Shown piece by piece: positions 1 to 64,000 of a stretch of DNA of 64,000 bases. Source of the DNA: Thermincola carboxydiphila (lineage in GTDB: Bacteria; Bacillota; Thermincolia; Thermincolales; UBA2595); contig JAENZX010000003.1 of the NCBI GenBank assembly GCA_016841045.1, positions 85,282 through 149,281 on the forward strand, read 5' to 3'. Position numbers and translations under genes: made by a program. Numbering within the stretch: position 1 is the stretch's first letter; each line of letters starts with the position of its first letter. Below the pieces are notes generated by a model. The model did not search any database. It was not told the DNA's origin and saw only the letters and a program-made list of their open reading frames with translations.

Positions 1-2
1 CT

Positions 3-350
3 GATATGGGAGGTATGATGCCTGATATGGGAGGTATGATGCCCGGTATGGGAGGCATGATGCCCGGTATGGGAGGTGTGATGCCTGGTATGGGAGGTAT
101 GATGCCCGGTGTTGTGGGCGGTTTGTACCACGAATGTGATGACTATTTTGAAATACACCCAGGTGATAAAGGGGCTCATGTCAGATGTGTCCAGGAGCGG
201 CTGAAAGAGATGGGTTACTATAACGGAGCCTGCAACGGTAGGTATGGATCAAAAACCAAATGTGCAGTTATGAAGTATCAAAAGGACTGCGGCATGGAGG
301 AGACAGGTATTGTCGACCTGTTAGTGCTTGCTTCACTCGGGTTGTTTTAA
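3..350 (+). CDS. Peptidoglycan-binding-domain protein, 5' end outside window
   Basis: The reading frame is open to the left edge, so the start lies upstream and only the C-terminal ~115 residues are visible. They begin with five MGGMMPG-type heptads, followed by a single domain of about 65 residues with the pattern of a PG_binding_1 repeat (PGDKGAHVRCVQERLKEMGY, then NG-YGSKTKCAVMKYQK). That domain usually tethers hydrolases or coat and surface proteins to peptidoglycan. Unusual for the domain are four cysteines (in HECDD, VRCVQ, NGACNG and KTKCAV). The Met/Gly/Pro-rich repeats suggest a spore-coat or surface role, but this is inference. A hairpin terminator follows 17 bases after the stop. 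Confidence 0.7.
   Translation, partial: DMGGMMPDMGGMMPGMGGMMPGMGGVMPGMGGMMPGVVGGLYHECDDYFEIHPGDKGAHVRCVQERLKEMGYYNGACNGRYGSKTKCAVMKYQKDCGMEETGIVDLLVLASLGLF
6..110 (+). repeat. Five tandem 21-bp units encoding MGGMMPG heptads
   Basis: Five consecutive 21-base units are visible, each translating as MGGMMPG with D or V substitutions in units 1 and 4. Third-codon differences (ggt/ggc, cct/ccc) show the units are diverging. The array probably continues to the left of the window, so its true copy number is unknown. Confidence 0.9.
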
Positions 351-366
351 AAACTTACACTAAATT

Positions 367-398
367 AGAAAGGAAGGTGCTTGTCACCTTCCTTTTCT
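367..398 (+). terminator. Rho-independent terminator after the peptidoglycan-binding gene
   Basis: A 13-bp stem (AGAAAGGAAGGTG with CACCTTCCTTTTCT) closes a five-base loop 17 bases after the stop codon. The 3' arm is itself T-rich. Confidence 0.75.
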
Positions 399-592
399 CT
401 TGTGCTCTCAACATTGTGCTGTCTAATAGGGTTAACGTTACGAAGGTAAAGGCAGCAGTAACCGTTATTATTCGTTAGTTAAAGTATAGATTTTCTAATA
501 AAACTTTAATCATGACAGAAGGAATAAGCAAGTTTTTGCCGAATATTATGAAAGTTACGTAAACTATGATTTAAGGGAGGGAATTGGTTTTT

Positions 593-1438
593 ATGTTTAA
601 GATTGTCAGAAAAGAAGTTTTGTCACCAACACTTAAACTGTTTGACATTGAAGCACCCAAAGTTGCTAAAAAGTGTCAGGCTGGTCAGTTCATAATTCTT
701 CGCATTGACGAAAAAGGCGAGAGAATCCCACTGACTATTGCTGATTTTGACAGGGAAAAAGGCACAATAACCCTGATTTTTGCTGAAGTAGGCAAAACAA
801 CACAACAGTTGGGCCAATTGGAAGCTGGTGATTCAATCCTTGATTTTGTTGGTCCGCTTGGACGGGCTTCAGAAATAGAAAAGTATGGACGAGTTGTATG
901 TATCGGTGCTGGTGTAGGCATTGCTCCAGTATTTCCTATTACCAGGGCACTTAAAGAAGCAGGTAATGAAGTTATAGGTATTGCAGGTGCTCGGAGCAAG
1001 GACTTGCTGTTTTGGACCGATGAATTCAAGGCCCAGTGCGATGAGTTCCATGTTTGTACAGATGATGGGACTGCAGGGGTAAAAGGCAATGTGACAGAGA
1101 TTCTGAAGAAGATTATTGAAGAAAAAGGTCAAGTTGACTACGTTATATGCATTGGCCCAATTCCGGCCATGAAGTATACTTCATTATTAACCAAGCCTTA
1201 TGGAATTAAAACTTTTGTTAGCTTAAACTCCATCATGGTAGATGGAACAGGCATGTGTGGCGCTTGCCGGGTTACTGTAGGTGACGAGATGAAGTTTTCT
1301 TGTGTTGATGGACCGGAGTTTGACGGTCATCTTGTTGACTTTGATGAGCAGATGCGCAGGGCTCAGATATTTAAAGATGAAGAAGCACGTGCACTTGCAA
1401 AAGGAAGTTGTGGAGGAGGTGGTTGTGGATGTCACTAA
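593..1438 (+). CDS. nfnA: NADH-dependent ferredoxin:NADP+ oxidoreductase, small subunit
   Basis: This is the FAD- and [2Fe-2S]-containing subunit of the bifurcating NfnAB complex, which couples NADH and reduced ferredoxin to NADP+ reduction. The protein is 281 aa. The flavin motif RIPLTIA lies at 44-50, a nucleotide-binding loop IGAGVGIAP at 104-112, and the C-terminal cluster motif VDGTGMCGAC with Cys222, Cys225 and Cys237. Asp217 occupies the place of the unusual Asp ligand known from NfnA. The start is ATG 593, 11 bases after AAGGGAGGG; an in-frame TTG at 584 sits too close to that site. The last 11 residues (GSCGGGGCGCH) are encoded by the DNA carrying the nfnB ribosome-binding site. It overlaps nfnB by 10 bases. 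Confidence 0.92.
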   Translation: MFKIVRKEVLSPTLKLFDIEAPKVAKKCQAGQFIILRIDEKGERIPLTIADFDREKGTITLIFAEVGKTTQQLGQLEAGDSILDFVGPLGRASEIEKYGRVVCIGAGVGIAPVFPITRALKEAGNEVIGIAGARSKDLLFWTDEFKAQCDEFHVCTDDGTAGVKGNVTEILKKIIEEKGQVDYVICIGPIPAMKYTSLLTKPYGIKTFVSLNSIMVDGTGMCGACRVTVGDEMKFSCVDGPEFDGHLVDFDEQMRRAQIFKDEEARALAKGSCGGGGCGCH

Positions 1439-2817
1439 ACACTGTTAAACATGAAATGCCATGCCAGGATCCAAAGGTAAGAGCCAAAAACTTTGATGAA
1501 GTTGCTCTTGGTTATGATAAAGAAACAGCTATAGCTGAGGCTTCACGCTGCCTTGGTTGTAAAAAGGAACCTTGCCGTCAGGGATGTCCTGTACAGGTTC
1601 CTATTCCCCAATTCATAGCTAAAGTTAAAGAAGGCGATTTCTCCGGAGCAATCTCAACCATTAAGGAAAAAAACGCTCTTCCCGCTGTGTGCGGAAGGGT
1701 TTGTCCTCAGGAAGCTCAGTGTGAGAAGTACTGCGTTTTAGGTAAAAAAGGAGACCCAGTAGGTATTGGTCGTATGGAAAGATTTGTAGCTGACTGGGAA
1801 CGTGAACAAGGTATTAAACCGGTGGAATGTGCTCCTCCTACCGGTAAAAAAGTAGCTGTTGTAGGTTCAGGTCCTGCAGGTCTGACAGTTGCCGCTGACT
1901 GTGCCCAGGCCGGTCATAAAGTAACTATTTTTGAAGCACTTCATGTTGCAGGTGGCGTTCTTATGTATGGTATTCCTGAATTCCGTCTGCCAAAGGCAAT
2001 TGTTCAGGCTGAAATTGAAAACCTGAAGAAGATGGGTGTGGAAATTCAGGTAGACGCTGTTATTGGTGCCATTGATACTGTTGATGAACTCCTTGAAAAT
2101 GAAGGCTATGACGCAGTATTTATTGGAACTGGCGCAGGACTTCCTTACTTCCTTAAAATTCCCGGTGAAAACCTCAATGGCGTATACTCCGCCAACGAGT
2201 TCCTGACCAGAACAAACCTAATGAAAGGTTACCTTTTCCCCGAATATGATACACCGGTTAAAGTAGGTAAGAAGGTTGCCGTCTTAGGCGGCGGTAACGT
2301 TGCTATGGACTGTGCACGTACTGCTCTTCGCCTTGGTGCTGAAGAAGTATATATCGTATATCGCCGTTCTATGGAAGAACTTCCGGCAAGGGTTGAGGAA
2401 GTACACCATGCTGAGGAAGAAGGCGTTATTTTCAAAATCCTTACTAACCCGACAAAGATTATTGGTAATGATGAGAATTGGGTAGTTGGTATGGAGTGCC
2501 TCAAGTATGAGCTTGGCGAGCCAGATGCATCAGGACGTAGATCTCCTGTAGCTATTTCCGGTTCAGAGCACATAGTGGATGTTGACACTGTTGTTGTTGC
2601 AATCGGGCAGGGACCGAATCCGCTGGTTCCCAGAACAACCAAAGGTCTTGAGACCAATAAGTGGGGCAATATTGTTGCCAGCGAAGAAACAGGGCTTACT
2701 TCCAAACCTGCCGTTTACGCCGGAGGGGATGTTGTAACCGGTGCCGCTACTGTTATTAAGGCTATGGGTGCTGGTCGTGTTGCTGCCAATAGTATCTGTG
2801 AACTTCTTAAAAAGTAA
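1429..2817 (+). CDS. nfnB: NADH-dependent ferredoxin:NADP+ oxidoreductase, large subunit (glutamate synthase-like)
   Basis: 462 aa, the usual length for NfnB and the glutamate synthase small-subunit family. The N-terminus has two [4Fe-4S] cysteine groups (CLGCKKEPCRQGCP and CGRVCPQEAQCEKYC). Next comes a first FAD/NAD fold starting GSGPAGLTVAADCAQAGH, then a second dinucleotide fold with GGGNVAMDCARTALRLGA, and the C-terminal FAD motif AGGDVVTGAATV. In the complex this subunit binds NADPH and carries the bifurcating FAD. ATG 1429 is preceded by GGAGGAGGT at 8-base spacing and overlaps the end of nfnA, so translation is probably coupled. A TTG at 1408 would run through the ribosome-binding site and is rejected. 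No glutamate synthase large subunit is nearby, which supports NfnB over GltD. Confidence 0.92.
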   Translation: MSLNTVKHEMPCQDPKVRAKNFDEVALGYDKETAIAEASRCLGCKKEPCRQGCPVQVPIPQFIAKVKEGDFSGAISTIKEKNALPAVCGRVCPQEAQCEKYCVLGKKGDPVGIGRMERFVADWEREQGIKPVECAPPTGKKVAVVGSGPAGLTVAADCAQAGHKVTIFEALHVAGGVLMYGIPEFRLPKAIVQAEIENLKKMGVEIQVDAVIGAIDTVDELLENEGYDAVFIGTGAGLPYFLKIPGENLNGVYSANEFLTRTNLMKGYLFPEYDTPVKVGKKVAVLGGGNVAMDCARTALRLGAEEVYIVYRRSMEELPARVEEVHHAEEEGVIFKILTNPTKIIGNDENWVVGMECLKYELGEPDASGRRSPVAISGSEHIVDVDTVVVAIGQGPNPLVPRTTKGLETNKWGNIVASEETGLTSKPAVYAGGDVVTGAATVIKAMGAGRVAANSICELLKK

Positions 2818-2843
2818 CTTTGAAATTAACTTTTGTTATCATA

Positions 2844-2885
2844 CAGGAGTAGGCCACTGGTAATTTTAACCAGTGGCTGGTCCTG
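2844..2885 (+). other. Hairpin after nfnB (weak terminator or mRNA 3' structure)
   Basis: GGCCACTGGT and ACCAGTGGCT form a strong stem around a short AT loop, extended by partial pairing of caggag with the downstream ctcctg-like bases. There is no T run, so it may stabilise the nfnAB transcript end or stop it weakly. The interval to fchA holds no gene. Confidence 0.45.
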
Positions 2886-3010
2886 CATACATACTGATAA
2901 TAGTCATAAAAAAAGGGAATTAAATAATTATGTGATTTACATGTTTATTAAAGGCTGTTCCTAATTCATTTTAGGCGGTCTGGTAAATAAGAAAAGGGGG
3001 TAAAGTTTTT

Positions 3011-3631
3011 ATGTCAATGTTAGACAAATCCTGCAAAGATTTTGTGGAAGTTCTGGCATCGGCCGCTCCGGTACCCGGCGGTGGGGGAGCTGCTGCATTT
3101 GGTGGTTCAATCGGTATGGCTCTTTGCAACATGGTTGGCAATCTGACAGTAGGTAAAAAGAAATATGCTGATGTTGAAGGTGAAGTGAAAGAACTTTTGG
3201 AAAAGGGATACAAGGTTATTTCCGAATTACAGGACCTTGTAGCCAAGGATGCCGAAGTTTTTGAGCCTCTTTCCAAGGCTTATGGTATTCCCAAAGATGA
3301 CCCCACCAGAGCTGAAGTGATGGAAAAATGCGCTAAGGCTGCCTGCGAAGTCCCTATGGATATTCTGCGTAAGGCATATGAGGGCATTAAAATAACAAAC
3401 AGAATGGCTCAGATTGGTTCACTTTTGGTTATTTCCGATGCCGGCTGTGGTGTAGTATTCCTGAAGGCTGCTCTTGAGAGCGCCATGATGAACGTAGTAA
3501 TCAACCTTGGCATCATCCAAGATCAGGACTATGTAAACAGCACCCGTGATGAAATGAACAAACTGCTTGCAGACGGAAGAAAAATCGCTGACGAAACCCT
3601 TGAAATAGTTATTGGCAAGATTTCAAAATAA
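3011..3631 (+). CDS. fchA: Methenyltetrahydrofolate cyclohydrolase (formiminotransferase-cyclodeaminase family)
   Basis: 206 aa, the size of free-standing FchA proteins homologous to the cyclodeaminase domain of FTCD. The diagnostic N-terminal signature APVPGGGGAAAFGGSIG is at about 18-34, followed by the long helices typical of the fold (KAYGIPKDDPTRAEVMEKC). The enzyme hydrolyses 5,10-methenyl-THF to 10-formyl-THF in folate C1 metabolism and the Wood-Ljungdahl methyl branch. ATG 3011 follows an AAAGGGGG site. folD starts 18 bases after the stop, so the two genes form an operon. The neighbouring FolD lacks cyclohydrolase residues, which makes this protein the likely sole source of that activity here. 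Confidence 0.88.
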   Translation: MSMLDKSCKDFVEVLASAAPVPGGGGAAAFGGSIGMALCNMVGNLTVGKKKYADVEGEVKELLEKGYKVISELQDLVAKDAEVFEPLSKAYGIPKDDPTRAEVMEKCAKAACEVPMDILRKAYEGIKITNRMAQIGSLLVISDAGCGVVFLKAALESAMMNVVINLGIIQDQDYVNSTRDEMNKLLADGRKIADETLEIVIGKISK

Positions 3632-3649
3632 GGAGTTGAATTAATCGAA

Positions 3650-4513
3650 ATGGCTGAAAGATTAGCTGGTAAAGCCGTCGCTGATGCGATGAAAGAAGAA
3701 CTCACCAAAAAGGTAGAGGAAATAAAAGCAAAAGGCATTACCCCCAAATTGGGAATTATTCGCGTAGGTGCCCGTCCGGATGACCTTTTTTATGAGGGCG
3801 GTGCCAAGAAAACCTGCGAAGCTATTGGTATGGCTTATGAAGTATTCGAGTATCCTGCTGACGTTGATCAGGAAAGCTTTGAAAAAGCAGTTACCGCTGT
3901 TGGTGACAATACGGAAGTTCACGGTATCTTAATGTTCGCTCCGCTTCCCAAGCATCTTGATGAGCGTAAAATTCGTTCACTGATTCCTGTTGATAAGGAT
4001 GTTGACTGCATGACTCTTGGCAGTGCAGCAAAGGTATTTGCCGACGACCTGACAGGGTTCCCTCCATGTACACCAACTGCGTGCATGGATATCCTGCATC
4101 ACTACAATATACCCATTAAAGGCAAGAAGTGTGTTGTCCTTGGTCGTTCACTTGTTGTTGGTAAACCTGTTGCTATGCTTCTTCTCCGTGAAAACGGCAC
4201 TGTAACCATTTGTCATTCCCGTACCGAAAATCTTCCGGCTGTTTGTGCGGATGCTGATATTCTCATTGCTGCTGTTGGACGTGCAAAGATGGTAACAGCT
4301 GATTACGTAAAAGCAGGTCAGGTTGTAATTGACGTTGGTATTAACGAAGATCCCGACAACCCTGGAAAGTATGTTGGTGACGTTGACTACGCTGCATGTG
4401 AGCCTATCGTTGACAAAATTACTCCGGTTCCCGGTGGTGTTGGATCAGTTACCACTGTTGTTCTCTGCAAGCAGACAATTCAGGCTTGCGAAATGCAGAA
4501 CGGGTTGGCTTAG
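3650..4513 (+). CDS. folD: Methylenetetrahydrofolate dehydrogenase FolD, variant without cyclohydrolase residues
   Basis: 287 aa with the full FolD architecture. The folate domain comes first, then the NADP-binding motif [15 protein letters not shown] with TVTICHSRT, and the C-terminal ITPVPGGVG (followed by S, not P). Against remembered E. coli and human sequences, Tyr48 is kept in LFYEGGAKK, but the catalytic lysine four residues later is Ala52. The conserved VQLPLP reads MFAPLP, replacing the active-site Gln by Phe96. DKDVD is retained (Asp119) but followed by Cys instead of Gly. In the family that Lys is essential for cyclohydrolase activity and the Gln assists it. The dehydrogenase half looks intact. 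Loss of one activity next to fchA suggests division of labour. AAGGAG lies upstream of ATG 3650. Confidence 0.9.
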
Positions 4514-4543
4514 TAAAAAATTCCGGTCTGTACTCTGGGGCAT

Positions 4544-4750
4544 GACAACCCCTAAAACTTAAGTGAAGGGATGTGATATTTCCTCCGGGCGGCAACACCT
4601 CAGCTCGTTACCGGAACCCGCATACGCGGGTCTCCGACGAGCGGATGGCAGACTCGCCCTTCCGGAAAAATCACACCCCTTCTTTCGTTTTTGGCGGGTT
4701 TGTCATAACAGAAGTCTAAAAACGGACTTTTTTAAACGGTCGCCTTAAGA
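4544..4750. repeat. Palindromic intergenic repeat, copy 1
   Basis: A ~200-base element without a credible gene. Short terminal inverted repeats GACAACCC (4544) and GGGTTTGTC (4696-4704) enclose a second pair of arms (GGGATGTGAT... with ...ATCACACCCC). Inside lies a GC-rich hairpin in which CTCGT, CCGGA and CCCGC pair with GCGGG, TCCG and ACGAG. A tail GGACTTTTTTAAACGG...GCCTT is shared with copy 2. The core is nearly identical to copy 2 and occurs inverted in copy 3 (42133-42299), while the outer arms differ but stay complementary. Confidence 0.8.
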
Positions 4751-4962
4751 GAAAAAGCAACTGAGAGGGGATGGGACGTTTCCTCCGTGGCGGCAACACC
4801 TCAGCTCGTTACCGGAACCCGCATATGCGGGTCTCCGACGAGCGGATGGCAGACTCACCACTCCGGAAAAATCCCATCCTCTCTTTACCTTTTTGGAGGG
4901 TTTGTCGACATAAAGTAAAATCATAGGACCGGACTTTTTTTAAAAGGGTGCCTTTGAGGATA
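4751..4962. repeat. Palindromic intergenic repeat, copy 2
   Basis: Directly adjacent to copy 1 and in the same orientation. The core from GGCAACACCTCAGC to GGATGGCAGACTC matches copy 1 almost base for base. The outer arms read GAGGGGATGGGA and TCCCATCCTCTC, where copy 1 has ATGTGA and TCACAC, so both arms changed together. The right end carries GGGTTTGTCGACA and the GGACTTTTTTT...GCCTT tail. The interval to the coiled-coil gene end at 5045 holds only AT-rich sequence. Confidence 0.8.
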
Positions 4963-5044
4963 AAATAAAGTGGATTGTGATTATGCAAATAGAAATCCCC
5001 GAACCAGGTTTTTACCTAATTTGGGGATATTAAAATAAAATTAG

Positions 5045-5431
5045 TTACAGTGATTTAAGTTTGTTTTCGTGCAGGTTGATCTGCTCAGAAAGTCCTTCGA
5101 TTTGATACTCATGGAGATCAAGTTTTTCCTGGTGTATTTTGTCGCTTTCGAAAAGAACTTTTATTTTATCGATAATTTCATGTTCCATACGGAATTCTAT
5201 TCTTGTAACGGTTTTTTTGAGTACAGAAACATCTTCTTTGAGAGAAGAAACATCTTCTTTGAGAGAAGAAACATCCTCTTTGAGAGAAGAAACATCCTCT
5301 TTGAGAGAAGAAACATCTTCTTTGAGAGAAGAAACGTCTTCTTTGAGTGAGGAAACATCACCTTTGAGTGAGGAAACATCACCTTTCAGTGATGAAACAT
5401 CTTGAGTTAAATTCATAAGATGTTTAACCAC
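5045..5431 (-). CDS. Heptad-repeat coiled-coil protein, probably truncated by an in-frame TAG
   Basis: The open frame gives 128 aa: about ten residues, then nine consecutive DVSSLKE/G-type heptads (11-73), then a helical C-terminus (RIEFRMEHEIIDKIKVLF...). It should form a long coiled coil; function is unknown. Further upstream on the same strand, a good site (CAGGTG) precedes ATG at 5464. That frame reads MNMDNEQFQ, then TAG (5437-5435), then continues in frame into this ORF. Related small proteins of Firmicutes often begin with an EQFQQF-like stretch (recollection), so the TAG looks like a CAG-to-TAG change. Expression would need reinitiation at GTG 5431 or ATG 5416, or readthrough. A consensus promoter with a LexA-like box lies upstream. 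Confidence 0.65.
   Translation of the reverse strand: MVKHLMNLTQDVSSLKGDVSSLKGDVSSLKEDVSSLKEDVSSLKEDVSSLKEDVSSLKEDVSSLKEDVSVLKKTVTRIEFRMEHEIIDKIKVLFESDKIHQEKLDLHEYQIEGLSEQINLHENKLKSL
5213..5401 (-). repeat. Nine tandem 21-bp units coding for coiled-coil heptads
   Basis: Nine units of 21 bases (189 bases) encode DVSSLKG twice, DVSSLKE six times and DVSVLKK once. The middle units are nearly identical at DNA level, which implies recent slippage or recombination and likely copy-number variation between strains. Confidence 0.9.
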
Positions 5432-5525
5432 AAACTATTGGAATTGCTCATTATCCATATTCATTTTCACCTGCTTTTTAATAACTTTAACCTATTGGAG
5501 AAAAGTTGACTATTGTTGTCAATTA

Positions 5526-5567
5526 ATTATACCAGAAACTGGGACAAAGTACAAGAACAAATGTTCG
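5526..5567 (-). promoter_or_regulatory. SigA-type promoter with adjoining LexA-like box for the coiled-coil gene
   Basis: On the minus strand, TTGTAC (5554-5549) and TATAAT (5531-5526) are separated by 17 bases. Directly upstream of the -35 is CGAACATTTGTTC (5567-5555), an inverted repeat of GAAC/GTTC with a four-base centre. This closely matches the Firmicute LexA (DinR) operator CGAAC-N4-GTTCG. The position suggests SOS repression of the gene starting at 5464. No other ORF on either strand fits the site. Confidence 0.55.
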
Positions 5568-6144
5568 GTTACCGGGCCATTTTTAAAAAGATTGAAGAAG
5601 GGAATTACGGTATATTTGGTGTAACTGTAAAATCACAAAACAAGAATTTATACAATTTATTACTTGACGATAAGATGAAAAAAGACCGTTTTGACGGTTG
5701 TTTTTTTTGCTTAACCCCTTTCAAATCCGTAAAAAAGTTTCGCGTTTTTGGCAGAATCTTTTTATTTAGCAGAGACCAGGTTAACAGCAGTAAGTACTGA
5801 TTGCACCGGTCGTAGAGAATCTCCCCTTGAAAACACTACCGTCAGCGAAATGTAAGAAATAGTAAAGAAAAAAATTCCCGTTGGCCAGGAAAAACTCAAG
5901 AAACGTTCTAATAAAACTAAGAAAAAATCACCGGCGACGGCAAAATAAAGCTAACAACAATAGAAGCTGTTCGTTGTAACGTTTTTTGATGTACAATGAA
6001 GCTAGAAGAAGAGCGGCCATCGTCGTAAATTGATAATATCTACAAAGTTTTGTGACGGATTATTAAAGTAACAGGTATAAATAAAGTAAGTAAAACCTTC
6101 TGATAATGATTCATACTGCACCTCTTTCTCTTTTTTAACAAAAT
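5568..6144. other. Intergenic stretch without a supported gene
   Basis: AT-rich sequence. A short plus-strand ORF through 5800 has no recognisable family, and its start region is the minus-strand promoter. A weak terminator-like hairpin (ACCGT-TTTG-ACGGT, then TGTTTTTTTT) sits at 5688-5708. Around 5733-5948 a frame ends in a lysine-rich tail (KKRSNKTKKKSPATAK) but is broken by a stop in the middle, so it may be a gene relic. I see no RNA gene here. Confidence 0.4.
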
Positions 6145-6204
6145 CGGTCAATTTGTTCCTTAAGGTAGGGATAAATTGACCGAACCTGTGTTTGGTGGTA
6201 TAAT
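6145..6204 (+). promoter_or_regulatory. xseA operon promoter overlapped by a 10-bp inverted repeat
   Basis: TTGACC (6176-6181) and TATAAT (6199-6204) are spaced by exactly 17 bases. CGGTCAATTT (6145-6154) and AAATTGACCG (6173-6182) form a perfect inverted repeat with an 18-base loop, and its right arm covers the -35 box. An operator or a structure regulating the xse-isp operon is possible. About 155 bases separate the -10 from the xseA start. Confidence 0.6.
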
Positions 6205-6360
6205 TAAAACATTCTTCTAATTTGGTTAGAATTATGCCTCAAGTTTTCTTCCCATAGATATATATGTTTTTTAGTCCTGATGAAATGTCTATTCTCAGCA
6301 GGAAAGAAATGTATACGGAAGGAATATTATAAGAGGACTACAAACGTAATAGGAGTTTAT

Positions 6361-7569
6361 ATGAAGGTAATTACCATCAGCCAATTAAATTCATATATTA
6401 AAGATAAACTTGAGTCAGATTTTGTTTTGAGTAATATATGGTTAAAAGGGGAAATTTCTAATTTTAAGCACCATTCCTCGGGCCATATGTACTTTACTTT
6501 AAAGGATAAGACAAGTCAGTTAAAATGCGTAATGTTTCGGAGCAGGGCCCAAAACCTGCAGTTTATGCCTACCAATGGGATGGCTGTTATTTCGAGGGGA
6601 TATGTTACTGTTTTTGAGAGGGATGGTCAGTACCAGCTTTACGTGGAAGAAATGCAGCCAGATGGTGTGGGTGCTTTGTATACTGCCTTTCTGCAGCTAA
6701 AGGAACGACTTGAAGCTGAAGGACTTTTTGCCCCGGAGATTAAAAAACCTCTTCCAAGATTTCCGCACCGGGTAGGAGTGGTTACCTCACCAACGGGAGC
6801 AGCTGTTCGCGATATCATTACTGTCATTCAAAGAAGGTATCCTCAAACACACATAATAATAATACCTGTTAAGGTTCAGGGGGATGAAGCTCCTGCCGAA
6901 ATTGAGGCGGCCATCCGCACAGCAAATGATTTCAAAAATCTTGATGTACTGATAGTTGGTCGTGGAGGCGGTTCAATTGAAGAACTCTGGGCTTTTAATA
7001 CCGAGAAAGTGGCAAGGAGTATATTTGAAAGCAGGATACCTATCGTTTCAGCAGTAGGACACGAAACAGATTTTACAATTGCTGATTTTGTGGCAGATCG
7101 CCGTGCCCCTACACCTTCTGCAGCTGCAGAACTGGTTGTCCCGGATGCCGGGGAGCTGCAAAAGTTAATAGACAGCCTGTCACAGCGTACAGTAACTGCA
7201 GTGAAAAGCAGAATTACCACGCAAAAGGAAAAGCTGGCTAGATTAACTGAAAGTAATGTTCTTAGAAGGCCAAAGGATGAAATGTATAAACGAATGATGG
7301 AACTGGACTATTTGACAAGAACAATGCGCCAGAATATCAAGGTACAGATAAATAATATGAAGAGCAATCTTACTCTGAACACTTCCCGTTTGGATAACCT
7401 GAGCCCGCTGGCAACTTTAAACCGGGGATATGCAATTACCCTTGACAGCGGAGGGAATGTTATAAAAAGTGCCAGTAACCTTAAACCGGGTGATGATATT
7501 GAACTGATTCTGCTGGATGGGACTGTTGAGTGTAGTGTGAAGAGGGTTAAGGAGGTTAATAATGACTGA
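6361..7569 (+). CDS. xseA: Exodeoxyribonuclease VII large subunit
   Basis: 402 aa. An N-terminal OB fold comes first ([18 protein letters not shown], with [20 protein letters not shown] at about 23-42). The catalytic domain follows, with [29 protein letters not shown] and [31 protein letters not shown], and then a long coiled coil. With XseB it degrades single-stranded DNA to oligonucleotides. ATG 6361 is chosen because AGGAG lies just upstream and the OB fold begins there; the frame stays open upstream without family similarity. xseB overlaps its last eight bases. Confidence 0.95.
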
Positions 7570-7813
7570 AGAACAAGCAGTTGCTAATGAAATAAGTTTT
7601 GAAGAATCACTAAAAGAATTGGAAGCGATTGTAAAGGCACTGGAAGAAGGGAACCTTACCCTTGATGAATCCCTGGCTCACTTTGAAAAGGGTATTAGTT
7701 TGTCAAGAATATGCTCTCAAAAGCTGGAACAGGCTGAAAAGAAAATAGATTTTCTGATGGCGGCACAGGATGGAGAACTTGTCTTAAAGCCCGCAGAACC
7801 AACGGAGGAATAA
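7562..7813 (+). CDS. xseB: Exodeoxyribonuclease VII small subunit
   Basis: 83 aa, typical for XseB. It shows the family pattern [34 protein letters not shown] and a second helix [15 protein letters not shown]. The subunit is needed for stable, active exonuclease VII. ATG 7562 overlaps the xseA end by eight bases and is preceded by AAGGAGGT inside xseA, implying translational coupling. ispA starts one base after the stop. Confidence 0.95.
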
Positions 7814-7814
7814 A

Positions 7815-8714
7815 ATGAATGACGTTTTGGTTAATCAAAAAATTAATGAGAGGATACTACTAATTAATAAAGCCCTGGACCAATCCCTGCCAACAACTGA
7901 CCATACGCCTGCTATCATCCATGAAGCAATGCGCTACAGTGTTAATGCAGGAGGAAAAAGGTTAAGGCCCTTATTAGTTTTGGCCTCAGCGGAAGCTGTG
8001 GGTGGAGATTATCTAAAAGCCATCCAGGCGGCATGTGCCATTGAGCTGATTCATACATACTCTCTAATACACGATGATTTACCATCAATGGATGATGATG
8101 ATTACAGGCGCGGAAAGCCAACCAGCCATAAAGTTTACGGTGAATCGATAGCAATTCTGGCAGGGGATGCCCTTTTAACACTGGCTTTTGAATTATTAAC
8201 TGAGGTTGAAAAGTCAGCCAACCTCTCAGGGGCTACAATTGCCAAAATCATAAGAGAAATAGCTTGCGCTGCAGGTTCACGTGGGATGATTGGTGGACAG
8301 GTAATGGACATTTTGTCTGAAAACAAGGTTGTAGACGAACATACTCTTAAGTATATTCATTCCCACAAAACAGGCGCACTTTTTAAAGCTAGTGTAAGAA
8401 TAGGTGCTTTGATTGGTGGGGCCTCTGAAACTGAATTGAAGAATCTGACTGAATTTGCTGAGAAATTCGGAGTAGCATTTCAGATTACAGATGATATTCT
8501 TGATGTTGAAGGTGATTCTGAAAAACTTGGAAAAACTGTTGGTAGTGATGAACGTAAAAAGAAATCCACGTACCCGAGCTTGTTTGGACTTGAACAGTCG
8601 AAGATACTTGCTGCAGAAGCAGTTGATGGCGCATTAACCTCTTTAAATAGTTTTGGAGAAAAAGCGGACATTCTAAAATTTTTTACTAGTCATTTGTTAA
8701 ACAGAACTAAATAA
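7815..8714 (+). CDS. ispA: Polyprenyl (farnesyl/geranylgeranyl-type) diphosphate synthase
   Basis: 299 aa trans-prenyltransferase. The first aspartate-rich motif, DDLPSMDDDD, starts at Asp87 and is followed by RRGKPTSHKVYGE. The second is QITDDILDVEGD near residue 225. It condenses isopentenyl diphosphate with allylic diphosphates for quinone and undecaprenyl carrier synthesis. Chain length cannot be fixed by eye; family position and the xseB-ispA-dxs linkage favour an FPP synthase. It sits directly after xseB with one base between, and the OLE RNA promoter lies downstream. Confidence 0.92.
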   Translation: MNDVLVNQKINERILLINKALDQSLPTTDHTPAIIHEAMRYSVNAGGKRLRPLLVLASAEAVGGDYLKAIQAACAIELIHTYSLIHDDLPSMDDDDYRRGKPTSHKVYGESIAILAGDALLTLAFELLTEVEKSANLSGATIAKIIREIACAAGSRGMIGGQVMDILSENKVVDEHTLKYIHSHKTGALFKASVRIGALIGGASETELKNLTEFAEKFGVAFQITDDILDVEGDSEKLGKTVGSDERKKKSTYPSLFGLEQSKILAAEAVDGALTSLNSFGEKADILKFFTSHLLNRTK

Positions 8715-8831
8715 TGTGATAACGGGTAAAGTAAATGCGACTCCGGCTTCGCTTCGACTAGTATAACATGTTTTTTGCAGCCAAAAGTAGAAAAAGGGGC
8801 TATTTTGAGACAGTAATGTATTTGTTGTAAA

Positions 8832-8860
8832 TTGATGATTCATTTATTCTATGATATAAT
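8832..8860 (+). promoter_or_regulatory. Promoter of the OLE RNA
   Basis: TTGATG (8832-8837), a 17-base spacer and a perfect TATAAT (8855-8860) place a start near 8867, about 30 bases before the closing stem of the OLE RNA. The RNA could also be included in read-through transcripts from ispA. Confidence 0.65.
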
Positions 8861-8898
8861 AACATTCAATTCGATAATCAGATGTTAGTCGTTTTATG

Positions 8899-9494
8899 GT
8901 AGGTGGCGCAGTATCCTAGTCGGAACTGCCACTTTGAAGGCGGGCCTAAAAATCCGTTAAAGGGCATATCGATGAAGTTCCTGATATCGGCTGCTGACGC
9001 CCAGTTGGGGGTCGGTTTTGGGAGTAAGGAGGAAGGGCGATCTACAATGGCATGTAGGCGTTGACCCCGCCTCCGTGGAGGCTCGGAGAAGATACCGCCC
9101 TGCGGTATAAACCTTCGGGATAAACCTGTAATATGATGTTTTGCGCAGCAAGGCGTTTGATACAGTGTAGCCTGCCTTGAGTGGTGGATGGTGGATTATG
9201 GGCAATCGGGTCAAATGGGAGCGGGCCCGCTCCCATTTGGCTCGCTGTATGAAACCACCGCTGCAAAAGAGGCTAAAGGTGTTACAGTTTCGTTGAGGAA
9301 AACTCCTAGGCTGTTTGGGATTCTCAAGATATGTTGGGGATTAAAGTGTGGACTAAGTGGTAATCTAGCCCTGTATTCGGCGACGATACAGATTCATCGT
9401 AAAGGGAAACCGCCGTCATGGTAACGTGACGGTGATGAATGGGAAAACCAGCTGGACCTAAGCCACAACATTTACTCAACATATCGCCACCTAC
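8899..9494 (+). ncRNA. ole: OLE RNA (ornate, large, extremophilic)
   Basis: About 600 bases without a coding gene lie between ispA and oapA, the known genomic position of OLE RNA. The 5' end GTAGGTGGCG (8899-8908) is exactly complementary to the 3' end CGCCACCTAC (9485-9494), closing the whole element in a 10-bp stem. The interior is much richer in G and C than its flanks and full of hairpins. One is a perfect 28-nt palindrome at 9212-9239. OLE RNA forms membrane ribonucleoprotein complexes with OapA and is linked in Bacillus halodurans to cold, alcohol and magnesium stress. Identification rests on position, size, closing stem and the oapA neighbour. Confidence 0.88.
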
Positions 9495-9560
9495 TCTACT
9501 ACATATAATATTTCATTAACAAGTTTACAGATGGCTGACAAGGTATTTCGTATGGGGTGA

Positions 9561-10157
9561 ATGTTTTTGGGGAATAATAAACCTAGCTCCCTTAAATTTG
9601 CAATAGCTACGGGAACAGGTGCGTTTTTTACGGCCGTTTTTTTTAGCTTTTTTTCTGAGGTAGTTTTACCAAAACTTCAAATACTTATGCTGTCGTTTTT
9701 GTTTCTGTTACTTGTTATATTCATAGGTATTATATTTGATATGATTGGTGTGGCTACAGCGGTAGGTGCAGAGCATCCGTTTCATGCCAAGGCAACCAAA
9801 AAAATTAGCGGTGCTAAACACGCTGTACTTTTAATAAGAAATGTTCATAGCGTAACAGTATTTTGTAATGATGTGGTCGGTGACATTTGTGGTACTGTCA
9901 GCGGTGCACTGGGGGCAGCTATAGTATTTCAGCTTGTCTTAGATAAACCCACCTTTAATGAGTCGGTTTTAAGTATAGTAATGACCGGTTTTGTGGCGGC
10001 ATTGACTGTAGGAGGAAAAGCTGCAGGGAAGCACTCGGCTCTTAAGGAATCTGAAAAGATACTATTCATGGTCGGGAGGACTCTTGGGTGGTTTGAATCA
10101 GTAACCGGTATAAGTATATTATCACAGAACCGGCGTAAAGGCAGGGAAAAGAAGTGA
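9561..10157 (+). CDS. oapA: OLE-associated protein OapA, multi-pass membrane protein
   Basis: 198 aa with about four hydrophobic segments (near 10-33, 38-62, 112-132 and 140-158) and a basic C-terminus (RRKGREKK). The loop [23 protein letters not shown] and the DxxxD motif [10 protein letters not shown], giving Asp104 and Asp108, match what I recall of OapA; those aspartates were reported to matter for function. It binds OLE RNA at the membrane. ATG 9561 follows GGGGTGA, 66 bases after the RNA ends. dxs begins within its last four bases. The overall layout resembles the membrane part of CNNM/DUF21 proteins, which would suit a magnesium link, but that is inference. Confidence 0.87.
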
Positions 10158-12094
10158 GCGATAAACAATCTATAACACCGATCTTGGATAAGGTTACCGG
10201 CCCTTCCGTCCTTAAAAAGTTTTCAATAGATGAACTGAACAGGCTGGCTGCGGAAATTAGAGGTGTCCTTATAGAAACGGTATCAATAACGGGTGGTCAC
10301 TTAGCTCCAAATTTGGGCGTTGTGGAACTGACCCTCGCTTTACATACCGTATTTGATTGCCCAAAAGATAAAATCATATGGGATGTCGGTCATCAGTCAT
10401 ATATACATAAAATAATTACAGGCAGACGCGAAAAATTTTCTACTTTAAGGCAGCACATGGGACTAAGCGGATTTCCCAAACGTGCCGAAAGTGAATGTGA
10501 CTCTTTCGATACCGGACACAGCAGTACATCCATTTCTGCTGCATTAGGATTGGCTCTTGCCAGGGATCTTAAAAAAGAGAAAAATAATATTATTGCAGTT
10601 ATTGGAGACGGAGCAATGACCGGGGGTATGGCTTTTGAAGCTTTAAACCACGCAGGTCATCTGGGGACTAATTTAATCGTAGTACTAAATGATAATGAAA
10701 TGTCTATTGCTGAAAATGTCGGTGCACTTGCTGGTTATTTAAGCCGTATGAGGACTGATCCTAAATATTATAAGCAAAAACATGAAATGGAACTTCTTCT
10801 AAAGAAGATTCCAGCTATTGGTTCAACAGTAGTTAAGGCTGTTGAAAGAATAAAAGACAGCTTTAAATACCTGGTAGTGCCGGGGATGCTATTTGAGGAA
10901 CTTGGCTTTACTTATCTTGGTCCAATTAATGGACATGACATAAACTTAACCCGTACAATTCTTGAACGTGCAAAGAACAGTCGTGGACCGGTGCTGGTTC
11001 ATGTCATTACACATAAAGGGAAAGGATATAAACCAGCTGAAAAATACCCCGATAAGTTTCACGGTATAGGACCATTTAATATACAATCAGGTCGAACAAA
11101 AAGCAGTAATAAGCCAACTTATACCGAGATTTTTGGTAAAACCCTTTGTGAGCTTGCGTCAGCCAATGAAAAAGTATTGGCCATAACTGCAGCTATGCCA
11201 ACAGGGACAGGCCTGACCTCCTTTGGAGAGAAATTTCCTTCGCGTTTTTTTGATGTAGGGATAGCTGAGCAGCATGCTGTTACCATGGCAGCAGGTTTAG
11301 CTGTAAGTGGTTTTACGCCGGTAGTAGCAATATACTCGACATTTTTACAACGGGCTTACGACCAGATTATTCATGATGTTGCAATCCAAAACCTGCATGT
11401 TGTCTTTGCCATTGACAGAGCAGGCTTGGTGGGAGACGATGGAGAAACACATCAGGGTGTTTTTGATATTTCGTATATGCGTCACATTCCAAATATGGTT
11501 TTGATGGCCCCTAAGGATGAAAATGAATTAGCTCATATGCTAAAAATGGCAATAGATTATGATGGCCCAATCGCTCTTCGTTACCCGCGAGGAGCAGGGA
11601 TTGGCGTATCCCTGGAAGAAACGCCTGAACCACTAAAATTGGGTAAATCAGAAACTATAAAAAAGGGCAGTGATATTACAATTGCAGCTGTGGGTCCATT
11701 AGTATACGATGCATTAGAAGCTGCCAGTATACTAAAAAATAAAGGTATTAATGCAGAAGTAATAAATATCAGGTTTGTAAAGCCTCTTGACGAAGAAAGC
11801 CTGTTAGAAAGTGTGAGAAGAACAGGCAGTATTTTAACACTGGAGGAACATGTTTTAGATGGCGGATTTGGAAGTGCCGTTATGGAAATGTTGAACCGTC
11901 ATGGTGTAAATATAAATGTTAAGCGTCTGGGACTTCCTGACGAGTTTATCAGCCACGGGTCTATACTCGAAATAAGAGAGAAGTATGGACTAACTGTGGA
12001 TAATATTGTAGCTGAAATAACACAAATGGTTTCAGGCTCTGTAAAGCCAAAGAGTGCAAGAAAACCCAAAATAAATTTAGCCACACAATCTTGA
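10154..12094 (+). CDS. dxs: 1-deoxy-D-xylulose-5-phosphate synthase
   Basis: 646 aa thiamine-diphosphate enzyme that makes DXP from pyruvate and glyceraldehyde-3-phosphate, the first step of the non-mevalonate isoprenoid pathway. Visible motifs are [13 protein letters not shown], the TPP site [47 protein letters not shown] and RYPRGAG. Starting at GTG 10154, it overlaps the oapA stop by four bases, so it is translationally coupled to the OLE partner. The C-terminal tail after [10 protein letters not shown] is basic and slightly longer than usual. The isoprenoid link to ispA across the OLE RNA is conserved in other OLE-bearing Firmicutes. Confidence 0.95.
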
Positions 12095-12106
12095 GGTGCT
12101 AACACA

Positions 12107-12919
12107 ATGCCTGGTAAAAAGAGATTAGATACACTATTGGTTGATAAAGGCCTTTTTCCGTCAAGGGAAAAGGCCAAAAGTTCAATAATGGCCGGTCTTA
12201 TAAAAATCGATGGGAGAGTTGTTGATAAAGCCGGGACAGAAGTGCCAGAAAAAGCTGTTGTTGAAGTAGCAGGTCCTGCTATACCTTACGTTAGCAGGGG
12301 CGGACTAAAACTTGAAAAGGCTGTTAAAGAGTTTGAACTTGACTTAAAAGGAAAAATCGTGGTTGACATTGGCGCTTCAACCGGGGGGTTTACTGATTGT
12401 GCACTTCAAAACGGCGCTGCTAAAGTATATGCCATTGATGTAGGTTACGGACAGTTAGATTGGAAGCTTCGGCAGGACCCAAGGGTCGTAAATCTTGAAA
12501 GAACTAACTTTAGATACTTTGATAAAGGGATTCTATCAGAAAACCCTGATCTTGTGACTATTGATGTTTCTTTCATATCTTTGGAAAAAATCCTGCCTGT
12601 TGTGGCTGAAATCCTTTTAGCTGGAAGTCAGGTGATTGCTCTGATTAAACCGCAATTTGAGGCCGGACGGGAGAAAGTGGGCAAAAAAGGGGTAGTTCGT
12701 GACCCTGAGACACATATGTCAGTCATTGAAAAAGTTTTAGTAAGTGCCGACCAAAATGGTTTTAACATAAAAGCCATTTCATATTCTCCGATTAAAGGAC
12801 CTGAAGGTAATATTGAATATTTGCTTTATCTTGAAAAAGGTGGTACTGGTGAAGCGTTTCAATTGATTAATAAACAAATAAGGGATATAGTTGAAAAAGC
12901 TACTAAGAAATTGAATTGA
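12107..12919 (+). CDS. tlyA: TlyA-family rRNA (cytidine-2'-O)-methyltransferase
   Basis: 270 aa. An N-terminal S4 RNA-binding domain (KKRLDTLLVDKGLFPSREKAKSSIMAGLI) is followed by an FtsJ-like SAM methyltransferase with VVDIGASTGGFTDCALQNGA. TlyA proteins 2'-O-methylate cytidines in ribosomal RNA; some were once called hemolysins. ATG 12107 is 12 bases after the dxs stop with GAGGTG upstream. The gene closes the OLE-linked operon and is followed by a bidirectional terminator shared with the converging lipoprotein gene. Confidence 0.9.
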   Translation: MPGKKRLDTLLVDKGLFPSREKAKSSIMAGLIKIDGRVVDKAGTEVPEKAVVEVAGPAIPYVSRGGLKLEKAVKEFELDLKGKIVVDIGASTGGFTDCALQNGAAKVYAIDVGYGQLDWKLRQDPRVVNLERTNFRYFDKGILSENPDLVTIDVSFISLEKILPVVAEILLAGSQVIALIKPQFEAGREKVGKKGVVRDPETHMSVIEKVLVSADQNGFNIKAISYSPIKGPEGNIEYLLYLEKGGTGEAFQLINKQIRDIVEKATKKLN

Positions 12920-12938
12920 TAATCCTGTTAATAGACAG

Positions 12939-12965
12939 AAAAAAGACCACGTAGTGGTCTTTTTT
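12939..12965. terminator. Bidirectional terminator between tlyA and the lipoprotein gene
   Basis: AAAAAAGACCAC and GTGGTCTTTTTT form a perfect 12-bp stem with a three-base loop and A/T tracts on both sides. It can stop tlyA on the plus strand and the 169-aa lipoprotein gene on the minus strand. Confidence 0.9.
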
Positions 12966-13473
12966 AAATGTCGTTTTTTGGCTGTTCAGTTCGATACTTA
13001 AGTGTTATATCATGGCCGGAATCATCCTTATAATGCAAAGTATCGACTGTTAACCCACTCTTAATTTCAAAAATCAGGAGTCCGCCACCGCGATAATCGG
13101 GTGGAATAGTCCTTTCGGAAAAAGCCGATTTACCCAATGGCTTTGCATTTGTTAGGGTGGAAGAGTATTTATGAATTTCTCCGTCTGCTGTTTTGATTGT
13201 TACAAAATCGGGAGAAATAGGAATATCTGCTTTTGTATTATTTTCAACCTTTACCAAAAGGCTAATTACTTCATAGTCAGGCTTAGTTGGCTTAATCATT
13301 TGTGTCATATTCCTAATATCACGGGTGGTTGAAACTATAAAACCATTATCTTCACCGGTTAAATGAGAAGTATCCTCAACAGAAGGACTGGGGGCAGGTT
13401 CCGGTTTTTCTTCTGTACACCCGGTAAAAACAAATAAAGCAATACATAATAATAGGGCAAGTAATTTTTTCAT
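12964..13473 (-). CDS. Secreted lipoprotein with DUF4352-like domain
   Basis: 169 aa. The N-terminus is a lipoprotein signal: KK, a hydrophobic core LLALLLCIALFVF, then the lipobox FTGC with Cys19. A Pro/Glu-rich linker follows, then a beta-rich domain with VISLLVKVENNTKADIPISP and FVTIKTADGEIHKY. This is the pattern of DUF4352/telokin-like immunoglobulin-fold lipoproteins. The substrate is unknown. ATG at 13473 follows AAAGGAGC. It is transcribed against the surrounding operons and has its own terminator, so it is probably an inserted single-gene unit. Confidence 0.75.
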   Translation of the reverse strand: MKKLLALLLCIALFVFTGCTEEKPEPAPSPSVEDTSHLTGEDNGFIVSTTRDIRNMTQMIKPTKPDYEVISLLVKVENNTKADIPISPDFVTIKTADGEIHKYSSTLTNAKPLGKSAFSERTIPPDYRGGGLLIFEIKSGLTVDTLHYKDDSGHDITLKYRTEQPKNDI

Positions 13474-13633
13474 AAATACGCTCCTTTTTTATAATCTGAT
13501 ATATTATTGCACTAATAATTAAGTTATATTCTACAATAATTAGCAGATTCCTTGGCGCTATTAATTAAAAATATTTCAAACAAGGATATATGTTAATTTT
13601 TGTAGAACATTATTATCTAAAGGGGGGCATATA

Positions 13634-14500
13634 GTGAACTCCATAGGAATTATCGTTAATGTGGAAAAGCCTGACATAAATCAAATAACTGCCCATATTG
13701 TTTCATGGCTTGAGAATAATGGTATCAAAGTTTATGTCAATATTGTCGGGGACCTGTGCGGCACGACTCAAATGCAGACCTGCACTGAAAAGGAACTGAT
13801 AGAAAATTGCCAATGTGTGATTGTTCTGGGCGGTGATGGAACACTCTTGCATTCTGCTAGATTAATTGCAGCTGGGGATATTCCGATTTTTGGGGTTAAT
13901 TTAGGTCAGTTGGGGTTCCTTACAGAAATTGAGCTTAATGACCTGACTCCGGCCTTAGAAAAACTGGTTTCCGGTGAATATCGCATAGAAGAACGAATGA
14001 TGATACAGGCTACCGTATATAGAAACGGAAAAGAGATAAGTAAATTTTACGGGCTAAATGATGCTGTAATTACAAAAGGAGCTTTTGCCCGCCTCATACG
14101 ACTTAAAACTTATGTTAATAATGAGTATGTTGACATATATCCTGCTGACGGGCTGATTATTTCGTCTCCGACTGGTTCGACAGCATACTCACTTTCTGCC
14201 GGAGGACCTCTCGTGGTGCCCAATTTAGAGTTGATGATTGTTACTCCTATCTGTCCCCATACCCTATCGTCCAGACCCTTGGTAGTAGACAGGGACAGCA
14301 TAATAAAAGTAGAACTGCAGTCAACTCAGGCGGAGATTATGCTGACAATTGACGGGCAGAGGGGACATTCACTTAAGTCCTTTGATGAAATAATTGTTCA
14401 AAAATCTCCTCACAATGCTAAATTTATTAAGCTTTCCAACAGGGGTTTTTATGAAATTTTAAGAAAAAAACTGAAGGAAGGCAGAAATACTGATGTTTAA
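13634..14500 (+). CDS. nadK: NAD kinase
   Basis: 288 aa. The ATP/NAD motif VLGGDGTLLHSARL is at about 64-77, followed by GVNLGQLGFLTE and the NAD-binding stretch PADGLIISSPTGSTAYSLSAGGP. It phosphorylates NAD to NADP. GTG 13634 follows AGGGGGG at normal spacing. The ytqB-like gene overlaps its last eight bases, and argR and recN follow, the same arrangement as in many clostridia. Confidence 0.95.
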   Translation: MNSIGIIVNVEKPDINQITAHIVSWLENNGIKVYVNIVGDLCGTTQMQTCTEKELIENCQCVIVLGGDGTLLHSARLIAAGDIPIFGVNLGQLGFLTEIELNDLTPALEKLVSGEYRIEERMMIQATVYRNGKEISKFYGLNDAVITKGAFARLIRLKTYVNNEYVDIYPADGLIISSPTGSTAYSLSAGGPLVVPNLELMIVTPICPHTLSSRPLVVDRDSIIKVELQSTQAEIMLTIDGQRGHSLKSFDEIIVQKSPHNAKFIKLSNRGFYEILRKKLKEGRNTDV

Positions 14501-15065
14501 GGTCTTGGCCAATACGGTTAAAATTGCACATCGAATTATATCTCAACATATTTCCGAGGGAGCAGCGGTTGTTGATGCTACTGTAGGTAATGGACATGAC
14601 ACTCTATTTCTGGCCAGGTGTGTTGGAGAAACCGGACACGTTCACGGTTTTGATATTCAGGAACAGGCAATTAACAATACCTTGGAGCTTTTGAAAAAAG
14701 AAGATTTACTTGATAGGGTAACTCTGTATAAAACCGGACATGAAAACATGAAACAATTGGTAAAAGACCCTATTGATCTGGTAGTCTTTAATCTTGGTTA
14801 TCTCCCCGGTGGTGATCGTAACGTTATTACCGGGCCTGAGACGACTTTGGAGGCTGTTACTCAGGGAGTTTCACTGTTAAAACCCGAAGGCCTAATATGC
14901 ATTGTTGTATACACCGGACATTCTGGCGGGCGGGAAGAACGTGATTTACTGGAATCATACCTGGCTGGCCTGGATAAAAAAGCATTTTGTGTTGGTAAGC
15001 TGAATTTTATTAATCGTGAGCAGGCTCCTTACTTGATTATAATTGAAAAAAGTGCGGGAGGTTAA
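14493..15065 (+). CDS. YtqB/MnmM-family SAM-dependent tRNA methyltransferase
   Basis: 190 aa class I methyltransferase of the rRNA_methylase (PF06962) family. It has the SAM loop VVDATVGNGHDTLFLARCVG, an acidic strand end GFDIQEQAI, the family motif NLGYLPGGD and a C-terminal NREQAPYLIIIEK. YtqB orthologues were assigned as MnmM, the methyltransferase that completes mnm5s2U34 in tRNA; I apply that by family membership only. ATG 14493 overlaps nadK by eight bases and argR follows five bases after the stop. Confidence 0.85.
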   Translation: MFKVLANTVKIAHRIISQHISEGAAVVDATVGNGHDTLFLARCVGETGHVHGFDIQEQAINNTLELLKKEDLLDRVTLYKTGHENMKQLVKDPIDLVVFNLGYLPGGDRNVITGPETTLEAVTQGVSLLKPEGLICIVVYTGHSGGREERDLLESYLAGLDKKAFCVGKLNFINREQAPYLIIIEKSAGG

Positions 15066-15070
15066 GTTTT

Positions 15071-15523
15071 TTGAAGACTCAAAGACACCAAAAAATTATT
15101 GAAATTATCCAAAAAAAATCAGTTGAAACACAAGAAGAATTAGCTGATGAATTAAAAAAACTTGGTTTTAACGTGACCCAGGCAACGGTATCGAGAGATA
15201 TCAAAGAACTTAGGCTTGTTAAGATAACAACAGGAAACAACATGTACAAATATGCAGTTCCAGGTGAAAAGCTTTTAGGCGGCGGACGGCTGAAGAACAG
15301 GCGAATATTTAGAGATTCGGTTATCAATATGGACTATAGTGAAAATATAATCATGGTTAAAACTTCGCCAGGTGCAGCACAGGCTGTTGCTTTGGTAATT
15401 GACAATGAAGGTTTGGTTGAGGTTATTGGTACAGTGGCCGGAGATGACACTGTATTGGCTGTTGTGAAACCAAAATCTGCGGTTACAAAGGTGCTGCGTC
15501 ACTTTAATGGCTACCTTGAATAA
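15071..15523 (+). CDS. argR: Arginine repressor
   Basis: 150 aa. The N-terminal winged helix reads RHQKIIEIIQKKSVETQEELADELKKLGF and then NVTQATVSRDIKEL. The C-terminal oligomerisation and arginine-binding domain contains GDDTVLAVV. It is a hexameric regulator of arginine metabolism, also called AhrC. The start is TTG 15071 with GGGAGG about nine bases upstream. Position between ytqB and recN is the standard Firmicute context. Confidence 0.93.
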   Translation: MKTQRHQKIIEIIQKKSVETQEELADELKKLGFNVTQATVSRDIKELRLVKITTGNNMYKYAVPGEKLLGGGRLKNRRIFRDSVINMDYSENIIMVKTSPGAAQAVALVIDNEGLVEVIGTVAGDDTVLAVVKPKSAVTKVLRHFNGYLE

Positions 15524-15552
15524 CCTCAGTGATTGAGTTATGGGAGAGAATT

Positions 15553-17235
15553 ATGCTTAAAAAAATTATTATAAAAAATTTTGCCCTTATAGATAATCTT
15601 GAAGTTGATTTTCATCCTGGCTTTAATGCCCTTACAGGTGAGACCGGAGCCGGAAAATCAATAATCATTGACGCTGTTGATATTGTTATAGGTGGACAAG
15701 GATTGACCGATTTTATCAGAAGCGGAGAACAAACAGCTCTGATTGAAGCATTTTTTGAAATCGATAGCAACAAAAAAGTAATAAATATGCTTCAGAAACT
15801 AGAGCTGGTACCTGAGGAAACTGAATATTTGATTCTCTCTAGGGAACTTGTAAGAAATGGCAAAAATATAAGCCGTATAAATGGCAGGAGTGTAACTCTG
15901 TCAGTTTACAAAGAATTAACTAAGAATCTGGTTGATATTTATGGGCAGCACCACCAGCAGTCACTTTTAGATCCTCAAAAACATATTGATCTTGTAGACC
16001 TGTTTGGAGGTGGGCAGCTCCTGGAACTCCGGGTCCAGGTCGCCATGATTTATGAAGAACTGGTAAACATCGAAAAAAGTTTAAAAAAGATGGACGAACT
16101 GGAAAAGGAACAGGCGCGCATGGCTGATGTTTACAGGTTTCAATATGATGAAATTGAAAACAGTCAGTTAGTAATTGGTGAAGATACGTCACTTGCCTCT
16201 GAAAAGAAAATTTTAGCACATTCTGAAAAACTGACTTTATTATCAGAACAAGTTTACGATATCCTGTATGGAGGTCAAAGAAATGCATCTGATTTAATCA
16301 ACGAAGCAGTACATAACTTAAAAGAAATTTCATCAATAGATCCGGCAGCATCTCAGATGTATGAAAACCTACAATCAGTACTATACCAGATAGAAGATTT
16401 ATCAAGGGACATTCGGACTTATAGCTCTAACATCGAATACGACCCTGACAAGCTTCAGGAAGTAGATGATCGTCTCATGATGCTTAACCAGCTTAAAAAG
16501 AAATATGGTAATACTATTGAAGAAATCATTGAATTTCAGAAGCAGATTGCCTCATCTATGGAAGCAGCGGAAAACTGGGAAGCAACTAAAAATAAGATTG
16601 CTGAGTCTTTAGATCAAAAAAAAGCGGAGTATTATAATATAACTGCAAAACTTACTGAGCATAGAAGAAGGGTAGCAGGAAAGCTTAATGAAGAGATAAC
16701 AATTCAACTAAAAGAACTAAATATTCCACATGTTTCTTTTGAGGTAAATATTCAACCTAAAGAAATAAAGAGCAGCCAAGGTATGGATGATATAGAATTT
16801 ATGATATCCCCAAATGTGGGAGAACCTTTAAAACCTCTTTCTAAAATTGTCTCCGGCGGTGAAGCATCAAGAATCATGCTTGCTTTTAAAACGGTCCTTT
16901 CTGAAGCTGATTCTGTTTCCACAATGATATTTGATGAAGTCGATGCCGGTGTAGGTGGGATTGCTCTCCAGTCTGTAGCAAGAAAACTATCACATTTAGG
17001 GACTAACAAACAGGTTGTCTGTGTAACTCATTCACCACATATTGCGGCTTACGCAGATAATCATTATAAAATAGAAAAAACAGTTGAGAGTAAACGGACA
17101 GTTACAAAAATAAATTTACTTGCCTATGACCAACGAATATATGAAATTGCTCGGATGTTATCTGGTGATAAGATTACCGAAGTTACGAGGAAACATGCTG
17201 AAGAGATTCTAAAGTCTTCATTAAGATTTCATTAA
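15553..17235 (+). CDS. recN: DNA repair protein RecN
   Basis: 560 aa SMC-like ATPase. Walker A is in FNALTGETGAGKSIIIDAV (near 28-46), long coiled-coil arms span roughly 150-380, and the ABC signature KIVSGGEASRIMLAFK with the Walker B STMIFDEVDAGVGG is in the C-terminal half. It acts early in double-strand break repair. ATG 15553 follows GGGAGAG; the in-frame 15529 start has no site and adds residues absent from the family. A hairpin terminator lies 80 bases after the stop. Confidence 0.95.
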   Translation: MLKKIIIKNFALIDNLEVDFHPGFNALTGETGAGKSIIIDAVDIVIGGQGLTDFIRSGEQTALIEAFFEIDSNKKVINMLQKLELVPEETEYLILSRELVRNGKNISRINGRSVTLSVYKELTKNLVDIYGQHHQQSLLDPQKHIDLVDLFGGGQLLELRVQVAMIYEELVNIEKSLKKMDELEKEQARMADVYRFQYDEIENSQLVIGEDTSLASEKKILAHSEKLTLLSEQVYDILYGGQRNASDLINEAVHNLKEISSIDPAASQMYENLQSVLYQIEDLSRDIRTYSSNIEYDPDKLQEVDDRLMMLNQLKKKYGNTIEEIIEFQKQIASSMEAAENWEATKNKIAESLDQKKAEYYNITAKLTEHRRRVAGKLNEEITIQLKELNIPHVSFEVNIQPKEIKSSQGMDDIEFMISPNVGEPLKPLSKIVSGGEASRIMLAFKTVLSEADSVSTMIFDEVDAGVGGIALQSVARKLSHLGTNKQVVCVTHSPHIAAYADNHYKIEKTVESKRTVTKINLLAYDQRIYEIARMLSGDKITEVTRKHAEEILKSSLRFH

Positions 17236-17316
17236 GATAATTTATATTTAAAATTACATTTTTATTATTTTTAAATCAAAAAAACATTATACATTAGAGT
17301 TTACAATTTTAGTGAT

Positions 17317-17347
17317 AATAACACCAAATTTTTATGGTGTTATTTTT
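17317..17347 (+). terminator. Terminator after recN
   Basis: AATAACACCA pairs with TGGTGTTATT around an eight-base AT loop and runs into TTTTTTTG. Confidence 0.85.
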
Positions 17348-17516
17348 TTGTTTTTTATTTTTCAGTAAACATAGTCAAATTCTCTTAAAAAATATGAAAT
17401 ATAGTTATTTATCTGGCTTTATGGAAATTTACCGTGATATTTCTTGGCATAAAACTAAATTAATAAGGTTATCTTAAGTTTAGATTCCTAAATAAATTCA
17501 CCATGGTGCTGCTAGT

Positions 17517-17570
17517 TTTACACGTGTAAATTCAATAAGAATTAGTTACCGTATAAGAATTAGTTACCGA
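17517..17570 (+). promoter_or_regulatory. Palindrome and 18-bp tandem duplication upstream of spoIVB
   Basis: TTTACACGTGTAAA (17517-17530) is a perfect 14-nt palindrome. It is followed by two back-to-back 18-bp units, ATAAGAATTAGTTACCG plus one base, at 17535-17552 and 17553-17570. They sit 39-92 bases before the spoIVB start, where operator or promoter elements belong. I cannot assign a sigma factor with certainty. The rest of the 17236-17608 gap is AT-rich. Confidence 0.45.
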
Positions 17571-17608
17571 CTGTATGGAGGTGAAAAAAAGTCTAGGGAG
17601 TGATTTGG

Positions 17609-18943
17609 GTGTTCAACCAAAGACGCAGAAATATTCTGGGCATAGCTATTGTACTACTGGTTATCGTAGGTTGTTTAAATCCTCAATCTCAGAGTTTCTT
17701 CTCAGTCCCTTCCCAGCAAAGAGTTTTTGTAGGTGACCCCATTAGCTTTAACCTCAAATTTCCAGAACAACTTCTGGAACAGTTAAATCTTTATGTTGAA
17801 TCCGAAACTAAAAAAGTTCTCTTTTTAAATGGTGTTGATATTAACGGCAAAATGATTACTTTAACAGATGGTTGTCCCGTAGCGACATCACCGGGCAATG
17901 CAAAAATCCAAATCCGACTTTTCGGCCTTATTCCTATAAAGAATGTTAAAGTTGAAGTTTTACCTCAGACTAAGCTGGTTCCAGGCGGACAGTCTGTTGG
18001 TGTACTTCTTCACTCTGAAGGCGTAATCGTGGTTGGACATTCAATAGTTAAGGACAAGTCTGGAAACAAATTTAATCCTGCTGCCGCTTCAGGAATAAGA
18101 GTCGGCGATGTAATATTAAAGGTTAATGATAAGCCTGTTAGAAACGACGAGCAAGTAGCAAAAATTATCGATAAAGAAAGAAATCCGAATCAAAAAATTA
18201 AATTGCTGGTTAAAAGAAAACAAGAAACCTTTGTAACCTGGATTAAACCAGTAAAGTGTGCAGAAACGGGCAGGTACAGAATAGGATTGTACATTAGAGA
18301 TAGTGCCGCCGGTGTAGGAACATTATCCTTCTACAATCCTAATACCGGAAAATACGCAGCCCTTGGTCATGTTATATCAGATGCTGATACAAACCAGCCT
18401 ATAAGTGTAAGTGAGGGAAAGATAGTCCGTGCTTCAATTCAGGGTATCCAGGCCGGTCGCAAAGGTCAGCCTGGAGAAAAAATAGGTATGTTCATAAATG
18501 ACCAAGAATTTACAGGCTCTATTCAGAAAAACACAAAGTTTGGTATTTATGGCTCTCTTAAGGAAAATTTGGAAAATCCTTTATATAAAGAGCCATTGCC
18601 AATTGCTTTAGCGGACCAGATAAAAACAGGACCTGCAGAAATGTTGACAGTACTTGATGGAGAAAAAATTGAAAAGTTTCAAGTGGAAATCAAACGAATT
18701 CTGCCTCAATCAGTTCCAGAAAGTAAAGGACTCATAATTAAAGTTACAGATCCGCGCCTGTTGAAACGGACGGGCGGCATTATTCAGGGTATGAGCGGAA
18801 GTCCACTAATCCAGGATGGAAGAATAATAGGAGCCGTTACGCACGTTTTTATAAACGACCCGACCCGAGGATATGGATGTTTTATAGAGTGGATGCTGAT
18901 GGAGTCAAATGATAACAAAGTTGATCAGCGAAAAGCTAGTTAG
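17609..18943 (+). CDS. spoIVB: SpoIVB serine peptidase, forespore sporulation signal
   Basis: 444 aa. An N-terminal membrane anchor (ILGIAIVLLVIVGCL) precedes a PDZ domain with GIRVGDVILKVNDKPV and a C-terminal S55 peptidase domain. The active-site histidine is in AALGHVISDAD and the serine in IQGMSGSPLIQDGRIIGAVTHVF. Secreted from the forespore, SpoIVB cleaves SpoIVFA to release pro-sigma-K processing. GTG 17609 lies eight bases after AGGGAG, whereas GTG 17600 overlaps that site. It is followed by a terminator and spo0A, the classic order. Confidence 0.93.
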   Translation: MFNQRRRNILGIAIVLLVIVGCLNPQSQSFFSVPSQQRVFVGDPISFNLKFPEQLLEQLNLYVESETKKVLFLNGVDINGKMITLTDGCPVATSPGNAKIQIRLFGLIPIKNVKVEVLPQTKLVPGGQSVGVLLHSEGVIVVGHSIVKDKSGNKFNPAAASGIRVGDVILKVNDKPVRNDEQVAKIIDKERNPNQKIKLLVKRKQETFVTWIKPVKCAETGRYRIGLYIRDSAAGVGTLSFYNPNTGKYAALGHVISDADTNQPISVSEGKIVRASIQGIQAGRKGQPGEKIGMFINDQEFTGSIQKNTKFGIYGSLKENLENPLYKEPLPIALADQIKTGPAEMLTVLDGEKIEKFQVEIKRILPQSVPESKGLIIKVTDPRLLKRTGGIIQGMSGSPLIQDGRIIGAVTHVFINDPTRGYGCFIEWMLMESNDNKVDQRKAS

Positions 18944-18967
18944 GTAAATAATAAGCAATTAAACGAA

Positions 18968-19000
18968 AACACCCAAAATAAAAAAGGGTGTTTTTTTTTA
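18968..19000 (+). terminator. Terminator after spoIVB
   Basis: AACACCC pairs with GGGTGTT across an A-rich loop and is followed by nine T residues. Confidence 0.85.
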
Positions 19001-19010
19001 ATGAAAATAT

Positions 19011-19048
19011 TTTGTCGATAGTAGGAATTTTATTCTAAAACAGAGAAT
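19011..19048 (+). promoter_or_regulatory. SigH-type promoter of spo0A with adjoining 0A box
   Basis: GTAGGAATT (19021-19029), a 12-base spacer and AGAGAAT (19042-19048) fit the sigma-H consensus RNAGGAWWW-N12-RNNGAAT without mismatch. TTTGTCGATA (19011-19020) touches the -35 and differs from the Spo0A box TTTGTCGAAA by one base. This is the classic sporulation promoter arrangement with autoregulation. Confidence 0.75.
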
Positions 19049-19106
19049 ATTTCCAATATTAATGCCTCTTAAATGCTCATAAAAAATACCATAAAGTAGC
19101 AAAAAA

Positions 19107-19117
19107 ATCGACAAAAA
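19107..19117 (-). promoter_or_regulatory. Second 0A-box-like site in the spo0A leader
   Basis: ATCGACAAAAA reads TTTTTGTCGAT on the minus strand, close to the 0A consensus TTTTGTCGAA. It lies about 50 bases downstream of the predicted start site, where Spo0A could repress or modulate its own transcription. Confidence 0.5.
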
Positions 19118-19263
19118 AACCTGTTTTAGGAAGATTTATGTCTCTATTTGTTTTAAAAAAACCTTCGATTTTTAAAGCTAAATAAAGGATTTCTCTATTT
19201 AGCGTAGAAAATCATAAGTACAGAAAAAATTAGAAAATTTGGCTAGGAGGCGGAAACAGTAAA

Positions 19264-20034
19264 ATGAATGTTAGAAATATTAAGATTGTTATTGCAGACG
19301 ATAACAGAGAGTTCTGTGAACTTTTAAAAGAGTTTATTGCTCAGGAAGATGACTTTTCTTTAGTTGGTATCGCCGGAAATGGTGTTGAAGCTCTCGAAAT
19401 TATTAACAGGGAAAAGCCTGATTTGGTAGTCCTGGATATAATAATGCCTCACCTTGATGGAATCGGAGTCCTTGAAAAGTTGGTCAACAGTGGAATACAG
19501 CCCAGGCCAAAAGTTATTATGTTAACAGCTTTTGGTCAACAGAACGTTACTCAAAGGGCAATTGAACTTGGAGCTGATTATTATATACTTAAGCCCTTTG
19601 ATTTTGAAGTGTTGGCAAACCGTATTAGACAACTGGTAGATGGTGAAACTATACCATCATATACACCACCAGTTAAGACTAGAAATCTTGATGTTGCTGT
19701 CACCAACATAATCCATGAAATGGGTGTACCGGCTCATATTAAAGGTTATCAGTACCTGCGTGAAGCAATAAAAATGGTTGTAGATGAAGTAAGCCTTCTT
19801 GGTGGGGTAACAAAAGAACTTTATCCTTTAATAGCTCAAAAATATGCGACTACTCCCAGTAGGGTGGAACGAGCAATTCGTCATGCTATTGAATTAGCTT
19901 GGGATCGAGGAAATACCGAAATGATGAATAAATTTTTCGGTTATACAATAAATCTGGACAGGGGCAAACCGACCAACTCAGAGTTTATTGCGATGATTGC
20001 GGACAAACTTCGTATTAGTTCAAAAGTTAGTTAA
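19264..20034 (+). CDS. spo0A: Sporulation master regulator Spo0A
   Basis: 256 aa. The receiver domain has the acidic pair [10 protein letters not shown], the phospho-acceptor Asp58 in [12 protein letters not shown] and the conserved Lys in [12 protein letters not shown]. The C-terminal DNA-binding domain includes [35 protein letters not shown] and the recognition region near [16 protein letters not shown]. It is the response regulator committing cells to sporulation. AGGAGG at 19245 precedes ATG 19264 with long spacing, and no other start fits. A SigH promoter and 0A boxes lie upstream. Confidence 0.97.
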
Positions 20035-20065
20035 TATAAAATTTAATTACCAAAAGCCAAGAAAC

Positions 20066-20110
20066 CACCTTGTTTTTACAGTTAAGTAAAAACAAGGTGT
20101 GTTTTTTTTT
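20066..20110 (+). terminator. Terminator after spo0A
   Basis: CACCTTGTTTTTAC and GTAAAAACAAGGTG form a perfect 14-bp stem with a six-base loop, followed by GTTTTTTTT. Confidence 0.95.
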
Positions 20111-20134
20111 GAGTTTAAGTTTTTAAATATAAAT

Positions 20135-20153
20135 AAATTGTGCACAATTATAA
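20135..20153 (+). promoter_or_regulatory. Palindrome overlapping a TATAAT box before steA
   Basis: AATTGTGCACAATT (20135-20148) is a perfect 14-nt palindrome whose last base is shared with TATAAT (20148-20153). No good -35 is seen. The placement fits a repressor operator at the promoter of the steA-steB cluster. Confidence 0.4.
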
Positions 20154-20201
20154 TGCTGAACTTAATTTTCGGTTAACGAAAAGTTTAGAAGGTGAATTTT
20201 T

Positions 20202-21329
20202 ATGTCCGGAGTCATCCGGGGTATCGTACGAGTAGATAAAAAAACTAAAAATCTTGTTAAGAGGCTTCAACCCGGTGAAATTGCAATAATAGATCATCAA
20301 GAACTCGACGAGGTTTGTGCAAAGGCTCTAGTTGAGTCAAAAGTTAAGGCTGTTATAAATATTGCTTCTTCCTTAAGTAAAAGTTACCCAAATGTAGGAC
20401 CTATTACTCTTATTGAGTCTGGAGTTTATCTTTTAGACAGTGTTGGTCAAGAAATTTTAAAATATGTCAAGGAAGAAGATGTTGTTGAAATCAATAGTAA
20501 TGTAGTTTCGATACCGGGAGTTTGGCACGGAACTGGAACGGTTTTGGACACTGGGACGGTACTTTCAAAGATGGATGAGGCAAGAAAAAACCTTGGTATT
20601 GTTTTGGAAAAATTTGTCCAAAATACTATTGAATATGCACAGCAAGAACAAGAATATCTGCTTGGAGAAATAGAGGTCCCTAATACAAAGACTGAATTTA
20701 GAAACCGTCATTCACTTATTGTCGTAAGAGGGAAGAATTATAAAGATGACCTTGCGGCAATAAAATCATACATCCAGGAAGTAAAGCCGGTTTTGATTGG
20801 TGTTGATGGCGGGGCAGATGCCTTATGTGAGTTGGGATATAAGCCCGATATTATAATTGGGGATATGGATAGTATCAGTGACAGTACATTAAAATCCGGA
20901 GCTGAAATAATTGTTCATGCTTACCGGAATGGAAAGGCTCCAGGGTTAGAACGCATCGAAGAGCTGGGATTAAAAGCAGTTGTTTTTCCATCACCGGGAA
21001 CAAGCGAAGATGTTGCAATGCTTCTGGCATACCATAAGGGTACCGAATTGATTGTTGCATTAGGTACTCATTCCAATATGATTGAATTCTTGGATAAAGG
21101 AAGAAAAGGCATGTCAAGCACTTTTCTAGTTAGGCTTAAAGTTGGCACCATTCTGGTTGACGCAAAAGGAGTAAACAAACTATATAAAAGAAAAATTAAA
21201 ATCCGATATCTTGCTGAAATGATTGCCGCAGCCTCTCTAACGGCTGCCATAATGGCATACCAGTTTCCAATTACCAGACAATTATTTAGGGTTATATGGT
21301 TAAAGCTTAAATTTTCTACCGGAATTTAA
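20202..21329 (+). CDS. steA: SteA-like protein with thiamine-pyrophosphokinase-like core and TM anchor
   Basis: 375 aa. The N-terminal part (GIVRVDKKTKNLVKRLQPGEIAIIDHQELDEV) and the central nucleotide-binding-like core (LIGVDGGADALCELGYKPDIIIGDMDSISD) match the SteA family. One hydrophobic segment near 345-362 (LAEMIAAASLTAAIMAY) is close to the C-terminus. In Corynebacterium SteA works with membrane protein SteB at the division septum. The DMD-type motif is that of thiamine pyrophosphokinase, but the full enzyme architecture is missing. steB follows 25 bases downstream. In clostridia this pair commonly follows spo0A. Confidence 0.78.
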   Translation: MSGVIRGIVRVDKKTKNLVKRLQPGEIAIIDHQELDEVCAKALVESKVKAVINIASSLSKSYPNVGPITLIESGVYLLDSVGQEILKYVKEEDVVEINSNVVSIPGVWHGTGTVLDTGTVLSKMDEARKNLGIVLEKFVQNTIEYAQQEQEYLLGEIEVPNTKTEFRNRHSLIVVRGKNYKDDLAAIKSYIQEVKPVLIGVDGGADALCELGYKPDIIIGDMDSISDSTLKSGAEIIVHAYRNGKAPGLERIEELGLKAVVFPSPGTSEDVAMLLAYHKGTELIVALGTHSNMIEFLDKGRKGMSSTFLVRLKVGTILVDAKGVNKLYKRKIKIRYLAEMIAAASLTAAIMAYQFPITRQLFRVIWLKLKFSTGI

Positions 21330-21354
21330 TCAAAGGAGGATATAAAGGGATATT

Positions 21355-22239
21355 ATGATAATAGACCTTAAATATCATATCGCGTCAATTGTTGCTGTTT
21401 TTCTAGCTTTGGGCATCGGTATTTTGGTTGGAACAGCGTTGATAGGCAATAATGTTAATGACGTAATTGTTGAAGAGCAAAATAGGATGTTCGAACAATT
21501 AAAGGCTGATCTTTATAAAATGAGGTATGATAACAGAGCTGCAAAAGAAGAAATCGCTTTTTATAAATCATCTATAGAACTTAATAAGGAATTTAACAAA
21601 GCGATTCTTCCGGTGTTAACAGGAGATAAATTAGAAGGGAAGCAAATAGCTGTTGTTGATACCAATAGCTCTAGTTTGCATAATGACTGGATTGAGGCAT
21701 TGCGGAATGCGGGTGCCACTATAACATCTGTTACATCGATATTAGAAGGATTGGAACTTGAGGATGACAACAAGAGAAAAGAAATTTCTACTAAACTCAT
21801 GATTAATGATACCTCAGCTCGCACATTAGCAAGAGACATTTCTACTGAGATTGCAGCAGGAATATACTGCGGCCAAAATATGGAGAATTTAAAATACTTC
21901 GAACATCAGGGAATTATAAAAATATCCGGAGATTATGGAGTTCCAGTTGATATTGTAATAATCGCCGGTGGGAGTAACACCAATCAACGTGAGCAATGTG
22001 AGAATATCGATACACAAATAATTAACTATTTTATAAAAAACGGTGTACCGGTTCTTGGTGTTGAGGAGAGTGACGCAAAGTTCTCCTATATGAAGCAATA
22101 CCAGAAGCAAAAGATTACAACTGTAGACAATGTTGATATGATATCTGGACAGTTTTCTCTGGTCATGGCGGCTGGAGGCATAGACGGAAATTACGGTATA
22201 AAAAGCACAGCACAGCGTCTCATACCGGCATTGCCATAA
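21355..22239 (+). CDS. steB: SteB/MctB-like membrane protein (copper transporter MctB family)
   Basis: 294 aa. It starts with DLKYHIASIVAVFLALGIGILVGTALIG, the signature N-terminal transmembrane helix of the MctB/DUF3186 family. A coiled-coil stretch (QNRMFEQLKADLYKMRYDNRAAKEE) follows, then a soluble alpha/beta domain with QIAVVDTN and VDIVIIAGGS. The family was named for mycobacterial copper tolerance; next to steA the better match is SteB, the partner of SteA in cell division. Single-pass topology with most of the protein outside is inferred. ATG 21355 follows AAAGGAGG. Confidence 0.75.
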   Translation: MIIDLKYHIASIVAVFLALGIGILVGTALIGNNVNDVIVEEQNRMFEQLKADLYKMRYDNRAAKEEIAFYKSSIELNKEFNKAILPVLTGDKLEGKQIAVVDTNSSSLHNDWIEALRNAGATITSVTSILEGLELEDDNKRKEISTKLMINDTSARTLARDISTEIAAGIYCGQNMENLKYFEHQGIIKISGDYGVPVDIVIIAGGSNTNQREQCENIDTQIINYFIKNGVPVLGVEESDAKFSYMKQYQKQKITTVDNVDMISGQFSLVMAAGGIDGNYGIKSTAQRLIPALP

Positions 22240-22249
22240 GAGGTTAAAG

Positions 22250-22924
22250 ATGGAACAAAAAGTTTCGGTTTTAATTCCTGCCTTCAATGAAGAAAAATAC
22301 ATATTTGATACTGTAAGTGCCCTTAGAGGAATCCCGGAAATAAAGGAGATAATAGTAATTGATGACGCCTCGGGGGATTTAACAGGCCAAAAGGCTGCTG
22401 AAGCCGGAGCTGTTGTTGTAACCCTTTCAGTTAATCATGGAAAAGGTGGAGCCTTAAATAAAGGGCTAGCCTACCTGACAGGTGATTTGATAGCATTGCT
22501 GGACGGGGACCTTGGCAGCAGTGCATCTGATGTTCGACGATTAATACTGCCGGTAATTTCCGGAAAAGTTGATATGACCATTGCTAAGTTTCCCAAAGCA
22601 AAAAGAAAGGGTGGCTTTGGCTTTGTTAAGGGTTTGGCTGCCAATGGTATAAAATTTTTGGCAGGGATAGAAGTCAGGGCTCCTCTATCTGGCCAGAGGG
22701 TGCTAAAGAGGGAAGTAGTAAAAGCACTTGGCGGGTTTGAATCGGGATATGGAGTCGAAGTTGGGATGACTATTGATGCCGTTCGAAAAGGGTTTTGTGT
22801 TCAGGAGATTGAGGTGAATATGACTCATTCTGAAACTGGTCGTGATTTAAAAGGTTTTTTTCATCGGGGTAAACAGTTCTTACATGTTGCACAAGTTCTA
22901 GCCAAACGGATGGCGTTGAGGTGA
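22250..22924 (+). CDS. Family 2 glycosyltransferase
   Basis: 224 aa GT-A fold. It shows VSVLIPAFNEEKYIFDTVSAL, an acidic IVIDDASGDLTG, VNHGKGGALNKGLAYLTGDLIALLDGDLGS with the DxD-like DGD, and an acceptor-side segment LSGQRVLKREVVKALGGF. No membrane helices are evident, so it is likely a cytoplasmic or peripheral enzyme of the DPM/DPG synthase type. The acceptor is unknown. The next gene, a polyprenyl-phosphate GT4, overlaps its last four bases, so the pair may build a lipid-linked envelope glycan. Confidence 0.85.
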   Translation: MEQKVSVLIPAFNEEKYIFDTVSALRGIPEIKEIIVIDDASGDLTGQKAAEAGAVVVTLSVNHGKGGALNKGLAYLTGDLIALLDGDLGSSASDVRRLILPVISGKVDMTIAKFPKAKRKGGFGFVKGLAANGIKFLAGIEVRAPLSGQRVLKREVVKALGGFESGYGVEVGMTIDAVRKGFCVQEIEVNMTHSETGRDLKGFFHRGKQFLHVAQVLAKRMALR

Positions 22925-23763
22925 ATTCTTTGTATTTTACGGAATTACTTGTTTTTGCAATAGTTTCATTGACTCTGACCAAAGTAATACTGCCGGTTTT
23001 TATTAAAATTTTTTCAGAATCCGGCTTTATACGTCCCAATTTCCGGGGTGAGCAGATTCCTTTGGGAATTGGTATAGTAGTTTATGCAGCATGTGCTGCT
23101 ATTATAGCAGTAGGCAGGCTTATTGGAAGGATCGGTACGGAGGGCTACATATTTCTATTTGCAGCTGGAGCCATGGCTTTATTTGGATTAATAGATGACT
23201 TTCTTGGCAGTAAACAAACCTCAGGATTGGCAGGACATTTTAAAAAAATGGTATATCAAAAAAAGGTCACTACAGGAGCATTGAAGGCGCTTGTTGGAGG
23301 TTGCCTGGCGTTGGTTGTCAGTGCGGAGTTAAACTTGAAGCCAATGGGTAATTTTGGGATTCTGCTATTAGATGCATTGGTCATAGCTTTGTCGACAAAT
23401 CTGATTAATCTACTGGATTTAAGACCAGGGCGGGCAGGTAAAGGTTTTATGCTGGCTGCTTTTTTTATTGCCGCAATAACAGCAGACCATGAGAAACTAT
23501 TATATCTAGCTGTATTTACAGGCAGTCTTGCAGCACTCTTACCATTAGACCTGAATGCAAAGGTTATGATGGGCGATGCCGGTTCAAACACCCTTGGGTT
23601 TGCCCTGGGATTTACTGCCGCTTTAAGCCTAAATTTTAATCCCAAAATAATTTACCTGGCGATTTTGGTAGGAATCCACTTATTGACTGAAAGGTATTCA
23701 CTGACTAGGATAATTGAAAAAAATAAGGTATTAAATTACATAGATCTTATGGGGCGAAAATAA
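22921..23763 (+). CDS. MraY/WecA-like GT4 polyprenyl-phosphate sugar transferase
   Basis: 280 aa integral membrane protein with roughly eight or more helices. Family landmarks are present: GLIDDFLGSK (Asp-Asp loop), NLINLLDLRPGRAGKGF in place of the usual NxxNxxDGxDGL, and KVMMGDAGSNTLGF. The replacement of DG-DGL by DLRPGRAG is seen in GT4-like proteins beside SteA/SteB, and the sugar substrate is unclear. GTG 22921 overlaps the upstream glycosyltransferase by four bases. It is not the murein MraY of the dcw cluster by position. Confidence 0.8.
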   Translation: MNSLYFTELLVFAIVSLTLTKVILPVFIKIFSESGFIRPNFRGEQIPLGIGIVVYAACAAIIAVGRLIGRIGTEGYIFLFAAGAMALFGLIDDFLGSKQTSGLAGHFKKMVYQKKVTTGALKALVGGCLALVVSAELNLKPMGNFGILLLDALVIALSTNLINLLDLRPGRAGKGFMLAAFFIAAITADHEKLLYLAVFTGSLAALLPLDLNAKVMMGDAGSNTLGFALGFTAALSLNFNPKIIYLAILVGIHLLTERYSLTRIIEKNKVLNYIDLMGRK

Positions 23764-23878
23764 TTAAGTTAGAATAATTTGTTATTGTAAAAAGTTACAG
23801 ACATTTGCTCATCACCCTGCAGGAAATTGCATAATACGGTAGAAGTAGAACTCTAAAAACATCTCCGGGGGTGAAGTT

Positions 23879-24351
23879 ATGGTTCAAACACCTAGTAAGT
23901 GTGAATCTGATGACCTCAGTGAACAGATAAAGAATTTAAAAGAAGTAAGAAGCCAGTTGGAAGCAATTTTACATTCGACAGATGATGCGATTTCAGTGGT
24001 TGATGAAAAAGGATACGGTATATTAATAAACCCGGCGTATACCAGAATTACAGGACTTAATGAAGCTGATGTGATTGGTAAGCCATGTACAGTTGACATT
24101 GCGGAAGGCGAAAGTATGCATATGCAGGTACTTAAAAGCCGCCAGCCTGTCCGGGGTGTAAAAATGAAAGTAAGTCCCCCATTAATGACTTTTTTAATCA
24201 AAGTTTAGCTCAAATAATAGACTCAACAGAAAAGAATGTGATCATAAAAACTCTTGAGGAAACTAAAGGGAATAAAACCATGGCTGCCAGAAGACTTGGT
24301 ATTGCTACAAGAAGCCTCTACTATAAATTGGAAAAGCACGGGATAAAGTAA
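23879..24351 (+). pseudogene. Sigma-54-dependent activator remnant: PAS domain plus Fis HTH, AAA+ domain deleted
   Basis: The first frame from ATG 23879 (GGGGGTG upstream) encodes a coiled start and a PAS domain ([40 protein letters not shown]). It loses similarity after GVKMKV and stops at 24208. In the next frame, up to TAA 24349-24351, follows a typical NtrC-family C-terminus: [20 protein letters not shown] and GNKTMAARRLGIATRSLYYK. The whole central AAA+ sigma-54 interaction domain (GAFTGA and Walker motifs) is absent. A deletion plus frameshift has therefore removed the engine of a BkdR-type activator. It lies directly upstream of a sigma-54 promoter and ptb-buk, its presumed former target. 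Confidence 0.85.
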
Positions 24352-24369
24352 TTAAGCATAAAGTTGCCT

Positions 24370-24426
24370 GCAAAAAAATTCATATAACGCAAAGAAATTC
24401 ATATAACGCAAAGAAATTCATATAAA
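24370..24426 (+). repeat. Three 19-bp direct repeats upstream of the sigma-54 promoter
   Basis: GCAAAGAAATTCATATAAC occurs three times head to tail at 24370, 24389 and 24408 (first copy with A for G, third ending AAA). The array ends about 95 bases before the -24 element, the usual distance for an upstream activator sequence. A separate pair of AATTCCTGG motifs lies at about 24449 and 24492. They may be binding sites for the activator whose remnant precedes them. Confidence 0.7.
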
Positions 24427-24520
24427 AGGTTTATAAACCTTTGTTGAAATTCCTGGTAGTATCTCAAATAACACTACTTGTATACGTCTTGGAATTCCTG
24501 GCTTAGGACTTATCCTTAAT

Positions 24521-24537
24521 TTGGCACAATATTTGCA
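24521..24537 (+). promoter_or_regulatory. Sigma-54 promoter of ptb-buk
   Basis: TTGGCAC-AATAT-TTGCA matches the -24/-12 consensus YTGGCAC-N5-TTGCW in full. The invariant GG (24523-24524) and GC (24535-24536) are ten bases apart. The ptb start codon lies 45 bases downstream. Confidence 0.9.
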
Positions 24538-24581
24538 TTTGAATAATTATAGCGTAGGAATTCTAAAAAGAGGTGAACTAA

Positions 24582-25502
24582 ATGAAAAGTTTTATCGAGA
24601 TGCTGAATGAAGCAAAAAAATGCCCGCCCAAAAGGGTTGTCATTGCTGTAGCACAAGATCCAGAAGTTCTTGAAGCAGCAAGGTCTTGTCAGAAAAGTGG
24701 TATTGCGAGAGCGGTCCTTATTGGTGACATTGTAGATATGAAAAAAATCGCTTCAGAAAGGAAAATAAACCTTGATGATTTTGAAGTTGCACATGAAACT
24801 GATAGTGAAACAGCTGTAAAACGAGCTGTGTTTATGTGTCATACAGGTAAGGCAGACATTTTGATGAAAGGTGCTGTTGCTACACCAGTTGTACTGAAAC
24901 CGGCTCTTAATAAAACTACAGGATTGAGAACCGGTCGGATACTAAGCCACGTGGCGGTCTTTGAATCCCCCTATTACAATAAACTTATGCTTATGACTGA
25001 TGCCGGCTTGAATATAATGCCCACTTTTGAACAGAAGGTTGATATGGTTAAAAATGCGATATGTGTAGCCAGGGCCCTTGATATAGCTTGCCCTAAAGTT
25101 GCTGTTGTTTGTGGGCAGGAACTGGTAAATATGGATATGCCGAGTACAGTTGATGCGGCTTTATTATGCAAGATGGTTGAGAGGGGACAGATTAAAAATT
25201 GCGTTATCGATGGCCCACTATCTTTGGATTTAGCCCTATCGGAAGAAGCAGCCCGTGCTAAAGGTATTCAAGGAGAGGTTGCCGGAAAAGCTGACATTCT
25301 TGTACTATCTAACATTGATGCCGGGAATGTATTATATAAATCACTTGTTTTTTTTGGTGGTGCAAAGATAACTGGAGTTGTGGTAGGAGCTAAGGTACCT
25401 ATAATAGTTACTTCCAGATCAGATTCGTATGAAGCGAAATTAGCTTCTGTTGCAGTAAGTGTATTAATTTCCAGCAAGGATGAAGCAAGATACCTCCAAT
25501 GA
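24582..25502 (+). CDS. ptb: Phosphate butyryltransferase
   Basis: 306 aa member of the phosphate acetyl/butyryltransferase family. It has VVIAVAQDPEVLEAARSC, MKGAVATPVVLKPALNK, LSHVAVFESPYYNKLMLMTDAGLNIMP and the C-terminal LVFFGGAKITGVVVGAKVPIIVTSRSD. It interconverts butyryl-CoA (or branched acyl-CoA) and the acyl phosphate, which Buk uses to make ATP. ATG 24582 follows AGAGGTG. Pairing with buk and control by sigma-54 resemble the bkd operon of Bacillus, so branched-chain acyl-CoA from amino acids is as plausible a substrate as butyryl-CoA. Confidence 0.93.
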   Translation: MKSFIEMLNEAKKCPPKRVVIAVAQDPEVLEAARSCQKSGIARAVLIGDIVDMKKIASERKINLDDFEVAHETDSETAVKRAVFMCHTGKADILMKGAVATPVVLKPALNKTTGLRTGRILSHVAVFESPYYNKLMLMTDAGLNIMPTFEQKVDMVKNAICVARALDIACPKVAVVCGQELVNMDMPSTVDAALLCKMVERGQIKNCVIDGPLSLDLALSEEAARAKGIQGEVAGKADILVLSNIDAGNVLYKSLVFFGGAKITGVVVGAKVPIIVTSRSDSYEAKLASVAVSVLISSKDEARYLQ

Positions 25503-25578
25503 GAGTTGTGCTCTGCTGAATAAAAGTACCTTGAGCATAAGAAAATAATCTCATAAGAAATTTTTGGAGGTAACTACT

Positions 25579-26649
25579 ATGAAAAATTATTATCAATTAA
25601 TAATAAACCCCGGTTCAACTTCAACTAAAATAGCTGTTTTTGAGAACGGTAAGCCTTTTTTTTCGGAAACATTACGTCACCAAAACGAGGATTTGGAGAA
25701 ATTAGGGAGAACTATTGAACAGTTAGAGTATCGTAAAAATCTTGTCATGGAAGCTTTGCAGAAAGCGGGGATAAAAACTGAAGAACTTGATGCAGTAGTA
25801 GGACGTGGAGGCCTCTTAAGGCCTATCCAGGGTGGGACATATATTGTAACTGATAGGATGGTCGCTGATTTAAAGGGTGAAAAAAGAGGTTCACATGCTT
25901 CTAATCTGGGTGGCCTAATTGCATACTCTATTGCAAAAAAACAGGGCATTCCTGCCTTCATTGTTGACCCCGTGAGTGTAGATGAATTGGACCCTCTAGC
26001 AAGAGTATCCGGTATGCCTGAAAATCCCAGAGAAAGTTTTTTTCATGCCCTTAACCAGAAAGCCATAGCTAGGCGTGCTGCTAATGATATGGGAAAAAAG
26101 TATGAAGAAGTTAACCTGATAGTTGCACATCTTGGAGGCGGCATAACAGTAGGTGCACACTTAAGAGGCAGGGTTGTTGATGTCAATAATGCCATACCGG
26201 GAGAAGGTCCTTTTACTCCAGAAAGAAGCGGTGGCGTTCCAGTGGGTAAACTTGTAGAAATGTGTTACAGCGGAAATTATTCCGAGGAAGAAATACGGAA
26301 AAAGCTTATGGGCAGGGGCGGTTTAGTAGCTTATCTGGGAACTAATGATGCTTTAAATGTTGAGAAGCTCATTCATGATGGGAGTGAAGAAGCTTTATTG
26401 ATTTATAAAGCTATGGGCTATCAGGTAGCTAAAGAAATCGGGGCTTGCAGTGCTGTTCTAAAAGGTAATGTGGATGCGGTAGCAATAACAGGCGGAGTGG
26501 CTCATAGTAAATTATTAGTTGGTTGGATAGAAGAAAGAGTCAGGTTTATCGCACCAATTTTGGTTTATCCCGGTGAAGAAGAAATGGACGCGCTGGCGGC
26601 AGGGGGACTTAGGGTTTTGAATGGCTCAGAGGAAGCCGCTATTTATTAA
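25579..26649 (+). CDS. buk: Butyrate kinase
   Basis: 356 aa ASKHA-fold acyl kinase. Landmarks are [17 protein letters not shown] (phosphate 1), [40 protein letters not shown] and [13 protein letters not shown]. It makes ATP and butyrate (or a branched-chain acid) from the acyl phosphate. ATG 25579 has GGAGGT seven bases upstream; an upstream TTG would include that site. It lies 76 bases after ptb with no terminator between, so the pair is one operon. Confidence 0.93.
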
Positions 26650-26719
26650 TATTTAACGGGCCTAAATTGAATAGTTTTGTCGTATTATATTACAACCAAT
26701 GTTGGAGGGATGGATGCAT

Positions 26720-26932
26720 ATGTTCTTCTGGTCTGTTAAGAAGAAGACTGTGAAAGAATTGAGAAAAAATAAATCCATGACTGCCAGGGAACTTGCCCAA
26801 AAACTAAAACTTGATACCGGAGAAATACTGAAAATTGACCAAATGAGGCTCAGGGATGTCCCAGAACCTTTGCAGGCACTAATTACGCCGGTGTTAACTG
26901 AAGATGAAACAGATAAAATTCCATGGCTCTAA
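26720..26932 (+). CDS. Small conserved helix-turn-helix-like protein
   Basis: 70 aa, unrecognised at family level. After a hydrophobic start MFFWSVKKK it contains a helix pair TARELAQKLKLDTGEILKID that looks like a small HTH, and an acidic tail ending DKIPWL. ATG 26720 lies ten bases after GGAGGG; ATG 26714 would be too close and 26699 precedes the site. It stands alone between buk and the M20 peptidase, and could be a small regulator. Confidence 0.55.
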   Translation: MFFWSVKKKTVKELRKNKSMTARELAQKLKLDTGEILKIDQMRLRDVPEPLQALITPVLTEDETDKIPWL

Positions 26933-27028
26933 ATGCGTAATTAATATATAAATACTGTTTTAGCTCTAGAATGAAGGATATAATGATATTAGATAGATTT
27001 TTAGACTACCGCTTTACGGGAGGTTTGG

Positions 27029-28168
27029 ATGGTAAATAAGGAACGAATTCTGGAAGAGTTCTTAAGGCTGGTAAAAATAGATTCACCTTCTCTTCACGAA
27101 AGAGACATAGCTGATTATCTAATTAGAAAAATGAACGACATGGGTCTTGAAGTCGTTGAAGATGAGGCCGGTAAGTCCATTGGAAATATCAGTGGGAGGG
27201 AAACAGGTAATATCATTGCAACTTTTAGAGGCAATATTCCTGATGCCCCCACCCTGCTTTTTTCAGCGCATATGGATACAGTTGAGCCTGGTAGAGGTGT
27301 GAAACCTGTCATCAAAGACGACACTGTTTATTCCGATGGAACTACCATTTTAGGCTCTGATGACAAAGCTGGGATTGCTGCGGTACTTGAGGTTGTTCAG
27401 ATAATCAGAGATGAGAAGTTACCACATGGAGATATTGAGATAGTTTTTACGGTTGCCGAAGAAGGAGGGTTACGGGGGTCTAAAAACCTCGACAGAAAGA
27501 GATTAAAGGCCTTGTACGGATTTGTTCTTGATTGTGACGGATCAGCTGGAACAATAATTACCAAAGCCCCATCACAATACAGGATTATAGCAAGTATTGT
27601 TGGGAAGGCAGCCCATGCCGGTATTAGCCCAGAGGAAGGTGTTAATGCCATATATGTAGCTTCTACTGCGATTTCAAAGATGCAGTTAGGCAGGATTGAT
27701 GACGAGACTACCACTAACATTGGGGTAATTCAGGGCGGTAAAGCCACTAATATAATTCCCGAACTTGTGAATATAGAAGGGGAAACCAGGAGTATAGATC
27801 CCGATAAACTTGAAGAACAGACCAGCAGGATTGTCAAAACATTGGAAGATGTTGCCGGAGAAATGGGGGCAAAAGCCATGGTAAAGACAGAACTTTTGTA
27901 TCCAAGACTTAAGCTCGAGGATTCAGAAAAGGCAGTTTCTCTGGCTGTTAAAGCTGCTGAAATATTGGGGCTTAAACCTAAGCTGGTTAGTACAGGCGGC
28001 GGCAGTGATGCCAATATTTTCAATGGATATGGCATTCCTACGGTGAACTTAGGGATAGGAATGAATAAGGTGCATTCAACAGAAGAATTTATCAGAATAG
28101 AGGATCTGGTATTAAACGCAAGATATGTTCTGGAGATTATCAAGGTGGCTTCACAAGTGCATGTCTAG
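27029..28168 (+). CDS. M20 family metallopeptidase, PepT-like
   Basis: 379 aa. Zinc-ligand motifs of M20 enzymes are visible: FSAHMDTVEPG (His-x-Asp), TTILGSDDKAGIAAVLE (bridging Asp), VFTVAEEGGLRGS (catalytic Glu-Glu), FVLDCDGSAG and a late His in NKVHSTEEFI. The dimerisation domain carries GKAAHAGISPEEGVNA. The family contains tripeptidase T-like and carboxypeptidase-like enzymes, so the exact substrate is not determined. ATG 27029 has GGGAGGT upstream. A TATAAT within ATGAAGGATATAATGA (26973) precedes it, the same 16 bases seen before dctP. Confidence 0.88.
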   Translation: MVNKERILEEFLRLVKIDSPSLHERDIADYLIRKMNDMGLEVVEDEAGKSIGNISGRETGNIIATFRGNIPDAPTLLFSAHMDTVEPGRGVKPVIKDDTVYSDGTTILGSDDKAGIAAVLEVVQIIRDEKLPHGDIEIVFTVAEEGGLRGSKNLDRKRLKALYGFVLDCDGSAGTIITKAPSQYRIIASIVGKAAHAGISPEEGVNAIYVASTAISKMQLGRIDDETTTNIGVIQGGKATNIIPELVNIEGETRSIDPDKLEEQTSRIVKTLEDVAGEMGAKAMVKTELLYPRLKLEDSEKAVSLAVKAAEILGLKPKLVSTGGGSDANIFNGYGIPTVNLGIGMNKVHSTEEFIRIEDLVLNARYVLEIIKVASQVHV

Positions 28169-28209
28169 CAGTTTTATTTAATAACGGTTTATGTGATGGG
28201 GGATCAAAT

Positions 28210-29289
28210 ATGATAAGGATTCGGCAAGGCGAAGTTATGGAAATCATAAGCAGTACCAGGGGAGTCACCGAAATAACGGTGAAGGTGGACGGAAACACCG
28301 AAAAAGCTGTCAATTATGACTTTTTAACTGGGTCAGTAGAGGTTGGGCATAAGGTTTCTCTTAATACAACAGCACTACACAAAGCCTTAGGAAGCGGCGG
28401 ATTTCACTTTGTGATGGCCAACCACAGTGTTTATTCAACAGAAGTTGAAGAACTGGGTCATATTATGAAACTGCGTTACACACCCTGCCAGGTAAAATGT
28501 TTTTCTGTGGAAGAAGAGTTAAACCCCAATCGGGCAAAAATAGAAGATTTCGTATCATTAAAGGGAACACCGGTTATCGTAGGGACCTTACATAGCATGC
28601 TTGCGGCTGCGGCAGCCGGCGTGAAAGCCGCAAGCGGCGGTAAGCTCAAAATTGCTTATGTAATGACTGACGGTGCTGCTCTACCTATACAATTTAGTAA
28701 AACTGTTGCTGAATTAAAGGAAAAAGGCTTGATTGACGCTACAGTTACAATTGGACATGCTTTTGGAGGAGACTTTGAGGCGGTTAATATATATACCGGT
28801 CTTATAGCCGCCAAGGAAGCTGCGGGAGCAGATGTAATTATCGTAACCATGGGCCCCGGAATTGTTGGCACCGGGACAAAATATGGATTTACTGGAGTCG
28901 AACAAGGGGAAATAATTAATGCTATTAATATCCTTGGGGGAAAGGCTGTTGCAATTCCCAGGATAAGTTTTGCTGACAGCCGTGAACGTCATACAGGCAT
29001 CAGTCACCATACAATAACAGCACTTACAAAAATTGCCCTCAGTAAATGTACAGTAGTTTTGCCTGTAATGGATCCTGCCAAGGATAATTATGTTGAAAAA
29101 CAGTTATTAAAGTCAGGGGTAACACTTGAACATAAAGTGGTGAAAGAAAATGGTGAACCTGGCCTAATTTATATGCTGGAAAAAAACATTGTAGTTACAA
29201 CTATGGGTCGCAACCTAAGCCAGGATAAAGAGTTTTTCCTTGCCGCGTGTGCGGCAGGAATTTTTGCCTGCAGATACGTTGTGTTTTAA
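28210..29289 (+). CDS. DUF3866 family protein
   Basis: 359 aa protein of a family conserved next to sporulation loci in Firmicutes and in actinobacteria; no biochemical role is established. The N-terminus is a small beta-rich domain (IRIRQGEVMEIISSTRGVTEITVKVDG). The larger C-terminal part has VIVGTLHSMLAAAAAGVKAA, VIIVTMGPGIVGTGTKYGFTG and ISHHTITALTKIAL. The glycine-rich loops suggest nucleotide or phosphate binding, which is inference. ATG 28210 has GGGGGATC upstream. A terminator-like hairpin is encoded inside its last 60 bases. Confidence 0.8.
   Translation: MIRIRQGEVMEIISSTRGVTEITVKVDGNTEKAVNYDFLTGSVEVGHKVSLNTTALHKALGSGGFHFVMANHSVYSTEVEELGHIMKLRYTPCQVKCFSVEEELNPNRAKIEDFVSLKGTPVIVGTLHSMLAAAAAGVKAASGGKLKIAYVMTDGAALPIQFSKTVAELKEKGLIDATVTIGHAFGGDFEAVNIYTGLIAAKEAAGADVIIVTMGPGIVGTGTKYGFTGVEQGEIINAINILGGKAVAIPRISFADSRERHTGISHHTITALTKIALSKCTVVLPVMDPAKDNYVEKQLLKSGVTLEHKVVKENGEPGLIYMLEKNIVVTTMGRNLSQDKEFFLAACAAGIFACRYVVF
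29234..29266 (+). terminator. Terminator-like hairpin inside the 3' end of the DUF3866 gene
   Basis: TTCCTTGCCGC and GCGGCAGGAA pair around GTGT (one bulged T) and are followed by TTTTTG. The structure lies about 25 bases before the stop codon, so terminating there would truncate the message. It may act mainly in the opposite direction or as a 3' stabiliser. Confidence 0.4.
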
Positions 29290-29305
29290 AAAGGGTATTT
29301 GTATC

Positions 29306-29446
29306 TCAATTGCCGCCTGGCCTTTTATTCTTCAATAGTTCAATTAATGTTTCATACTTACGGGAGTGTTCCGCTAGTCTAAGTCTTACCTGAGATACGG
29401 TTCCTGCCATATATAGTCCATTTTTGTATATAATCTCTGTCAACAT
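29306..29446 (-). CDS. mciZ: MciZ-like small FtsZ inhibitor
   Basis: 46 aa, reading MLTEIIYKNGLYMAGTVSQV and then RLRLAEHSRKYETLIELLKN. Compared by memory with the 40-aa B. subtilis MciZ (KGVVLVGKAWEIRAKLKEYG then RTFQ), it keeps the order G-x-x-aliphatic-x-G-x-x-x-E/Q-I/V-R-x-basic-L-x-E-aromatic-small-R-x-aromatic. MciZ binds FtsZ and blocks Z-ring assembly in the mother cell during sporulation. ATG at 29446 has GGAGGG six bases upstream. Synteny agrees: in Bacillus mciZ also lies near spoIIM, xerD and dacF. It is divergent from the EndoQ-like gene. It is easily missed because of length. Confidence 0.72.
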   Translation of the reverse strand: MLTEIIYKNGLYMAGTVSQVRLRLAEHSRKYETLIELLKNKRPGGN

Positions 29447-29536
29447 AAAAAACCCTCCATCTTTTCCAGAATAACTAAATTTCAGTCAGATTACTCTAGT
29501 ATACGCCTGTTCAAAAAAATTATACCGGGAGGTTTT

Positions 29537-30760
29537 ATGAAACAGTTTTTTGCAGACCTTCACGTGCATATCGGTAGGGCCAAAGGCCAGCCGGTTAAAA
29601 TTACTGCTGCCAGAACTCTCACTGTGGCAAACATCCTGGAGGAGTGTATTGTCCGAAAGGGAATCGATATTGTTGGCATTGTTGATGCGTCCTCCCCACA
29701 TGTACAACACGACTTGGACCTGCTTATCGAGTCTGGACATCTCAGGCAATTGGAAGAAGGCGGACTATGTTATAAAAATTTAGTAACTCTTATACTGGGT
29801 GGAGAGGTCGAAACAACGGACTGGGTTAGAGGACAGGAAGGTGTCAAGGCTCGAAGTGCCCACTGCCTATGCTATTTTCCGTTTCTTGATAACATAAAAA
29901 AGTTCACCCAAGAACTGTCGGTTCCAGGCAGAGTAAAAAACCCAGGTTTAAGTTCACAAAAGGCTAACCTTACTATGCAGGGTTTATGGGAGATTAGCGA
30001 TAGTCTTGGTGGGATTATGATTCCTGCCCATGCCTTCACTCCTCATAAAGGTGTATATGGAAGCTGTGTAAGGAGTATATCCGAAATTTTGTCTCCCAGA
30101 GCGTGGGAATCAGTACCTGCAATAGAACTGGGTTTAAGTTCCGATTCCTTTTATGCTGACTTAATTTCTGAATTATCGGAAAAGAGCTTTGTCAGCAATT
30201 CAGACGCACATTCTCTGCCAAAAATCGGTAGGGAATATAACATTATAATGATGGAAGAACCAAATTTCAAAGAAATGGTTATGGCTTTAAGAAGGGTAGA
30301 AGGACGGGCAGTAATCGGAAATTTTGGTTTTGATCCAAAACTGGGAAAGTATCACCGAACCTATTGCGAAGAATGCCACTTTACAGTCGATAAAACTCCG
30401 CCAATATTTGCCTGCAGCAAGTGTGGTACAAAAGCCGATGGACGAAAAGTAATTATGGGTGTCCTGGACCGGATATATCAGATAAGAGACAACTGCACAC
30501 CAACTCAACCTGACCACAGACCGGAATACAGGCACCAAATACCGCTAATGAACCTGCCCGGAATTGGCAAAAGAACTATGGATAAACTGCTCGAACAGCA
30601 CACTGAAATGCAAATACTTCATCAATTAAATAAACAACAGTTGGTCGGAATCGTTGGTGGTAAAACCGCAGATATAATTATCCGAGCCAGGGAAGGAAAG
30701 CTAAAAGTAGAAGCCGGAGGCGGCGGGCATTATGGCAGGGTTAAGTTAACGGAAAATTAA
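29537..30760 (+). CDS. Endonuclease Q-like PHP-domain nuclease (TIGR00375 family, YqxK-like)
   Basis: 407 aa. The N-terminal PHP metal site begins FFADLHVHIGRAKG (7-13), with GIVDASSPHV, IPAHAFTPHKGVYG and FVSNSDAHSLPKIGRE completing the histidine/aspartate set. A zinc-ribbon-like segment follows (YCEECHFT and CSKCGTKADGR), then helix-hairpin-helix sequence PLMNLPGIGKRTMDKLLEQ. This is the layout of EndoQ, first described in Thermococcales, which cuts 5' of uracil, hypoxanthine and AP sites. The Firmicute orthologue is YqxK. ATG 29537 has GGGAGG upstream. A strong terminator follows. Confidence 0.85.
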   Translation: MKQFFADLHVHIGRAKGQPVKITAARTLTVANILEECIVRKGIDIVGIVDASSPHVQHDLDLLIESGHLRQLEEGGLCYKNLVTLILGGEVETTDWVRGQEGVKARSAHCLCYFPFLDNIKKFTQELSVPGRVKNPGLSSQKANLTMQGLWEISDSLGGIMIPAHAFTPHKGVYGSCVRSISEILSPRAWESVPAIELGLSSDSFYADLISELSEKSFVSNSDAHSLPKIGREYNIIMMEEPNFKEMVMALRRVEGRAVIGNFGFDPKLGKYHRTYCEECHFTVDKTPPIFACSKCGTKADGRKVIMGVLDRIYQIRDNCTPTQPDHRPEYRHQIPLMNLPGIGKRTMDKLLEQHTEMQILHQLNKQQLVGIVGGKTADIIIRAREGKLKVEAGGGGHYGRVKLTEN

Positions 30761-30780
30761 AATGCAAAAAAAGCCATGCA

Positions 30781-30824
30781 AGAGAGTAACTAATCAGTCT
30801 AATTTAGTTATTCTCTTTTTTTTT
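30781..30824 (+). terminator. Terminator after the EndoQ-like gene
   Basis: AGAGAGTAACTAA pairs with TTAGTTATTCTCT (one mismatch) and is followed by nine T residues. Confidence 0.88.
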
Positions 30825-30870
30825 ACTCAAAATGAATCAGTTTCACTGTAGTTAAATTTTCTTCTTTTAT

Positions 30871-31051
30871 TAAAAACGCAAAGGTGCTCACGGGCACTTC
30901 TCAATGGTCTGAGGTCGCAAAGGACACAGAGAAGAATTGCCAACACCAACTTAATTTCTCTATCCAGGTAGCAGTGTTACTTTTGTCAAACAATCATTTA
31001 ATGTTTTTTCAGATTGTTAGTATTTTAATTTTAGTTTGGGAAGAAGGCAAT
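30871..31051. repeat. Diverged intergenic repeat, copy A
   Basis: About 180 noncoding bases that recur at 31171-31352. Shared blocks include CTCACGGGCACT, GGTCTGAGG, CTATCCAGGTAGCAGTG, TTTGTCAAACAATCATTTAA and GGGAAGAAGGC. The left part contains a degraded CGCAAAGG...CACAGAGAAG motif related to the widespread ACGCAGAG-type intergenic sequences. Short ORFs here are not credible. Confidence 0.7.
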
Positions 31052-31170
31052 AAGTTGGGTAAGCACTAACTCTTTGCGTACTCTGCGATCCTCTTCTTAA
31101 GCCCAAAATGAATCAATTCACCTTTGCGGTTCAATCTTTTCTTTTTATCCTTAAGGCTAAAGGGAAAAAA

Positions 31171-31352
31171 CATTAACCGCAGAGGTCTCACGGGCACTGC
31201 TCAAGGGTCTGAGGGACGCAAAGGCCGCAGAGAGAAACTGCCAACGCTAACTTATTTTTTCTATCCAGGTAGCAGTGGTATTTTTGTCAAACAATCATTT
31301 AAAGGGTTTTTTAAATTGTTAAATTTTAAATTTATATTTGGGAAGAAGGCAT
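31171..31352. repeat. Diverged intergenic repeat, copy B
   Basis: A direct-orientation partner of copy A about 300 bases upstream, with the same blocks in the same order and many point differences. It begins CATTAACCGCAGAGG and includes ACGCAAAGGCCGCAGAGAG. Between A and B, 31065-31140 carries an opposite-strand version (TTTGCGTACTCTGCGATCC). The whole 30761-31466 gap appears to be repeat debris without genes. Confidence 0.7.
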
Positions 31353-31466
31353 AATTATTAGTGAAATAGTTGTTTCAAAATGACATAAATATAGTAATAG
31401 TTAGGGAAGAAGATAAATGGTAAGGAAAGCACTACACATAACACTTTAAAGAAACAGGTGAGTTAT

Positions 31467-32135
31467 TTGGGAAAAGTATTTTTAACTGTTAATGCTTCGG
31501 GGGCTGCGGAAGCCGCTAAAAGAGGGGATGTCGTAATAATAGTAGATATTATTGATATGTCTACAACTCTTGAAGCAGTGCTGGATGCGGGAGCATTTCG
31601 CGTCTTTGGTGCCAGCCCTGCGGGATGTAGAGCGCCGGTGGTGTTAAACCCAGAGGAAATTGGAAGAATTGCCGGATTGCTTGCGGTACGGGAAAATAAA
31701 AAGCTGGTTATCATCTCAGAACCAAGAGTGGGCACAACTGATGAAAGAAAAATACGTTCAGCACCGGTAATCAAAGGCGTTGAAGTCTCAGGAGCACATA
31801 TTGAAGCAGTTTACCCCAATGCCGGCTCTGAAATTACCAAACTGGCAGATTTCAAGGATAAGATTGTTATTGCGGTCACTGATACAGGAGGAGTAGCTTT
31901 TGATGCCGCTTTTACCGCAGGAGCGCCCGTTATCTTAACAGGAACCATTGCCAGGACAATGTCAAAAAAAGGGTTTGCACCTGCGAGAGCTGCGGCCCGA
32001 AGGGCCATCCAAGCAGCAAAAGCAATAGGAACTGGAATTACTATTGTAGCAGCCAGTGTCAATTCACTGGAAGATATACTGGCAGCGGAGTGTATTATGA
32101 AGCTGATAGTGGAAGAGGGATTCATAGGGATATAG
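31467..32135 (+). CDS. ComB-like protein (2-phosphosulfolactate phosphatase fold), uncertain
   Basis: 222 aa. The N-terminal RGDVVIIVDIIDMSTTLEAVLDAGA resembles the VVIDVLRATTT opening of the ComB family. Glycine-rich strands KIVIAVTDTGGVAFDAAFTAGA and GTGITIVAASVN fit the same alpha/beta fold. The strict ComB residues cannot all be matched by eye, so the reaction is not assigned. TTG 31467 lies six bases after AGGTGA; the GTG at 31458 overlaps that site. It precedes an inverted-repeat element and spoIIM. Confidence 0.55.
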   Translation: MGKVFLTVNASGAAEAAKRGDVVIIVDIIDMSTTLEAVLDAGAFRVFGASPAGCRAPVVLNPEEIGRIAGLLAVRENKKLVIISEPRVGTTDERKIRSAPVIKGVEVSGAHIEAVYPNAGSEITKLADFKDKIVIAVTDTGGVAFDAAFTAGAPVILTGTIARTMSKKGFAPARAAARRAIQAAKAIGTGITIVAASVNSLEDILAAECIMKLIVEEGFIGI

Positions 32136-32253
32136 TGGAGAGTGGGAGTGGGGAGTGTAAAAAAACTAAAGGGGCTGTGCAGCAGCTTTAGTTAATAGGA
32201 CTGCTGGTATCTCCGCCCGAATAACCTCCATTCCCCACTCCTCACTCTTCACT
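32134..32253. repeat. Imperfect inverted-repeat element with GAGTGGGGAGTG-type ends
   Basis: GTGGAGAGTGGGAGTGGGGAGTG at the left is nearly complementary to CATTCCCCACTCCTCACTCTTCAC at the right. Between them ACTAAAG-GCTG and CAGC-CTTTAGT make a second hairpin. The size and shape are those of a small palindromic (MITE-like) element. The spoIIM start is 66 bases downstream, and no promoter is obvious in the flank. Confidence 0.6.
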
Positions 32254-32318
32254 AATTTTTCACGCATAAACTACCCTGACAGGCCATACATTTTATAAGG
32301 GGACAAAGGGGTGATAAA

Positions 32319-32951
32319 ATGCGGTTTTGGGTGCGTCAGATTTTGACGGAATATTTTAAACAAAAATGGTTGATGTTTTTGTTTATTACAGTGTTCTTTT
32401 GTATGGGCATTATTTTTGGGGCCTTTGCAGTAAAGACAATGAATGCGGATCAGGCTGATCATTTATCCGGTTATTTCAACGGTTTTTTGGAAAAAGTAAC
32501 GACGACCTCTTTAAGTGAACAAATTTATTTCAGACAAAATGTTCTTCATAATTTATACATAATGGGCGCGCTTTTTTTACTGGGTTTTACGGTTGTGGGT
32601 ATACCATTCATATTAATTACTGTCTTTTCACGGGGGTTTATCCTTGGCTTTACTATAGGTTTTTTAGTTAAGGAGAAGGCTGTAAAAGGCTTTGCCTTTG
32701 CACTAGTATCAATGTTTCCTCACAATATTATTGTCATCCCGACAGTCATTATTGGCGGTGTTACTGCCCTTTCCTTTTCAGTTATGCTCTTAAAGAGACG
32801 GTTTACGGTACGAAATCAGGGTTTTAGGGGAAGCGTTGTTTCCTATGCTGCAGTGATGGGTATCCTTTGTTTGCTCACCGGAGCAGCCGGTCTAATAGAA
32901 ACATATCTTACTCCTGTTATAGTTAAGACTGCCGCTGTTTACCTGAGGTAA
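32319..32951 (+). CDS. spoIIM: Stage II sporulation protein M
   Basis: 210 aa with a cytoplasmic start (MRFWVRQILTEYFKQKW) and about five membrane helices: LMFLFITVFFCMGIIFGAF, IMGALFLLGFTVVGIPFILIT, GFILGFTIGFLV, IIVIPTVIIGGVTALSF and YAAVMGILCLLTGAAGLI. SpoIIM is part of the SpoIIDMP machine that thins septal peptidoglycan during engulfment. ATG 32319 follows AAAGGGGTG. Its place ahead of the xerD-deoB-spoIIA region matches Bacillus and clostridia. Confidence 0.9.
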   Translation: MRFWVRQILTEYFKQKWLMFLFITVFFCMGIIFGAFAVKTMNADQADHLSGYFNGFLEKVTTTSLSEQIYFRQNVLHNLYIMGALFLLGFTVVGIPFILITVFSRGFILGFTIGFLVKEKAVKGFAFALVSMFPHNIIVIPTVIIGGVTALSFSVMLLKRRFTVRNQGFRGSVVSYAAVMGILCLLTGAAGLIETYLTPVIVKTAAVYLR

Positions 32952-33055
32952 GCTGAGAGTCAAAAAAATAAAATAATTATCTGCTGCATATTGGAGTATT
33001 CGCCTGGAAAACCTTTGAGTATGGAATAGAAATAATTACTCGGAGGTTTATCTTT

Positions 33056-34339
33056 ATGTGTGCAGCAAAAAAAAATAGTGAACCAAAAATTGATTTCAAG
33101 AAACATATAGACGAATTGGTAACCAAAGCCTCCCGTGCTGCTGAGGAATATCTTAGCTTTTCTCAGGAACAGGTTGATGCCATTGTAAAAGCAATGGCTT
33201 TAGCGGGGTTGGACCATCATATGGAACTAGCCAAAATGGCCGTAGAAGAAACCGGAAGAGGCGTCTATGAAGATAAGATAACCAAGAACATGTTTGCTGC
33301 TGAGTCTGTATATCACAGCATTAAATACCACAAAACGGTTGGTATAATCCATGAAAATGAGGAAGAAGATTACATGGAAGTTGCTGAACCTGTGGGCGTT
33401 ATCGCCGGGCTAACTCCTGTAACAAACCCAACTTCAACTACCATGTTTAAATCATTGATTACTGCAAAAACACGAAACCCAATTATTTTCGGATTTCATC
33501 CCGGTGCTCAAAATTGTAGTGCTGCTGCCGCCGAAATAATGCTGAGGGCCGCAGTAGAAGCGGGAGCTCCCGAAAACTGCATATCATGGATTCAGTATCC
33601 CTCTATAGATGCAACAAGTTATCTGATGGCTCATCCGGGTGTGGCAACGATTCTGGCTACCGGCGGGTCATCGATGGTGAAGGCAGCATACAGCACAGGA
33701 AAACCGGCACTTGGGGTAGGGCCTGGTAATGTGCCCTGTTATATTGAAAAAAGTGCTGATATAACCAGGGCCGTCACCGATTTAATTCTGAGCAAGACCT
33801 TTGATAATGGGATGATTTGTGCGTCAGAACAAGCTGTAATCATTGACAGGGATATAGCAGAGAATACTAAATGGCTGATGAAAGAATTTGGCTGTTACTT
33901 CCTTAACCCAGATGAAGTGAGAGCAGTGGAAATAATGGCAACATGTGAAGAGTCGTGTTCACTAAATGCTGATATAGTTGGCCGCTCGGCGGAGGAAATA
34001 GCCCGTTTGGCAGGATTTCAAGTTCCTCCTAATACCAAAATGCTTGTCGCCGAGCTTGCGGGGGTAGGACCTAATTACCCGTTATCGAGAGAAAAGCTCA
34101 GCCCGGTTTTGGCGTGTTATGTAGTTGATGATTACCGTGAGGGAATAAGAGTTGCCGAACAGATGGTAGAATTCGGAGGGCTGGGGCACTCTGCGGTAAT
34201 TCATTCAGCAAATGAGGATATAGTACGTGAATTTTCTGCTCTGATCAGAGTAGGACGGATAATCGTGAATGCGCCGGCAACCCATGGAGTCATTAGGGAG
34301 CTTTACAATACCAATATGCCTTATCTTACTTTGGACTGA
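33056..34339 (+). CDS. CoA-acylating acetaldehyde dehydrogenase, N-terminal half of a split AdhE
   Basis: 427 aa, colinear with the aldehyde dehydrogenase half of AdhE. It has [58 protein letters not shown] and the catalytic Cys255 in [11 protein letters not shown]. It converts acyl-CoA to aldehyde with NADH. The protein ends at MPYLTLD and TGA (34337-34339), exactly where fused AdhE proteins read SLTLGCGSWGG. The same frame then runs, after a second stop (TAA 34343-34345), into the linker NSTTSNVRA and the alcohol dehydrogenase half. The start ATG 33056 follows CGGAGG. The enzyme half looks intact and probably functional. Confidence 0.9.
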
Positions 34340-34426
34340 GGTTAAAAGGAACATAACTCGACTACCTCCAATGTCAGAGCCATGAATCTAATAAATGATA
34401 AAAGAGTAGCTAAAAGAAGGGTAAAG

Positions 34427-35755
34427 ATGCAGTGGTTTCGTGTTCCTGAGCGGATCTATTTTGAGTCAGGCAGTGTTTCTTATCTTGCCAAAATGCCAAG
34501 TATTAAGAGAGCTGTAATTGTATGTGACCCGGCAATGATGGTACTTGGGTATCTCGACAAAGTTATGTATCACCTTCATAAACGGGGTGAGCATGTGGCT
34601 GTAGAAGTGTTTTTCGAAATAGAACCAGATCCTTCGCTGGATACAGTCAAAAATGGCTACAACGTTATGAGACAGTTTAAACCTGACACAATTATTGCTC
34701 TCGGAGGGGGATCAGCTATTGATGCTGCTAAGGCTATGTGGCTCTTTTATGAACACCCTGACGTAGAGTTCGAATTCCTTAAACTCAAGTTTCTTGATAT
34801 CAGAAAGAGAACTTATAAGTATCCCAAGCTAGGCAGAAAAGCACAGTTTGTGGCAATTCCTACTACCAGCGGTACAGGGTCTGAAGTCACTGCTTTTTCC
34901 GTAATTACAGATAAGGGGCAGGATATCAAATATCCCTTGGCAGATTACGAATTGACTCCTGATGTTGCAATAATAGATGTAGATTTTGTAATGAGCGTGC
35001 CCCAGGGAGTTACAGCAGATACAGGCATAGATGTATTGACTCATGCTATAGAAGCTTACGTCTCAGTAATGGCCTCTGATTATACTGATGCCTTGGCTTT
35101 AAAAGCAATTGAACTGGTGTTTGAGTACTTACCTAGGGTGTACAAGGATGGTTCCGATCGGGAGGCAAGGGAGAAGATGCATAATGCCTCCTGCATAGCA
35201 GGTATGGCGTTTACCAATGCGTTTCTTGGCATTAATCATGCCCTTGCTCATAAACTTGGCGGTGAATTTCACATCCCTCATGGGAGGGCAAATGCAGTAC
35301 TTCTTCCTTATGTGATTAATTATAACTCACAGAGACCGACTAAGTTCGCATCATGGCCAAAGTATGAGCATTTCATTGCTCCCGAAAAATATCGGCAGAT
35401 TGCTAAATATTTGGGTATGCCTGCAAATAATCCGGAGCAGGGTGTGAACAGTCTAATTCAGAGTATTCAGGGATTGCTAACCTCACTCAATATACCTCTT
35501 ACTATCAGAGAGTGCGGAGTTGACGAGAAACAGTTCATGGAAAAGTTGCCAATGCTGGCGGAGAAGGCTTATGAGGACCAGACTACCACATCAAATCCTC
35601 GCATGCCTTTAATAAATGAGATGGCAGATATTTACAGGTGGGCATATTATGGCACTTTTCAACAGATAGAAAAAGAGCAGCCAGGCAGCATTTATGCCGG
35701 AAGTTATTTACCTCAGGAAGTTTGGCAGGCTCCAGAAAATAATAATATTCACTAA
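34427..35755 (+). CDS. Iron-containing alcohol dehydrogenase, C-terminal half of a split AdhE
   Basis: 442 aa from ATG 34427, which has GAAGGG five bases upstream; ATG 34382 is in frame (457 aa) but lacks a site. Motifs of group III iron ADHs are present: ALGGGSAIDAAKAMW, AIPTTSGTGSEVTAF, PLADYELTPDVAIID and the iron ligands in DTGIDVLTHAIEAY, GINHALAHKLGGEFHIPHGRANA. The sequence before it, MNLINDKRVAKRRVKMQWF, corresponds to the AdhE linker (KHLINKKTVAKR in E. coli). The protein is therefore the detached C-terminal domain of a former bifunctional AdhE. Together the two ORFs would reduce acyl-CoA to alcohol. Confidence 0.88.
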   Translation: MQWFRVPERIYFESGSVSYLAKMPSIKRAVIVCDPAMMVLGYLDKVMYHLHKRGEHVAVEVFFEIEPDPSLDTVKNGYNVMRQFKPDTIIALGGGSAIDAAKAMWLFYEHPDVEFEFLKLKFLDIRKRTYKYPKLGRKAQFVAIPTTSGTGSEVTAFSVITDKGQDIKYPLADYELTPDVAIIDVDFVMSVPQGVTADTGIDVLTHAIEAYVSVMASDYTDALALKAIELVFEYLPRVYKDGSDREAREKMHNASCIAGMAFTNAFLGINHALAHKLGGEFHIPHGRANAVLLPYVINYNSQRPTKFASWPKYEHFIAPEKYRQIAKYLGMPANNPEQGVNSLIQSIQGLLTSLNIPLTIRECGVDEKQFMEKLPMLAEKAYEDQTTTSNPRMPLINEMADIYRWAYYGTFQQIEKEQPGSIYAGSYLPQEVWQAPENNNIH

Positions 35756-35795
35756 TATGGCCAAAGTTAACATCATTATTAATTATGACAAGCCT

Positions 35796-35818
35796 GAAGC
35801 CCTGAGTTACAGGGCTTC
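35796..35818 (+). terminator. Terminator after the alcohol dehydrogenase gene
   Basis: GAAGCCCTG and CAGGGCTTC form a perfect 9-bp stem with a five-base loop, followed by the T-rich TAATTGTTTT. Confidence 0.7.
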
Positions 35819-35901
35819 TAATTGTTTTGGATGGTTCTAGAATGAACTTTATTGTCATAACTATTTTAATAGCTGTTAGATGATTAAAAAGAGGTGATGA
35901 A

Positions 35902-36174
35902 ATGCTGTTAATAGTTAGACCCCAGACGAAAAAAAATTTAACCCTGGGTTTAAGAATATTTGTTACCTTATTTGTATTGACTTTGGTTTTGGGTCATCTC
36001 TACAATATGTATCACGATAACAACGTCATACGTGAAGGGTGGCTGCGGGATGATAAACCTAGCGGAAATCCCATGAGAGTCGAAAATGACCCTCAAATAA
36101 TAAAAAATAATAATATACACGTCCTAGACCAGTTCGTGGTTAAATTAAAGGATTTTTACCATAAAGACCAGTGA
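35902..36174 (+). CDS. Small membrane protein, DUF4227/YqzK-like
   Basis: 90 aa with one central hydrophobic helix (LGLRIFVTLFVLTLVLGHLYNMY) and a charged tail ending KLKDFYHKDQ. The family is small and without known function. Assignment rests mainly on its position directly before xerD, where Bacillus has yqzK. ATG 35902 follows AAAGAGGTG. Confidence 0.65.
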   Translation: MLLIVRPQTKKNLTLGLRIFVTLFVLTLVLGHLYNMYHDNNVIREGWLRDDKPSGNPMRVENDPQIIKNNNIHVLDQFVVKLKDFYHKDQ

Positions 36175-36265
36175 AAAAAGGGTTTTGTGGTTTATTGTGG
36201 AAATAGAGAGTAGTCTGGGCTACTCTTCTTTATTTTTAGGAATAAGAGAAAAGAGAGGTAACGAA

Positions 36266-37153
36266 ATGAAGAGCCTGGTTGATGAGTTTATTAATTATTT
36301 AGCAGTTGAGCGCGGTCTCGCAGTGAATACTCTGGATTCTTATAACCGTGATCTGAACCAGTTTCGCGGATTCCTTGAAAAAGAAGAAATAAATGATATG
36401 CAGAGAGCAACAAGGAACATAATAATGGCGTATTTGCTGTTCTTACAGAAACGCGGACGGGCTACTGCCACCGTTTCCAGGCACCTTGCAGCATTGAAAT
36501 CCTTTTATCATTTTCTGCTAAAGGAAAAGTACATAGAAAAAGATCCGACTGCTAACCTAGAGTCACCAAAACTTGAAAAAAAGCTCCCTCACATTTTGTC
36601 TGTAAGTGAAGTAGAAATGCTTCTAAATCAGCCGAAGGGAACTGACCCAGCCAGTCTGCGTGACAAGGCTATGCTTGAACTTTTGTATGCTACAGGGATA
36701 AGAGTCAGTGAACTTATATTCCTTGATATAAATCACATAAATTTAGAAATGGGTTATATCAGATGCTTTGGCAAGGGTTCAAAAGAAAGGATAGTTCCGG
36801 TAGGTAGTTTTGCCCGCAAATGTGTTAACGAATATTTACAGAAAGGCAGAGTCAAACTAGTTAAGACTAATTCAGAGCAATCACTTTTTGTCAACCAGCA
36901 CGGAAGGCGTCTAACTAGGCAGGGGTTCTGGAAGATAATTAAAAAGTATGCCAGAAGGGCAGGAATATCCAAGGATATTACACCACATACATTAAGACAT
37001 TCCTTTGCCACACACCTCCTGGAAAACGGAGCCGACTTAAGATCTGTACAGGAAATGCTGGGCCATGCTGATATAACTACAACACAGATATATACCCACC
37101 TTACCAAAGGCCGTTTAAGGGAGGTATATGCCAAAAGCCATCCGAGGGCCTAA
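36266..37153 (+). CDS. xerD: Site-specific tyrosine recombinase XerD
   Basis: 295 aa. The N-terminal SAM-like domain begins [20 protein letters not shown]. The catalytic set is Arg146 (ATGIRVSEL), His241 and Arg244 ([18 protein letters not shown]), His267 (MLGHADI) and the nucleophile Tyr276 ([10 protein letters not shown]). It resolves chromosome dimers at dif sites with its XerC-like partner. ATG 36266 has GAGAGGT upstream and matches the family start; upstream in-frame codons are not conserved. The xerD-deoB-punA order is conserved in Firmicutes. Confidence 0.94.
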
Positions 37154-37185
37154 CCTCGCAAGGTATCAGAAGGAGAGATGAGTCA

Positions 37186-38361
37186 ATGTATGGTGTAAAA
37201 AACGTAGTATTAATGGTACTTGACAGTGTTGGGGTCGGTGCCCTTCCTGACGCTGAAGAATATGGGGATTCGGGCAGCAATACCCTTGCCAATATTGCTG
37301 CTGCAGTTGGAGGCTTGAAGCTGCCCAATCTTCAAAAACTTGGCTTAGGAAATATTATTGATATTATGGGAGTACCTCCTGTAGACAAGCCTCTGGCCTC
37401 CTTTGGAAAGATGTCCGAATTATCGGCCGGTAAAGATACTACTACCGGGCATTGGGAAATATCGGGGATTGTTTTGGACAAGCCGTTTCCTGTTTTTCCG
37501 GAGGGTTTTCCGGATACCTTCATACAAGAGTTTGAAAAACGGATAGGCAGAAAAACCATCGCCAATGAAGTCGCATCCGGGACAGAAATTATTGACAGAT
37601 TGGGCCCGGAACATATGCAAACAGGATATCCCATTGTATATACTTCTGCTGACAGTGTTTTTCAGATTGCAGCTCATGAAGAGGTCATACCTATAGATGA
37701 ACTTTATAATATGTGTCGGATTGCAAGGGAAATGCTGACAGGCGGCCTTGCTGTGGGAAGGGTTATTGCCAGACCTTTTGTCGGCAAACCAAGCAGTTTT
37801 AAAAGAACGTCTAACAGGCATGATTTTTCTCTGGAACCTGTAGGAGTCAATATCTTGGACAAGCTAAAAGAAAACAATTATTCTGTTCTGGCGGTTGGGA
37901 AAATAAATGATATTTTTGCGGGGCGTGGAATTACAGAAGCTGTTCATACAGAGAATAACATGGACGGTATTGACAAAACCGCAGTATTTATAAAACGCAA
38001 TAAAACCGGTCTTGTGTTTACTAATCTGGTAGACTTTGATTCATCATTCGGGCATCGAAATAACCCCAGAGGCTATGCTGATGCCCTTGAGGAACTTGAT
38101 ACCAGGCTGCCGGAAATTATTAAACTTATAACAGATGATAAGCTGCTTATCATAACTGCCGACCACGGCTGTGACCCGACAACTGTAAGTACCGATCATT
38201 CAAGGGAATATGTCCCTTTATTAGTATACGGACCGGGGATAAAGTCAGGTGTCAATTTGGGGACACGTAAGAGTTTTGCTGATATCGCCGCTTCAATTGC
38301 CCAGGTTTTTAACATTGAGTTTGGTGTGGGAACCGGCTTTATGGATGTAGTGACCAAATAA
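37186..38361 (+). CDS. deoB: Phosphopentomutase
   Basis: 391 aa alkaline-phosphatase-superfamily mutase. It has [28 protein letters not shown] with the metal-binding and phosphothreonine region, [32 protein letters not shown] and [27 protein letters not shown]. It interconverts ribose-1- and ribose-5-phosphate (and the deoxy forms), feeding the products of the two downstream nucleoside phosphorylases into central metabolism. ATG 37186 follows GGAGAG. The three genes form one operon. Confidence 0.95.
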
Positions 38362-38413
38362 AACTTGACGGAAAAACAGACCACACACATTCCAAAGAGA
38401 GGGGATGATAATA

Positions 38414-39247
38414 GTGAACAGTGAAAGGTTAAAGGAAACTGTTGATTTTATCAAGGGAAGGGGTTTTGTTAGACCTGAGATAGGTGTTATACTGGGCAGC
38501 GGTTTGGGTATACTCGCATCTGAGGTAGAAAACAGAAAAAATATCAATTATTCTGAAATACCTAATTTTCCTGTTTCTACAGTTGAAGGTCATGAGGGAC
38601 AGCTTGTCTTCGGGAAAATTGCAGGTAAACAGGTTGTCCTTATGCAGGGTCGCTTTCATTTTTATGAAGGGTACAACATGCAGCAGGTTGTCTTTCCTGT
38701 ACGTGTAATGCGCGAACTGGGCATAAAAATATTAATTGTAACCAATGCTGCTGGAGGAATTAACAAAAGCTTTAATGCCGGAGACTTAATGATAATTGAC
38801 GACCATATCAATCTGATGGGTACAAACCCTCTTATTGGACCCAATTTTGACGAGGCTGGTCCACGTTTCCCGGATATGTCTGAAGCATATAACCGCAGTC
38901 TCATTAAAATAGCTGAAAAAGTTGCTGAAACAGAAGGTATAGCAATAAAGAAAGGTGTTTATGTTGGTCTTAGCGGTCCTTCCTACGAAACCCCTGCAGA
39001 GATCAGGTATCTTAGGATTATAGGCTGCGATGCGGTTGGTATGTCAACAGTACCTGAAGTCATTGTGGCCAATCACGGGGGCCTTAAGGTTTTGGGTATT
39101 TCGCTGATTACAAATATGGCAGCCGGAGTGCTGCAGCAAAAACTTAGCCATGAAGAGGTCATGGAAACTGCGGACAGAGTTAGAAACCAGTTCATTACTC
39201 TGCTTAAAGGTATCCTGCAGGAGGTGAAGGTAAGTGAGGGCCTATGA
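38414..39247 (+). CDS. punA: Purine nucleoside phosphorylase
   Basis: 277 aa trimeric-type PNP. Motifs are GVILGSGLGILAS, EIPNFPVSTVEGHEGQLVFG, MQGRFHFYEGYNMQQV, VTNAAGGINKSFNAGDLMIIDDHIN and VYVGLSGPSYETPAEIR with VGMSTVPEVI. It cleaves purine nucleosides to base and ribose-1-phosphate. GTG 38414 lies nine bases after AGAGGGG; the ATG at 38405 abuts that site, so it is less likely. The start of pdp overlaps the end of punA by 14 bases. Confidence 0.93.
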   Translation: MNSERLKETVDFIKGRGFVRPEIGVILGSGLGILASEVENRKNINYSEIPNFPVSTVEGHEGQLVFGKIAGKQVVLMQGRFHFYEGYNMQQVVFPVRVMRELGIKILIVTNAAGGINKSFNAGDLMIIDDHINLMGTNPLIGPNFDEAGPRFPDMSEAYNRSLIKIAEKVAETEGIAIKKGVYVGLSGPSYETPAEIRYLRIIGCDAVGMSTVPEVIVANHGGLKVLGISLITNMAAGVLQQKLSHEEVMETADRVRNQFITLLKGILQEVKVSEGL

Positions 39248-40559
39248 TTTAATACTAAAAAAAAGAAATGGGCAGGAACTTACAAAGTTTGAAATCGAAT
39301 CTTTAATTAATGGTTACATGTCAGGAAATGTTACTGATTATCAAATGGCGGCTTTTCTTATGGCCGTCTTTTTTAAAGGAATGACTCCAGCTGAGACTTC
39401 CGAATTAACAACGGCAATTGTTAATTCCGGCGAGATAGTTGACCTATCAGGTATTACCGGAAGAAAAATTGATAAGCACAGTACCGGTGGAGTTGGTGAC
39501 AAGACCACACTGGTCTTAGGTCCGCTTGTTGCCGCTGCCGGGGTTCCAGTGGCTAAAATGTCAGGCCGTGGTCTCGGACATACTGGTGGCACTATTGATA
39601 AATTGGACTCTATCAAAGGTTTTAACACATCATTGAGCAAGGAAGAATTTATTGCCAATGTAAATAAGATTAAAATCGCCATTGGAGGGCAGACCGGAAA
39701 TCTGGCGCCCGCTGACAAGAAATTATATGCCCTCCGTGATGTTACCGCAACTGTTGACAGCCTTCCGCTAATTGCCAGCAGTATAATGAGCAAAAAAATT
39801 GCTGCAGGGGCAGATGCTATAGTACTTGATGTCAAAGCCGGAAGCGGCGCTTTTATGAAAACTGTGAACGATGCAGTGGAACTTGCCAAAGCAATGGTTC
39901 AGATAGGAAGTCTGGTAGGGCGGGAAACGGCAGCAGTAATAACTGACATGGACCAGCCACTGGGCAATGCCGTTGGTAACAGCATGGAGGTTACAGAAGC
40001 CATAAACTGTCTAAAGGGAAATGGACCTGACGATCTAACAGAGCTTTGTCTTACTCTGGGAAGTCATATGGTATTCTTAGGTGACAAAGCCGGGAGCCCT
40101 GAAGAAGCAAGAAGCCTCCTGGAAAAGATACTACAAGACGGACAGGGACTGGAGAAACTAAGACAATTGGTGGAGAACCAGGGTGGTGACGTAAGGTTTA
40201 TAGATGAACCGGAGTTAATGCCAAAAGCCGACCAAATTGTAGATGTAAAAGCTTCTGATAATGGGTACGTAAAACGTATCGAGGCAGAACAGATTGGCCT
40301 TGCAGCTATGACCCTTGGAGCCGGAAGGGAGACAAAAGAATCAGAAATTGATCTCTCAGCAGGCATAGTACTTACCAAGAAAATCGGAGACAAAGTTACA
40401 GCCGGTGATACTATTGCCGTTATGCATACCAATAACCGGGAAAAAATAGCAGCAGCTAATCAGATGATAACTGAAGCTTTTGTTATTACCCAAGAAAAGA
40501 CCGATTCGCCTAAATTAATTTTGGGATTGGTCACTAAGGACAAGGTAGAAGTTTTTTAA
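39234..40559 (+). CDS. pdp: Pyrimidine-nucleoside phosphorylase
   Basis: 441 aa. The signature KHSTGGVGDKTTLVLGPLVA is at about 82-101, followed by SGRGLGHTGGTIDKLDSI and SLPLIASSIMSKKIAAGADA. The C-terminal hybrid barrel includes GLAAMTLGAGRETKE. It phosphorolyses uridine, deoxyuridine or thymidine. GTG 39234 with GCAGGAGG upstream overlaps punA by 14 bases. The bases after its stop, to 40812, hold no gene; a GTGGTTCAATCTTTT segment near 40669 resembles the repeat flank at 31130. Confidence 0.93.
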   Translation: MRAYDLILKKRNGQELTKFEIESLINGYMSGNVTDYQMAAFLMAVFFKGMTPAETSELTTAIVNSGEIVDLSGITGRKIDKHSTGGVGDKTTLVLGPLVAAAGVPVAKMSGRGLGHTGGTIDKLDSIKGFNTSLSKEEFIANVNKIKIAIGGQTGNLAPADKKLYALRDVTATVDSLPLIASSIMSKKIAAGADAIVLDVKAGSGAFMKTVNDAVELAKAMVQIGSLVGRETAAVITDMDQPLGNAVGNSMEVTEAINCLKGNGPDDLTELCLTLGSHMVFLGDKAGSPEEARSLLEKILQDGQGLEKLRQLVENQGGDVRFIDEPELMPKADQIVDVKASDNGYVKRIEAEQIGLAAMTLGAGRETKESEIDLSAGIVLTKKIGDKVTAGDTIAVMHTNNREKIAAANQMITEAFVITQEKTDSPKLILGLVTKDKVEVF

Positions 40560-40812
40560 CAGGTCCCTAAATATTGCTGCAAACTGTGAACGTTATTTGA
40601 TAAGGCACGAATGCCCCATCAGATTACGTTCATTTTGTTTTTAAAATTGTCAGTACTTTCCACTCTGTGGTTCAATCTTTTTCTTTTCTAAATTCTATAT
40701 TGGAAATTTTATCAAAGCGACTTCGGAGTTTTAGACGCATAACCCCCATGAGAATTTGAAATACTGAAAGTGTGAAAAATAAGGAAACAATTCCATGAGG
40801 GAGGCCGCATCT

Positions 40813-41961
40813 ATGACTCTGAAAAAAGCGTTTTGTTTGATTACAGTACTGATTTTGCTGCTGTCGCAGGCGGTTATGGTACAGGCTCAACCTGTACTAG
40901 AAACTACCGCTGAATCGGCAATCTTAATTGATGCTGCGACAGGAAAAGTTTTGTTTGAAAAAGAACCCGATAAAGAACTGCCACCGGCAAGTGTAACCAA
41001 AATAATGACAATGCTGGTAGCTTTGGAAGCGCTGGAGGAAGGAAAGGTAAAACTCACCGATAAAGTTACTACCAGTGAAAACGCCTCAAAAATGGGTGGA
41101 TCACAGGTTTATTTGGAGACTGGTGAAGAATTCGATCTTAGGACTATGTTGATTGCTATTGCTGTTGGTTCGGCTAATGACGCATGCGTTGCAGTGGCTG
41201 AACATATCGCCGGCTCGCATGAAGCATATGTAAAAATGATGAATGATAGAGCCAAACAAATAGGCTGTAAACATACCAACTTTGTCAATGCTTATGGTTT
41301 GCCTGCTGAAGGACATTATACATCAGCCAGGGATTTATCCATGATGATGAGAGAAATCCTAAAGTACCCTTTGTTCAGAGAAATAGCACAAATAAAAAGG
41401 TATGATTTAAGGGGAGGAGAGTTTGTCTTACACAATACCAACAAACTTCTCTGGTGGTATCGTGGTGCTGTAGGAGGCAAGACCGGATGGACTTCTGAAG
41501 CCAAATACTGTCTGGCATCCTCGGTAGAGAGAGACAATCTAAGGCTGATATCAGTTGTTATGGCTACACCAGAGCCCAGGAGCCATTTTAGGGAATCAAT
41601 GAAGATTTATAACTACGGTTTTGCTCAGTATGAAGCAGTACCCATAGCAAAAGCAGGACAATTGATGGGTAAGGTAAGAGTACACAAAGGAACAATGGAC
41701 TGGGTAGATGTAGCACCGAAACAAGATGTCAAAGCCGTTGTAAATAAAGGTAAAAAATCAGAGGTCACATATAAGGTTAACCTCAACCAGTCAGTGGAGG
41801 CCCCAAAACAAAAAGGCCAAAAGCTGGGTGATGTTACTGTCTATCAAGACAAAAAAGAAGTACTAAAAGTTGACCTTGTAGCCACCAAAGAAATCCAAAA
41901 AGGCACAGTATTCAGACAGATATTCAAACTCCTCCAGTGCGTTTACGCTTATAACAAGTAA
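40813..41961 (+). CDS. dacF: D-alanyl-D-alanine carboxypeptidase DacF
   Basis: 382 aa. It has a signal peptide (KKAFCLITVLILLLSQAVMVQAQ) and then the S11 penicillin-binding motifs: Ser60-x-x-Lys63 in PASVTK, Ser120-Ala-Asn122 and Lys223-Thr-Gly in GGKTGW. A C-terminal beta domain and an amphipathic end IFKLLQCVYAYNK should hold it on the membrane. It trims pentapeptides in (spore) peptidoglycan. ATG 40813 lies eight bases after GAGGGAGG; 40795 precedes that site. Placement before spoIIAA supports DacF over DacA or DacB. Confidence 0.92.
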   Translation: MTLKKAFCLITVLILLLSQAVMVQAQPVLETTAESAILIDAATGKVLFEKEPDKELPPASVTKIMTMLVALEALEEGKVKLTDKVTTSENASKMGGSQVYLETGEEFDLRTMLIAIAVGSANDACVAVAEHIAGSHEAYVKMMNDRAKQIGCKHTNFVNAYGLPAEGHYTSARDLSMMMREILKYPLFREIAQIKRYDLRGGEFVLHNTNKLLWWYRGAVGGKTGWTSEAKYCLASSVERDNLRLISVVMATPEPRSHFRESMKIYNYGFAQYEAVPIAKAGQLMGKVRVHKGTMDWVDVAPKQDVKAVVNKGKKSEVTYKVNLNQSVEAPKQKGQKLGDVTVYQDKKEVLKVDLVATKEIQKGTVFRQIFKLLQCVYAYNK

Positions 41962-41964
41962 TAT

Positions 41965-41997
41965 AAGGGATTGTCCCCACTAACGGGACAATCCCTT
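41965..41997 (+). terminator. Terminator after dacF
   Basis: AAGGGATTGTCCC and GGGACAATCCCTT form a perfect 13-bp stem with a seven-base loop, followed by CCTTTTAG. spoIIA is thus separated from dacF, unlike the dacF read-through known in Bacillus. Confidence 0.85.
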
Positions 41998-42132
41998 CCT
42001 TTTAGTCAATGTTAAAATTCGGTTATACTTACATTAAAATAGGGAGGTTTGCGTCAGCAAACCTGTCCTTGATTTTTTACTTAGGGGGCAGCCATTAAAG
42101 GAGGCAGCTACTTGAAGTATTTGCAACTTGTA

Positions 42133-42299
42133 GACAAACCACTCTGAAAGAGAGAGGGGATGGGATGTTTTCCTAAGCGGCGAGTCTGCCATCCGCCTGT
42201 CGGCAATCCGCGCCAGCGGGAGCCGGTAACAGGCTGAGGTGTTGCCGCCGTGTGGAAAACATCCCATCCCCTCCCCTCCGCCTGAACTTGTGGTTTGTC
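42133..42299. repeat. Palindromic intergenic repeat, copy 3 (core inverted)
   Basis: GACAAACC (42133) and GGTTTGTC (42292) bound arms GAGGGGATGGGATGTTTTCC and GGAAAACATCCCATCCCCTC, which are exact complements. The core (GGCGAGTCTGCCATCCGC to GGCTGAGGTGTTGCCGCC) is the reverse complement of copies 1 and 2 at 4544-4962, with a shortened central hairpin. It lies between the dacF terminator and the spoIIA promoter. Flanking 41998-42132 holds nothing recognisable. Confidence 0.8.
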
Positions 42300-42344
42300 C
42301 GCTTAACAAGCTTAGAAGGATGCCTCTTTTGCATCTCCCAATTC

Positions 42345-42408
42345 TTCGACAAAAGGTTACATTTGTTTTACCAAGATTTAGAAGGAAATAAAAGCAGAGT
42401 TGTAGAAA
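42345..42408 (+). promoter_or_regulatory. SigH promoter with 0A box for the spoIIA operon
   Basis: GAAGGAAAT (42381-42389), a 12-base spacer and GTAGAAA (42402-42408) fit the sigma-H consensus except the last base. TTCGACAAAA (42345-42354) is a perfect 0A box (TTTTGTCGAA) in reverse orientation 26 bases upstream. This matches the Spo0A- and SigH-dependent control of spoIIA known from Bacillus. Confidence 0.78.
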
Positions 42409-42454
42409 CGTATGTTGAGAACCAGTGACAGCGTTGGATGGAGGGTAGGCCGAA

Positions 42455-42793
42455 GTGATTAAGTTAAGTTTTAGCAATAACAAAAAGACTACAATAGTGC
42501 GGGTGGCCGGCGAACTGGACCTTGTAGCCGCTGATCAGTTTAGGAATGAAATTGATGCTGCCATGGAAAAGAACTGCTCAGATAATATCATAATGAATTT
42601 AAACGGAGTTAGATTCATTGATAGTTCCGGCTTGGGTGTAATATTGGGGAGGTATAAAAAAATTAAGATGAGGGGCGGCAAAATGGCTTTAGTCAGCGCA
42701 CCTGTTCAGGTAAAAAGGATTCTGGAGCTGTCGGGCGTTTTAAATATTGCGTCTTCTTACGAAACAGAAGACGAAGCGCTACAGGCAATGTAA
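42455..42793 (+). CDS. spoIIAA: Anti-sigma F factor antagonist
   Basis: 112 aa STAS-domain protein. The phosphorylation site is Ser58 in RFIDSSGLGVILGRYK, the same number as in B. subtilis. The unphosphorylated form binds SpoIIAB and frees sigma-F in the forespore. GTG 42455 lies nine bases after GGAGGG. It heads spoIIAA-spoIIAB-sigF under a SigH/Spo0A promoter. Confidence 0.95.
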   Translation: MIKLSFSNNKKTTIVRVAGELDLVAADQFRNEIDAAMEKNCSDNIIMNLNGVRFIDSSGLGVILGRYKKIKMRGGKMALVSAPVQVKRILELSGVLNIASSYETEDEALQAM

Positions 42794-42806
42794 GGGGGTA
42801 AATAAC

Positions 42807-43259
42807 ATGACTGCCATCAAAAATCAAATGAAATTAAGTTTTATGAGTATACCTGAAAATGTGCCTCTGGCGAGAGTGACTGTAGCGGCTTTTGCTTCAC
42901 AGCTGGATTTTACCCTTGAGGATCTTGAGGAGATTCGGGTTGCTGTATCGGAAGCAGTGTCAAACTGCATTATTCATGGATACAAGAACGACCCTAACTA
43001 CACTGTGAGCATTATCTGTACGGTATTTGAAGATGTTCTTGAAATATCTATTGAAGATCAGGGAGTTGGAATCGAAGATGTTTCACAGGCCATGCAGGCG
43101 GCATTTTCGACGGAATCAGACCGCATGGGACTAGGATTTACTTTTATGCAGTCCTTTATGGACAAGCTCAATGTTGAATCATCGCTAAACAAAGGTACTA
43201 AAGTAACTATGGTTAAGCGGCCGCTGGATGTTGCAGCAGCTGCTTTAGAAGAAAGCTAA
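42807..43259 (+). CDS. spoIIAB: Anti-sigma F factor / serine kinase
   Basis: 150 aa GHKL kinase. The N box is RVAVSEAVSNCIIHGY, followed by ISIEDQGVGIEDV (G1) and DRMGLGFTFMQSFMD (G2). It holds sigma-F inactive and phosphorylates SpoIIAA. ATG 42807 has GGGGGT upstream, whereas the frame extends into spoIIAA without homology. It sits 13 bases after spoIIAA and 14 before sigF. Confidence 0.95.
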   Translation: MTAIKNQMKLSFMSIPENVPLARVTVAAFASQLDFTLEDLEEIRVAVSEAVSNCIIHGYKNDPNYTVSIICTVFEDVLEISIEDQGVGIEDVSQAMQAAFSTESDRMGLGFTFMQSFMDKLNVESSLNKGTKVTMVKRPLDVAAAALEES

Positions 43260-43273
43260 GCGGGGTGGGACTA

Positions 43274-44056
43274 TTGAGTACCCGTTTATCAGAAATGAAT
43301 CTACCCAGATTCCCGCTGCTTTCTGACCAGGAGATGAAACATTTGCTTCGCCGGGTCAAAGAAGGTGACGAAGAAGCCCGGGAAAAGCTGACTAACTGCA
43401 ATCTTAAACTTGTTTTTAATCTTGTACAGCGTTTTTACAACCGGGGGCATGATTTGGAGGATCTCTTTCAGATTGGGACTATCGGCCTTATAAAAGCAAT
43501 AGATAAATTTGATCTCAGTTACGATGTAAGGTTTTCTACATACGCAGTACCTCTAATAATTGGAGAAATAAGACGTTTCCTAAGAGATGACAACCCGGTC
43601 AAAGTAAGTCGTTCTCTGAAGGAAACTGTCAATAAAGTACATCGTGCTAAAGAGGAGTTAACAGTTAAGTTGGGCAGGGATCCGATTGTAACGGAAATCG
43701 CCGATTATCTGGAGTTAACCAAAGAAGAAATAGTTACGGCTATGGAGGCTGCCCAGACACCTACCTCAATTTTTGATACTGTTTATCAGGATGACGGAGA
43801 CCCAATTTACGTTATTGATGCCGTTGCCGGTGAAACAGAGGACTCAAGTGGATGGTTTGACAAACTTGCCTTAAAAGAAGTTTTGACTAAGCTGCCAGAA
43901 CGGGAGAAAAAGGTACTTCTCCTTAGATTTTTTGAAGATAAAACCCAATCTCAGGTAGCGGAAATAATGAATATATCGCAGGTACAGGTTTCTAGGATTG
44001 AGAGGCAGGCATTGAAGAATATCAGGGCAATGATGGGCGGGGAGGATATTAGCTGA
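43274..44056 (+). CDS. sigF: RNA polymerase sigma-F factor
   Basis: 260 aa sigma-70 family. Region 2 contains LKLVFNLVQRFYNRGHDLEDLFQIGTIGLIKAIDKFD, region 3 lies near LGRDPIVTEIADYL, and region 4 is LPEREKKVLLLRFFEDKTQSQVAEIMNISQVQVSRIE. It is the first forespore-specific sigma factor. TTG 43274 has the better spacing to GGGGTG; GTG 43265 (263 aa) overlaps it and is the alternative. A terminator follows 45 bases after the stop. Confidence 0.95.
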   Translation: MSTRLSEMNLPRFPLLSDQEMKHLLRRVKEGDEEAREKLTNCNLKLVFNLVQRFYNRGHDLEDLFQIGTIGLIKAIDKFDLSYDVRFSTYAVPLIIGEIRRFLRDDNPVKVSRSLKETVNKVHRAKEELTVKLGRDPIVTEIADYLELTKEEIVTAMEAAQTPTSIFDTVYQDDGDPIYVIDAVAGETEDSSGWFDKLALKEVLTKLPEREKKVLLLRFFEDKTQSQVAEIMNISQVQVSRIERQALKNIRAMMGGEDIS

Positions 44057-44101
44057 GTGAATTTTGTCTGCTATAGTAAAACAAAGGAGTAATTACTGTA
44101 T

Positions 44102-44132
44102 ATTTTGCCCCTTATTGGGGCAAAATTTTTTT
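44102..44132 (+). terminator. Terminator after sigF
   Basis: ATTTTGCCCC and GGGGCAAAAT form a perfect 10-bp stem with a five-base loop, followed by seven T residues. It separates the spoIIA operon from dodecin and spoVA. Confidence 0.93.
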
Positions 44133-44171
44133 CGTAAATATTTAGCAAAATATCGGAAGGAGTGGTCTTTG

Positions 44172-44366
44172 ATGTATGTCAAAGTTGTTGAAGTGATTGG
44201 AGAATCTCAAAACGGTTGGAAGAGTGCAGTTCAAAATGCGGTAAGAGATGCTTCCAGGAGGTTTGACAACATCACTGGGGTCGAAGTATATAACCTCACT
44301 GCAGATGTTGTAGATGGCGACCTGATAGATTTCAAGGCTAATGTAAAGATTGCCTACACCGAATAA
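44172..44366 (+). CDS. Dodecin family flavin-binding protein
   Basis: 64 aa, the usual dodecin length. It shows the family pattern VKVVEVIGESQNGWKSAVQNAVRDASR with the flavin-stacking tryptophan (Trp16), then IDFKANVKIAYTE at the end. Dodecins form hollow dodecamers that store or buffer riboflavin, FMN or CoA. ATG 44172 lies nine bases after GGAAGGAG. It is bracketed by terminators, so it is a single-gene unit inserted between sigF and spoVAC; a forespore role is possible but not shown. Confidence 0.9.
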   Translation: MYVKVVEVIGESQNGWKSAVQNAVRDASRRFDNITGVEVYNLTADVVDGDLIDFKANVKIAYTE

Positions 44367-44378
44367 ACCTATGTCAGG

Positions 44379-44403
44379 AGGACACCTTATGGGTGTCCTT
44401 TTT
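44379..44403 (+). terminator. Terminator after the dodecin gene
   Basis: AGGACACC and GGTGTCCT form an 8-bp stem with a five-base loop, then TTTTTG. It leaves only about 20 bases before spoVAC, so spoVAC expression may depend on read-through or a promoter within this interval. Confidence 0.85.
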
Positions 44404-44425
44404 GTAAATTTTCAGGAGGCTTGAA

Positions 44426-44890
44426 ATGAGCGAAAATGAACAACCATCACCTGAGGAAATGCAAAAAATTCAATATCAACAGATGGTAATGAAGACTAAA
44501 CCCAAACCTCCGTTGCTGCGGAATGTTGCAGGGGCTTTTATTATCGGAGGCACTATTTGTACTTTTGGTCAGGCGTTAATTAATTTTTATAAGTCTGTTG
44601 GATTGGCAAAACCAGAAGCAGGAGCGGCAACTTCTGCAACACTTGTATTCATAGCGGCTGTATTAACTGGACTGGGAATTTATGACTCGATTGCCAAATA
44701 TGCAGGGGCGGGAACAATTGTTCCCATTACCGGTTTCGCCAACTCCATTGTTGCCCCGGCCCTTGAATTTAGGCGCGAGGGAATGGTCTTTGGAGTTGGT
44801 CAGAAAATGTTTACATTGGCAGGCCCCGTATTGGCTTTTGGGTTTGTATCAGCCTGGCTTGTTGGACTAATCTATTACCTTTTCAGTTAG
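44426..44890 (+). CDS. spoVAC: Stage V sporulation protein AC
   Basis: 154 aa membrane protein with a charged start (EEMQKIQYQQMVMKTKPKPPLLRNVAGAFIIGG) and hydrophobic segments near 34-52, 68-88 and 130-152. The family stretch YAGAGTIVPITGFANSIVAPALEFRREG is present. SpoVAC forms part of the inner-membrane channel for dipicolinic acid in spores. ATG 44426 follows AGGAGG. spoVAD starts ten bases after the stop. Confidence 0.93.
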   Translation: MSENEQPSPEEMQKIQYQQMVMKTKPKPPLLRNVAGAFIIGGTICTFGQALINFYKSVGLAKPEAGAATSATLVFIAAVLTGLGIYDSIAKYAGAGTIVPITGFANSIVAPALEFRREGMVFGVGQKMFTLAGPVLAFGFVSAWLVGLIYYLFS

Positions 44891-44900
44891 GAGGTGCAGC

Positions 44901-45929
44901 ATGGCTGTTAACAAAAAAATGGGAAAGCAGACTATTGCCTTTCATAATCCTCCCGTAATAATTGGTGCAAGTTCCATTGTAGGCCCGAAAGAAGGACAGG
45001 GGCCCCTAGGGAAGGAATTTGACACTGTCCTGCCAGACACCTTAGTGGGCGAACAGACCTGGGAAAAAGCTGAAAGAAAAATGCTCAAAACTAGCTGCGA
45101 AATGGCTGTTCAAAAAGCTAAGCTTACTTTGCAGGATATTGACTTTATGATGGCCGGAGATTTGTTAAACCAGCTTATTTCAGCAAATTTCACAGCAAGA
45201 GACCTGGGTGTTCCATTTATTGGGTTATATGGAGCCTGCTCAACAATGTTTGAAGGCCTCGCCTTGGGGTCAATGCTTGTGGATGGAGGTTATGCAAACC
45301 ATATCTTAACTGCAGCTTCCAGCCACTATGATACAGCTGAAAGGCAGTTCAGGTTCCCAACAGAAATGGGTGTTCAAAGACCCCCTACAGCCCAGTGGAC
45401 TGTCACCGGTGCCGGAGCTGCCGTATTGGCATCTGGAGGCAAAGGTCCTGCCATTACACACGTAACAATTGGCAAAGTAATTGACCTGGGCATAAGTGAC
45501 GCTAATGATATGGGAAGCGCCATGGCCCCTGCGGCAGCCGATACATTAATTCAGCACTTTAAAGATACCGGGCGTAAACCATCTGATTATGATCTAATAT
45601 TTACAGGTGACCTGGCCAGTATTGGTCGTGCTCTGACGGAGCAAATGGTGAAGCAGGCGGGTTTTGATATCTCAAAAAATTATACTGATTGTGGTGTATT
45701 AATATTTGATTCGGCTCGAGACACTCATGCCGGCGGAAGCGGATGCGGGTGCTCTGCAGTTGTACTGGCCGGATACCTGTTGAAACAGCTTACCGCAGGG
45801 GTATATAAGCGGATACTTGGTGTTGGGACAGGGGCATTATTGAGCACGACCAGTTCTCTTCAAGGAGAATCAATTCCGGGAATCGCGCACGCTGTAGTAA
45901 TTGAAGGATACAAGTTAGGAGGTAATTAA
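44901..45929 (+). CDS. spoVAD: Stage V sporulation protein AD
   Basis: 342 aa thiolase-fold protein. It has KQTIAFHNPPVIIGASSIVGPKEGQGPLG, VPFIGLYGACSTMFEGLALG and DTHAGGSGCGCSAVVLAGYLL. SpoVAD binds dipicolinic acid and is required for its uptake into the spore; it keeps a ketoacyl-synthase-like fold without catalytic use. ATG 44901 follows TAGGAGGTG. spoVAE starts on the base after its stop codon. Confidence 0.94.
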   Translation: MAVNKKMGKQTIAFHNPPVIIGASSIVGPKEGQGPLGKEFDTVLPDTLVGEQTWEKAERKMLKTSCEMAVQKAKLTLQDIDFMMAGDLLNQLISANFTARDLGVPFIGLYGACSTMFEGLALGSMLVDGGYANHILTAASSHYDTAERQFRFPTEMGVQRPPTAQWTVTGAGAAVLASGGKGPAITHVTIGKVIDLGISDANDMGSAMAPAAADTLIQHFKDTGRKPSDYDLIFTGDLASIGRALTEQMVKQAGFDISKNYTDCGVLIFDSARDTHAGGSGCGCSAVVLAGYLLKQLTAGVYKRILGVGTGALLSTTSSLQGESIPGIAHAVVIEGYKLGGN

Positions 45930-46289
45930 ATGGATTATCTGAAGGCATTTGTTGTTGGAGGCGGTATTTGTGTTATAGGTCAGCTTCTGATGGATCTTAC
46001 AAATCACAAGATTACCCCTGCCCATATACTGGTGGGTTTTGTTACCGGAGGAGTTGTTCTGAGCGGTTTGGGGCTTTACCAGCCGGTGGTTGATTTTGCT
46101 GGGGCTGGAGCTACTGTACCACTTCCCGGCTTTGGACATCTATTAGCCCAGGGAGCGATAGAGGGAGCTAAAACAAAGGGAATTTTGGGAGCCTTTGGAG
46201 GTGGATTGGAAGCATCTGCAGTAGGGGTAGCCGCTGCAGTAATATTTGGTTATTTGGTAGCCACAGTGTTTACTCCACGGGGGGAGTAA
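45930..46289 (+). CDS. spoVAE: Stage V sporulation protein AE (membrane subunit, SpoVAEb)
   Basis: 119 aa with three or four membrane helices. It has the same YQPVVDFAGAGATVPLPGFGHLLAQGA motif as SpoVAC, showing they are homologous channel components. ATG 45930 directly follows the spoVAD TAA, with TTAGGAGGT inside spoVAD. Together VAC, VAD and VAE form the minimal clostridial spoVA operon. spoVAA and spoVAB are absent here. Confidence 0.92.
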   Translation: MDYLKAFVVGGGICVIGQLLMDLTNHKITPAHILVGFVTGGVVLSGLGLYQPVVDFAGAGATVPLPGFGHLLAQGAIEGAKTKGILGAFGGGLEASAVGVAAAVIFGYLVATVFTPRGE

Positions 46290-46306
46290 AAAACCCTTTC
46301 AATAAT

Positions 46307-47296
46307 CTAAATTTGTTTCAGCAGGGGAAAGTAGTACATAACCTCTCTCAGGGATACTGAGGATTCCCAGTGACCTGTCATTATAGCAACAATAATCATA
46401 AGTGCAAACAAGCCAAGCATCGTGGCAGGCAAGAGATATTTTGCACCTTTGAATTTACCGGCAAATGAGTAAGTTAGAGCGCCATCTACTGGGCATGAGT
46501 TCACACAGTCCAGGCATCCGTTACACTCAGGGCTTAACACGTTTTTATTGCGGCTTACTTTAAGTCTCCCTGAACAGGCTTTATCACAATTGCCACAATC
46601 GATACAGAGCTGTTCATTCCGTGAGATTCTGGAAGGACTGAGCCAGCCCAATAGTCCCATAAGCGCTCCGTATGGGCACAGGTATCTGCACCAGAAGTGC
46701 TCGAAAAGAAACGACATTAAGATTAAAAATCCAAAGACGGCTGCTCCGGTTGCGGATATATTAAGAAAAAATTCAAGCATTTTCAGGTCAACAAGCTTGT
46801 TATAAGGACTTTCCATAAAAGAGAAAGCAGCTTCGGCATCCATCATAAAGAATACACTACCAACAAAGAAAACCAGCAGGATATACTTGAGACCTCTTAA
46901 AGGCAGATCGAGCCACCAGGGTATAGACAGTTTTCTAGGTAGAACCCATGCCCCAATACGCCCCAGCATTTCTTCAATAAAACCGAAAGGACAAATCCAA
47001 CTGCAGAAAGACTTTCTAAATAAAAAAGAAACCGCTAGTGCTGTAAGCAAAATCACCAGTCCTGCCGGATGTACATAATCGAAAATTCCAGTTCCGATCC
47101 AGACTCTTAAGCCCACTAGTGAGCTCAGCGGAGTAAAAGCCTCAACTCCGGCGGGACGGTATGTGCTGCCAGAGGTTCCACCTGAGGCTAAAAAAGTATA
47201 GAAATTAATAAACCGCCAGCCAAGATATAAGCTTATAAATACAAATAAAGATTGAATTACGTTCCTGGGAAAAAGCTTTTTTACCGGATTATTCAT
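46307..47296 (-). CDS. Membrane-bound 4Fe-4S polyferredoxin (NapH/CcoG-like)
   Basis: 329 aa with about five membrane helices. The membrane cysteine motifs CSWICPFG and CRYLCPYG are followed by a double cluster domain, CIDCGNCDKAC and CNGCLDCVNSCP. Such proteins pass electrons between quinone or ferredoxin pools and periplasmic or extracellular reductases (NapH, RnfB-like, PceC families). The partner is unknown, and no reductase gene is adjacent. ATG at 47296 has GGGGAG upstream. It runs opposite to the spoVA genes and divides them. A CRP/FNR-like palindrome lies in its upstream region. Confidence 0.85.
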   Translation of the reverse strand: MNNPVKKLFPRNVIQSLFVFISLYLGWRFINFYTFLASGGTSGSTYRPAGVEAFTPLSSLVGLRVWIGTGIFDYVHPAGLVILLTALAVSFLFRKSFCSWICPFGFIEEMLGRIGAWVLPRKLSIPWWLDLPLRGLKYILLVFFVGSVFFMMDAEAAFSFMESPYNKLVDLKMLEFFLNISATGAAVFGFLILMSFLFEHFWCRYLCPYGALMGLLGWLSPSRISRNEQLCIDCGNCDKACSGRLKVSRNKNVLSPECNGCLDCVNSCPVDGALTYSFAGKFKGAKYLLPATMLGLFALMIIVAIMTGHWESSVSLREVMYYFPLLKQI

Positions 47297-47413
47297 AATA
47301 ACTCCCCTTCATATAATCTTTTCAAATAATAACAAAAACAGGCTGATTACTATTCTAAGCTATATGATAACATGCTTCAACAATCAAATACTGTTAACCA
47401 GTTCCTTTGAAAA

Positions 47414-47429
47414 TGTGACTTATATCACT
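47414..47429. promoter_or_regulatory. CRP/FNR-family operator-like palindrome
   Basis: TGTGA-CTTATA-TCACT matches the TGTGA-N6-TCACA consensus with one mismatch. It lies between the divergent polyferredoxin gene (start 47296) and spoVAEA (start 47485), about 120 bases from the former. Control of the electron-transfer gene by a CRP/FNR-type regulator is the more natural reading. Confidence 0.5.
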
Positions 47430-47484
47430 TGCTTCCGGCATAAATTTGGCCGCGTATCAGCATAATATCTACGAGGTGAATATT

Positions 47485-48087
47485 TTGGCCAAACAGCGTA
47501 GAAAGGTCATTATAGTTACAGATGGAGACCGGGTTGCGGGCCGTACAGTGAAAGTTGCAGCGAAGAATATTGGAGCGAGGTTTATTTCACTGACAACAGG
47601 TAATCCGACACCAATTGAGGCTCCGGAGGTGGTAAACCTTATAAAACAAGCACCCCATGACCCTGTAGTGATTCTGGTGGATGACAGGGGCGAGTGTGAT
47701 TACGGGCCTGGGGAAGAGATTATCAAATATGTAGCTCAGCACCCTGATATGGAAGTGATTGGGGCAGTAGCAGTAGCGTCCAACACCAGTAATACGGAGG
47801 GTATTAAAGTTAATGAATCGATAACGCGTGATGGAAAAGTTATTGCCGGCCCTGTTGATAAACTTGGTCATGCCGAAGAACAGGGAAATAAGTATCTGGA
47901 AGGTGATACTGTTGATATCCTGAACAGTCTTAACATTCCAATTATCGTCGGAACCGGTGACACCGGAAAAATGGATTATGCCGATGAATACTGGAAAGGG
48001 GCCCCGGTAACAACCAAAGCACTTCAAGAAATTATAAATAGGAGTGAAAGCATTGGTTCAAACAGCGAATCATACTCAGGTCAGTAA
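47485..48087 (+). CDS. spoVAEA: Stage V sporulation protein AE, soluble paralogue (SpoVAEa)
   Basis: 200 aa soluble protein. It starts AKQRRKVIIVTDGDRVAGRTVKVAAKNIGAR and includes PVVILVDDRGECDYGPGEEI, VIGAVAVASNT and IPIIVGTGDTGKMDYADE, the SpoVAEa pattern. It accompanies SpoVAF in spores; a precise role is not established. TTG 47485 lies eight bases after GAGGTG, while the longer frame has no site. The spoVAF start lies inside its last 35 bases. Confidence 0.88.
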   Translation: MAKQRRKVIIVTDGDRVAGRTVKVAAKNIGARFISLTTGNPTPIEAPEVVNLIKQAPHDPVVILVDDRGECDYGPGEEIIKYVAQHPDMEVIGAVAVASNTSNTEGIKVNESITRDGKVIAGPVDKLGHAEEQGNKYLEGDTVDILNSLNIPIIVGTGDTGKMDYADEYWKGAPVTTKALQEIINRSESIGSNSESYSGQ

Positions 48088-49618
48088 AAGATATCAAGAA
48101 AATATTGATATATTAAAAAAAGAGCTTGGGATAGGGATAAGCTACGACATTGGTTTTAGAGAATTTGAGATCGGTGGTAAAAGCTCAGCTTTAATTTTTG
48201 TAGACGGTCTTATCAAGGACGTGCCGATAGTAGAAATAATGCAGAACTTTGCTCATTTGGACAGAGAGGATGTTGTTCCCGATACCCTTCATAAACTTGT
48301 TTCAAGATACGTTACTTACGTAAAAGCACTGCCGACTGATAAACTTGAAGATGTAGTCAACAAAGTTTTGTCAGGTTTTATTGCACTAATAGTTGACGGA
48401 ATGCCTGAAGTTATTCTTATCGAAGCTCGCCAGTATCCTGCCAGGCAGCCTGAAGAGCCTGATATAGAACGTGTAGTTCGTGGATCAAGAGATGGATTTA
48501 CTGAGACAATCCTTTTTAATACTGCTTTGATACGTCGTAGGATCAGGGATCCCCGTCTTAGAACGGAAATGATAACCGCCGGGTCACGATCTAAGAGCGA
48601 CATATGTGTATTATATATTGAAGACATCGCAAATCCTGAACTGGTAAACACTATAAAAAAACGTATTGAAGACATTAATATAGATGGATTACCGATGGCA
48701 GAGAAATCAGTCGAGGAATTCATTACTACCGGAAACTGGAACCCTTTACCACAGGTAAGGTATACTGAGCGGCCTGACGTCGCTGCAACCCACCTGTTGG
48801 AAGGACATGTACTGGTTATTGTGGATACATCTCCAAGTGTTATAATTGCACCTGCGACTTATTTCCACCATCTCCAGCACGCCGAGGAGTACAGGCAAAA
48901 TGCTGCTATAGGCGTTTATCTTAGATGGGTTCGATTCATCGGTGTATTTTTGTCATTATTTATACTGCCTTTGTGGTATCTGTTTGCAACTCATCCCACT
49001 CTGCTTCCTGAATCGCTGAAATTTATCGGGGTTTCGAAAGTTGCTAAGATTCCGCTTATTTGGCAGTTCATAACAGCTGAAATCGGTCTGGATATGCTCA
49101 GAATGTCGGCCATTCACACACCGTCACCTCTTGCTACGGCGTTAGGGCTTATTGCAGCATTTATGCTGGGTGATGTTGCTATTACTGTTGGGTTATTCAA
49201 TGCTGAGGTAATACTTTACATGGCAGTGGCTGCAGTTGGTACTTTTGCAACACCCAGCTACGAACTTGGGATGGTTAACAGGATTTTCAGGTTGTTTATG
49301 CTGACTATGACCGGACTCCTGGGACTGCCCGGATTTGCTATTTCACTTTTGGGTATAATTGGGCTTTTGGTTTTCACAAGACCTTTTGGCATTCCTTATA
49401 TGTGGCCGTTGATTCCCTTTAATGCCAAAGCTTTGAAAAACATTGTTTTTAGACCACCGATACCCAGTCAGAATGCCAGGCCGTCTATTGTAAAACCTCA
49501 GGATCGCACCAGGCAGCCTGCATTCAGCCCGGCAAGGAAACCCTTGAAAGAGGAACAGGAAGGGCCGAAAAATACGTCTATAAAATTTAGAAGGTCCTCA
49601 CAAAAAGATAAAAAGTAA
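48053..49618 (+). CDS. spoVAF: Stage V sporulation protein AF (GerA family)
   Basis: 521 aa GerA-type membrane protein. A soluble N-terminal domain contains DIGFREFEIGGKSSALIFVDGL and FTETILFNTALIRRRIRDPRLR. About five helices follow between 300 and 450 (FIGVFLSLFILPLWYLF, IAAFMLGDVAITVGLFNAEVILYMAV and others). The tail is basic and proline-rich. Family members are spore nutrient-receptor A subunits; SpoVAF modulates germination. TTG 48053 has AGGAG nine bases upstream; GTG 48044 (524 aa) overlaps that site. It overlaps spoVAEA and ends with a strong terminator. Confidence 0.9.
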   Translation: MVQTANHTQVSKRYQENIDILKKELGIGISYDIGFREFEIGGKSSALIFVDGLIKDVPIVEIMQNFAHLDREDVVPDTLHKLVSRYVTYVKALPTDKLEDVVNKVLSGFIALIVDGMPEVILIEARQYPARQPEEPDIERVVRGSRDGFTETILFNTALIRRRIRDPRLRTEMITAGSRSKSDICVLYIEDIANPELVNTIKKRIEDINIDGLPMAEKSVEEFITTGNWNPLPQVRYTERPDVAATHLLEGHVLVIVDTSPSVIIAPATYFHHLQHAEEYRQNAAIGVYLRWVRFIGVFLSLFILPLWYLFATHPTLLPESLKFIGVSKVAKIPLIWQFITAEIGLDMLRMSAIHTPSPLATALGLIAAFMLGDVAITVGLFNAEVILYMAVAAVGTFATPSYELGMVNRIFRLFMLTMTGLLGLPGFAISLLGIIGLLVFTRPFGIPYMWPLIPFNAKALKNIVFRPPIPSQNARPSIVKPQDRTRQPAFSPARKPLKEEQEGPKNTSIKFRRSSQKDKK

Positions 49619-49637
49619 GAAACTACAAAAAATAAAG

Positions 49638-49680
49638 GCATGCGATCAATCTATAGTTAGATTGCATGCTTTTTATTTTT
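49638..49680 (+). terminator. Terminator after spoVAF
   Basis: GCATGC...AATCTA pairs with TAGATT-GCATGC around TAGT, with four extra bases in the left arm, followed by TTTTTATTTTT. Confidence 0.85.
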
Positions 49681-49766
49681 CAGCAGCAAGTCTGTATAAA
49701 TAAATTGTTACACGTCAATAATAAAAGCTAGTTTTTTGTTATTTCTGGAGGAGGTAGACAAGGATA

Positions 49767-50753
49767 ATGCCGGTAAAAATTGGTGTGCCCAGAGCGCTGT
49801 TATATTATAACTATTTTCCGTTATGGAATGGGTTTTTCAGGGAACTTGGCTGTGATGTGGTCATCTCCGGTAAAACTTCAAAAGCAATTCTTGATAAAGG
49901 TGTAAAAATGTCTGTTGATGAAGCATGTCTTCCCGTAAAGCTTTTCTTTGGGCATGTTGTGGATCTTAGAGAAAAAGCCGATTATATCTTTATGCCGAGA
50001 ATGGTCAGTGTTGAGCGGAAATCTTATATATGTCCAAAGTTCTTAGGGCTTCCTGATATGGTCAGGTATAACATACCTGATCTTCCTAACATAATTGACG
50101 TAACTGTAAACATGTCAAGAAATGAGAAGAATCTGATAAAGTCGTTTACTGAAGTAGGCAGATTATTCACCGGAAACTATCTGGGCATTCGAAAAGCCTT
50201 TCAAAAGGGACTACAAGAACAGGAAAGATTTGAAAGACTGAACCAACTGGGCTTTCTTCCCCATGAGTCTATTGAACAAATGGAAAAAGGGCTGATTTCC
50301 CAAAACTATTCTCCTTCTCATCCAGGCAAACTGACAATTGCAGTTGTCGGGCATGGATACAATATATATGATGCTTACATTAGTATGAACCTGATAAATA
50401 AACTGAGAGATATGAGTGCCCGTGTAGTTACACCGGACATGCTTACCAATGATATTATACAGGACAGGTCAGATGAACTGCCCAAAAAACTCTTCTGGTC
50501 TATGGGTAAGCAGATGATAGGTTCGGCATTTCATTACATGCGGTCACAGAGTATAGACGGTATAATTCACGTGGCCTCGTTTGGCTGCGGTCCGGACTCT
50601 TTCACGCAGGAGTTAATAGAACGCTATCTAAGAAGGTCAAGGAATATGCCGTTTCTAAACCTGACTATTGATGAACATACCGGTGAGGCTGGAGTCATTA
50701 CGAGACTTGAAGCCTTTATTGACATGATACAGTGGAGGAGGGCCGCCCAGTGA
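49767..50753 (+). CDS. 2-hydroxyacyl-CoA dehydratase/activase-associated protein (first of pair)
   Basis: 328 aa. It begins VKIGVPRALLYYNYFPLWNGFF and has MSVDEACLPVKLFFGHV, YIFMPRMVSVERKSYICPKFLG and the C-terminal HVASFGCGPDSFTQELIERYL with LTIDEHTGEAGVITRLEAFID. These are features of DUF2229/BcrC-HgdB-like proteins that accompany CoA-substrate-specific activases. Conserved cysteines (DEACLP, YICPK, FGCGP) could bind an iron-sulfur cluster. The substrate is unknown. The next gene starts within its stop codon, so the three genes are one operon. Confidence 0.78.
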   Translation: MPVKIGVPRALLYYNYFPLWNGFFRELGCDVVISGKTSKAILDKGVKMSVDEACLPVKLFFGHVVDLREKADYIFMPRMVSVERKSYICPKFLGLPDMVRYNIPDLPNIIDVTVNMSRNEKNLIKSFTEVGRLFTGNYLGIRKAFQKGLQEQERFERLNQLGFLPHESIEQMEKGLISQNYSPSHPGKLTIAVVGHGYNIYDAYISMNLINKLRDMSARVVTPDMLTNDIIQDRSDELPKKLFWSMGKQMIGSAFHYMRSQSIDGIIHVASFGCGPDSFTQELIERYLRRSRNMPFLNLTIDEHTGEAGVITRLEAFIDMIQWRRAAQ

Positions 50754-51877
50754 AAGTAACGTTTCCACACATGGGATACATGTATATTTGTTTAAAGGCT
50801 TTATTTAATTACCTGGATATTGAGGTTGTAGTTCCGCCAATGCCCAGCAAAAGAACGTTGTCACTTGGTACACAGCATTCTCCTGAGTTCGCCTGTCTAC
50901 CCTTAAAAATTAACATGGGTAATTTCATGGAAGCTTACGAAAAAGGTGCAGATACCATAGTGATGGCCGGGGGGGTCGGCCCATGCAGATTCGGATATTA
51001 TGCTCAGGTTCAGCGTGAGATACTGAAGGATATTGGCATAAACATGAAGATGGTTGTACTTGAGCCGCCACAGAAGCATATATCTGAGCTTCTAATAAAG
51101 GTTCGTGAATTGACAGGATCAAAGTCCTGGTTTGATGTTGTCAGGGCTATCAGGTTTGCTTTTAATAAAGCCTGTGCAGTGGATGAAGTTGATCGTATAG
51201 TGCATAAAATAAGGCCCAGGGAGATAGAAACCGGAGCAGTGGATCTGGTATTAGCAGAAGCTATTAAATGGATTGATGAAGCTCAAAACAAGAAACAGCT
51301 AGATGAGGTCTTAAAACAAGCGAAGAATGAGCTGGCATCGATTGAGGTTGATTACTCGCGAAGACCAATCAGGATAGGCATTGTTGGTGAAATTTATGTA
51401 ATACTAGAGCCCTTTGTAAATCTCAATGTTGAAAAGCATCTGGGTCGGATGGGAGTCGAGGTGGAACGATCGATTTATCTCAGTGAATGGATAAACGACC
51501 ATCTTTTTATGGGGTTGCTCAAGATGAAAGGAAACAAATCGGCACGGGAGTTGGCGCCTCCTTATGTAAATCATTTTGTGGGAGGGCATGGTCAGGAAAC
51601 AATAGGCAGTACTGTAAAGTATGGAAAAGAAAAGTATGATGGCGTCATTCAATTAATGCCCTTTGGCTGTATGCCCGAAATTGTTGCTGAAAGTATTCTT
51701 CCAACAGTAAGCAGAGAAATTGGTATTCCAACCTTTAGTCTAATTCTTGATGAACACTCAGGAGATGCTGGAGTTATAACGCGTTTGGAAGCCTTTGTTG
51801 ATCTGCTGGCAAGGAAAAAAGAAATAAATGATGAAACTAAAGATGCGGAGGGAGCGTTTATATGCGCGGATATTTAG
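50750..51877 (+). CDS. 2-hydroxyacyl-CoA dehydratase/activase-associated protein (second of pair)
   Basis: 375 aa paralogue-like partner of the preceding gene. It has VTFPHMGYMYICLKALFNYL, HSPEFACLPLKINMGNF, VMAGGVGPCRFGYYAQVQ, LMPFGCMPEIVAESILP and LILDEHSGDAGVITRLEAFVD. The DEH-GDAG/GEAGVITRLEAF segment is shared by both proteins, suggesting a duplicated fold and a heterodimer. GTG 50750 lies nine bases after GGAGGAGG and overlaps the previous stop. Reaction and substrate cannot be deduced. Confidence 0.78.
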   Translation: MKVTFPHMGYMYICLKALFNYLDIEVVVPPMPSKRTLSLGTQHSPEFACLPLKINMGNFMEAYEKGADTIVMAGGVGPCRFGYYAQVQREILKDIGINMKMVVLEPPQKHISELLIKVRELTGSKSWFDVVRAIRFAFNKACAVDEVDRIVHKIRPREIETGAVDLVLAEAIKWIDEAQNKKQLDEVLKQAKNELASIEVDYSRRPIRIGIVGEIYVILEPFVNLNVEKHLGRMGVEVERSIYLSEWINDHLFMGLLKMKGNKSARELAPPYVNHFVGGHGQETIGSTVKYGKEKYDGVIQLMPFGCMPEIVAESILPTVSREIGIPTFSLILDEHSGDAGVITRLEAFVDLLARKKEINDETKDAEGAFICADI

Positions 51878-52839
51878 GTGTAGATGTTGGGTCAGTAAGT
51901 ACCAACGTAGTTCTCATTGATGAACAGGAGCGTGTCTTAGAGACACTCTATATTAGGACACAGGGACAACCCGTCAAAGCCATCCAAAAAGGTCTTGAGT
52001 TTATCCGTGATAAAATATCTACTGATGTGGAAATAGGGGGACTAGGAACTACCGGAAGCGGCAGACACCTTTCCAGTGTAATTTTGGGTGCTGATTCAGT
52101 TAAAAATGAGATTACTGCACATGCTGTAGCTGCCTCCAAACTGGTTCCCGGAGTTCAGACTGTACTTGAAATTGGCGGCCAAGATTCAAAAATAATTATT
52201 CTACGAAATGGTGTCGTGGCTGATTTTGCAATGAATACTGTTTGTGCCGCCGGGACAGGTTCCTTTTTAGATCAGCAGGCTGCAAGGCTGAACCTTCCCA
52301 TTGAGGAATTTGGCCCTACAGCATTAAAATCTACCACACCGGTTAGAATTGCAGGGCGGTGTTCGGTTTTTGCTGAATCTGACATGATTCATAAACAGCA
52401 GATGGGGCATAACCTCTCTGATATACTGGCAGGATTATGTGAGGCGATGGTAAGGAACTATCTTAATAATGTCGGAAAAGGCAAGGAAATACTCGGCCCG
52501 GTAATATTCCAGGGAGGGGTTGCGGCTAATGTTGGAATAAAAAGGGCCTTTGAAAAATCTCTTGGCCTTGAGGTCATTATTCCGGAACACTTCAATGTAA
52601 TGGGAGCTGTGGGTGCTGCAGTACTTGCCAAAGAAGAGGTCACAAAAACCGGCACAACCAAATTTAAGGGGTTCAAAGTCGCTGATGCAGATTTTAAAGC
52701 GGCATCTTTTGAATGTAGTGACTGTCCAAATCTTTGTGAGGTAATAGAAATGTCAGAAGCTGAAAAGATTATTGCCAGGTGGAACGATAAGTGCGGCAAG
52801 TGGAGTAATGCAGTTGCGCACAGGAAAAAGATTAGTTAA
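51862..52839 (+). CDS. BadF/BcrA-type CoA-substrate-specific enzyme activase (ATPase)
   Basis: 325 aa ASKHA ATPase. It has LGVDVGSVSTNVVLIDEQ (phosphate 1), IGGQDSKIIILRNGVVADFAMNTVCAAGTGSFLDQQA with the cluster-binding region, RCSVFAESDMIHKQQMGH and VIFQGGVAANVGIKRAFE. Such proteins use ATP to inject an electron into 2-hydroxyacyl-CoA dehydratases or benzoyl-CoA reductases. Extra C-terminal cysteines (FECSDCPNLCEV) are present. ATG 51862 overlaps the previous gene by 16 bases. Together with the two genes before it, it looks like a complete but uncharacterised ATP-driven redox system. Confidence 0.85.
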   Translation: MRGYLGVDVGSVSTNVVLIDEQERVLETLYIRTQGQPVKAIQKGLEFIRDKISTDVEIGGLGTTGSGRHLSSVILGADSVKNEITAHAVAASKLVPGVQTVLEIGGQDSKIIILRNGVVADFAMNTVCAAGTGSFLDQQAARLNLPIEEFGPTALKSTTPVRIAGRCSVFAESDMIHKQQMGHNLSDILAGLCEAMVRNYLNNVGKGKEILGPVIFQGGVAANVGIKRAFEKSLGLEVIIPEHFNVMGAVGAAVLAKEEVTKTGTTKFKGFKVADADFKAASFECSDCPNLCEVIEMSEAEKIIARWNDKCGKWSNAVAHRKKIS

Positions 52840-53156
52840 CATTCTGGATAGGGACCCAGAAAACAGATCCAGAAAACATTTCCTTGACATGTTAATTAGT
52901 TCCATGGTAAACTTTTTTCAGATGGAGCCCGGAGGGTGCTCCTTGAGAACAGAGTAGTAGAGTTAGAGATTAGAAAAGAATAGGAGAGGTGAGATGAGCT
53001 GAGATGAGTCGGGTTAACTTAAAATAACCAGCACTCGTTGTAGTGCTGGTTTTTGTTGTTTATGAAAAAAATCCAAATCTAAATGCATGAAGGATATAAT
53101 GACATCTGGCGTCGATGCACGTTTATTCAGGTGCCGTGTTAAAGGGAGGACTTCAA
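52840..53156. other. Intergenic stretch before dctP
   Basis: No gene is supported. The first part is purine-rich and contains TAGAGATTAG and GAGATGAGCTGAGATGAG, a motif pair that recurs before iorA. A terminator is at 53026-53056. TATAAT lies at 53095-53100 within ATGAAGGATATAATGA, identical over 16 bases to a sequence upstream of the M20 peptidase gene (26973). This is the likely dctP promoter, though its -35 is poor. Confidence 0.45.
53026..53056 (+). terminator. Terminator upstream of dctP
   Basis: AACCAGCACT and AGTGCTGGTT form a perfect 10-bp stem with a six-base loop, followed by TTTGTTGTT. It ends the activase operon or a short leader. Confidence 0.85.
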
Positions 53157-54212
53157 ATGAAGAAGAAACTTTTGATTAGCTTTTTGGTTATTGTGTTATC
53201 ACTATCGGTATTTGCTGCCGGCTGCGGCGGAACTAAAGAGACTGGAACAACAGAGGTAAGCGCTGATAAACCAATAGTACTTAAATATGCATTTTTTGCT
53301 CCGGCTACTACTTTTCCTGCAAAACAAATGGAAAAGTGGAAAGAGGAGCTTGAGAAAAGAACCAATGGTAAAGTTAAAGTTGACCTCTTTGTCGGAGGCA
53401 CTTTGTTAAATGACAAAAACATGTATGACGGTGTAAAAAATGGTGTTGCTGATATTGGATTATCGTGTCCTACATATGAACCCGGTCGCTTTCCATTACT
53501 AGGTATTTCGGACCTGCCCTCCGGATTTACTAATTCCAGAGTTGCCAGCAGTGTAATTTATGACCTCATAAAAGCATACCCACCTGAAGCATTTAAAGAC
53601 TATAAAATTATTACCGCCTTTGCAACGGAGCCAGCTCATCTGATGGTTAAAAAAGAAGTCTCCGAACTTAATGACCTAAAAGGAAGACAGATTAGAATTT
53701 CCGGAGCTCTTACACCTGTACTTAAGGATTTGGGTGCAGCACCGGTAGGAATGGGAATGTCTGAAGTTCCGGAAGCACTTCAAACTGGTATAGTTGAAGG
53801 TCTGGTAAGCTCAAGAGAAGTACTTAAAGACCTTAAATTGGCAGAAACACTGAAATATACCACTGATTATCCACTGACAGTAACCTCCTTTGTTGCTGTA
53901 ATGAATAAGGAGACATGGAATTCTCTGCCTCCCGATGTGCAAAAGGTTATCGATGAACTTAGTCTGGAAATGAGCAGGTGGACAGGAGAATACATGGATA
54001 ACCATGTTAAAGAAGCTCTTGATTGGAGCGCTAAAGAATATGGCCTGAAAATAACCCAATTATCAGAACAAGAGAAAGCTAACTGGTTTAATAAGCTTCA
54101 GCCAATCCAGGACAAATTAGTGGCAGAACTTCAGGGTAAAGGAATGCCAGCTGAAGAGTATAAGAAAAAGCTGTATGAATTAAAAGATAAATATGAAAAA
54201 GAGTTTAACTAG
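53157..54212 (+). CDS. dctP: TRAP transporter solute-binding lipoprotein (DctP family)
   Basis: 351 aa. A lipoprotein signal (KKKLLISFLVIVLSLSVFA then AGCGG) anchors it to the membrane. The DctP fold shows LKYAFFAPATTFPAKQMEKW, VFVGG-like VDLFVGGTLLNDKNMYDGV, LKGRQIRISGALTPVLKDLGA, GMSEVPEALQTGIVEG and late VTSFVAVMNKETWNSLP. It binds a carboxylate-type ligand outside the cell for import by DctQM. ATG 53157 follows GGGAGGA; the longer frame lacks a signal. The catabolic genes downstream suggest an amino acid, opine or aryl acid as ligand. Confidence 0.9.
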   Translation: MKKKLLISFLVIVLSLSVFAAGCGGTKETGTTEVSADKPIVLKYAFFAPATTFPAKQMEKWKEELEKRTNGKVKVDLFVGGTLLNDKNMYDGVKNGVADIGLSCPTYEPGRFPLLGISDLPSGFTNSRVASSVIYDLIKAYPPEAFKDYKIITAFATEPAHLMVKKEVSELNDLKGRQIRISGALTPVLKDLGAAPVGMGMSEVPEALQTGIVEGLVSSREVLKDLKLAETLKYTTDYPLTVTSFVAVMNKETWNSLPPDVQKVIDELSLEMSRWTGEYMDNHVKEALDWSAKEYGLKITQLSEQEKANWFNKLQPIQDKLVAELQGKGMPAEEYKKKLYELKDKYEKEFN

Positions 54213-54270
54213 TTATTTTAAATATGAATTTTGGTTTTAAAACCAGTGTAACTGTCTTAAGAATATAATT

Positions 54271-54304
54271 AGGCACCCAGCCCGGTTTATACGGGTGGGT
54301 GCCT
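54271..54304 (+). other. Hairpin between dctP and dctQ
   Basis: AGGCACCCA pairs with TGGGTGCCT, with an inner CCCG/CGGG stem and TTTATA loop. No T run follows, so it probably attenuates or stabilises rather than fully terminates. This would give more binding protein than permease, as is common in such operons. Confidence 0.6.
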
Positions 54305-54368
54305 TGCTCTCTGAACAGGCTTTTGGAGAAATATTCCTGCAGCAGTTTAATACTATGGGGGTGTTAGC

Positions 54369-54956
54369 TTGGGGGTATCAGTGAACAAAATTGATCCGAA
54401 TGAAAGCAGCTTGAATACGCAGCGCCCGGTAATGAAGAAAATGGACGATATTAAACCTGAAATCAGCATCATTGACCGGATTGATAAGGTCAATACCTAT
54501 TTAAATAACATTCTGGCTTGGTTAGCAGGTGCCAGTCTTATGCTAATGGTATTCGTAGTTGTTGGAAATGTTTTTCTTCGAATAGTTTACGAGCCATTTG
54601 CCGGAATTACCGAGATTGTTGGATGGCTTGCCGCTGTTACAACTGCCTTTGCTCTTGGTTATACACAGATTCAAAAGGGTTATGTTGATATTGATGCCAT
54701 GATGCAAATGTTTCCAGTTACAGTGCAGCGAGTGGTTAGATTTTTAATGGACAGTATTAGCTTTTGCTTTTTTGTAATGGTTGCATGGAAGATGTTTGAA
54801 TACTCTTCAACAGTTGCAGAAAACGGAAACTTATCCGAAACGATAGGGTTACCGTATCATTACCTGATTATTTTGGTAGCCGTGGGATTTATTGGACTTT
54901 CTCTGGCAATATTAATTGACCTGCTTCGTCAGGTGGTCGGAGGTGCAAAGAAATGA
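54369..54956 (+). CDS. dctQ: TRAP transporter small permease (DctQ family)
   Basis: 195 aa with four membrane helices: ILAWLAGASLMLMVFVVVGNVFLRI, FAGITEIVGWLAAVTTAFALGY, VVRFLMDSISFCFFVMVAWKMF and YLIILVAVGFIGLSLAILIDLL. This is the DctQ topology, with the family-typical GWLAA...FALGYTQIQKGYVDID. The start is TTG 54369 after GGGGGTG; GTG 54381 is an alternative. dctM overlaps by four bases (ATGA). Confidence 0.88.
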   Translation: MGVSVNKIDPNESSLNTQRPVMKKMDDIKPEISIIDRIDKVNTYLNNILAWLAGASLMLMVFVVVGNVFLRIVYEPFAGITEIVGWLAAVTTAFALGYTQIQKGYVDIDAMMQMFPVTVQRVVRFLMDSISFCFFVMVAWKMFEYSSTVAENGNLSETIGLPYHYLIILVAVGFIGLSLAILIDLLRQVVGGAKK

Positions 54957-56245
54957 GCCCGGTAACAATAGCCCTTGTTGGTCTCGGAGTACTATTTTTG
55001 TTTATGTTATTAAGAATGCCTATAAGTCATTCTATGTTTATCGTCGGATTTTTGGGGCTTTTGGTGGTGGCATCACCTAGAGCTGCTTTCAGCGTACTCA
55101 CAACTGATGTTTGGAATCAGTTTTCCAGCTACACCATGAGTGTAATACCTCTTTACATATTAATGGGTGAAATCATTTTTCGTACCGGTGTTACAGAAAG
55201 CCTCTTTAATGCCGCTTACAAATGGATCGGACAGTTAAGGGGCGGAATGGCAGCTACTGTTGTTCTGGCCAGTGCCGGCTTTGCTGCTATCTGCGGGTCT
55301 AACTCGGCTACCGCCGCAGCAATGGGAACCATGGCTCTTCCAGAACTGAAAAAATATAAATATGACGAATCACTGAGTACGGGAGTTGTTGCTGCAGGTG
55401 GAACTTTGGGTATAATAATTCCCCCAAGTACAGTTCTTCTGGTAATTGCCCTTCAGACAGAACAGTCGGTCAGACAGCTTTTTGTTGCAAGTATAATCCC
55501 CGGGTTGCTTTTGACCCTGCTTTTTATTTTAGTCATAGCTTACCTTTGCATCAGAAACCCGCTGCTTGGTCCCTCTGGACCACAAATATCATTTAAAGAG
55601 AAACTTCAATCGTTACCAGGAGTCATACCTACATTAGTTTTATTTCTTTTTGTTATAGGTGGTTTGTTTAAGGGGTGGTTTACAGCTACTGAGTCAGGTG
55701 CTTTTGGTGTATTTGGTGCTCTTGTGATTTCCCTAGTCATGCGGAAGCTTACAGTTGAGAAGCTCAAAGCTGCTCTAAACAGTACCATCAAATCCTCAAC
55801 AATGGTTGTAACCCTGATTATTTCAGCGATGGTTTTCGGCAGGTTTCTGGCTCTAACCAGGCTTCCGTACGAGGTTGCTGACTGGACAAATGCACTTCAG
55901 GTCTCTCCCTTTTTGGTACTGACAGCGATTTTTGTTATATTCTTGATTGGTGGTTGTATAATGGATGCACTGGGCTTTCTCATTATTTCAATACCAATTT
56001 TTTATCCAACAGTTATGGCACTAGGTTATGATCCAACATGGTTTGCAGTGGTATTATGTATGGTCACCAGTGCCGGAGCAATCACACCTCCCGTTGGCGT
56101 GTCGGTCTTCGTGGTAAAAGGGCTAATACCGGAAATGCCTGTTGTGAAAATTTTTAGGGGGGCAACGGTTTTTCTCATACCATACATTGTTCTTGTTTCA
56201 TTGTTGACCGTATTTCCTAATATAGTCACCTTTATTGTGAACTAG
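54953..56245 (+). CDS. dctM: TRAP transporter large permease (DctM family)
   Basis: 430 aa with about 12 membrane helices. DctM hallmarks are LFMLLRMPISHSMFIVG, YTMSVIPLYILMGEII, GFAAICGSNSATAAAMGTMALPELKKYKYDE, LGIIIPPSTVLLVIAL and FWTAVVLCMVTSAGAITPPVGVSVFVVKGL-like TSAGAITPPVGVSVFVV. It is the sodium-coupled translocation subunit. ATG 54953 overlaps dctQ. The dehydrogenase gene follows 30 bases later, so uptake and catabolism appear linked. Confidence 0.92.
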   Translation: MSPVTIALVGLGVLFLFMLLRMPISHSMFIVGFLGLLVVASPRAAFSVLTTDVWNQFSSYTMSVIPLYILMGEIIFRTGVTESLFNAAYKWIGQLRGGMAATVVLASAGFAAICGSNSATAAAMGTMALPELKKYKYDESLSTGVVAAGGTLGIIIPPSTVLLVIALQTEQSVRQLFVASIIPGLLLTLLFILVIAYLCIRNPLLGPSGPQISFKEKLQSLPGVIPTLVLFLFVIGGLFKGWFTATESGAFGVFGALVISLVMRKLTVEKLKAALNSTIKSSTMVVTLIISAMVFGRFLALTRLPYEVADWTNALQVSPFLVLTAIFVIFLIGGCIMDALGFLIISIPIFYPTVMALGYDPTWFAVVLCMVTSAGAITPPVGVSVFVVKGLIPEMPVVKIFRGATVFLIPYIVLVSLLTVFPNIVTFIVN

Positions 56246-56275
56246 CATAGTAAAGTTGAAGGAAGGTAAAGTAAA

Positions 56276-57361
56276 ATGAATATTGCCGTTATTGGTGGTG
56301 GCAACGGCTCTTATGCTGCTGCTGCCGATCTTTCAGAAAAAGGTCATAATGTACGTTTATGGAGAAGGAACAAAGAGGATTTTCTGCCTGTAATGGAAGC
56401 TCAATCAATAGTATTGAAGGATTACAGAGGAAGCCGCAGGGTCAGTCTTGATCTTGCCAGTACGGATATTGGTGAGGTATTAAAGGGAGCAAGGCTAATA
56501 ATTTTACCCCTTCCTGCTACCGCTCAGCAGGCAATTGTAAAAGAAATGGCACCTCACCTTGAAGATGGTCAGGTAATTCTGCTGACACCGGGTACCTTTG
56601 GCAGTTTCTTAATGTCTCAGGGCTTGAAGGATTTAGGGTGTACAGCAGAGGTTGTTTTTGCCGAAACTGGTACCCTGCCATACCTTACACGTAAACATGG
56701 CCCTGATACTGTTGCCATTACAACACGTGCAACAAGGCTGCCTACCGGTGTCTTTCCAGCGCAAAAATCTGAATATGCTTTTGGCGTGATAAAACAGGCT
56801 TACCCAGCAGTAGAGGAGTTAAAAGACGCATTGGATGGCGCACTTATGAATGCAGGGCCAATCATACATCCGCCGCTTATAATACTTAATGCAGGACCTA
56901 TAGAACATTTCGATTTTTGGGATATTCATAATGAAGGTACTCAGCCATCAGTTCGACGTGTTCACAATGCTCTTGATAATGAGCGCATTACTATAAGGGA
57001 AGCTCTGGGCTATAAACCTCCGCATTTTCCACTGGCTGATCACTACGCTCCGGAAGGTGAGGAATGGATGTACGGTAATGCTGCCCATGAAAAGCTTGTA
57101 GACAGCTCTGATTGGCGCGAAAAACTATACCTTAAAACTCACCGTTACATGACGGAAGATATCAGCTGTGGTCTGAGCTTCCTTGTTTCTGTAGCAGAGT
57201 GGGCGGGGGTAAAGGTTCCTGTTGCCCAGGGTCTTTTAGCATTGGCATCAGTAATAGTTGAAGAGGATTTGCGTTCACACGGCAGGACAATTGAAAATTT
57301 GGGCTTGGGAAAGCTTACTCAAACCGAAATGAAAAACCTGCTAAATAGGGGAGTGTTATAG
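56276..57361 (+). CDS. NAD/NADP octopine/nopaline dehydrogenase family protein
   Basis: 361 aa. The Rossmann start is MNIAVIGGGNGSYAAAADLSEKGH with VRLWRRNKEDF. The C-terminal ODH domain contains NAGPIIHPPLIILNAGPIEHF with the catalytic His of the family, FPLADHYAPEGEEWMYG and ITEDISCGLSF-like TEDISCGLSFLVS. Opine dehydrogenases join or split an amino acid and a 2-oxo acid by reductive amination. Here, next to a TRAP importer and an oxo-acid ferredoxin oxidoreductase, the splitting (catabolic) direction is plausible. ATG 56276 follows GAAGG. The next gene starts directly after its stop. Confidence 0.82.
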   Translation: MNIAVIGGGNGSYAAAADLSEKGHNVRLWRRNKEDFLPVMEAQSIVLKDYRGSRRVSLDLASTDIGEVLKGARLIILPLPATAQQAIVKEMAPHLEDGQVILLTPGTFGSFLMSQGLKDLGCTAEVVFAETGTLPYLTRKHGPDTVAITTRATRLPTGVFPAQKSEYAFGVIKQAYPAVEELKDALDGALMNAGPIIHPPLIILNAGPIEHFDFWDIHNEGTQPSVRRVHNALDNERITIREALGYKPPHFPLADHYAPEGEEWMYGNAAHEKLVDSSDWREKLYLKTHRYMTEDISCGLSFLVSVAEWAGVKVPVAQGLLALASVIVEEDLRSHGRTIENLGLGKLTQTEMKNLLNRGVL

Positions 57362-58366
57362 TTGAATAAAGAGCAGCCGTTAATTGCCGTTATTGGTGCA
57401 GGCAGGATGGGAATAGGAATAGCCCAGGTATTTGCCTATGCCGGGTGCCCGGTTGAACTGATTGATATCAAAGACAGGACTGGCGAAGAAATTGAAAAAG
57501 TACAGTCAGTAGCAAAGAAACAGATAAACGGTAACCTCCAATTCTTATGTACAGCAGGGCTGCTTGATTTGGAGTTAAAACAAAACATCCTTGACCGTAT
57601 TGGTTTCCGTTCCAGGGCTCAGGCACCGGATGTTCTTCCAGCAGCAGATGTGATTTTTGAGGCGGTTCCGGAGGTTCTGGAAACAAAAAAGTCTGCCTTT
57701 GAATTTATTTGTGAGTACGCATCACATTCCGCCATGATAACCTCAACTACTTCAACCTTTATGGTTGATACTCTGGCCGGGTTTATTAACTTGCCGGAGC
57801 GCTTTATGAATACACATTGGTTGAACCCTGCCTATTTAATGCCTCTGGTTGAAGTCAGTCCTGCTACCCAAACATCTGAAGATTGCCTCAAAAACATGTT
57901 CCAACTTCTGGAGGCCGTTGGCAAAGTTCCTGTTAAATGTGCTGCTTCACCTGGATTTATAGTTCCCCGGATACAGGCCCTTGCCATGAACGAGGCAGCT
58001 AGGCTTTATGAAGAGGGAGTTGCATCGGTTGAAGATATAGATAAGGCAGTAAAATATGGTTTTGGATTGAGATTCGCGGTTCTGGGTCTGCTGGAGTTTA
58101 TCGATTGGGGCGGAGGCGATATTCTTTTTTACGCCAGCAACTATCTTAAGGAATCTCTTAAAGCAGACAGGTTTAGTCCTCCGGAAATTGTTATCACCAA
58201 TATGGAAAATGGCAATACTGGAATGAAAGCAGGCAAAGGCTTTTATGATTTTTCAAACCGTGATGCAGAGGGTTACCAGTATGAAGTTTTGAAACATTTT
58301 TTGACGTTGTTAAGGCACATGGGAATGCTTCCAGTTCCAGACAGTTTCAAAAAGGGACGAAATTAA
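57362..58366 (+). CDS. 3-hydroxyacyl-CoA dehydrogenase family protein
   Basis: 334 aa. It has the NAD fold LIAVIGAGRMGIGIAQVFAYAGC, VIFEAVPEVLETKKSAFEFI, TSTTSTFMVDTLAGF with the serine/threonine typical of the family, RFMNTHWLNPAYLMPLVEVSP containing the catalytic His, and C-terminal GFIVPRIQALAMNEAARLYEEGVASVEDIDKAV. It oxidises 3-hydroxyacyl-CoA or a related 3-hydroxy acid. Its closest relatives include proteins acting on non-CoA substrates, so the CoA requirement is not certain. TTG 57362 begins on the base after the preceding stop, with AGGGGAG upstream. Confidence 0.82.
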   Translation: MNKEQPLIAVIGAGRMGIGIAQVFAYAGCPVELIDIKDRTGEEIEKVQSVAKKQINGNLQFLCTAGLLDLELKQNILDRIGFRSRAQAPDVLPAADVIFEAVPEVLETKKSAFEFICEYASHSAMITSTTSTFMVDTLAGFINLPERFMNTHWLNPAYLMPLVEVSPATQTSEDCLKNMFQLLEAVGKVPVKCAASPGFIVPRIQALAMNEAARLYEEGVASVEDIDKAVKYGFGLRFAVLGLLEFIDWGGGDILFYASNYLKESLKADRFSPPEIVITNMENGNTGMKAGKGFYDFSNRDAEGYQYEVLKHFLTLLRHMGMLPVPDSFKKGRN

Positions 58367-58385
58367 GCTCTTATTTATATTTTTG

Positions 58386-58414
58386 CTGACAACTTTACAA
58401 CTCTATGTTACAAT
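58386..58414 (+). promoter_or_regulatory. Promoter of the iorA leader
   Basis: CTGACA (58386-58391), a 17-base spacer and TACAAT (58409-58414) form a good SigA-type promoter, giving a start near 58421 and a leader of about 250 bases before iorA. Confidence 0.6.
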
Positions 58415-58420
58415 GAAATA

Positions 58421-58660
58421 TAGAGATTAGCGTAACGAGATGAGATGGGCTGATATTTGAATAATACCGAGATCAGTAGAGTGAGCAGAGCAGAGCTGAG
58501 CCTTGGCGAGACAGACGATGGGTAGAATGGCCGGGCTTTTGCATAAAGACCTGGTTTTTTATTTGCCCTTGTACATATAATTATTCGTTCGCTATTTTAT
58601 GTTTACCGCCGGTCTCTAATGACCGGCTTTATGTTTATTAAATATACATTACAGCACGGA
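58421..58660 (+). other. Structured 5' leader of iorA with two terminator-like hairpins
   Basis: No gene is seen. Purine-rich TAGAGATTAG and GAGATGAGATGGGCTGA resemble the sequence before dctP (52965-53005). The first hairpin is CCGGG...CCTGG followed by TTTTTTA (58529-58560). The second is GCCGGTC/GACCGGC followed by TTTATGTTT (58608-58637). The layout suggests transcription attenuation, but no known riboswitch or T-box sequence (TGGNACCGCG) was found. Confidence 0.5.
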
Positions 58661-58670
58661 GGGGAAATTA

Positions 58671-60467
58671 ATGGAGCAAAAGATGCTGCTTATGGGAAAC
58701 GAGGCTATTGCCCGCGGTGCAGTTGAAGCAGGTCTTCAGGTTGCCGCGGCGTATCCGGGAACCCCATCTTCAGAAGTATTCAGTACACTTGCAAGCTTTG
58801 CCAAAGAATATGACTATTATGCAGAATGGTCTGTTAATGAAAAGGTTGCCCTGGAGGTGGCTGCAGGCGCTTCTTACGCCGGAGCAAGAGCCATAGTGTC
58901 GATGAAACAGGTTGGCCTGAATGTGGCTGCTGATCCACTAATGACCTTGGCATACATAGGAGTCAAAGGAGGTCTCGTGCTGGTGGTTGCTGATGACCCG
59001 GGACCTCACAGTTCCCAAAATGAGCAGGACACCCGAAAGTTTGCTCAGTTTGCCAAGCTTCCTGTACTAGATCCCGCAACACCCCAAGAGGCAAAAGATA
59101 TGACAGTTTATGCTTTTGAACTATCAGAGAAGCTGGGACTGCCTGTTATTCTGAGGCCTACTACACGGACATGTCATGTCTGTCAGGATGTTACTATCGG
59201 GGATATACGCCCCCGGAACAAAACCAAATTTGAACAGGATCCTTCGTGGGTGATATTTCCGAGTCTGGCCTACCGTAGGCATAAATGGCTTAATGAGCAG
59301 CAGGAAACGGCCAGACAGATTTTCAACGAATCTCCTTTTAACAATTTAACAGTTAAAAATCGTACTGGAATTATTGCTTCCGGTGTTGCCTATAACTATG
59401 TGATGGAATCACTTGACATACTCGGCATTGAGGCAACAGTGCTTAAGATTGGAACACCATGTCCGGTTCCTGATAAACCAGTCTTAAATCTATTCGAAGC
59501 CGTGGACAGAATATTGATTGTAGAGGAACAGGAACCTGTTGTAGAAGATCAGGTAATAGCCATGGCATGGAAAAATAAAATCCCTGCAAACATAAGTGGG
59601 AAACACGATGGTTTGGTACCCAGAGAAGGAGAACTCAATATCGATAAAGTAAAAGTTGTTTTAGCCGATTTCTTTGAGGTTGAACAGCCTGCTGATTCCG
59701 CTGTTGAAACGCCTCCACTCCCGGAGAGAGCTCCTATTTTATGTGCCGGATGTCCCCATCGTGCTTCATTTTTTGCTTTTAAGGAAGCGGCTCGTAAACA
59801 TGACGCAGTATTTACTGGAGATATTGGATGTTACACCCTTGGTGTAATGCCTCCATTGGCGGCTGTAGATACATGCCTTTGTATGGGTGCCAGTGTTACA
59901 ATAGCTTCCGGTTTATCGGTGGTAGAAAAAGAACGTAAGCATATAGCTTTTCTTGGTGACTCTACCTTTTTCCATACTGGTTTGGCCGGTTTGATTAATG
60001 CGGTATATAATAACTCAAACATTGTACTGGTTGTTCTTGATAACAGAACTACTGCCATGACGGGTCACCAGCCACATCCCGGACTCGAGAAGACTGCCAC
60101 GGGTGTTAATGAAAAGTACATCGATATTGCAGAGGTTTCCAGGGCTGTAGGTGTAGGATATGTAAAGGAAGTTGACCCTTACGATTTGGATGCCGCAAGG
60201 CAGGCAGCCGCTGAAGTAGTTGACTATAAAGGGCCAGCAGTGGTAGTCATGAAAAGAGAATGCATTGCCATTGTGAAGTCCTCTAAAAAATGTGAAGTTG
60301 ATGACGAAAAGTGCATAGGGTGCAGTAAGTGCTTGAAAACTTTGGGCTGCCCGGCTTTGACCCCGGCAGAGGATAAGGTGGAAATCGGAAGTTCTTGTGT
60401 TGGATGCACAGTATGTGCACAGATTTGCCCTGTAGATGCAATCAGGGAGGTGGAAAAATGGGATTAG
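58671..60467 (+). CDS. iorA: Indolepyruvate ferredoxin oxidoreductase, alpha subunit
   Basis: 598 aa. The N-terminal pyrimidine-binding part begins LLMGNEAIARGAVEAGLQVAAAYPGTPSSEV. The TPP-binding part has CAGCPHRASFF, FTGDIGCYTLG and LGDSTFFHTGLAGLINAVYN. The C-terminus carries two [4Fe-4S] motifs, CIGCSKCLKTLGCP and CVGCTVCAQICP. IOR oxidatively decarboxylates arylpyruvates from Trp, Phe and Tyr to aryl-acetyl-CoA and reduces ferredoxin. ATG 58671 follows GGAGGGG. iorB overlaps by ten bases. Confidence 0.95.
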   Translation: MEQKMLLMGNEAIARGAVEAGLQVAAAYPGTPSSEVFSTLASFAKEYDYYAEWSVNEKVALEVAAGASYAGARAIVSMKQVGLNVAADPLMTLAYIGVKGGLVLVVADDPGPHSSQNEQDTRKFAQFAKLPVLDPATPQEAKDMTVYAFELSEKLGLPVILRPTTRTCHVCQDVTIGDIRPRNKTKFEQDPSWVIFPSLAYRRHKWLNEQQETARQIFNESPFNNLTVKNRTGIIASGVAYNYVMESLDILGIEATVLKIGTPCPVPDKPVLNLFEAVDRILIVEEQEPVVEDQVIAMAWKNKIPANISGKHDGLVPREGELNIDKVKVVLADFFEVEQPADSAVETPPLPERAPILCAGCPHRASFFAFKEAARKHDAVFTGDIGCYTLGVMPPLAAVDTCLCMGASVTIASGLSVVEKERKHIAFLGDSTFFHTGLAGLINAVYNNSNIVLVVLDNRTTAMTGHQPHPGLEKTATGVNEKYIDIAEVSRAVGVGYVKEVDPYDLDAARQAAAEVVDYKGPAVVVMKRECIAIVKSSKKCEVDDEKCIGCSKCLKTLGCPALTPAEDKVEIGSSCVGCTVCAQICPVDAIREVEKWD

Positions 60468-61045
60468 ATATTGTAATAGCAGGTGTGGGCGGACAAGGAA
60501 CAGTTTTGGCGTCCAGGATTATTGCGCAGGCTGCCATGGACGTCGGACTTAATGTAAGAACCTCTGAGACAATAGGTATGGCACAACGTGAAGGAACAGT
60601 TACCAGTCACGTTAGGATTGGAGACCCGCTTTATGGAGCGATAATCCCAGACCATGGCGCTGATGTTCTTCTTGGTTTTGAATTAGCTGAAACGGTACGC
60701 TGGCTTTATAAACTCAAACAGGAAGGATTGGCGTACGTTAATACAGCCCGTATAATTCCGGTTTCGGTAGCCAGTGGGAGATCTGTCTATAATACTGATG
60801 CACTGGACCAACATCTCCGAAATAATGTAAAAAATTTATTTGCCTTCGACGCCATGGAGATAGCAGCTGAAGCCGGAAGTTACAGGACAACAAATACAGT
60901 TCTTCTGGGAGCTTTATCAACCATGCCAGGGCTGCCGTTTAGTGCGCAGCAACTACTTGATGCAGCTATGAATCTGATACCGGCAAAAGTAAGGGATATT
61001 AACCAAAAGGCCTTTGAGCTGGGCAGAAGAGCTGTGGAGGTGTAG
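60458..61045 (+). CDS. iorB: Indolepyruvate ferredoxin oxidoreductase, beta subunit
   Basis: 195 aa gamma-type 2-oxoacid oxidoreductase domain. It has DIVIAGVGGQGTVLASRIIAQAAMDVGLNVRTSETIGMAQREGTVTSHVRIG and later SVASGRSVYNTDAL. It completes the IorAB complex. ATG 60458 lies inside the iorA end, preceded by GGGAGGTGG. The CoA ligase gene follows five bases after its stop, so enzyme and ligase are co-expressed. Confidence 0.94.
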   Translation: MGLDIVIAGVGGQGTVLASRIIAQAAMDVGLNVRTSETIGMAQREGTVTSHVRIGDPLYGAIIPDHGADVLLGFELAETVRWLYKLKQEGLAYVNTARIIPVSVASGRSVYNTDALDQHLRNNVKNLFAFDAMEIAAEAGSYRTTNTVLLGALSTMPGLPFSAQQLLDAAMNLIPAKVRDINQKAFELGRRAVEV

Positions 61046-61050
61046 CTTAA

Positions 61051-62334
61051 ATGGCGATCAAAAAAAATAAGATAAATGAAGCCACTGACTGGGAAGAGAT
61101 ATTTGAATACCAGTCTGTCAAATTAAAAAAGCTGATTAAGCGTGTATACAGAAACTCCCCGTTTTATCGTGAAAAGTTTCAACAGGCAGGTATCAGCCCC
61201 TCTGAAATTTCAACAGTTAAAGACCTTGCCAAAGTACCTTTTACCACCAAGAGTGAACTCAGAAACGGGTATCCTCTTAGCTTAATGGCAGTGCCGGAAG
61301 AAAAGGTTGTCAGAATCCACTCCTCTTCGGGTACAACCGGAAAACCAATCATTGTACCTTACACAAAGAATGATGTTAAAATCTGGGCGCAGCTTATGGC
61401 AAGGTGTATGGAGATGGTAGGGGTAACCCCCAGGGATAGGGTACAGGTTACTCCCGGCTATGGTTTATGGACTGCCGGGATAGGCTTTCAGGCAGGTGTC
61501 GAAACTTTAGGTGCCATGGCTATACCAACAGGACCGGGCAATACAGAGAAGCAATTAGAAATGATGATGGACCTTAAGACCACCGTATTAATCGGAACTT
61601 CTTCCTATGGACTACTCCTTGCGGAGGAAATTAACCGCAGGGGTATCAAAGATCAGATTGATCTAAGACTTGGTATCTTCGGATCGGAACGATGGAGCGA
61701 TAAGATGCGAGCCAAGATAGAGAAAGACCTGGAAATTGATACTTTTGACATATATGGTCTAACGGAAATTTACGGTCCTGGAATTGCTATTGACTGCCCA
61801 TACCACACAGGAATTCATTTTTGGAGTGACCATCTTATTTTTGAGATTATTGACCCCGTAACAGGCGAACAACTCGAGCCAGGGGAACAGGGTGAACTTG
61901 TTATAACTACCCTTACCAAAGAGGGGATGCCTCTTGTACGTTACAGGACACATGATATAACACGACTTTGGCTTGAGCAATGTCCATGCGGTAGTCAGTA
62001 TCCCATGATTGATAGAGTACTGGGCCGTACAGACGACATGATTAAAGTTAAAGGTGTCAACATATACCCAGGTCAAATTGACCATGTTCTTAAAATGACA
62101 CCTGGCGCGTGCAGCGAGTATCAGATAATACTTACCCGTGTAAATGCCAAGGATAGTATTCTTATAAAGGTTGAAGCAGTAGAAGGCAATGATTTAAAGA
62201 AGGTTGCCGATGATTGTAAAAAGAACATTAAAAATAAAATCGGTATTGTAGCCGATGTTGAAGCCCTTTCTCAGGGGTCTTTACCTCGAAGCGAGAAGAA
62301 AAGTAAACGGGTGTTTGATAATAGGGACTGTTAA
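61051..62334 (+). CDS. Phenylacetate-CoA ligase
   Basis: 427 aa ANL-superfamily AMP-forming ligase of the PaaK type. It has FTTKSELRNGYPLSLMAV, the P-loop HSSSGTTGKPIIVPYT, FDIYGLTEIYGPGIAIDC, TLTKEGMPLVRYRTHDITRL and GRTDDMIKVKGVNIYP. It activates phenylacetate or indoleacetate to the CoA thioester; run in reverse it could conserve energy from aryl-acetyl-CoA made by IorAB. ATG 61051 is coupled to iorB with GGAGGTG upstream. About 135 noncoding bases with an AT-rich, unremarkable sequence separate it from trpB2. Confidence 0.92.
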   Translation: MAIKKNKINEATDWEEIFEYQSVKLKKLIKRVYRNSPFYREKFQQAGISPSEISTVKDLAKVPFTTKSELRNGYPLSLMAVPEEKVVRIHSSSGTTGKPIIVPYTKNDVKIWAQLMARCMEMVGVTPRDRVQVTPGYGLWTAGIGFQAGVETLGAMAIPTGPGNTEKQLEMMMDLKTTVLIGTSSYGLLLAEEINRRGIKDQIDLRLGIFGSERWSDKMRAKIEKDLEIDTFDIYGLTEIYGPGIAIDCPYHTGIHFWSDHLIFEIIDPVTGEQLEPGEQGELVITTLTKEGMPLVRYRTHDITRLWLEQCPCGSQYPMIDRVLGRTDDMIKVKGVNIYPGQIDHVLKMTPGACSEYQIILTRVNAKDSILIKVEAVEGNDLKKVADDCKKNIKNKIGIVADVEALSQGSLPRSEKKSKRVFDNRDC

Positions 62335-62469
62335 CTATGAAATACCAAGTCTCATCAGCAGTTCTCATTTAATTTAGGTGAGTGGGGTAAAATAGTAATA
62401 GATTGTTGTCAGGATTTAATTTAATATTTTACTCTGAAAGTTATCAAATATGGGAGGAGTTCAGAAGAG

Positions 62470-63828
62470 ATGAGTGAAACGAAAATTTTGTTGTCTGAAA
62501 AGGAAATGCCGACAGCGTGGTACAACGTAATGGCAGATATGCCAAACCTGCCAAAACCACCTCTGCACCCCGGAACCAAACAACCTGTTGGTCCGCAGGA
62601 TTTAGGTGCAATATTTCCAGAGGAATTGATTAAGCAGGAGGTTTCCACCGAACGTTGGATTGAAATTCCTGAAGAGGTGCAGCAAATCTACAAACTCTGG
62701 CGCCCTTCTCCCTTATACAGGGCCCAACGGCTTGAAAAAGCTCTGGATACACCCGCTAAAATTTATTACAAATATGAAGGAGTAAGCCCTGCCGGAAGCC
62801 ATAAGCCAAATACCTCCATTCCGCAGGCATACTATAACAAAAAGGCCGGTATCAAGCGCCTAGCTACAGAAACCGGAGCAGGTCAGTGGGGGAGTGCCCT
62901 AAGCCTTTCCTGTAAGTTTTTCGACATGGAATGTATAGTGTACATGGTTAAAGTAAGTTACCAGCAAAAACCTTACCGCCGCATATTTATGCAGACTTAT
63001 GGCGCAGATGTTATTGCAAGCCCCAGCAACCTGACTGAGTCAGGCCGGAAAATACTTGAGGCTGATCCCGAAACTATGGGAAGTCTGGGAATTGCCATCA
63101 GTGAAGCAGTTGAAGATGCCGCAAAACGTGATGATACTAATTACGCGTTGGGAAGCGTGCTTAACCACGTTATGCTTCATCAGACAGTAATAGGTCTGGA
63201 AGCAAAGAAACAGCTTGAGATGGTAGACGAATATCCTGATATAGTTGTAGGTTGTTGTGGTGGAGGCAGTAATTTCGCCGGAGTGTCCTTCCCCTTCGTC
63301 TATGACAAACTTACCAATGGGACGAAAGTCAGGGCCATTGCCGTAGAACCTGCAGCATGCCCGACTCTGACCAAAGGAAAGTTCGCATATGATTTTGGTG
63401 ACACCGTTGGTATGGTACCAATTCTAAATATGTATACCCTTGGACACGATTTCATGCCTCCCGGAATTCATGCAGGTGGTCTTCGCTATCACGGTGACTC
63501 ACCCCTTGTGAGCCAGTTGTATCATGATGGTATTATTGAGGCACAATCAAAGACTCAGAAAGCCTGCTTTGAGGCAGCTGTAATGTTTGCACAAAACGAA
63601 GCTATTTTACCAGCTCCAGAGTCTTCTCATGCTATTCGTGTTGCAATTGATGAAGCTCTTAAGTGCAAAGAAACAGGAGAAGCAAAAACAATCCTGTTCT
63701 GTCTGAGCGGGAACGGTTACCTTGATCTCCCATCATATGATGCCTTCAATAGTGGCAAAATTGAAGATTACGAGTATCCAGACTCGTTAATAGAAGATTC
63801 GCTTAAGAAACTTCCTATTACTGAGTAG
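62470..63828 (+). CDS. Stand-alone tryptophan synthase beta-like protein TrpB2
   Basis: 452 aa PLP enzyme of the TrpB2 subgroup, longer at the N-terminus than TrpB1 ([20 protein letters not shown]). The PLP lysine is Lys112 in [27 protein letters not shown] and the phosphate loop [17 protein letters not shown] are present. TrpB2 proteins join indole with serine (or phosphoserine) without TrpA; some may act in indole salvage. No other trp genes are present, and the neighbours degrade arylpyruvates, so a role in recapturing or releasing indole is possible. ATG 62470 follows GGGAGGAG. A weak hairpin follows. Confidence 0.88.
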
Positions 63829-63839
63829 AATGTTTTTGG

Positions 63840-63860
63840 GGCTGTCTTTAACAGGCAGCC
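63840..63860 (+). terminator. Weak hairpin after trpB2
   Basis: GGCTGTC and GGCAGCC pair (one G-U) around a seven-base loop, but only TCATTCAATT follows, so termination would be weak. The remaining bases to 64000 are AT-rich and hold no recognisable gene. Confidence 0.4.
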
Positions 63861-64000
63861 TCATTCAATTGTCTAGTTGATACCTCAACTTTTTTAAAAA
63901 AATACTTGACTTACTATGCCAGTTAGAGAGAAAATAATAGATATAATGTTACAAAAATATCTTGAAATTACACGTTTGCGGTGTTCTAGGGCATAGAACC

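Follow-up and report, generated by a model that had tools for sequence, protein, structure and literature searches.

A probable bkdR remnant beside an intact predicted sigma-54 promoter and the ptb-buk genes of Thermincola carboxydiphila

A gene fragment carrying a PAS domain and a Fis-type HTH, followed closely by a sigma-54 promoter and by ptb and buk, raises the question of what became of the regulation of this operon. The sigma-54 closed complex stays unopened without an AAA+ activator (PMC6615313). The analysis of the window, the whole 64,000-nucleotide stretch of DNA in which the locus lies, leads us to conclude that the fragment is very probably a recently inactivated bkdR gene, and that ptb-buk has been left without its cognate activator alongside erosion of the pathway. 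The features on which the argument is built are collected in Table 1.

Table 1. Features of the ptb-buk locus, in window coordinates
Feature	Coordinates	Strand	Remarks
Putative bkdR 5′ remnant	23879..24208	+	109-aa ORF: truncated PAS domain (PF00989), then out-of-frame residues
Deletion junction, run of five C	24176..24180	+	From sequence, alignment with 14 intact orthologues, and missing length
Putative bkdR 3′ remnant, Fis-type HTH	24184..24351	+	PF02954 HTH_8, E 1.1e-14 (Pfam); out of frame with the PAS part
Relic site TTGCCTGCAAA	24364..24374	+	One mismatch to the relatives' putative BkdR site TTGCRTGCAAA
Three 19-nt tandem repeats GCAAAGAAATTCATATAAC	24370..24426	+	Nowhere else in the genome
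18-nt perfect palindrome AAAGGTTTATAAACCTTT	24425..24442	+	Candidate new regulator site; about 1% of shuffles
Predicted sigma-54 promoter TGGCACAATATTTGCA	24522..24537	+	TGGCAC-N5-TTGCA, 11/11 consensus positions; 60 nt before ptb
ptb, phosphate butyryltransferase	24582..25502	+	Intact; 68-71% identical to family relatives
buk, butyrate kinase	25579..26649	+	Intact; 67-73% identical to family relatives
Site of the vor genes in five relatives (after buk)	26650..26698	+	Nothing left

The lesion itself is readily described. The 5′ ORF is preceded by a plausible ribosome-binding site and matches PF00989 in Pfam with an E value of 3.7e-12 over profile positions 2-79 of 113, so that the PAS domain of the remnant is itself incomplete. 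Relative to intact orthologues, the alignment shows that ∼324 aa are missing, a net loss of 3n+1 bases (about 970), which puts the HTH out of frame with the PAS part. The removed segment runs from the last part of the PAS domain through the AAA+ domain, with its GAFTGA motif, and the lid to the linker; the AAA+ sigma-54 interaction domain and GAFTGA, present in all aligned orthologues, are absent from the window gene. The gene does retain the C-terminal Fis-type HTH expected of BkdR and of an EBP, in a frame that is open and stop-free up to its natural end, and third-codon-position bias is still present. A good start signal for the HTH part was not observed. The preliminary description had reported a PAS domain joined with a frameshift to a Fis-type HTH and devoid of AAA+ motifs, which Pfam and the alignment bear out; its coordinates also hold, and the PAS domain is in fact truncated.

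The identity of the gene follows from its relatives. Intact EBP orthologues of 485-585 aa are encoded upstream of ptb, as the window gene is, in each of the seven order relatives that yielded both genes (G001, G002, G003, G004, G007, G008, and G009), and each has the architecture PAS-(PAS)-AAA+-Fis with GAFTGA; one or more short genes separate bkdR from ptb in G001, G002, and G003. In three Bacillaceae, whose loci were obtained by a Ptb search of genome contigs that did not have the close relatives among its matches, a BkdR-type EBP lies downstream of spo0A and directly before ptb-bcd-buk-lpd-bkd. In a tree of 22 proteins, the Bacillaceae BkdR nests within the ptb-linked EBP clade (support 99/98), from which the five EBPs of this genome that were included, out of about 15, stand apart. 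Because the tree groups the intact ptb-linked orthologues with the Bacillaceae EBP that precedes ptb-bcd-buk-lpd-bkd, the window gene is, by synteny and phylogeny, a predicted bkdR remnant. The genome encodes a single RpoN along with about 15 EBPs that have a strong sigma-54 activation domain, the paralogous regulators that the preliminary description had proposed to look for together with an intact gene at this locus in relatives. None of them is a moved or second copy of bkdR (44% identity for the best full-length match against an intact orthologue), and the deleted piece did not turn up at another place in the assembly. With seven intact relatives, no second copy, and the Bacillaceae BkdR in the same clade, the earlier suggestion that ptb-buk has lost its cognate activation gains support, and we infer that BkdR-mediated, sigma-54-dependent induction of these genes is gone.

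Several features of the relatives deserve mention in their own right. In G001, G002, and G003 (L105, L106, and L107), an inserted GNAT-like gene, which carries a sigma-54 promoter of its own, separates bkdR from ptb. The first of two PAS domains is missing from the orthologues of G004 and G007 (L108:1594-3075 and L109:1663-3123) and G001 (L105:1610-3067) and from the window gene (from 23879), and is retained in G008, which belongs to the same genus as G004; this distribution suggests that PAS1 may have been lost in frame repeatedly among BkdR orthologues. G007 also encodes a second BkdR-like PAS-EBP of 441 aa (L168:5646-6971), whose PAS domain is 61% identical to that of the window gene and which sits downstream of GNAT-like and acyl-CoA ligase-like genes.

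The inactivation appears to be young. Identity between the PAS remnant and intact orthologues is 67-79%, which lies within the 64-98% that the relatives show among themselves over this stretch. When the comparison with these family and order relatives is extended to the neighbours, identity is 45-53% for the gene immediately upstream of the remnant, 63-71% for Ptb, and 67-73% for Buk. Both the upstream gene and Ptb have diverged more in this genome than they have among family relatives; the PAS remnant has not. Because there is a single lesion and the remnants show no excess divergence, the loss of bkdR looks recent on these comparisons.

The promoter has remained in place. The full-consensus -24/-12 element noted earlier before ptb-buk was confirmed; it is the sole full match to the consensus within the window, and the GG and GC doublets of TGGCAC-N5-TTGCW lie 10 bases apart, as predicted for such a promoter. 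Across the genome, TGGCAY-N5-TTGCW has 28 matches versus 3 for the reversed control, and such sites are thus well above chance. A site with 10/11 or 11/11 positions precedes ptb in every order relative checked, with an exception in placement in G002, where it precedes the GNAT gene inserted ahead of ptb.

A further loss lies downstream, a feature absent from the preliminary description. The vor genes, for a 2-oxoacid:ferredoxin oxidoreductase, are found downstream of ptb in six relatives, after buk in five (G001, G003, G004, G007, and G008) and after other genes in G009, where no long buk ORF was seen; a VOR orthologue is also present in G006, on a contig. The window has 49 bases between buk and the next gene, which encodes 77 aa and whose G008 counterpart lies behind vor. 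The best match in this genome to the VOR subunit of G001 is 34% identical, whereas that protein has orthologues 80-87% identical in six other relatives. Judging from its company with ptb-buk and bkdR, the vor product would act on branched-chain 2-oxoacids, and with bkdR and vor both gone the VOR-Ptb-Buk route lacks its activator and its first enzyme. That enzyme and activator have gone together suggests that branched-chain acid fermentation is eroding; from two cases, the link is no more than suggestive. G002 (91% complete) is without vor yet has an intact bkdR, and the two losses therefore need not be linked.

We envisage an ancestor in which a PAS-AAA+-Fis activator would have bound sites upstream of ptb and driven a ptb-buk-vor operon from its sigma-54 promoter, the encoded enzymes serving to break down branched-chain 2-oxoacids oxidatively. 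A deletion in the present lineage has removed the ATPase and its flanks and shifted the frame, and the vor genes have been lost as well. Today, transcription of ptb-buk may be weak, may reach the genes by read-through from their upstream neighbours, or may depend on another EBP.

Expression without sigma-54, whether by read-through or from an unnoticed SigA promoter, is a tentative possibility that is compatible with the inactivation of bkdR and concerns present-day expression only. Scanning the + strand between position 22100 and the start of ptb revealed no intrinsic terminator, so that read-through is possible; the scan discriminates little, however, because four relatives scanned likewise gave no terminator-like sites, and SigA-like matches were near chance level.

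The region between remnant and promoter bears on whether another activator has stepped in. Words resembling TTGCRTGCAAA are common to the ptb upstream regions of the relatives, and TGT-N10-ACA occurs additionally in four of them, three of one genus. The window has a single degenerate putative BkdR site, TTGCCTGCAAA (a match as good arises in 0.8% of shuffles), and TGT-N10-ACA was not found in its ptb upstream region. In addition it has the GCAAAGAAATTCATATAAC repeats and the AAAGGTTTATAAACCTTT palindrome, features of its own. Sought elsewhere in the genome as regulon sites, the repeats proved unique, and near-copies of the palindrome (15 versus 8 in the control, per strand) were not clearly above control.

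That one of the other EBPs took over the sigma-54 promoter through the palindrome, the repeats, or the relic site is unlikely. The 11/11 promoter, the conservation of ptb and buk, the perfect palindrome about 90 nt upstream of the -24 element, and the presence of other genomic sigma-54 sites before acyl-CoA metabolism genes would all fit such a takeover, and a perfect promoter could still be in use; it may simply not have decayed yet, because the loss looks recent. Site motifs seen at other sigma-54 promoters of the genome (ATTGCAAAAATGCAAT, for example) do not occur before ptb, the ptb upstream region shares no meaningful words with those of the other sigma-54 sites, and the lack of clear genomic enrichment of the palindrome also speaks against a takeover. 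A BkdR-type recognition helix is found in none of the genome's EBPs with a readable C terminus, and the closest HTH among these (L014) has a different one; together with the single imperfect relic, this weighs against the earlier proposal that another activator now works through the same sites. The narrower version, in which an unrelated EBP captured the intact promoter by way of a newly formed palindrome and so produced a natural rewiring of a sigma-54 promoter, is improbable. Elsewhere in the genome, one region (L172, G000:C55:163000-181000) has a cluster of six -24/-12 sites in the vicinity of acyl-CoA metabolism genes and an EBP; an ATTGCA-N4-TGCAAT-like palindrome precedes several of these sites.

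It is very improbable that the remnants still yield a DNA-binding protein with a repressing or competing role, whether an HTH peptide or a PAS-HTH fusion made by frameshifting, as the preliminary description had surmised for the HTH fragment. Both frames are undamaged except at the junction, a homopolymer at which frameshifting or a sequencing slip could produce a fusion, and codon bias persists; the recent loss explains that bias, however, the PAS domain is truncated, the putative binding site is degenerate, the HTH part has no good start signal, and nothing positive emerged in favour of such an activity. An assembly or sequencing artefact hiding an intact bkdR retains only the slimmest probability, because this is a 75-contig draft of a single isolate with the frame break in a homopolymer, yet a slip accounts for the frame and not for the missing bases, the locus lies inside a 307-kb contig far from its ends, and the missing piece is nowhere else in the assembly.

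The inactivated bkdR gene is an ordinary lineage-specific pseudogene with an informative context. Since a main enzyme of the pathway is also gone, its loss looks like ordinary erosion of pathway and regulator in one lineage. The locus offers a natural knock-out of a bkdR orthologue with the promoter left in place beside a lost catabolic enzyme, and a simple test case for how fast a sigma-54 promoter decays or is rewired after its activator is lost. It would be wrong to annotate ptb-buk in this genome as belonging to a BkdR/VOR pathway.

The Fis protein, which probably derives from an NtrC-type C terminus, provides a precedent for a Fis-type HTH living without an AAA+ domain; Fis itself is a functional stand-alone protein. 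A literature search for AAA-less EBPs yielded no direct precedent among the matches listed. The locus resembles the Clostridiales sigma-54/EBP regulons (PMC6615313) in combining a Fis-type EBP, putative upstream sites, and a -24/-12 promoter for a fermentation operon, although ptb, buk, and BkdR do not appear in the main text of that study. With the intact regulators of the order relatives it shares synteny, PAS identity, and the sigma-54 promoter ahead of ptb; in contrast to the window gene, these all have AAA+ and GAFTGA, and vor lies downstream at 6/7 loci. BkdR of Bacillus subtilis is a SigL-dependent activator of isoleucine and valine degradation through ptb-bcd-buk-lpdV-bkd (Debarbouille et al. 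1999, as cited in PMC2743287). The window gene is like Bacillus BkdR in its place before ptb and downstream of spo0A and in its HTH type, and the Bacillaceae orthologues, which have another N terminus and 683-690 aa, group with its intact relatives; it differs from Bacillus BkdR in its deleted AAA+ domain and broken frame.
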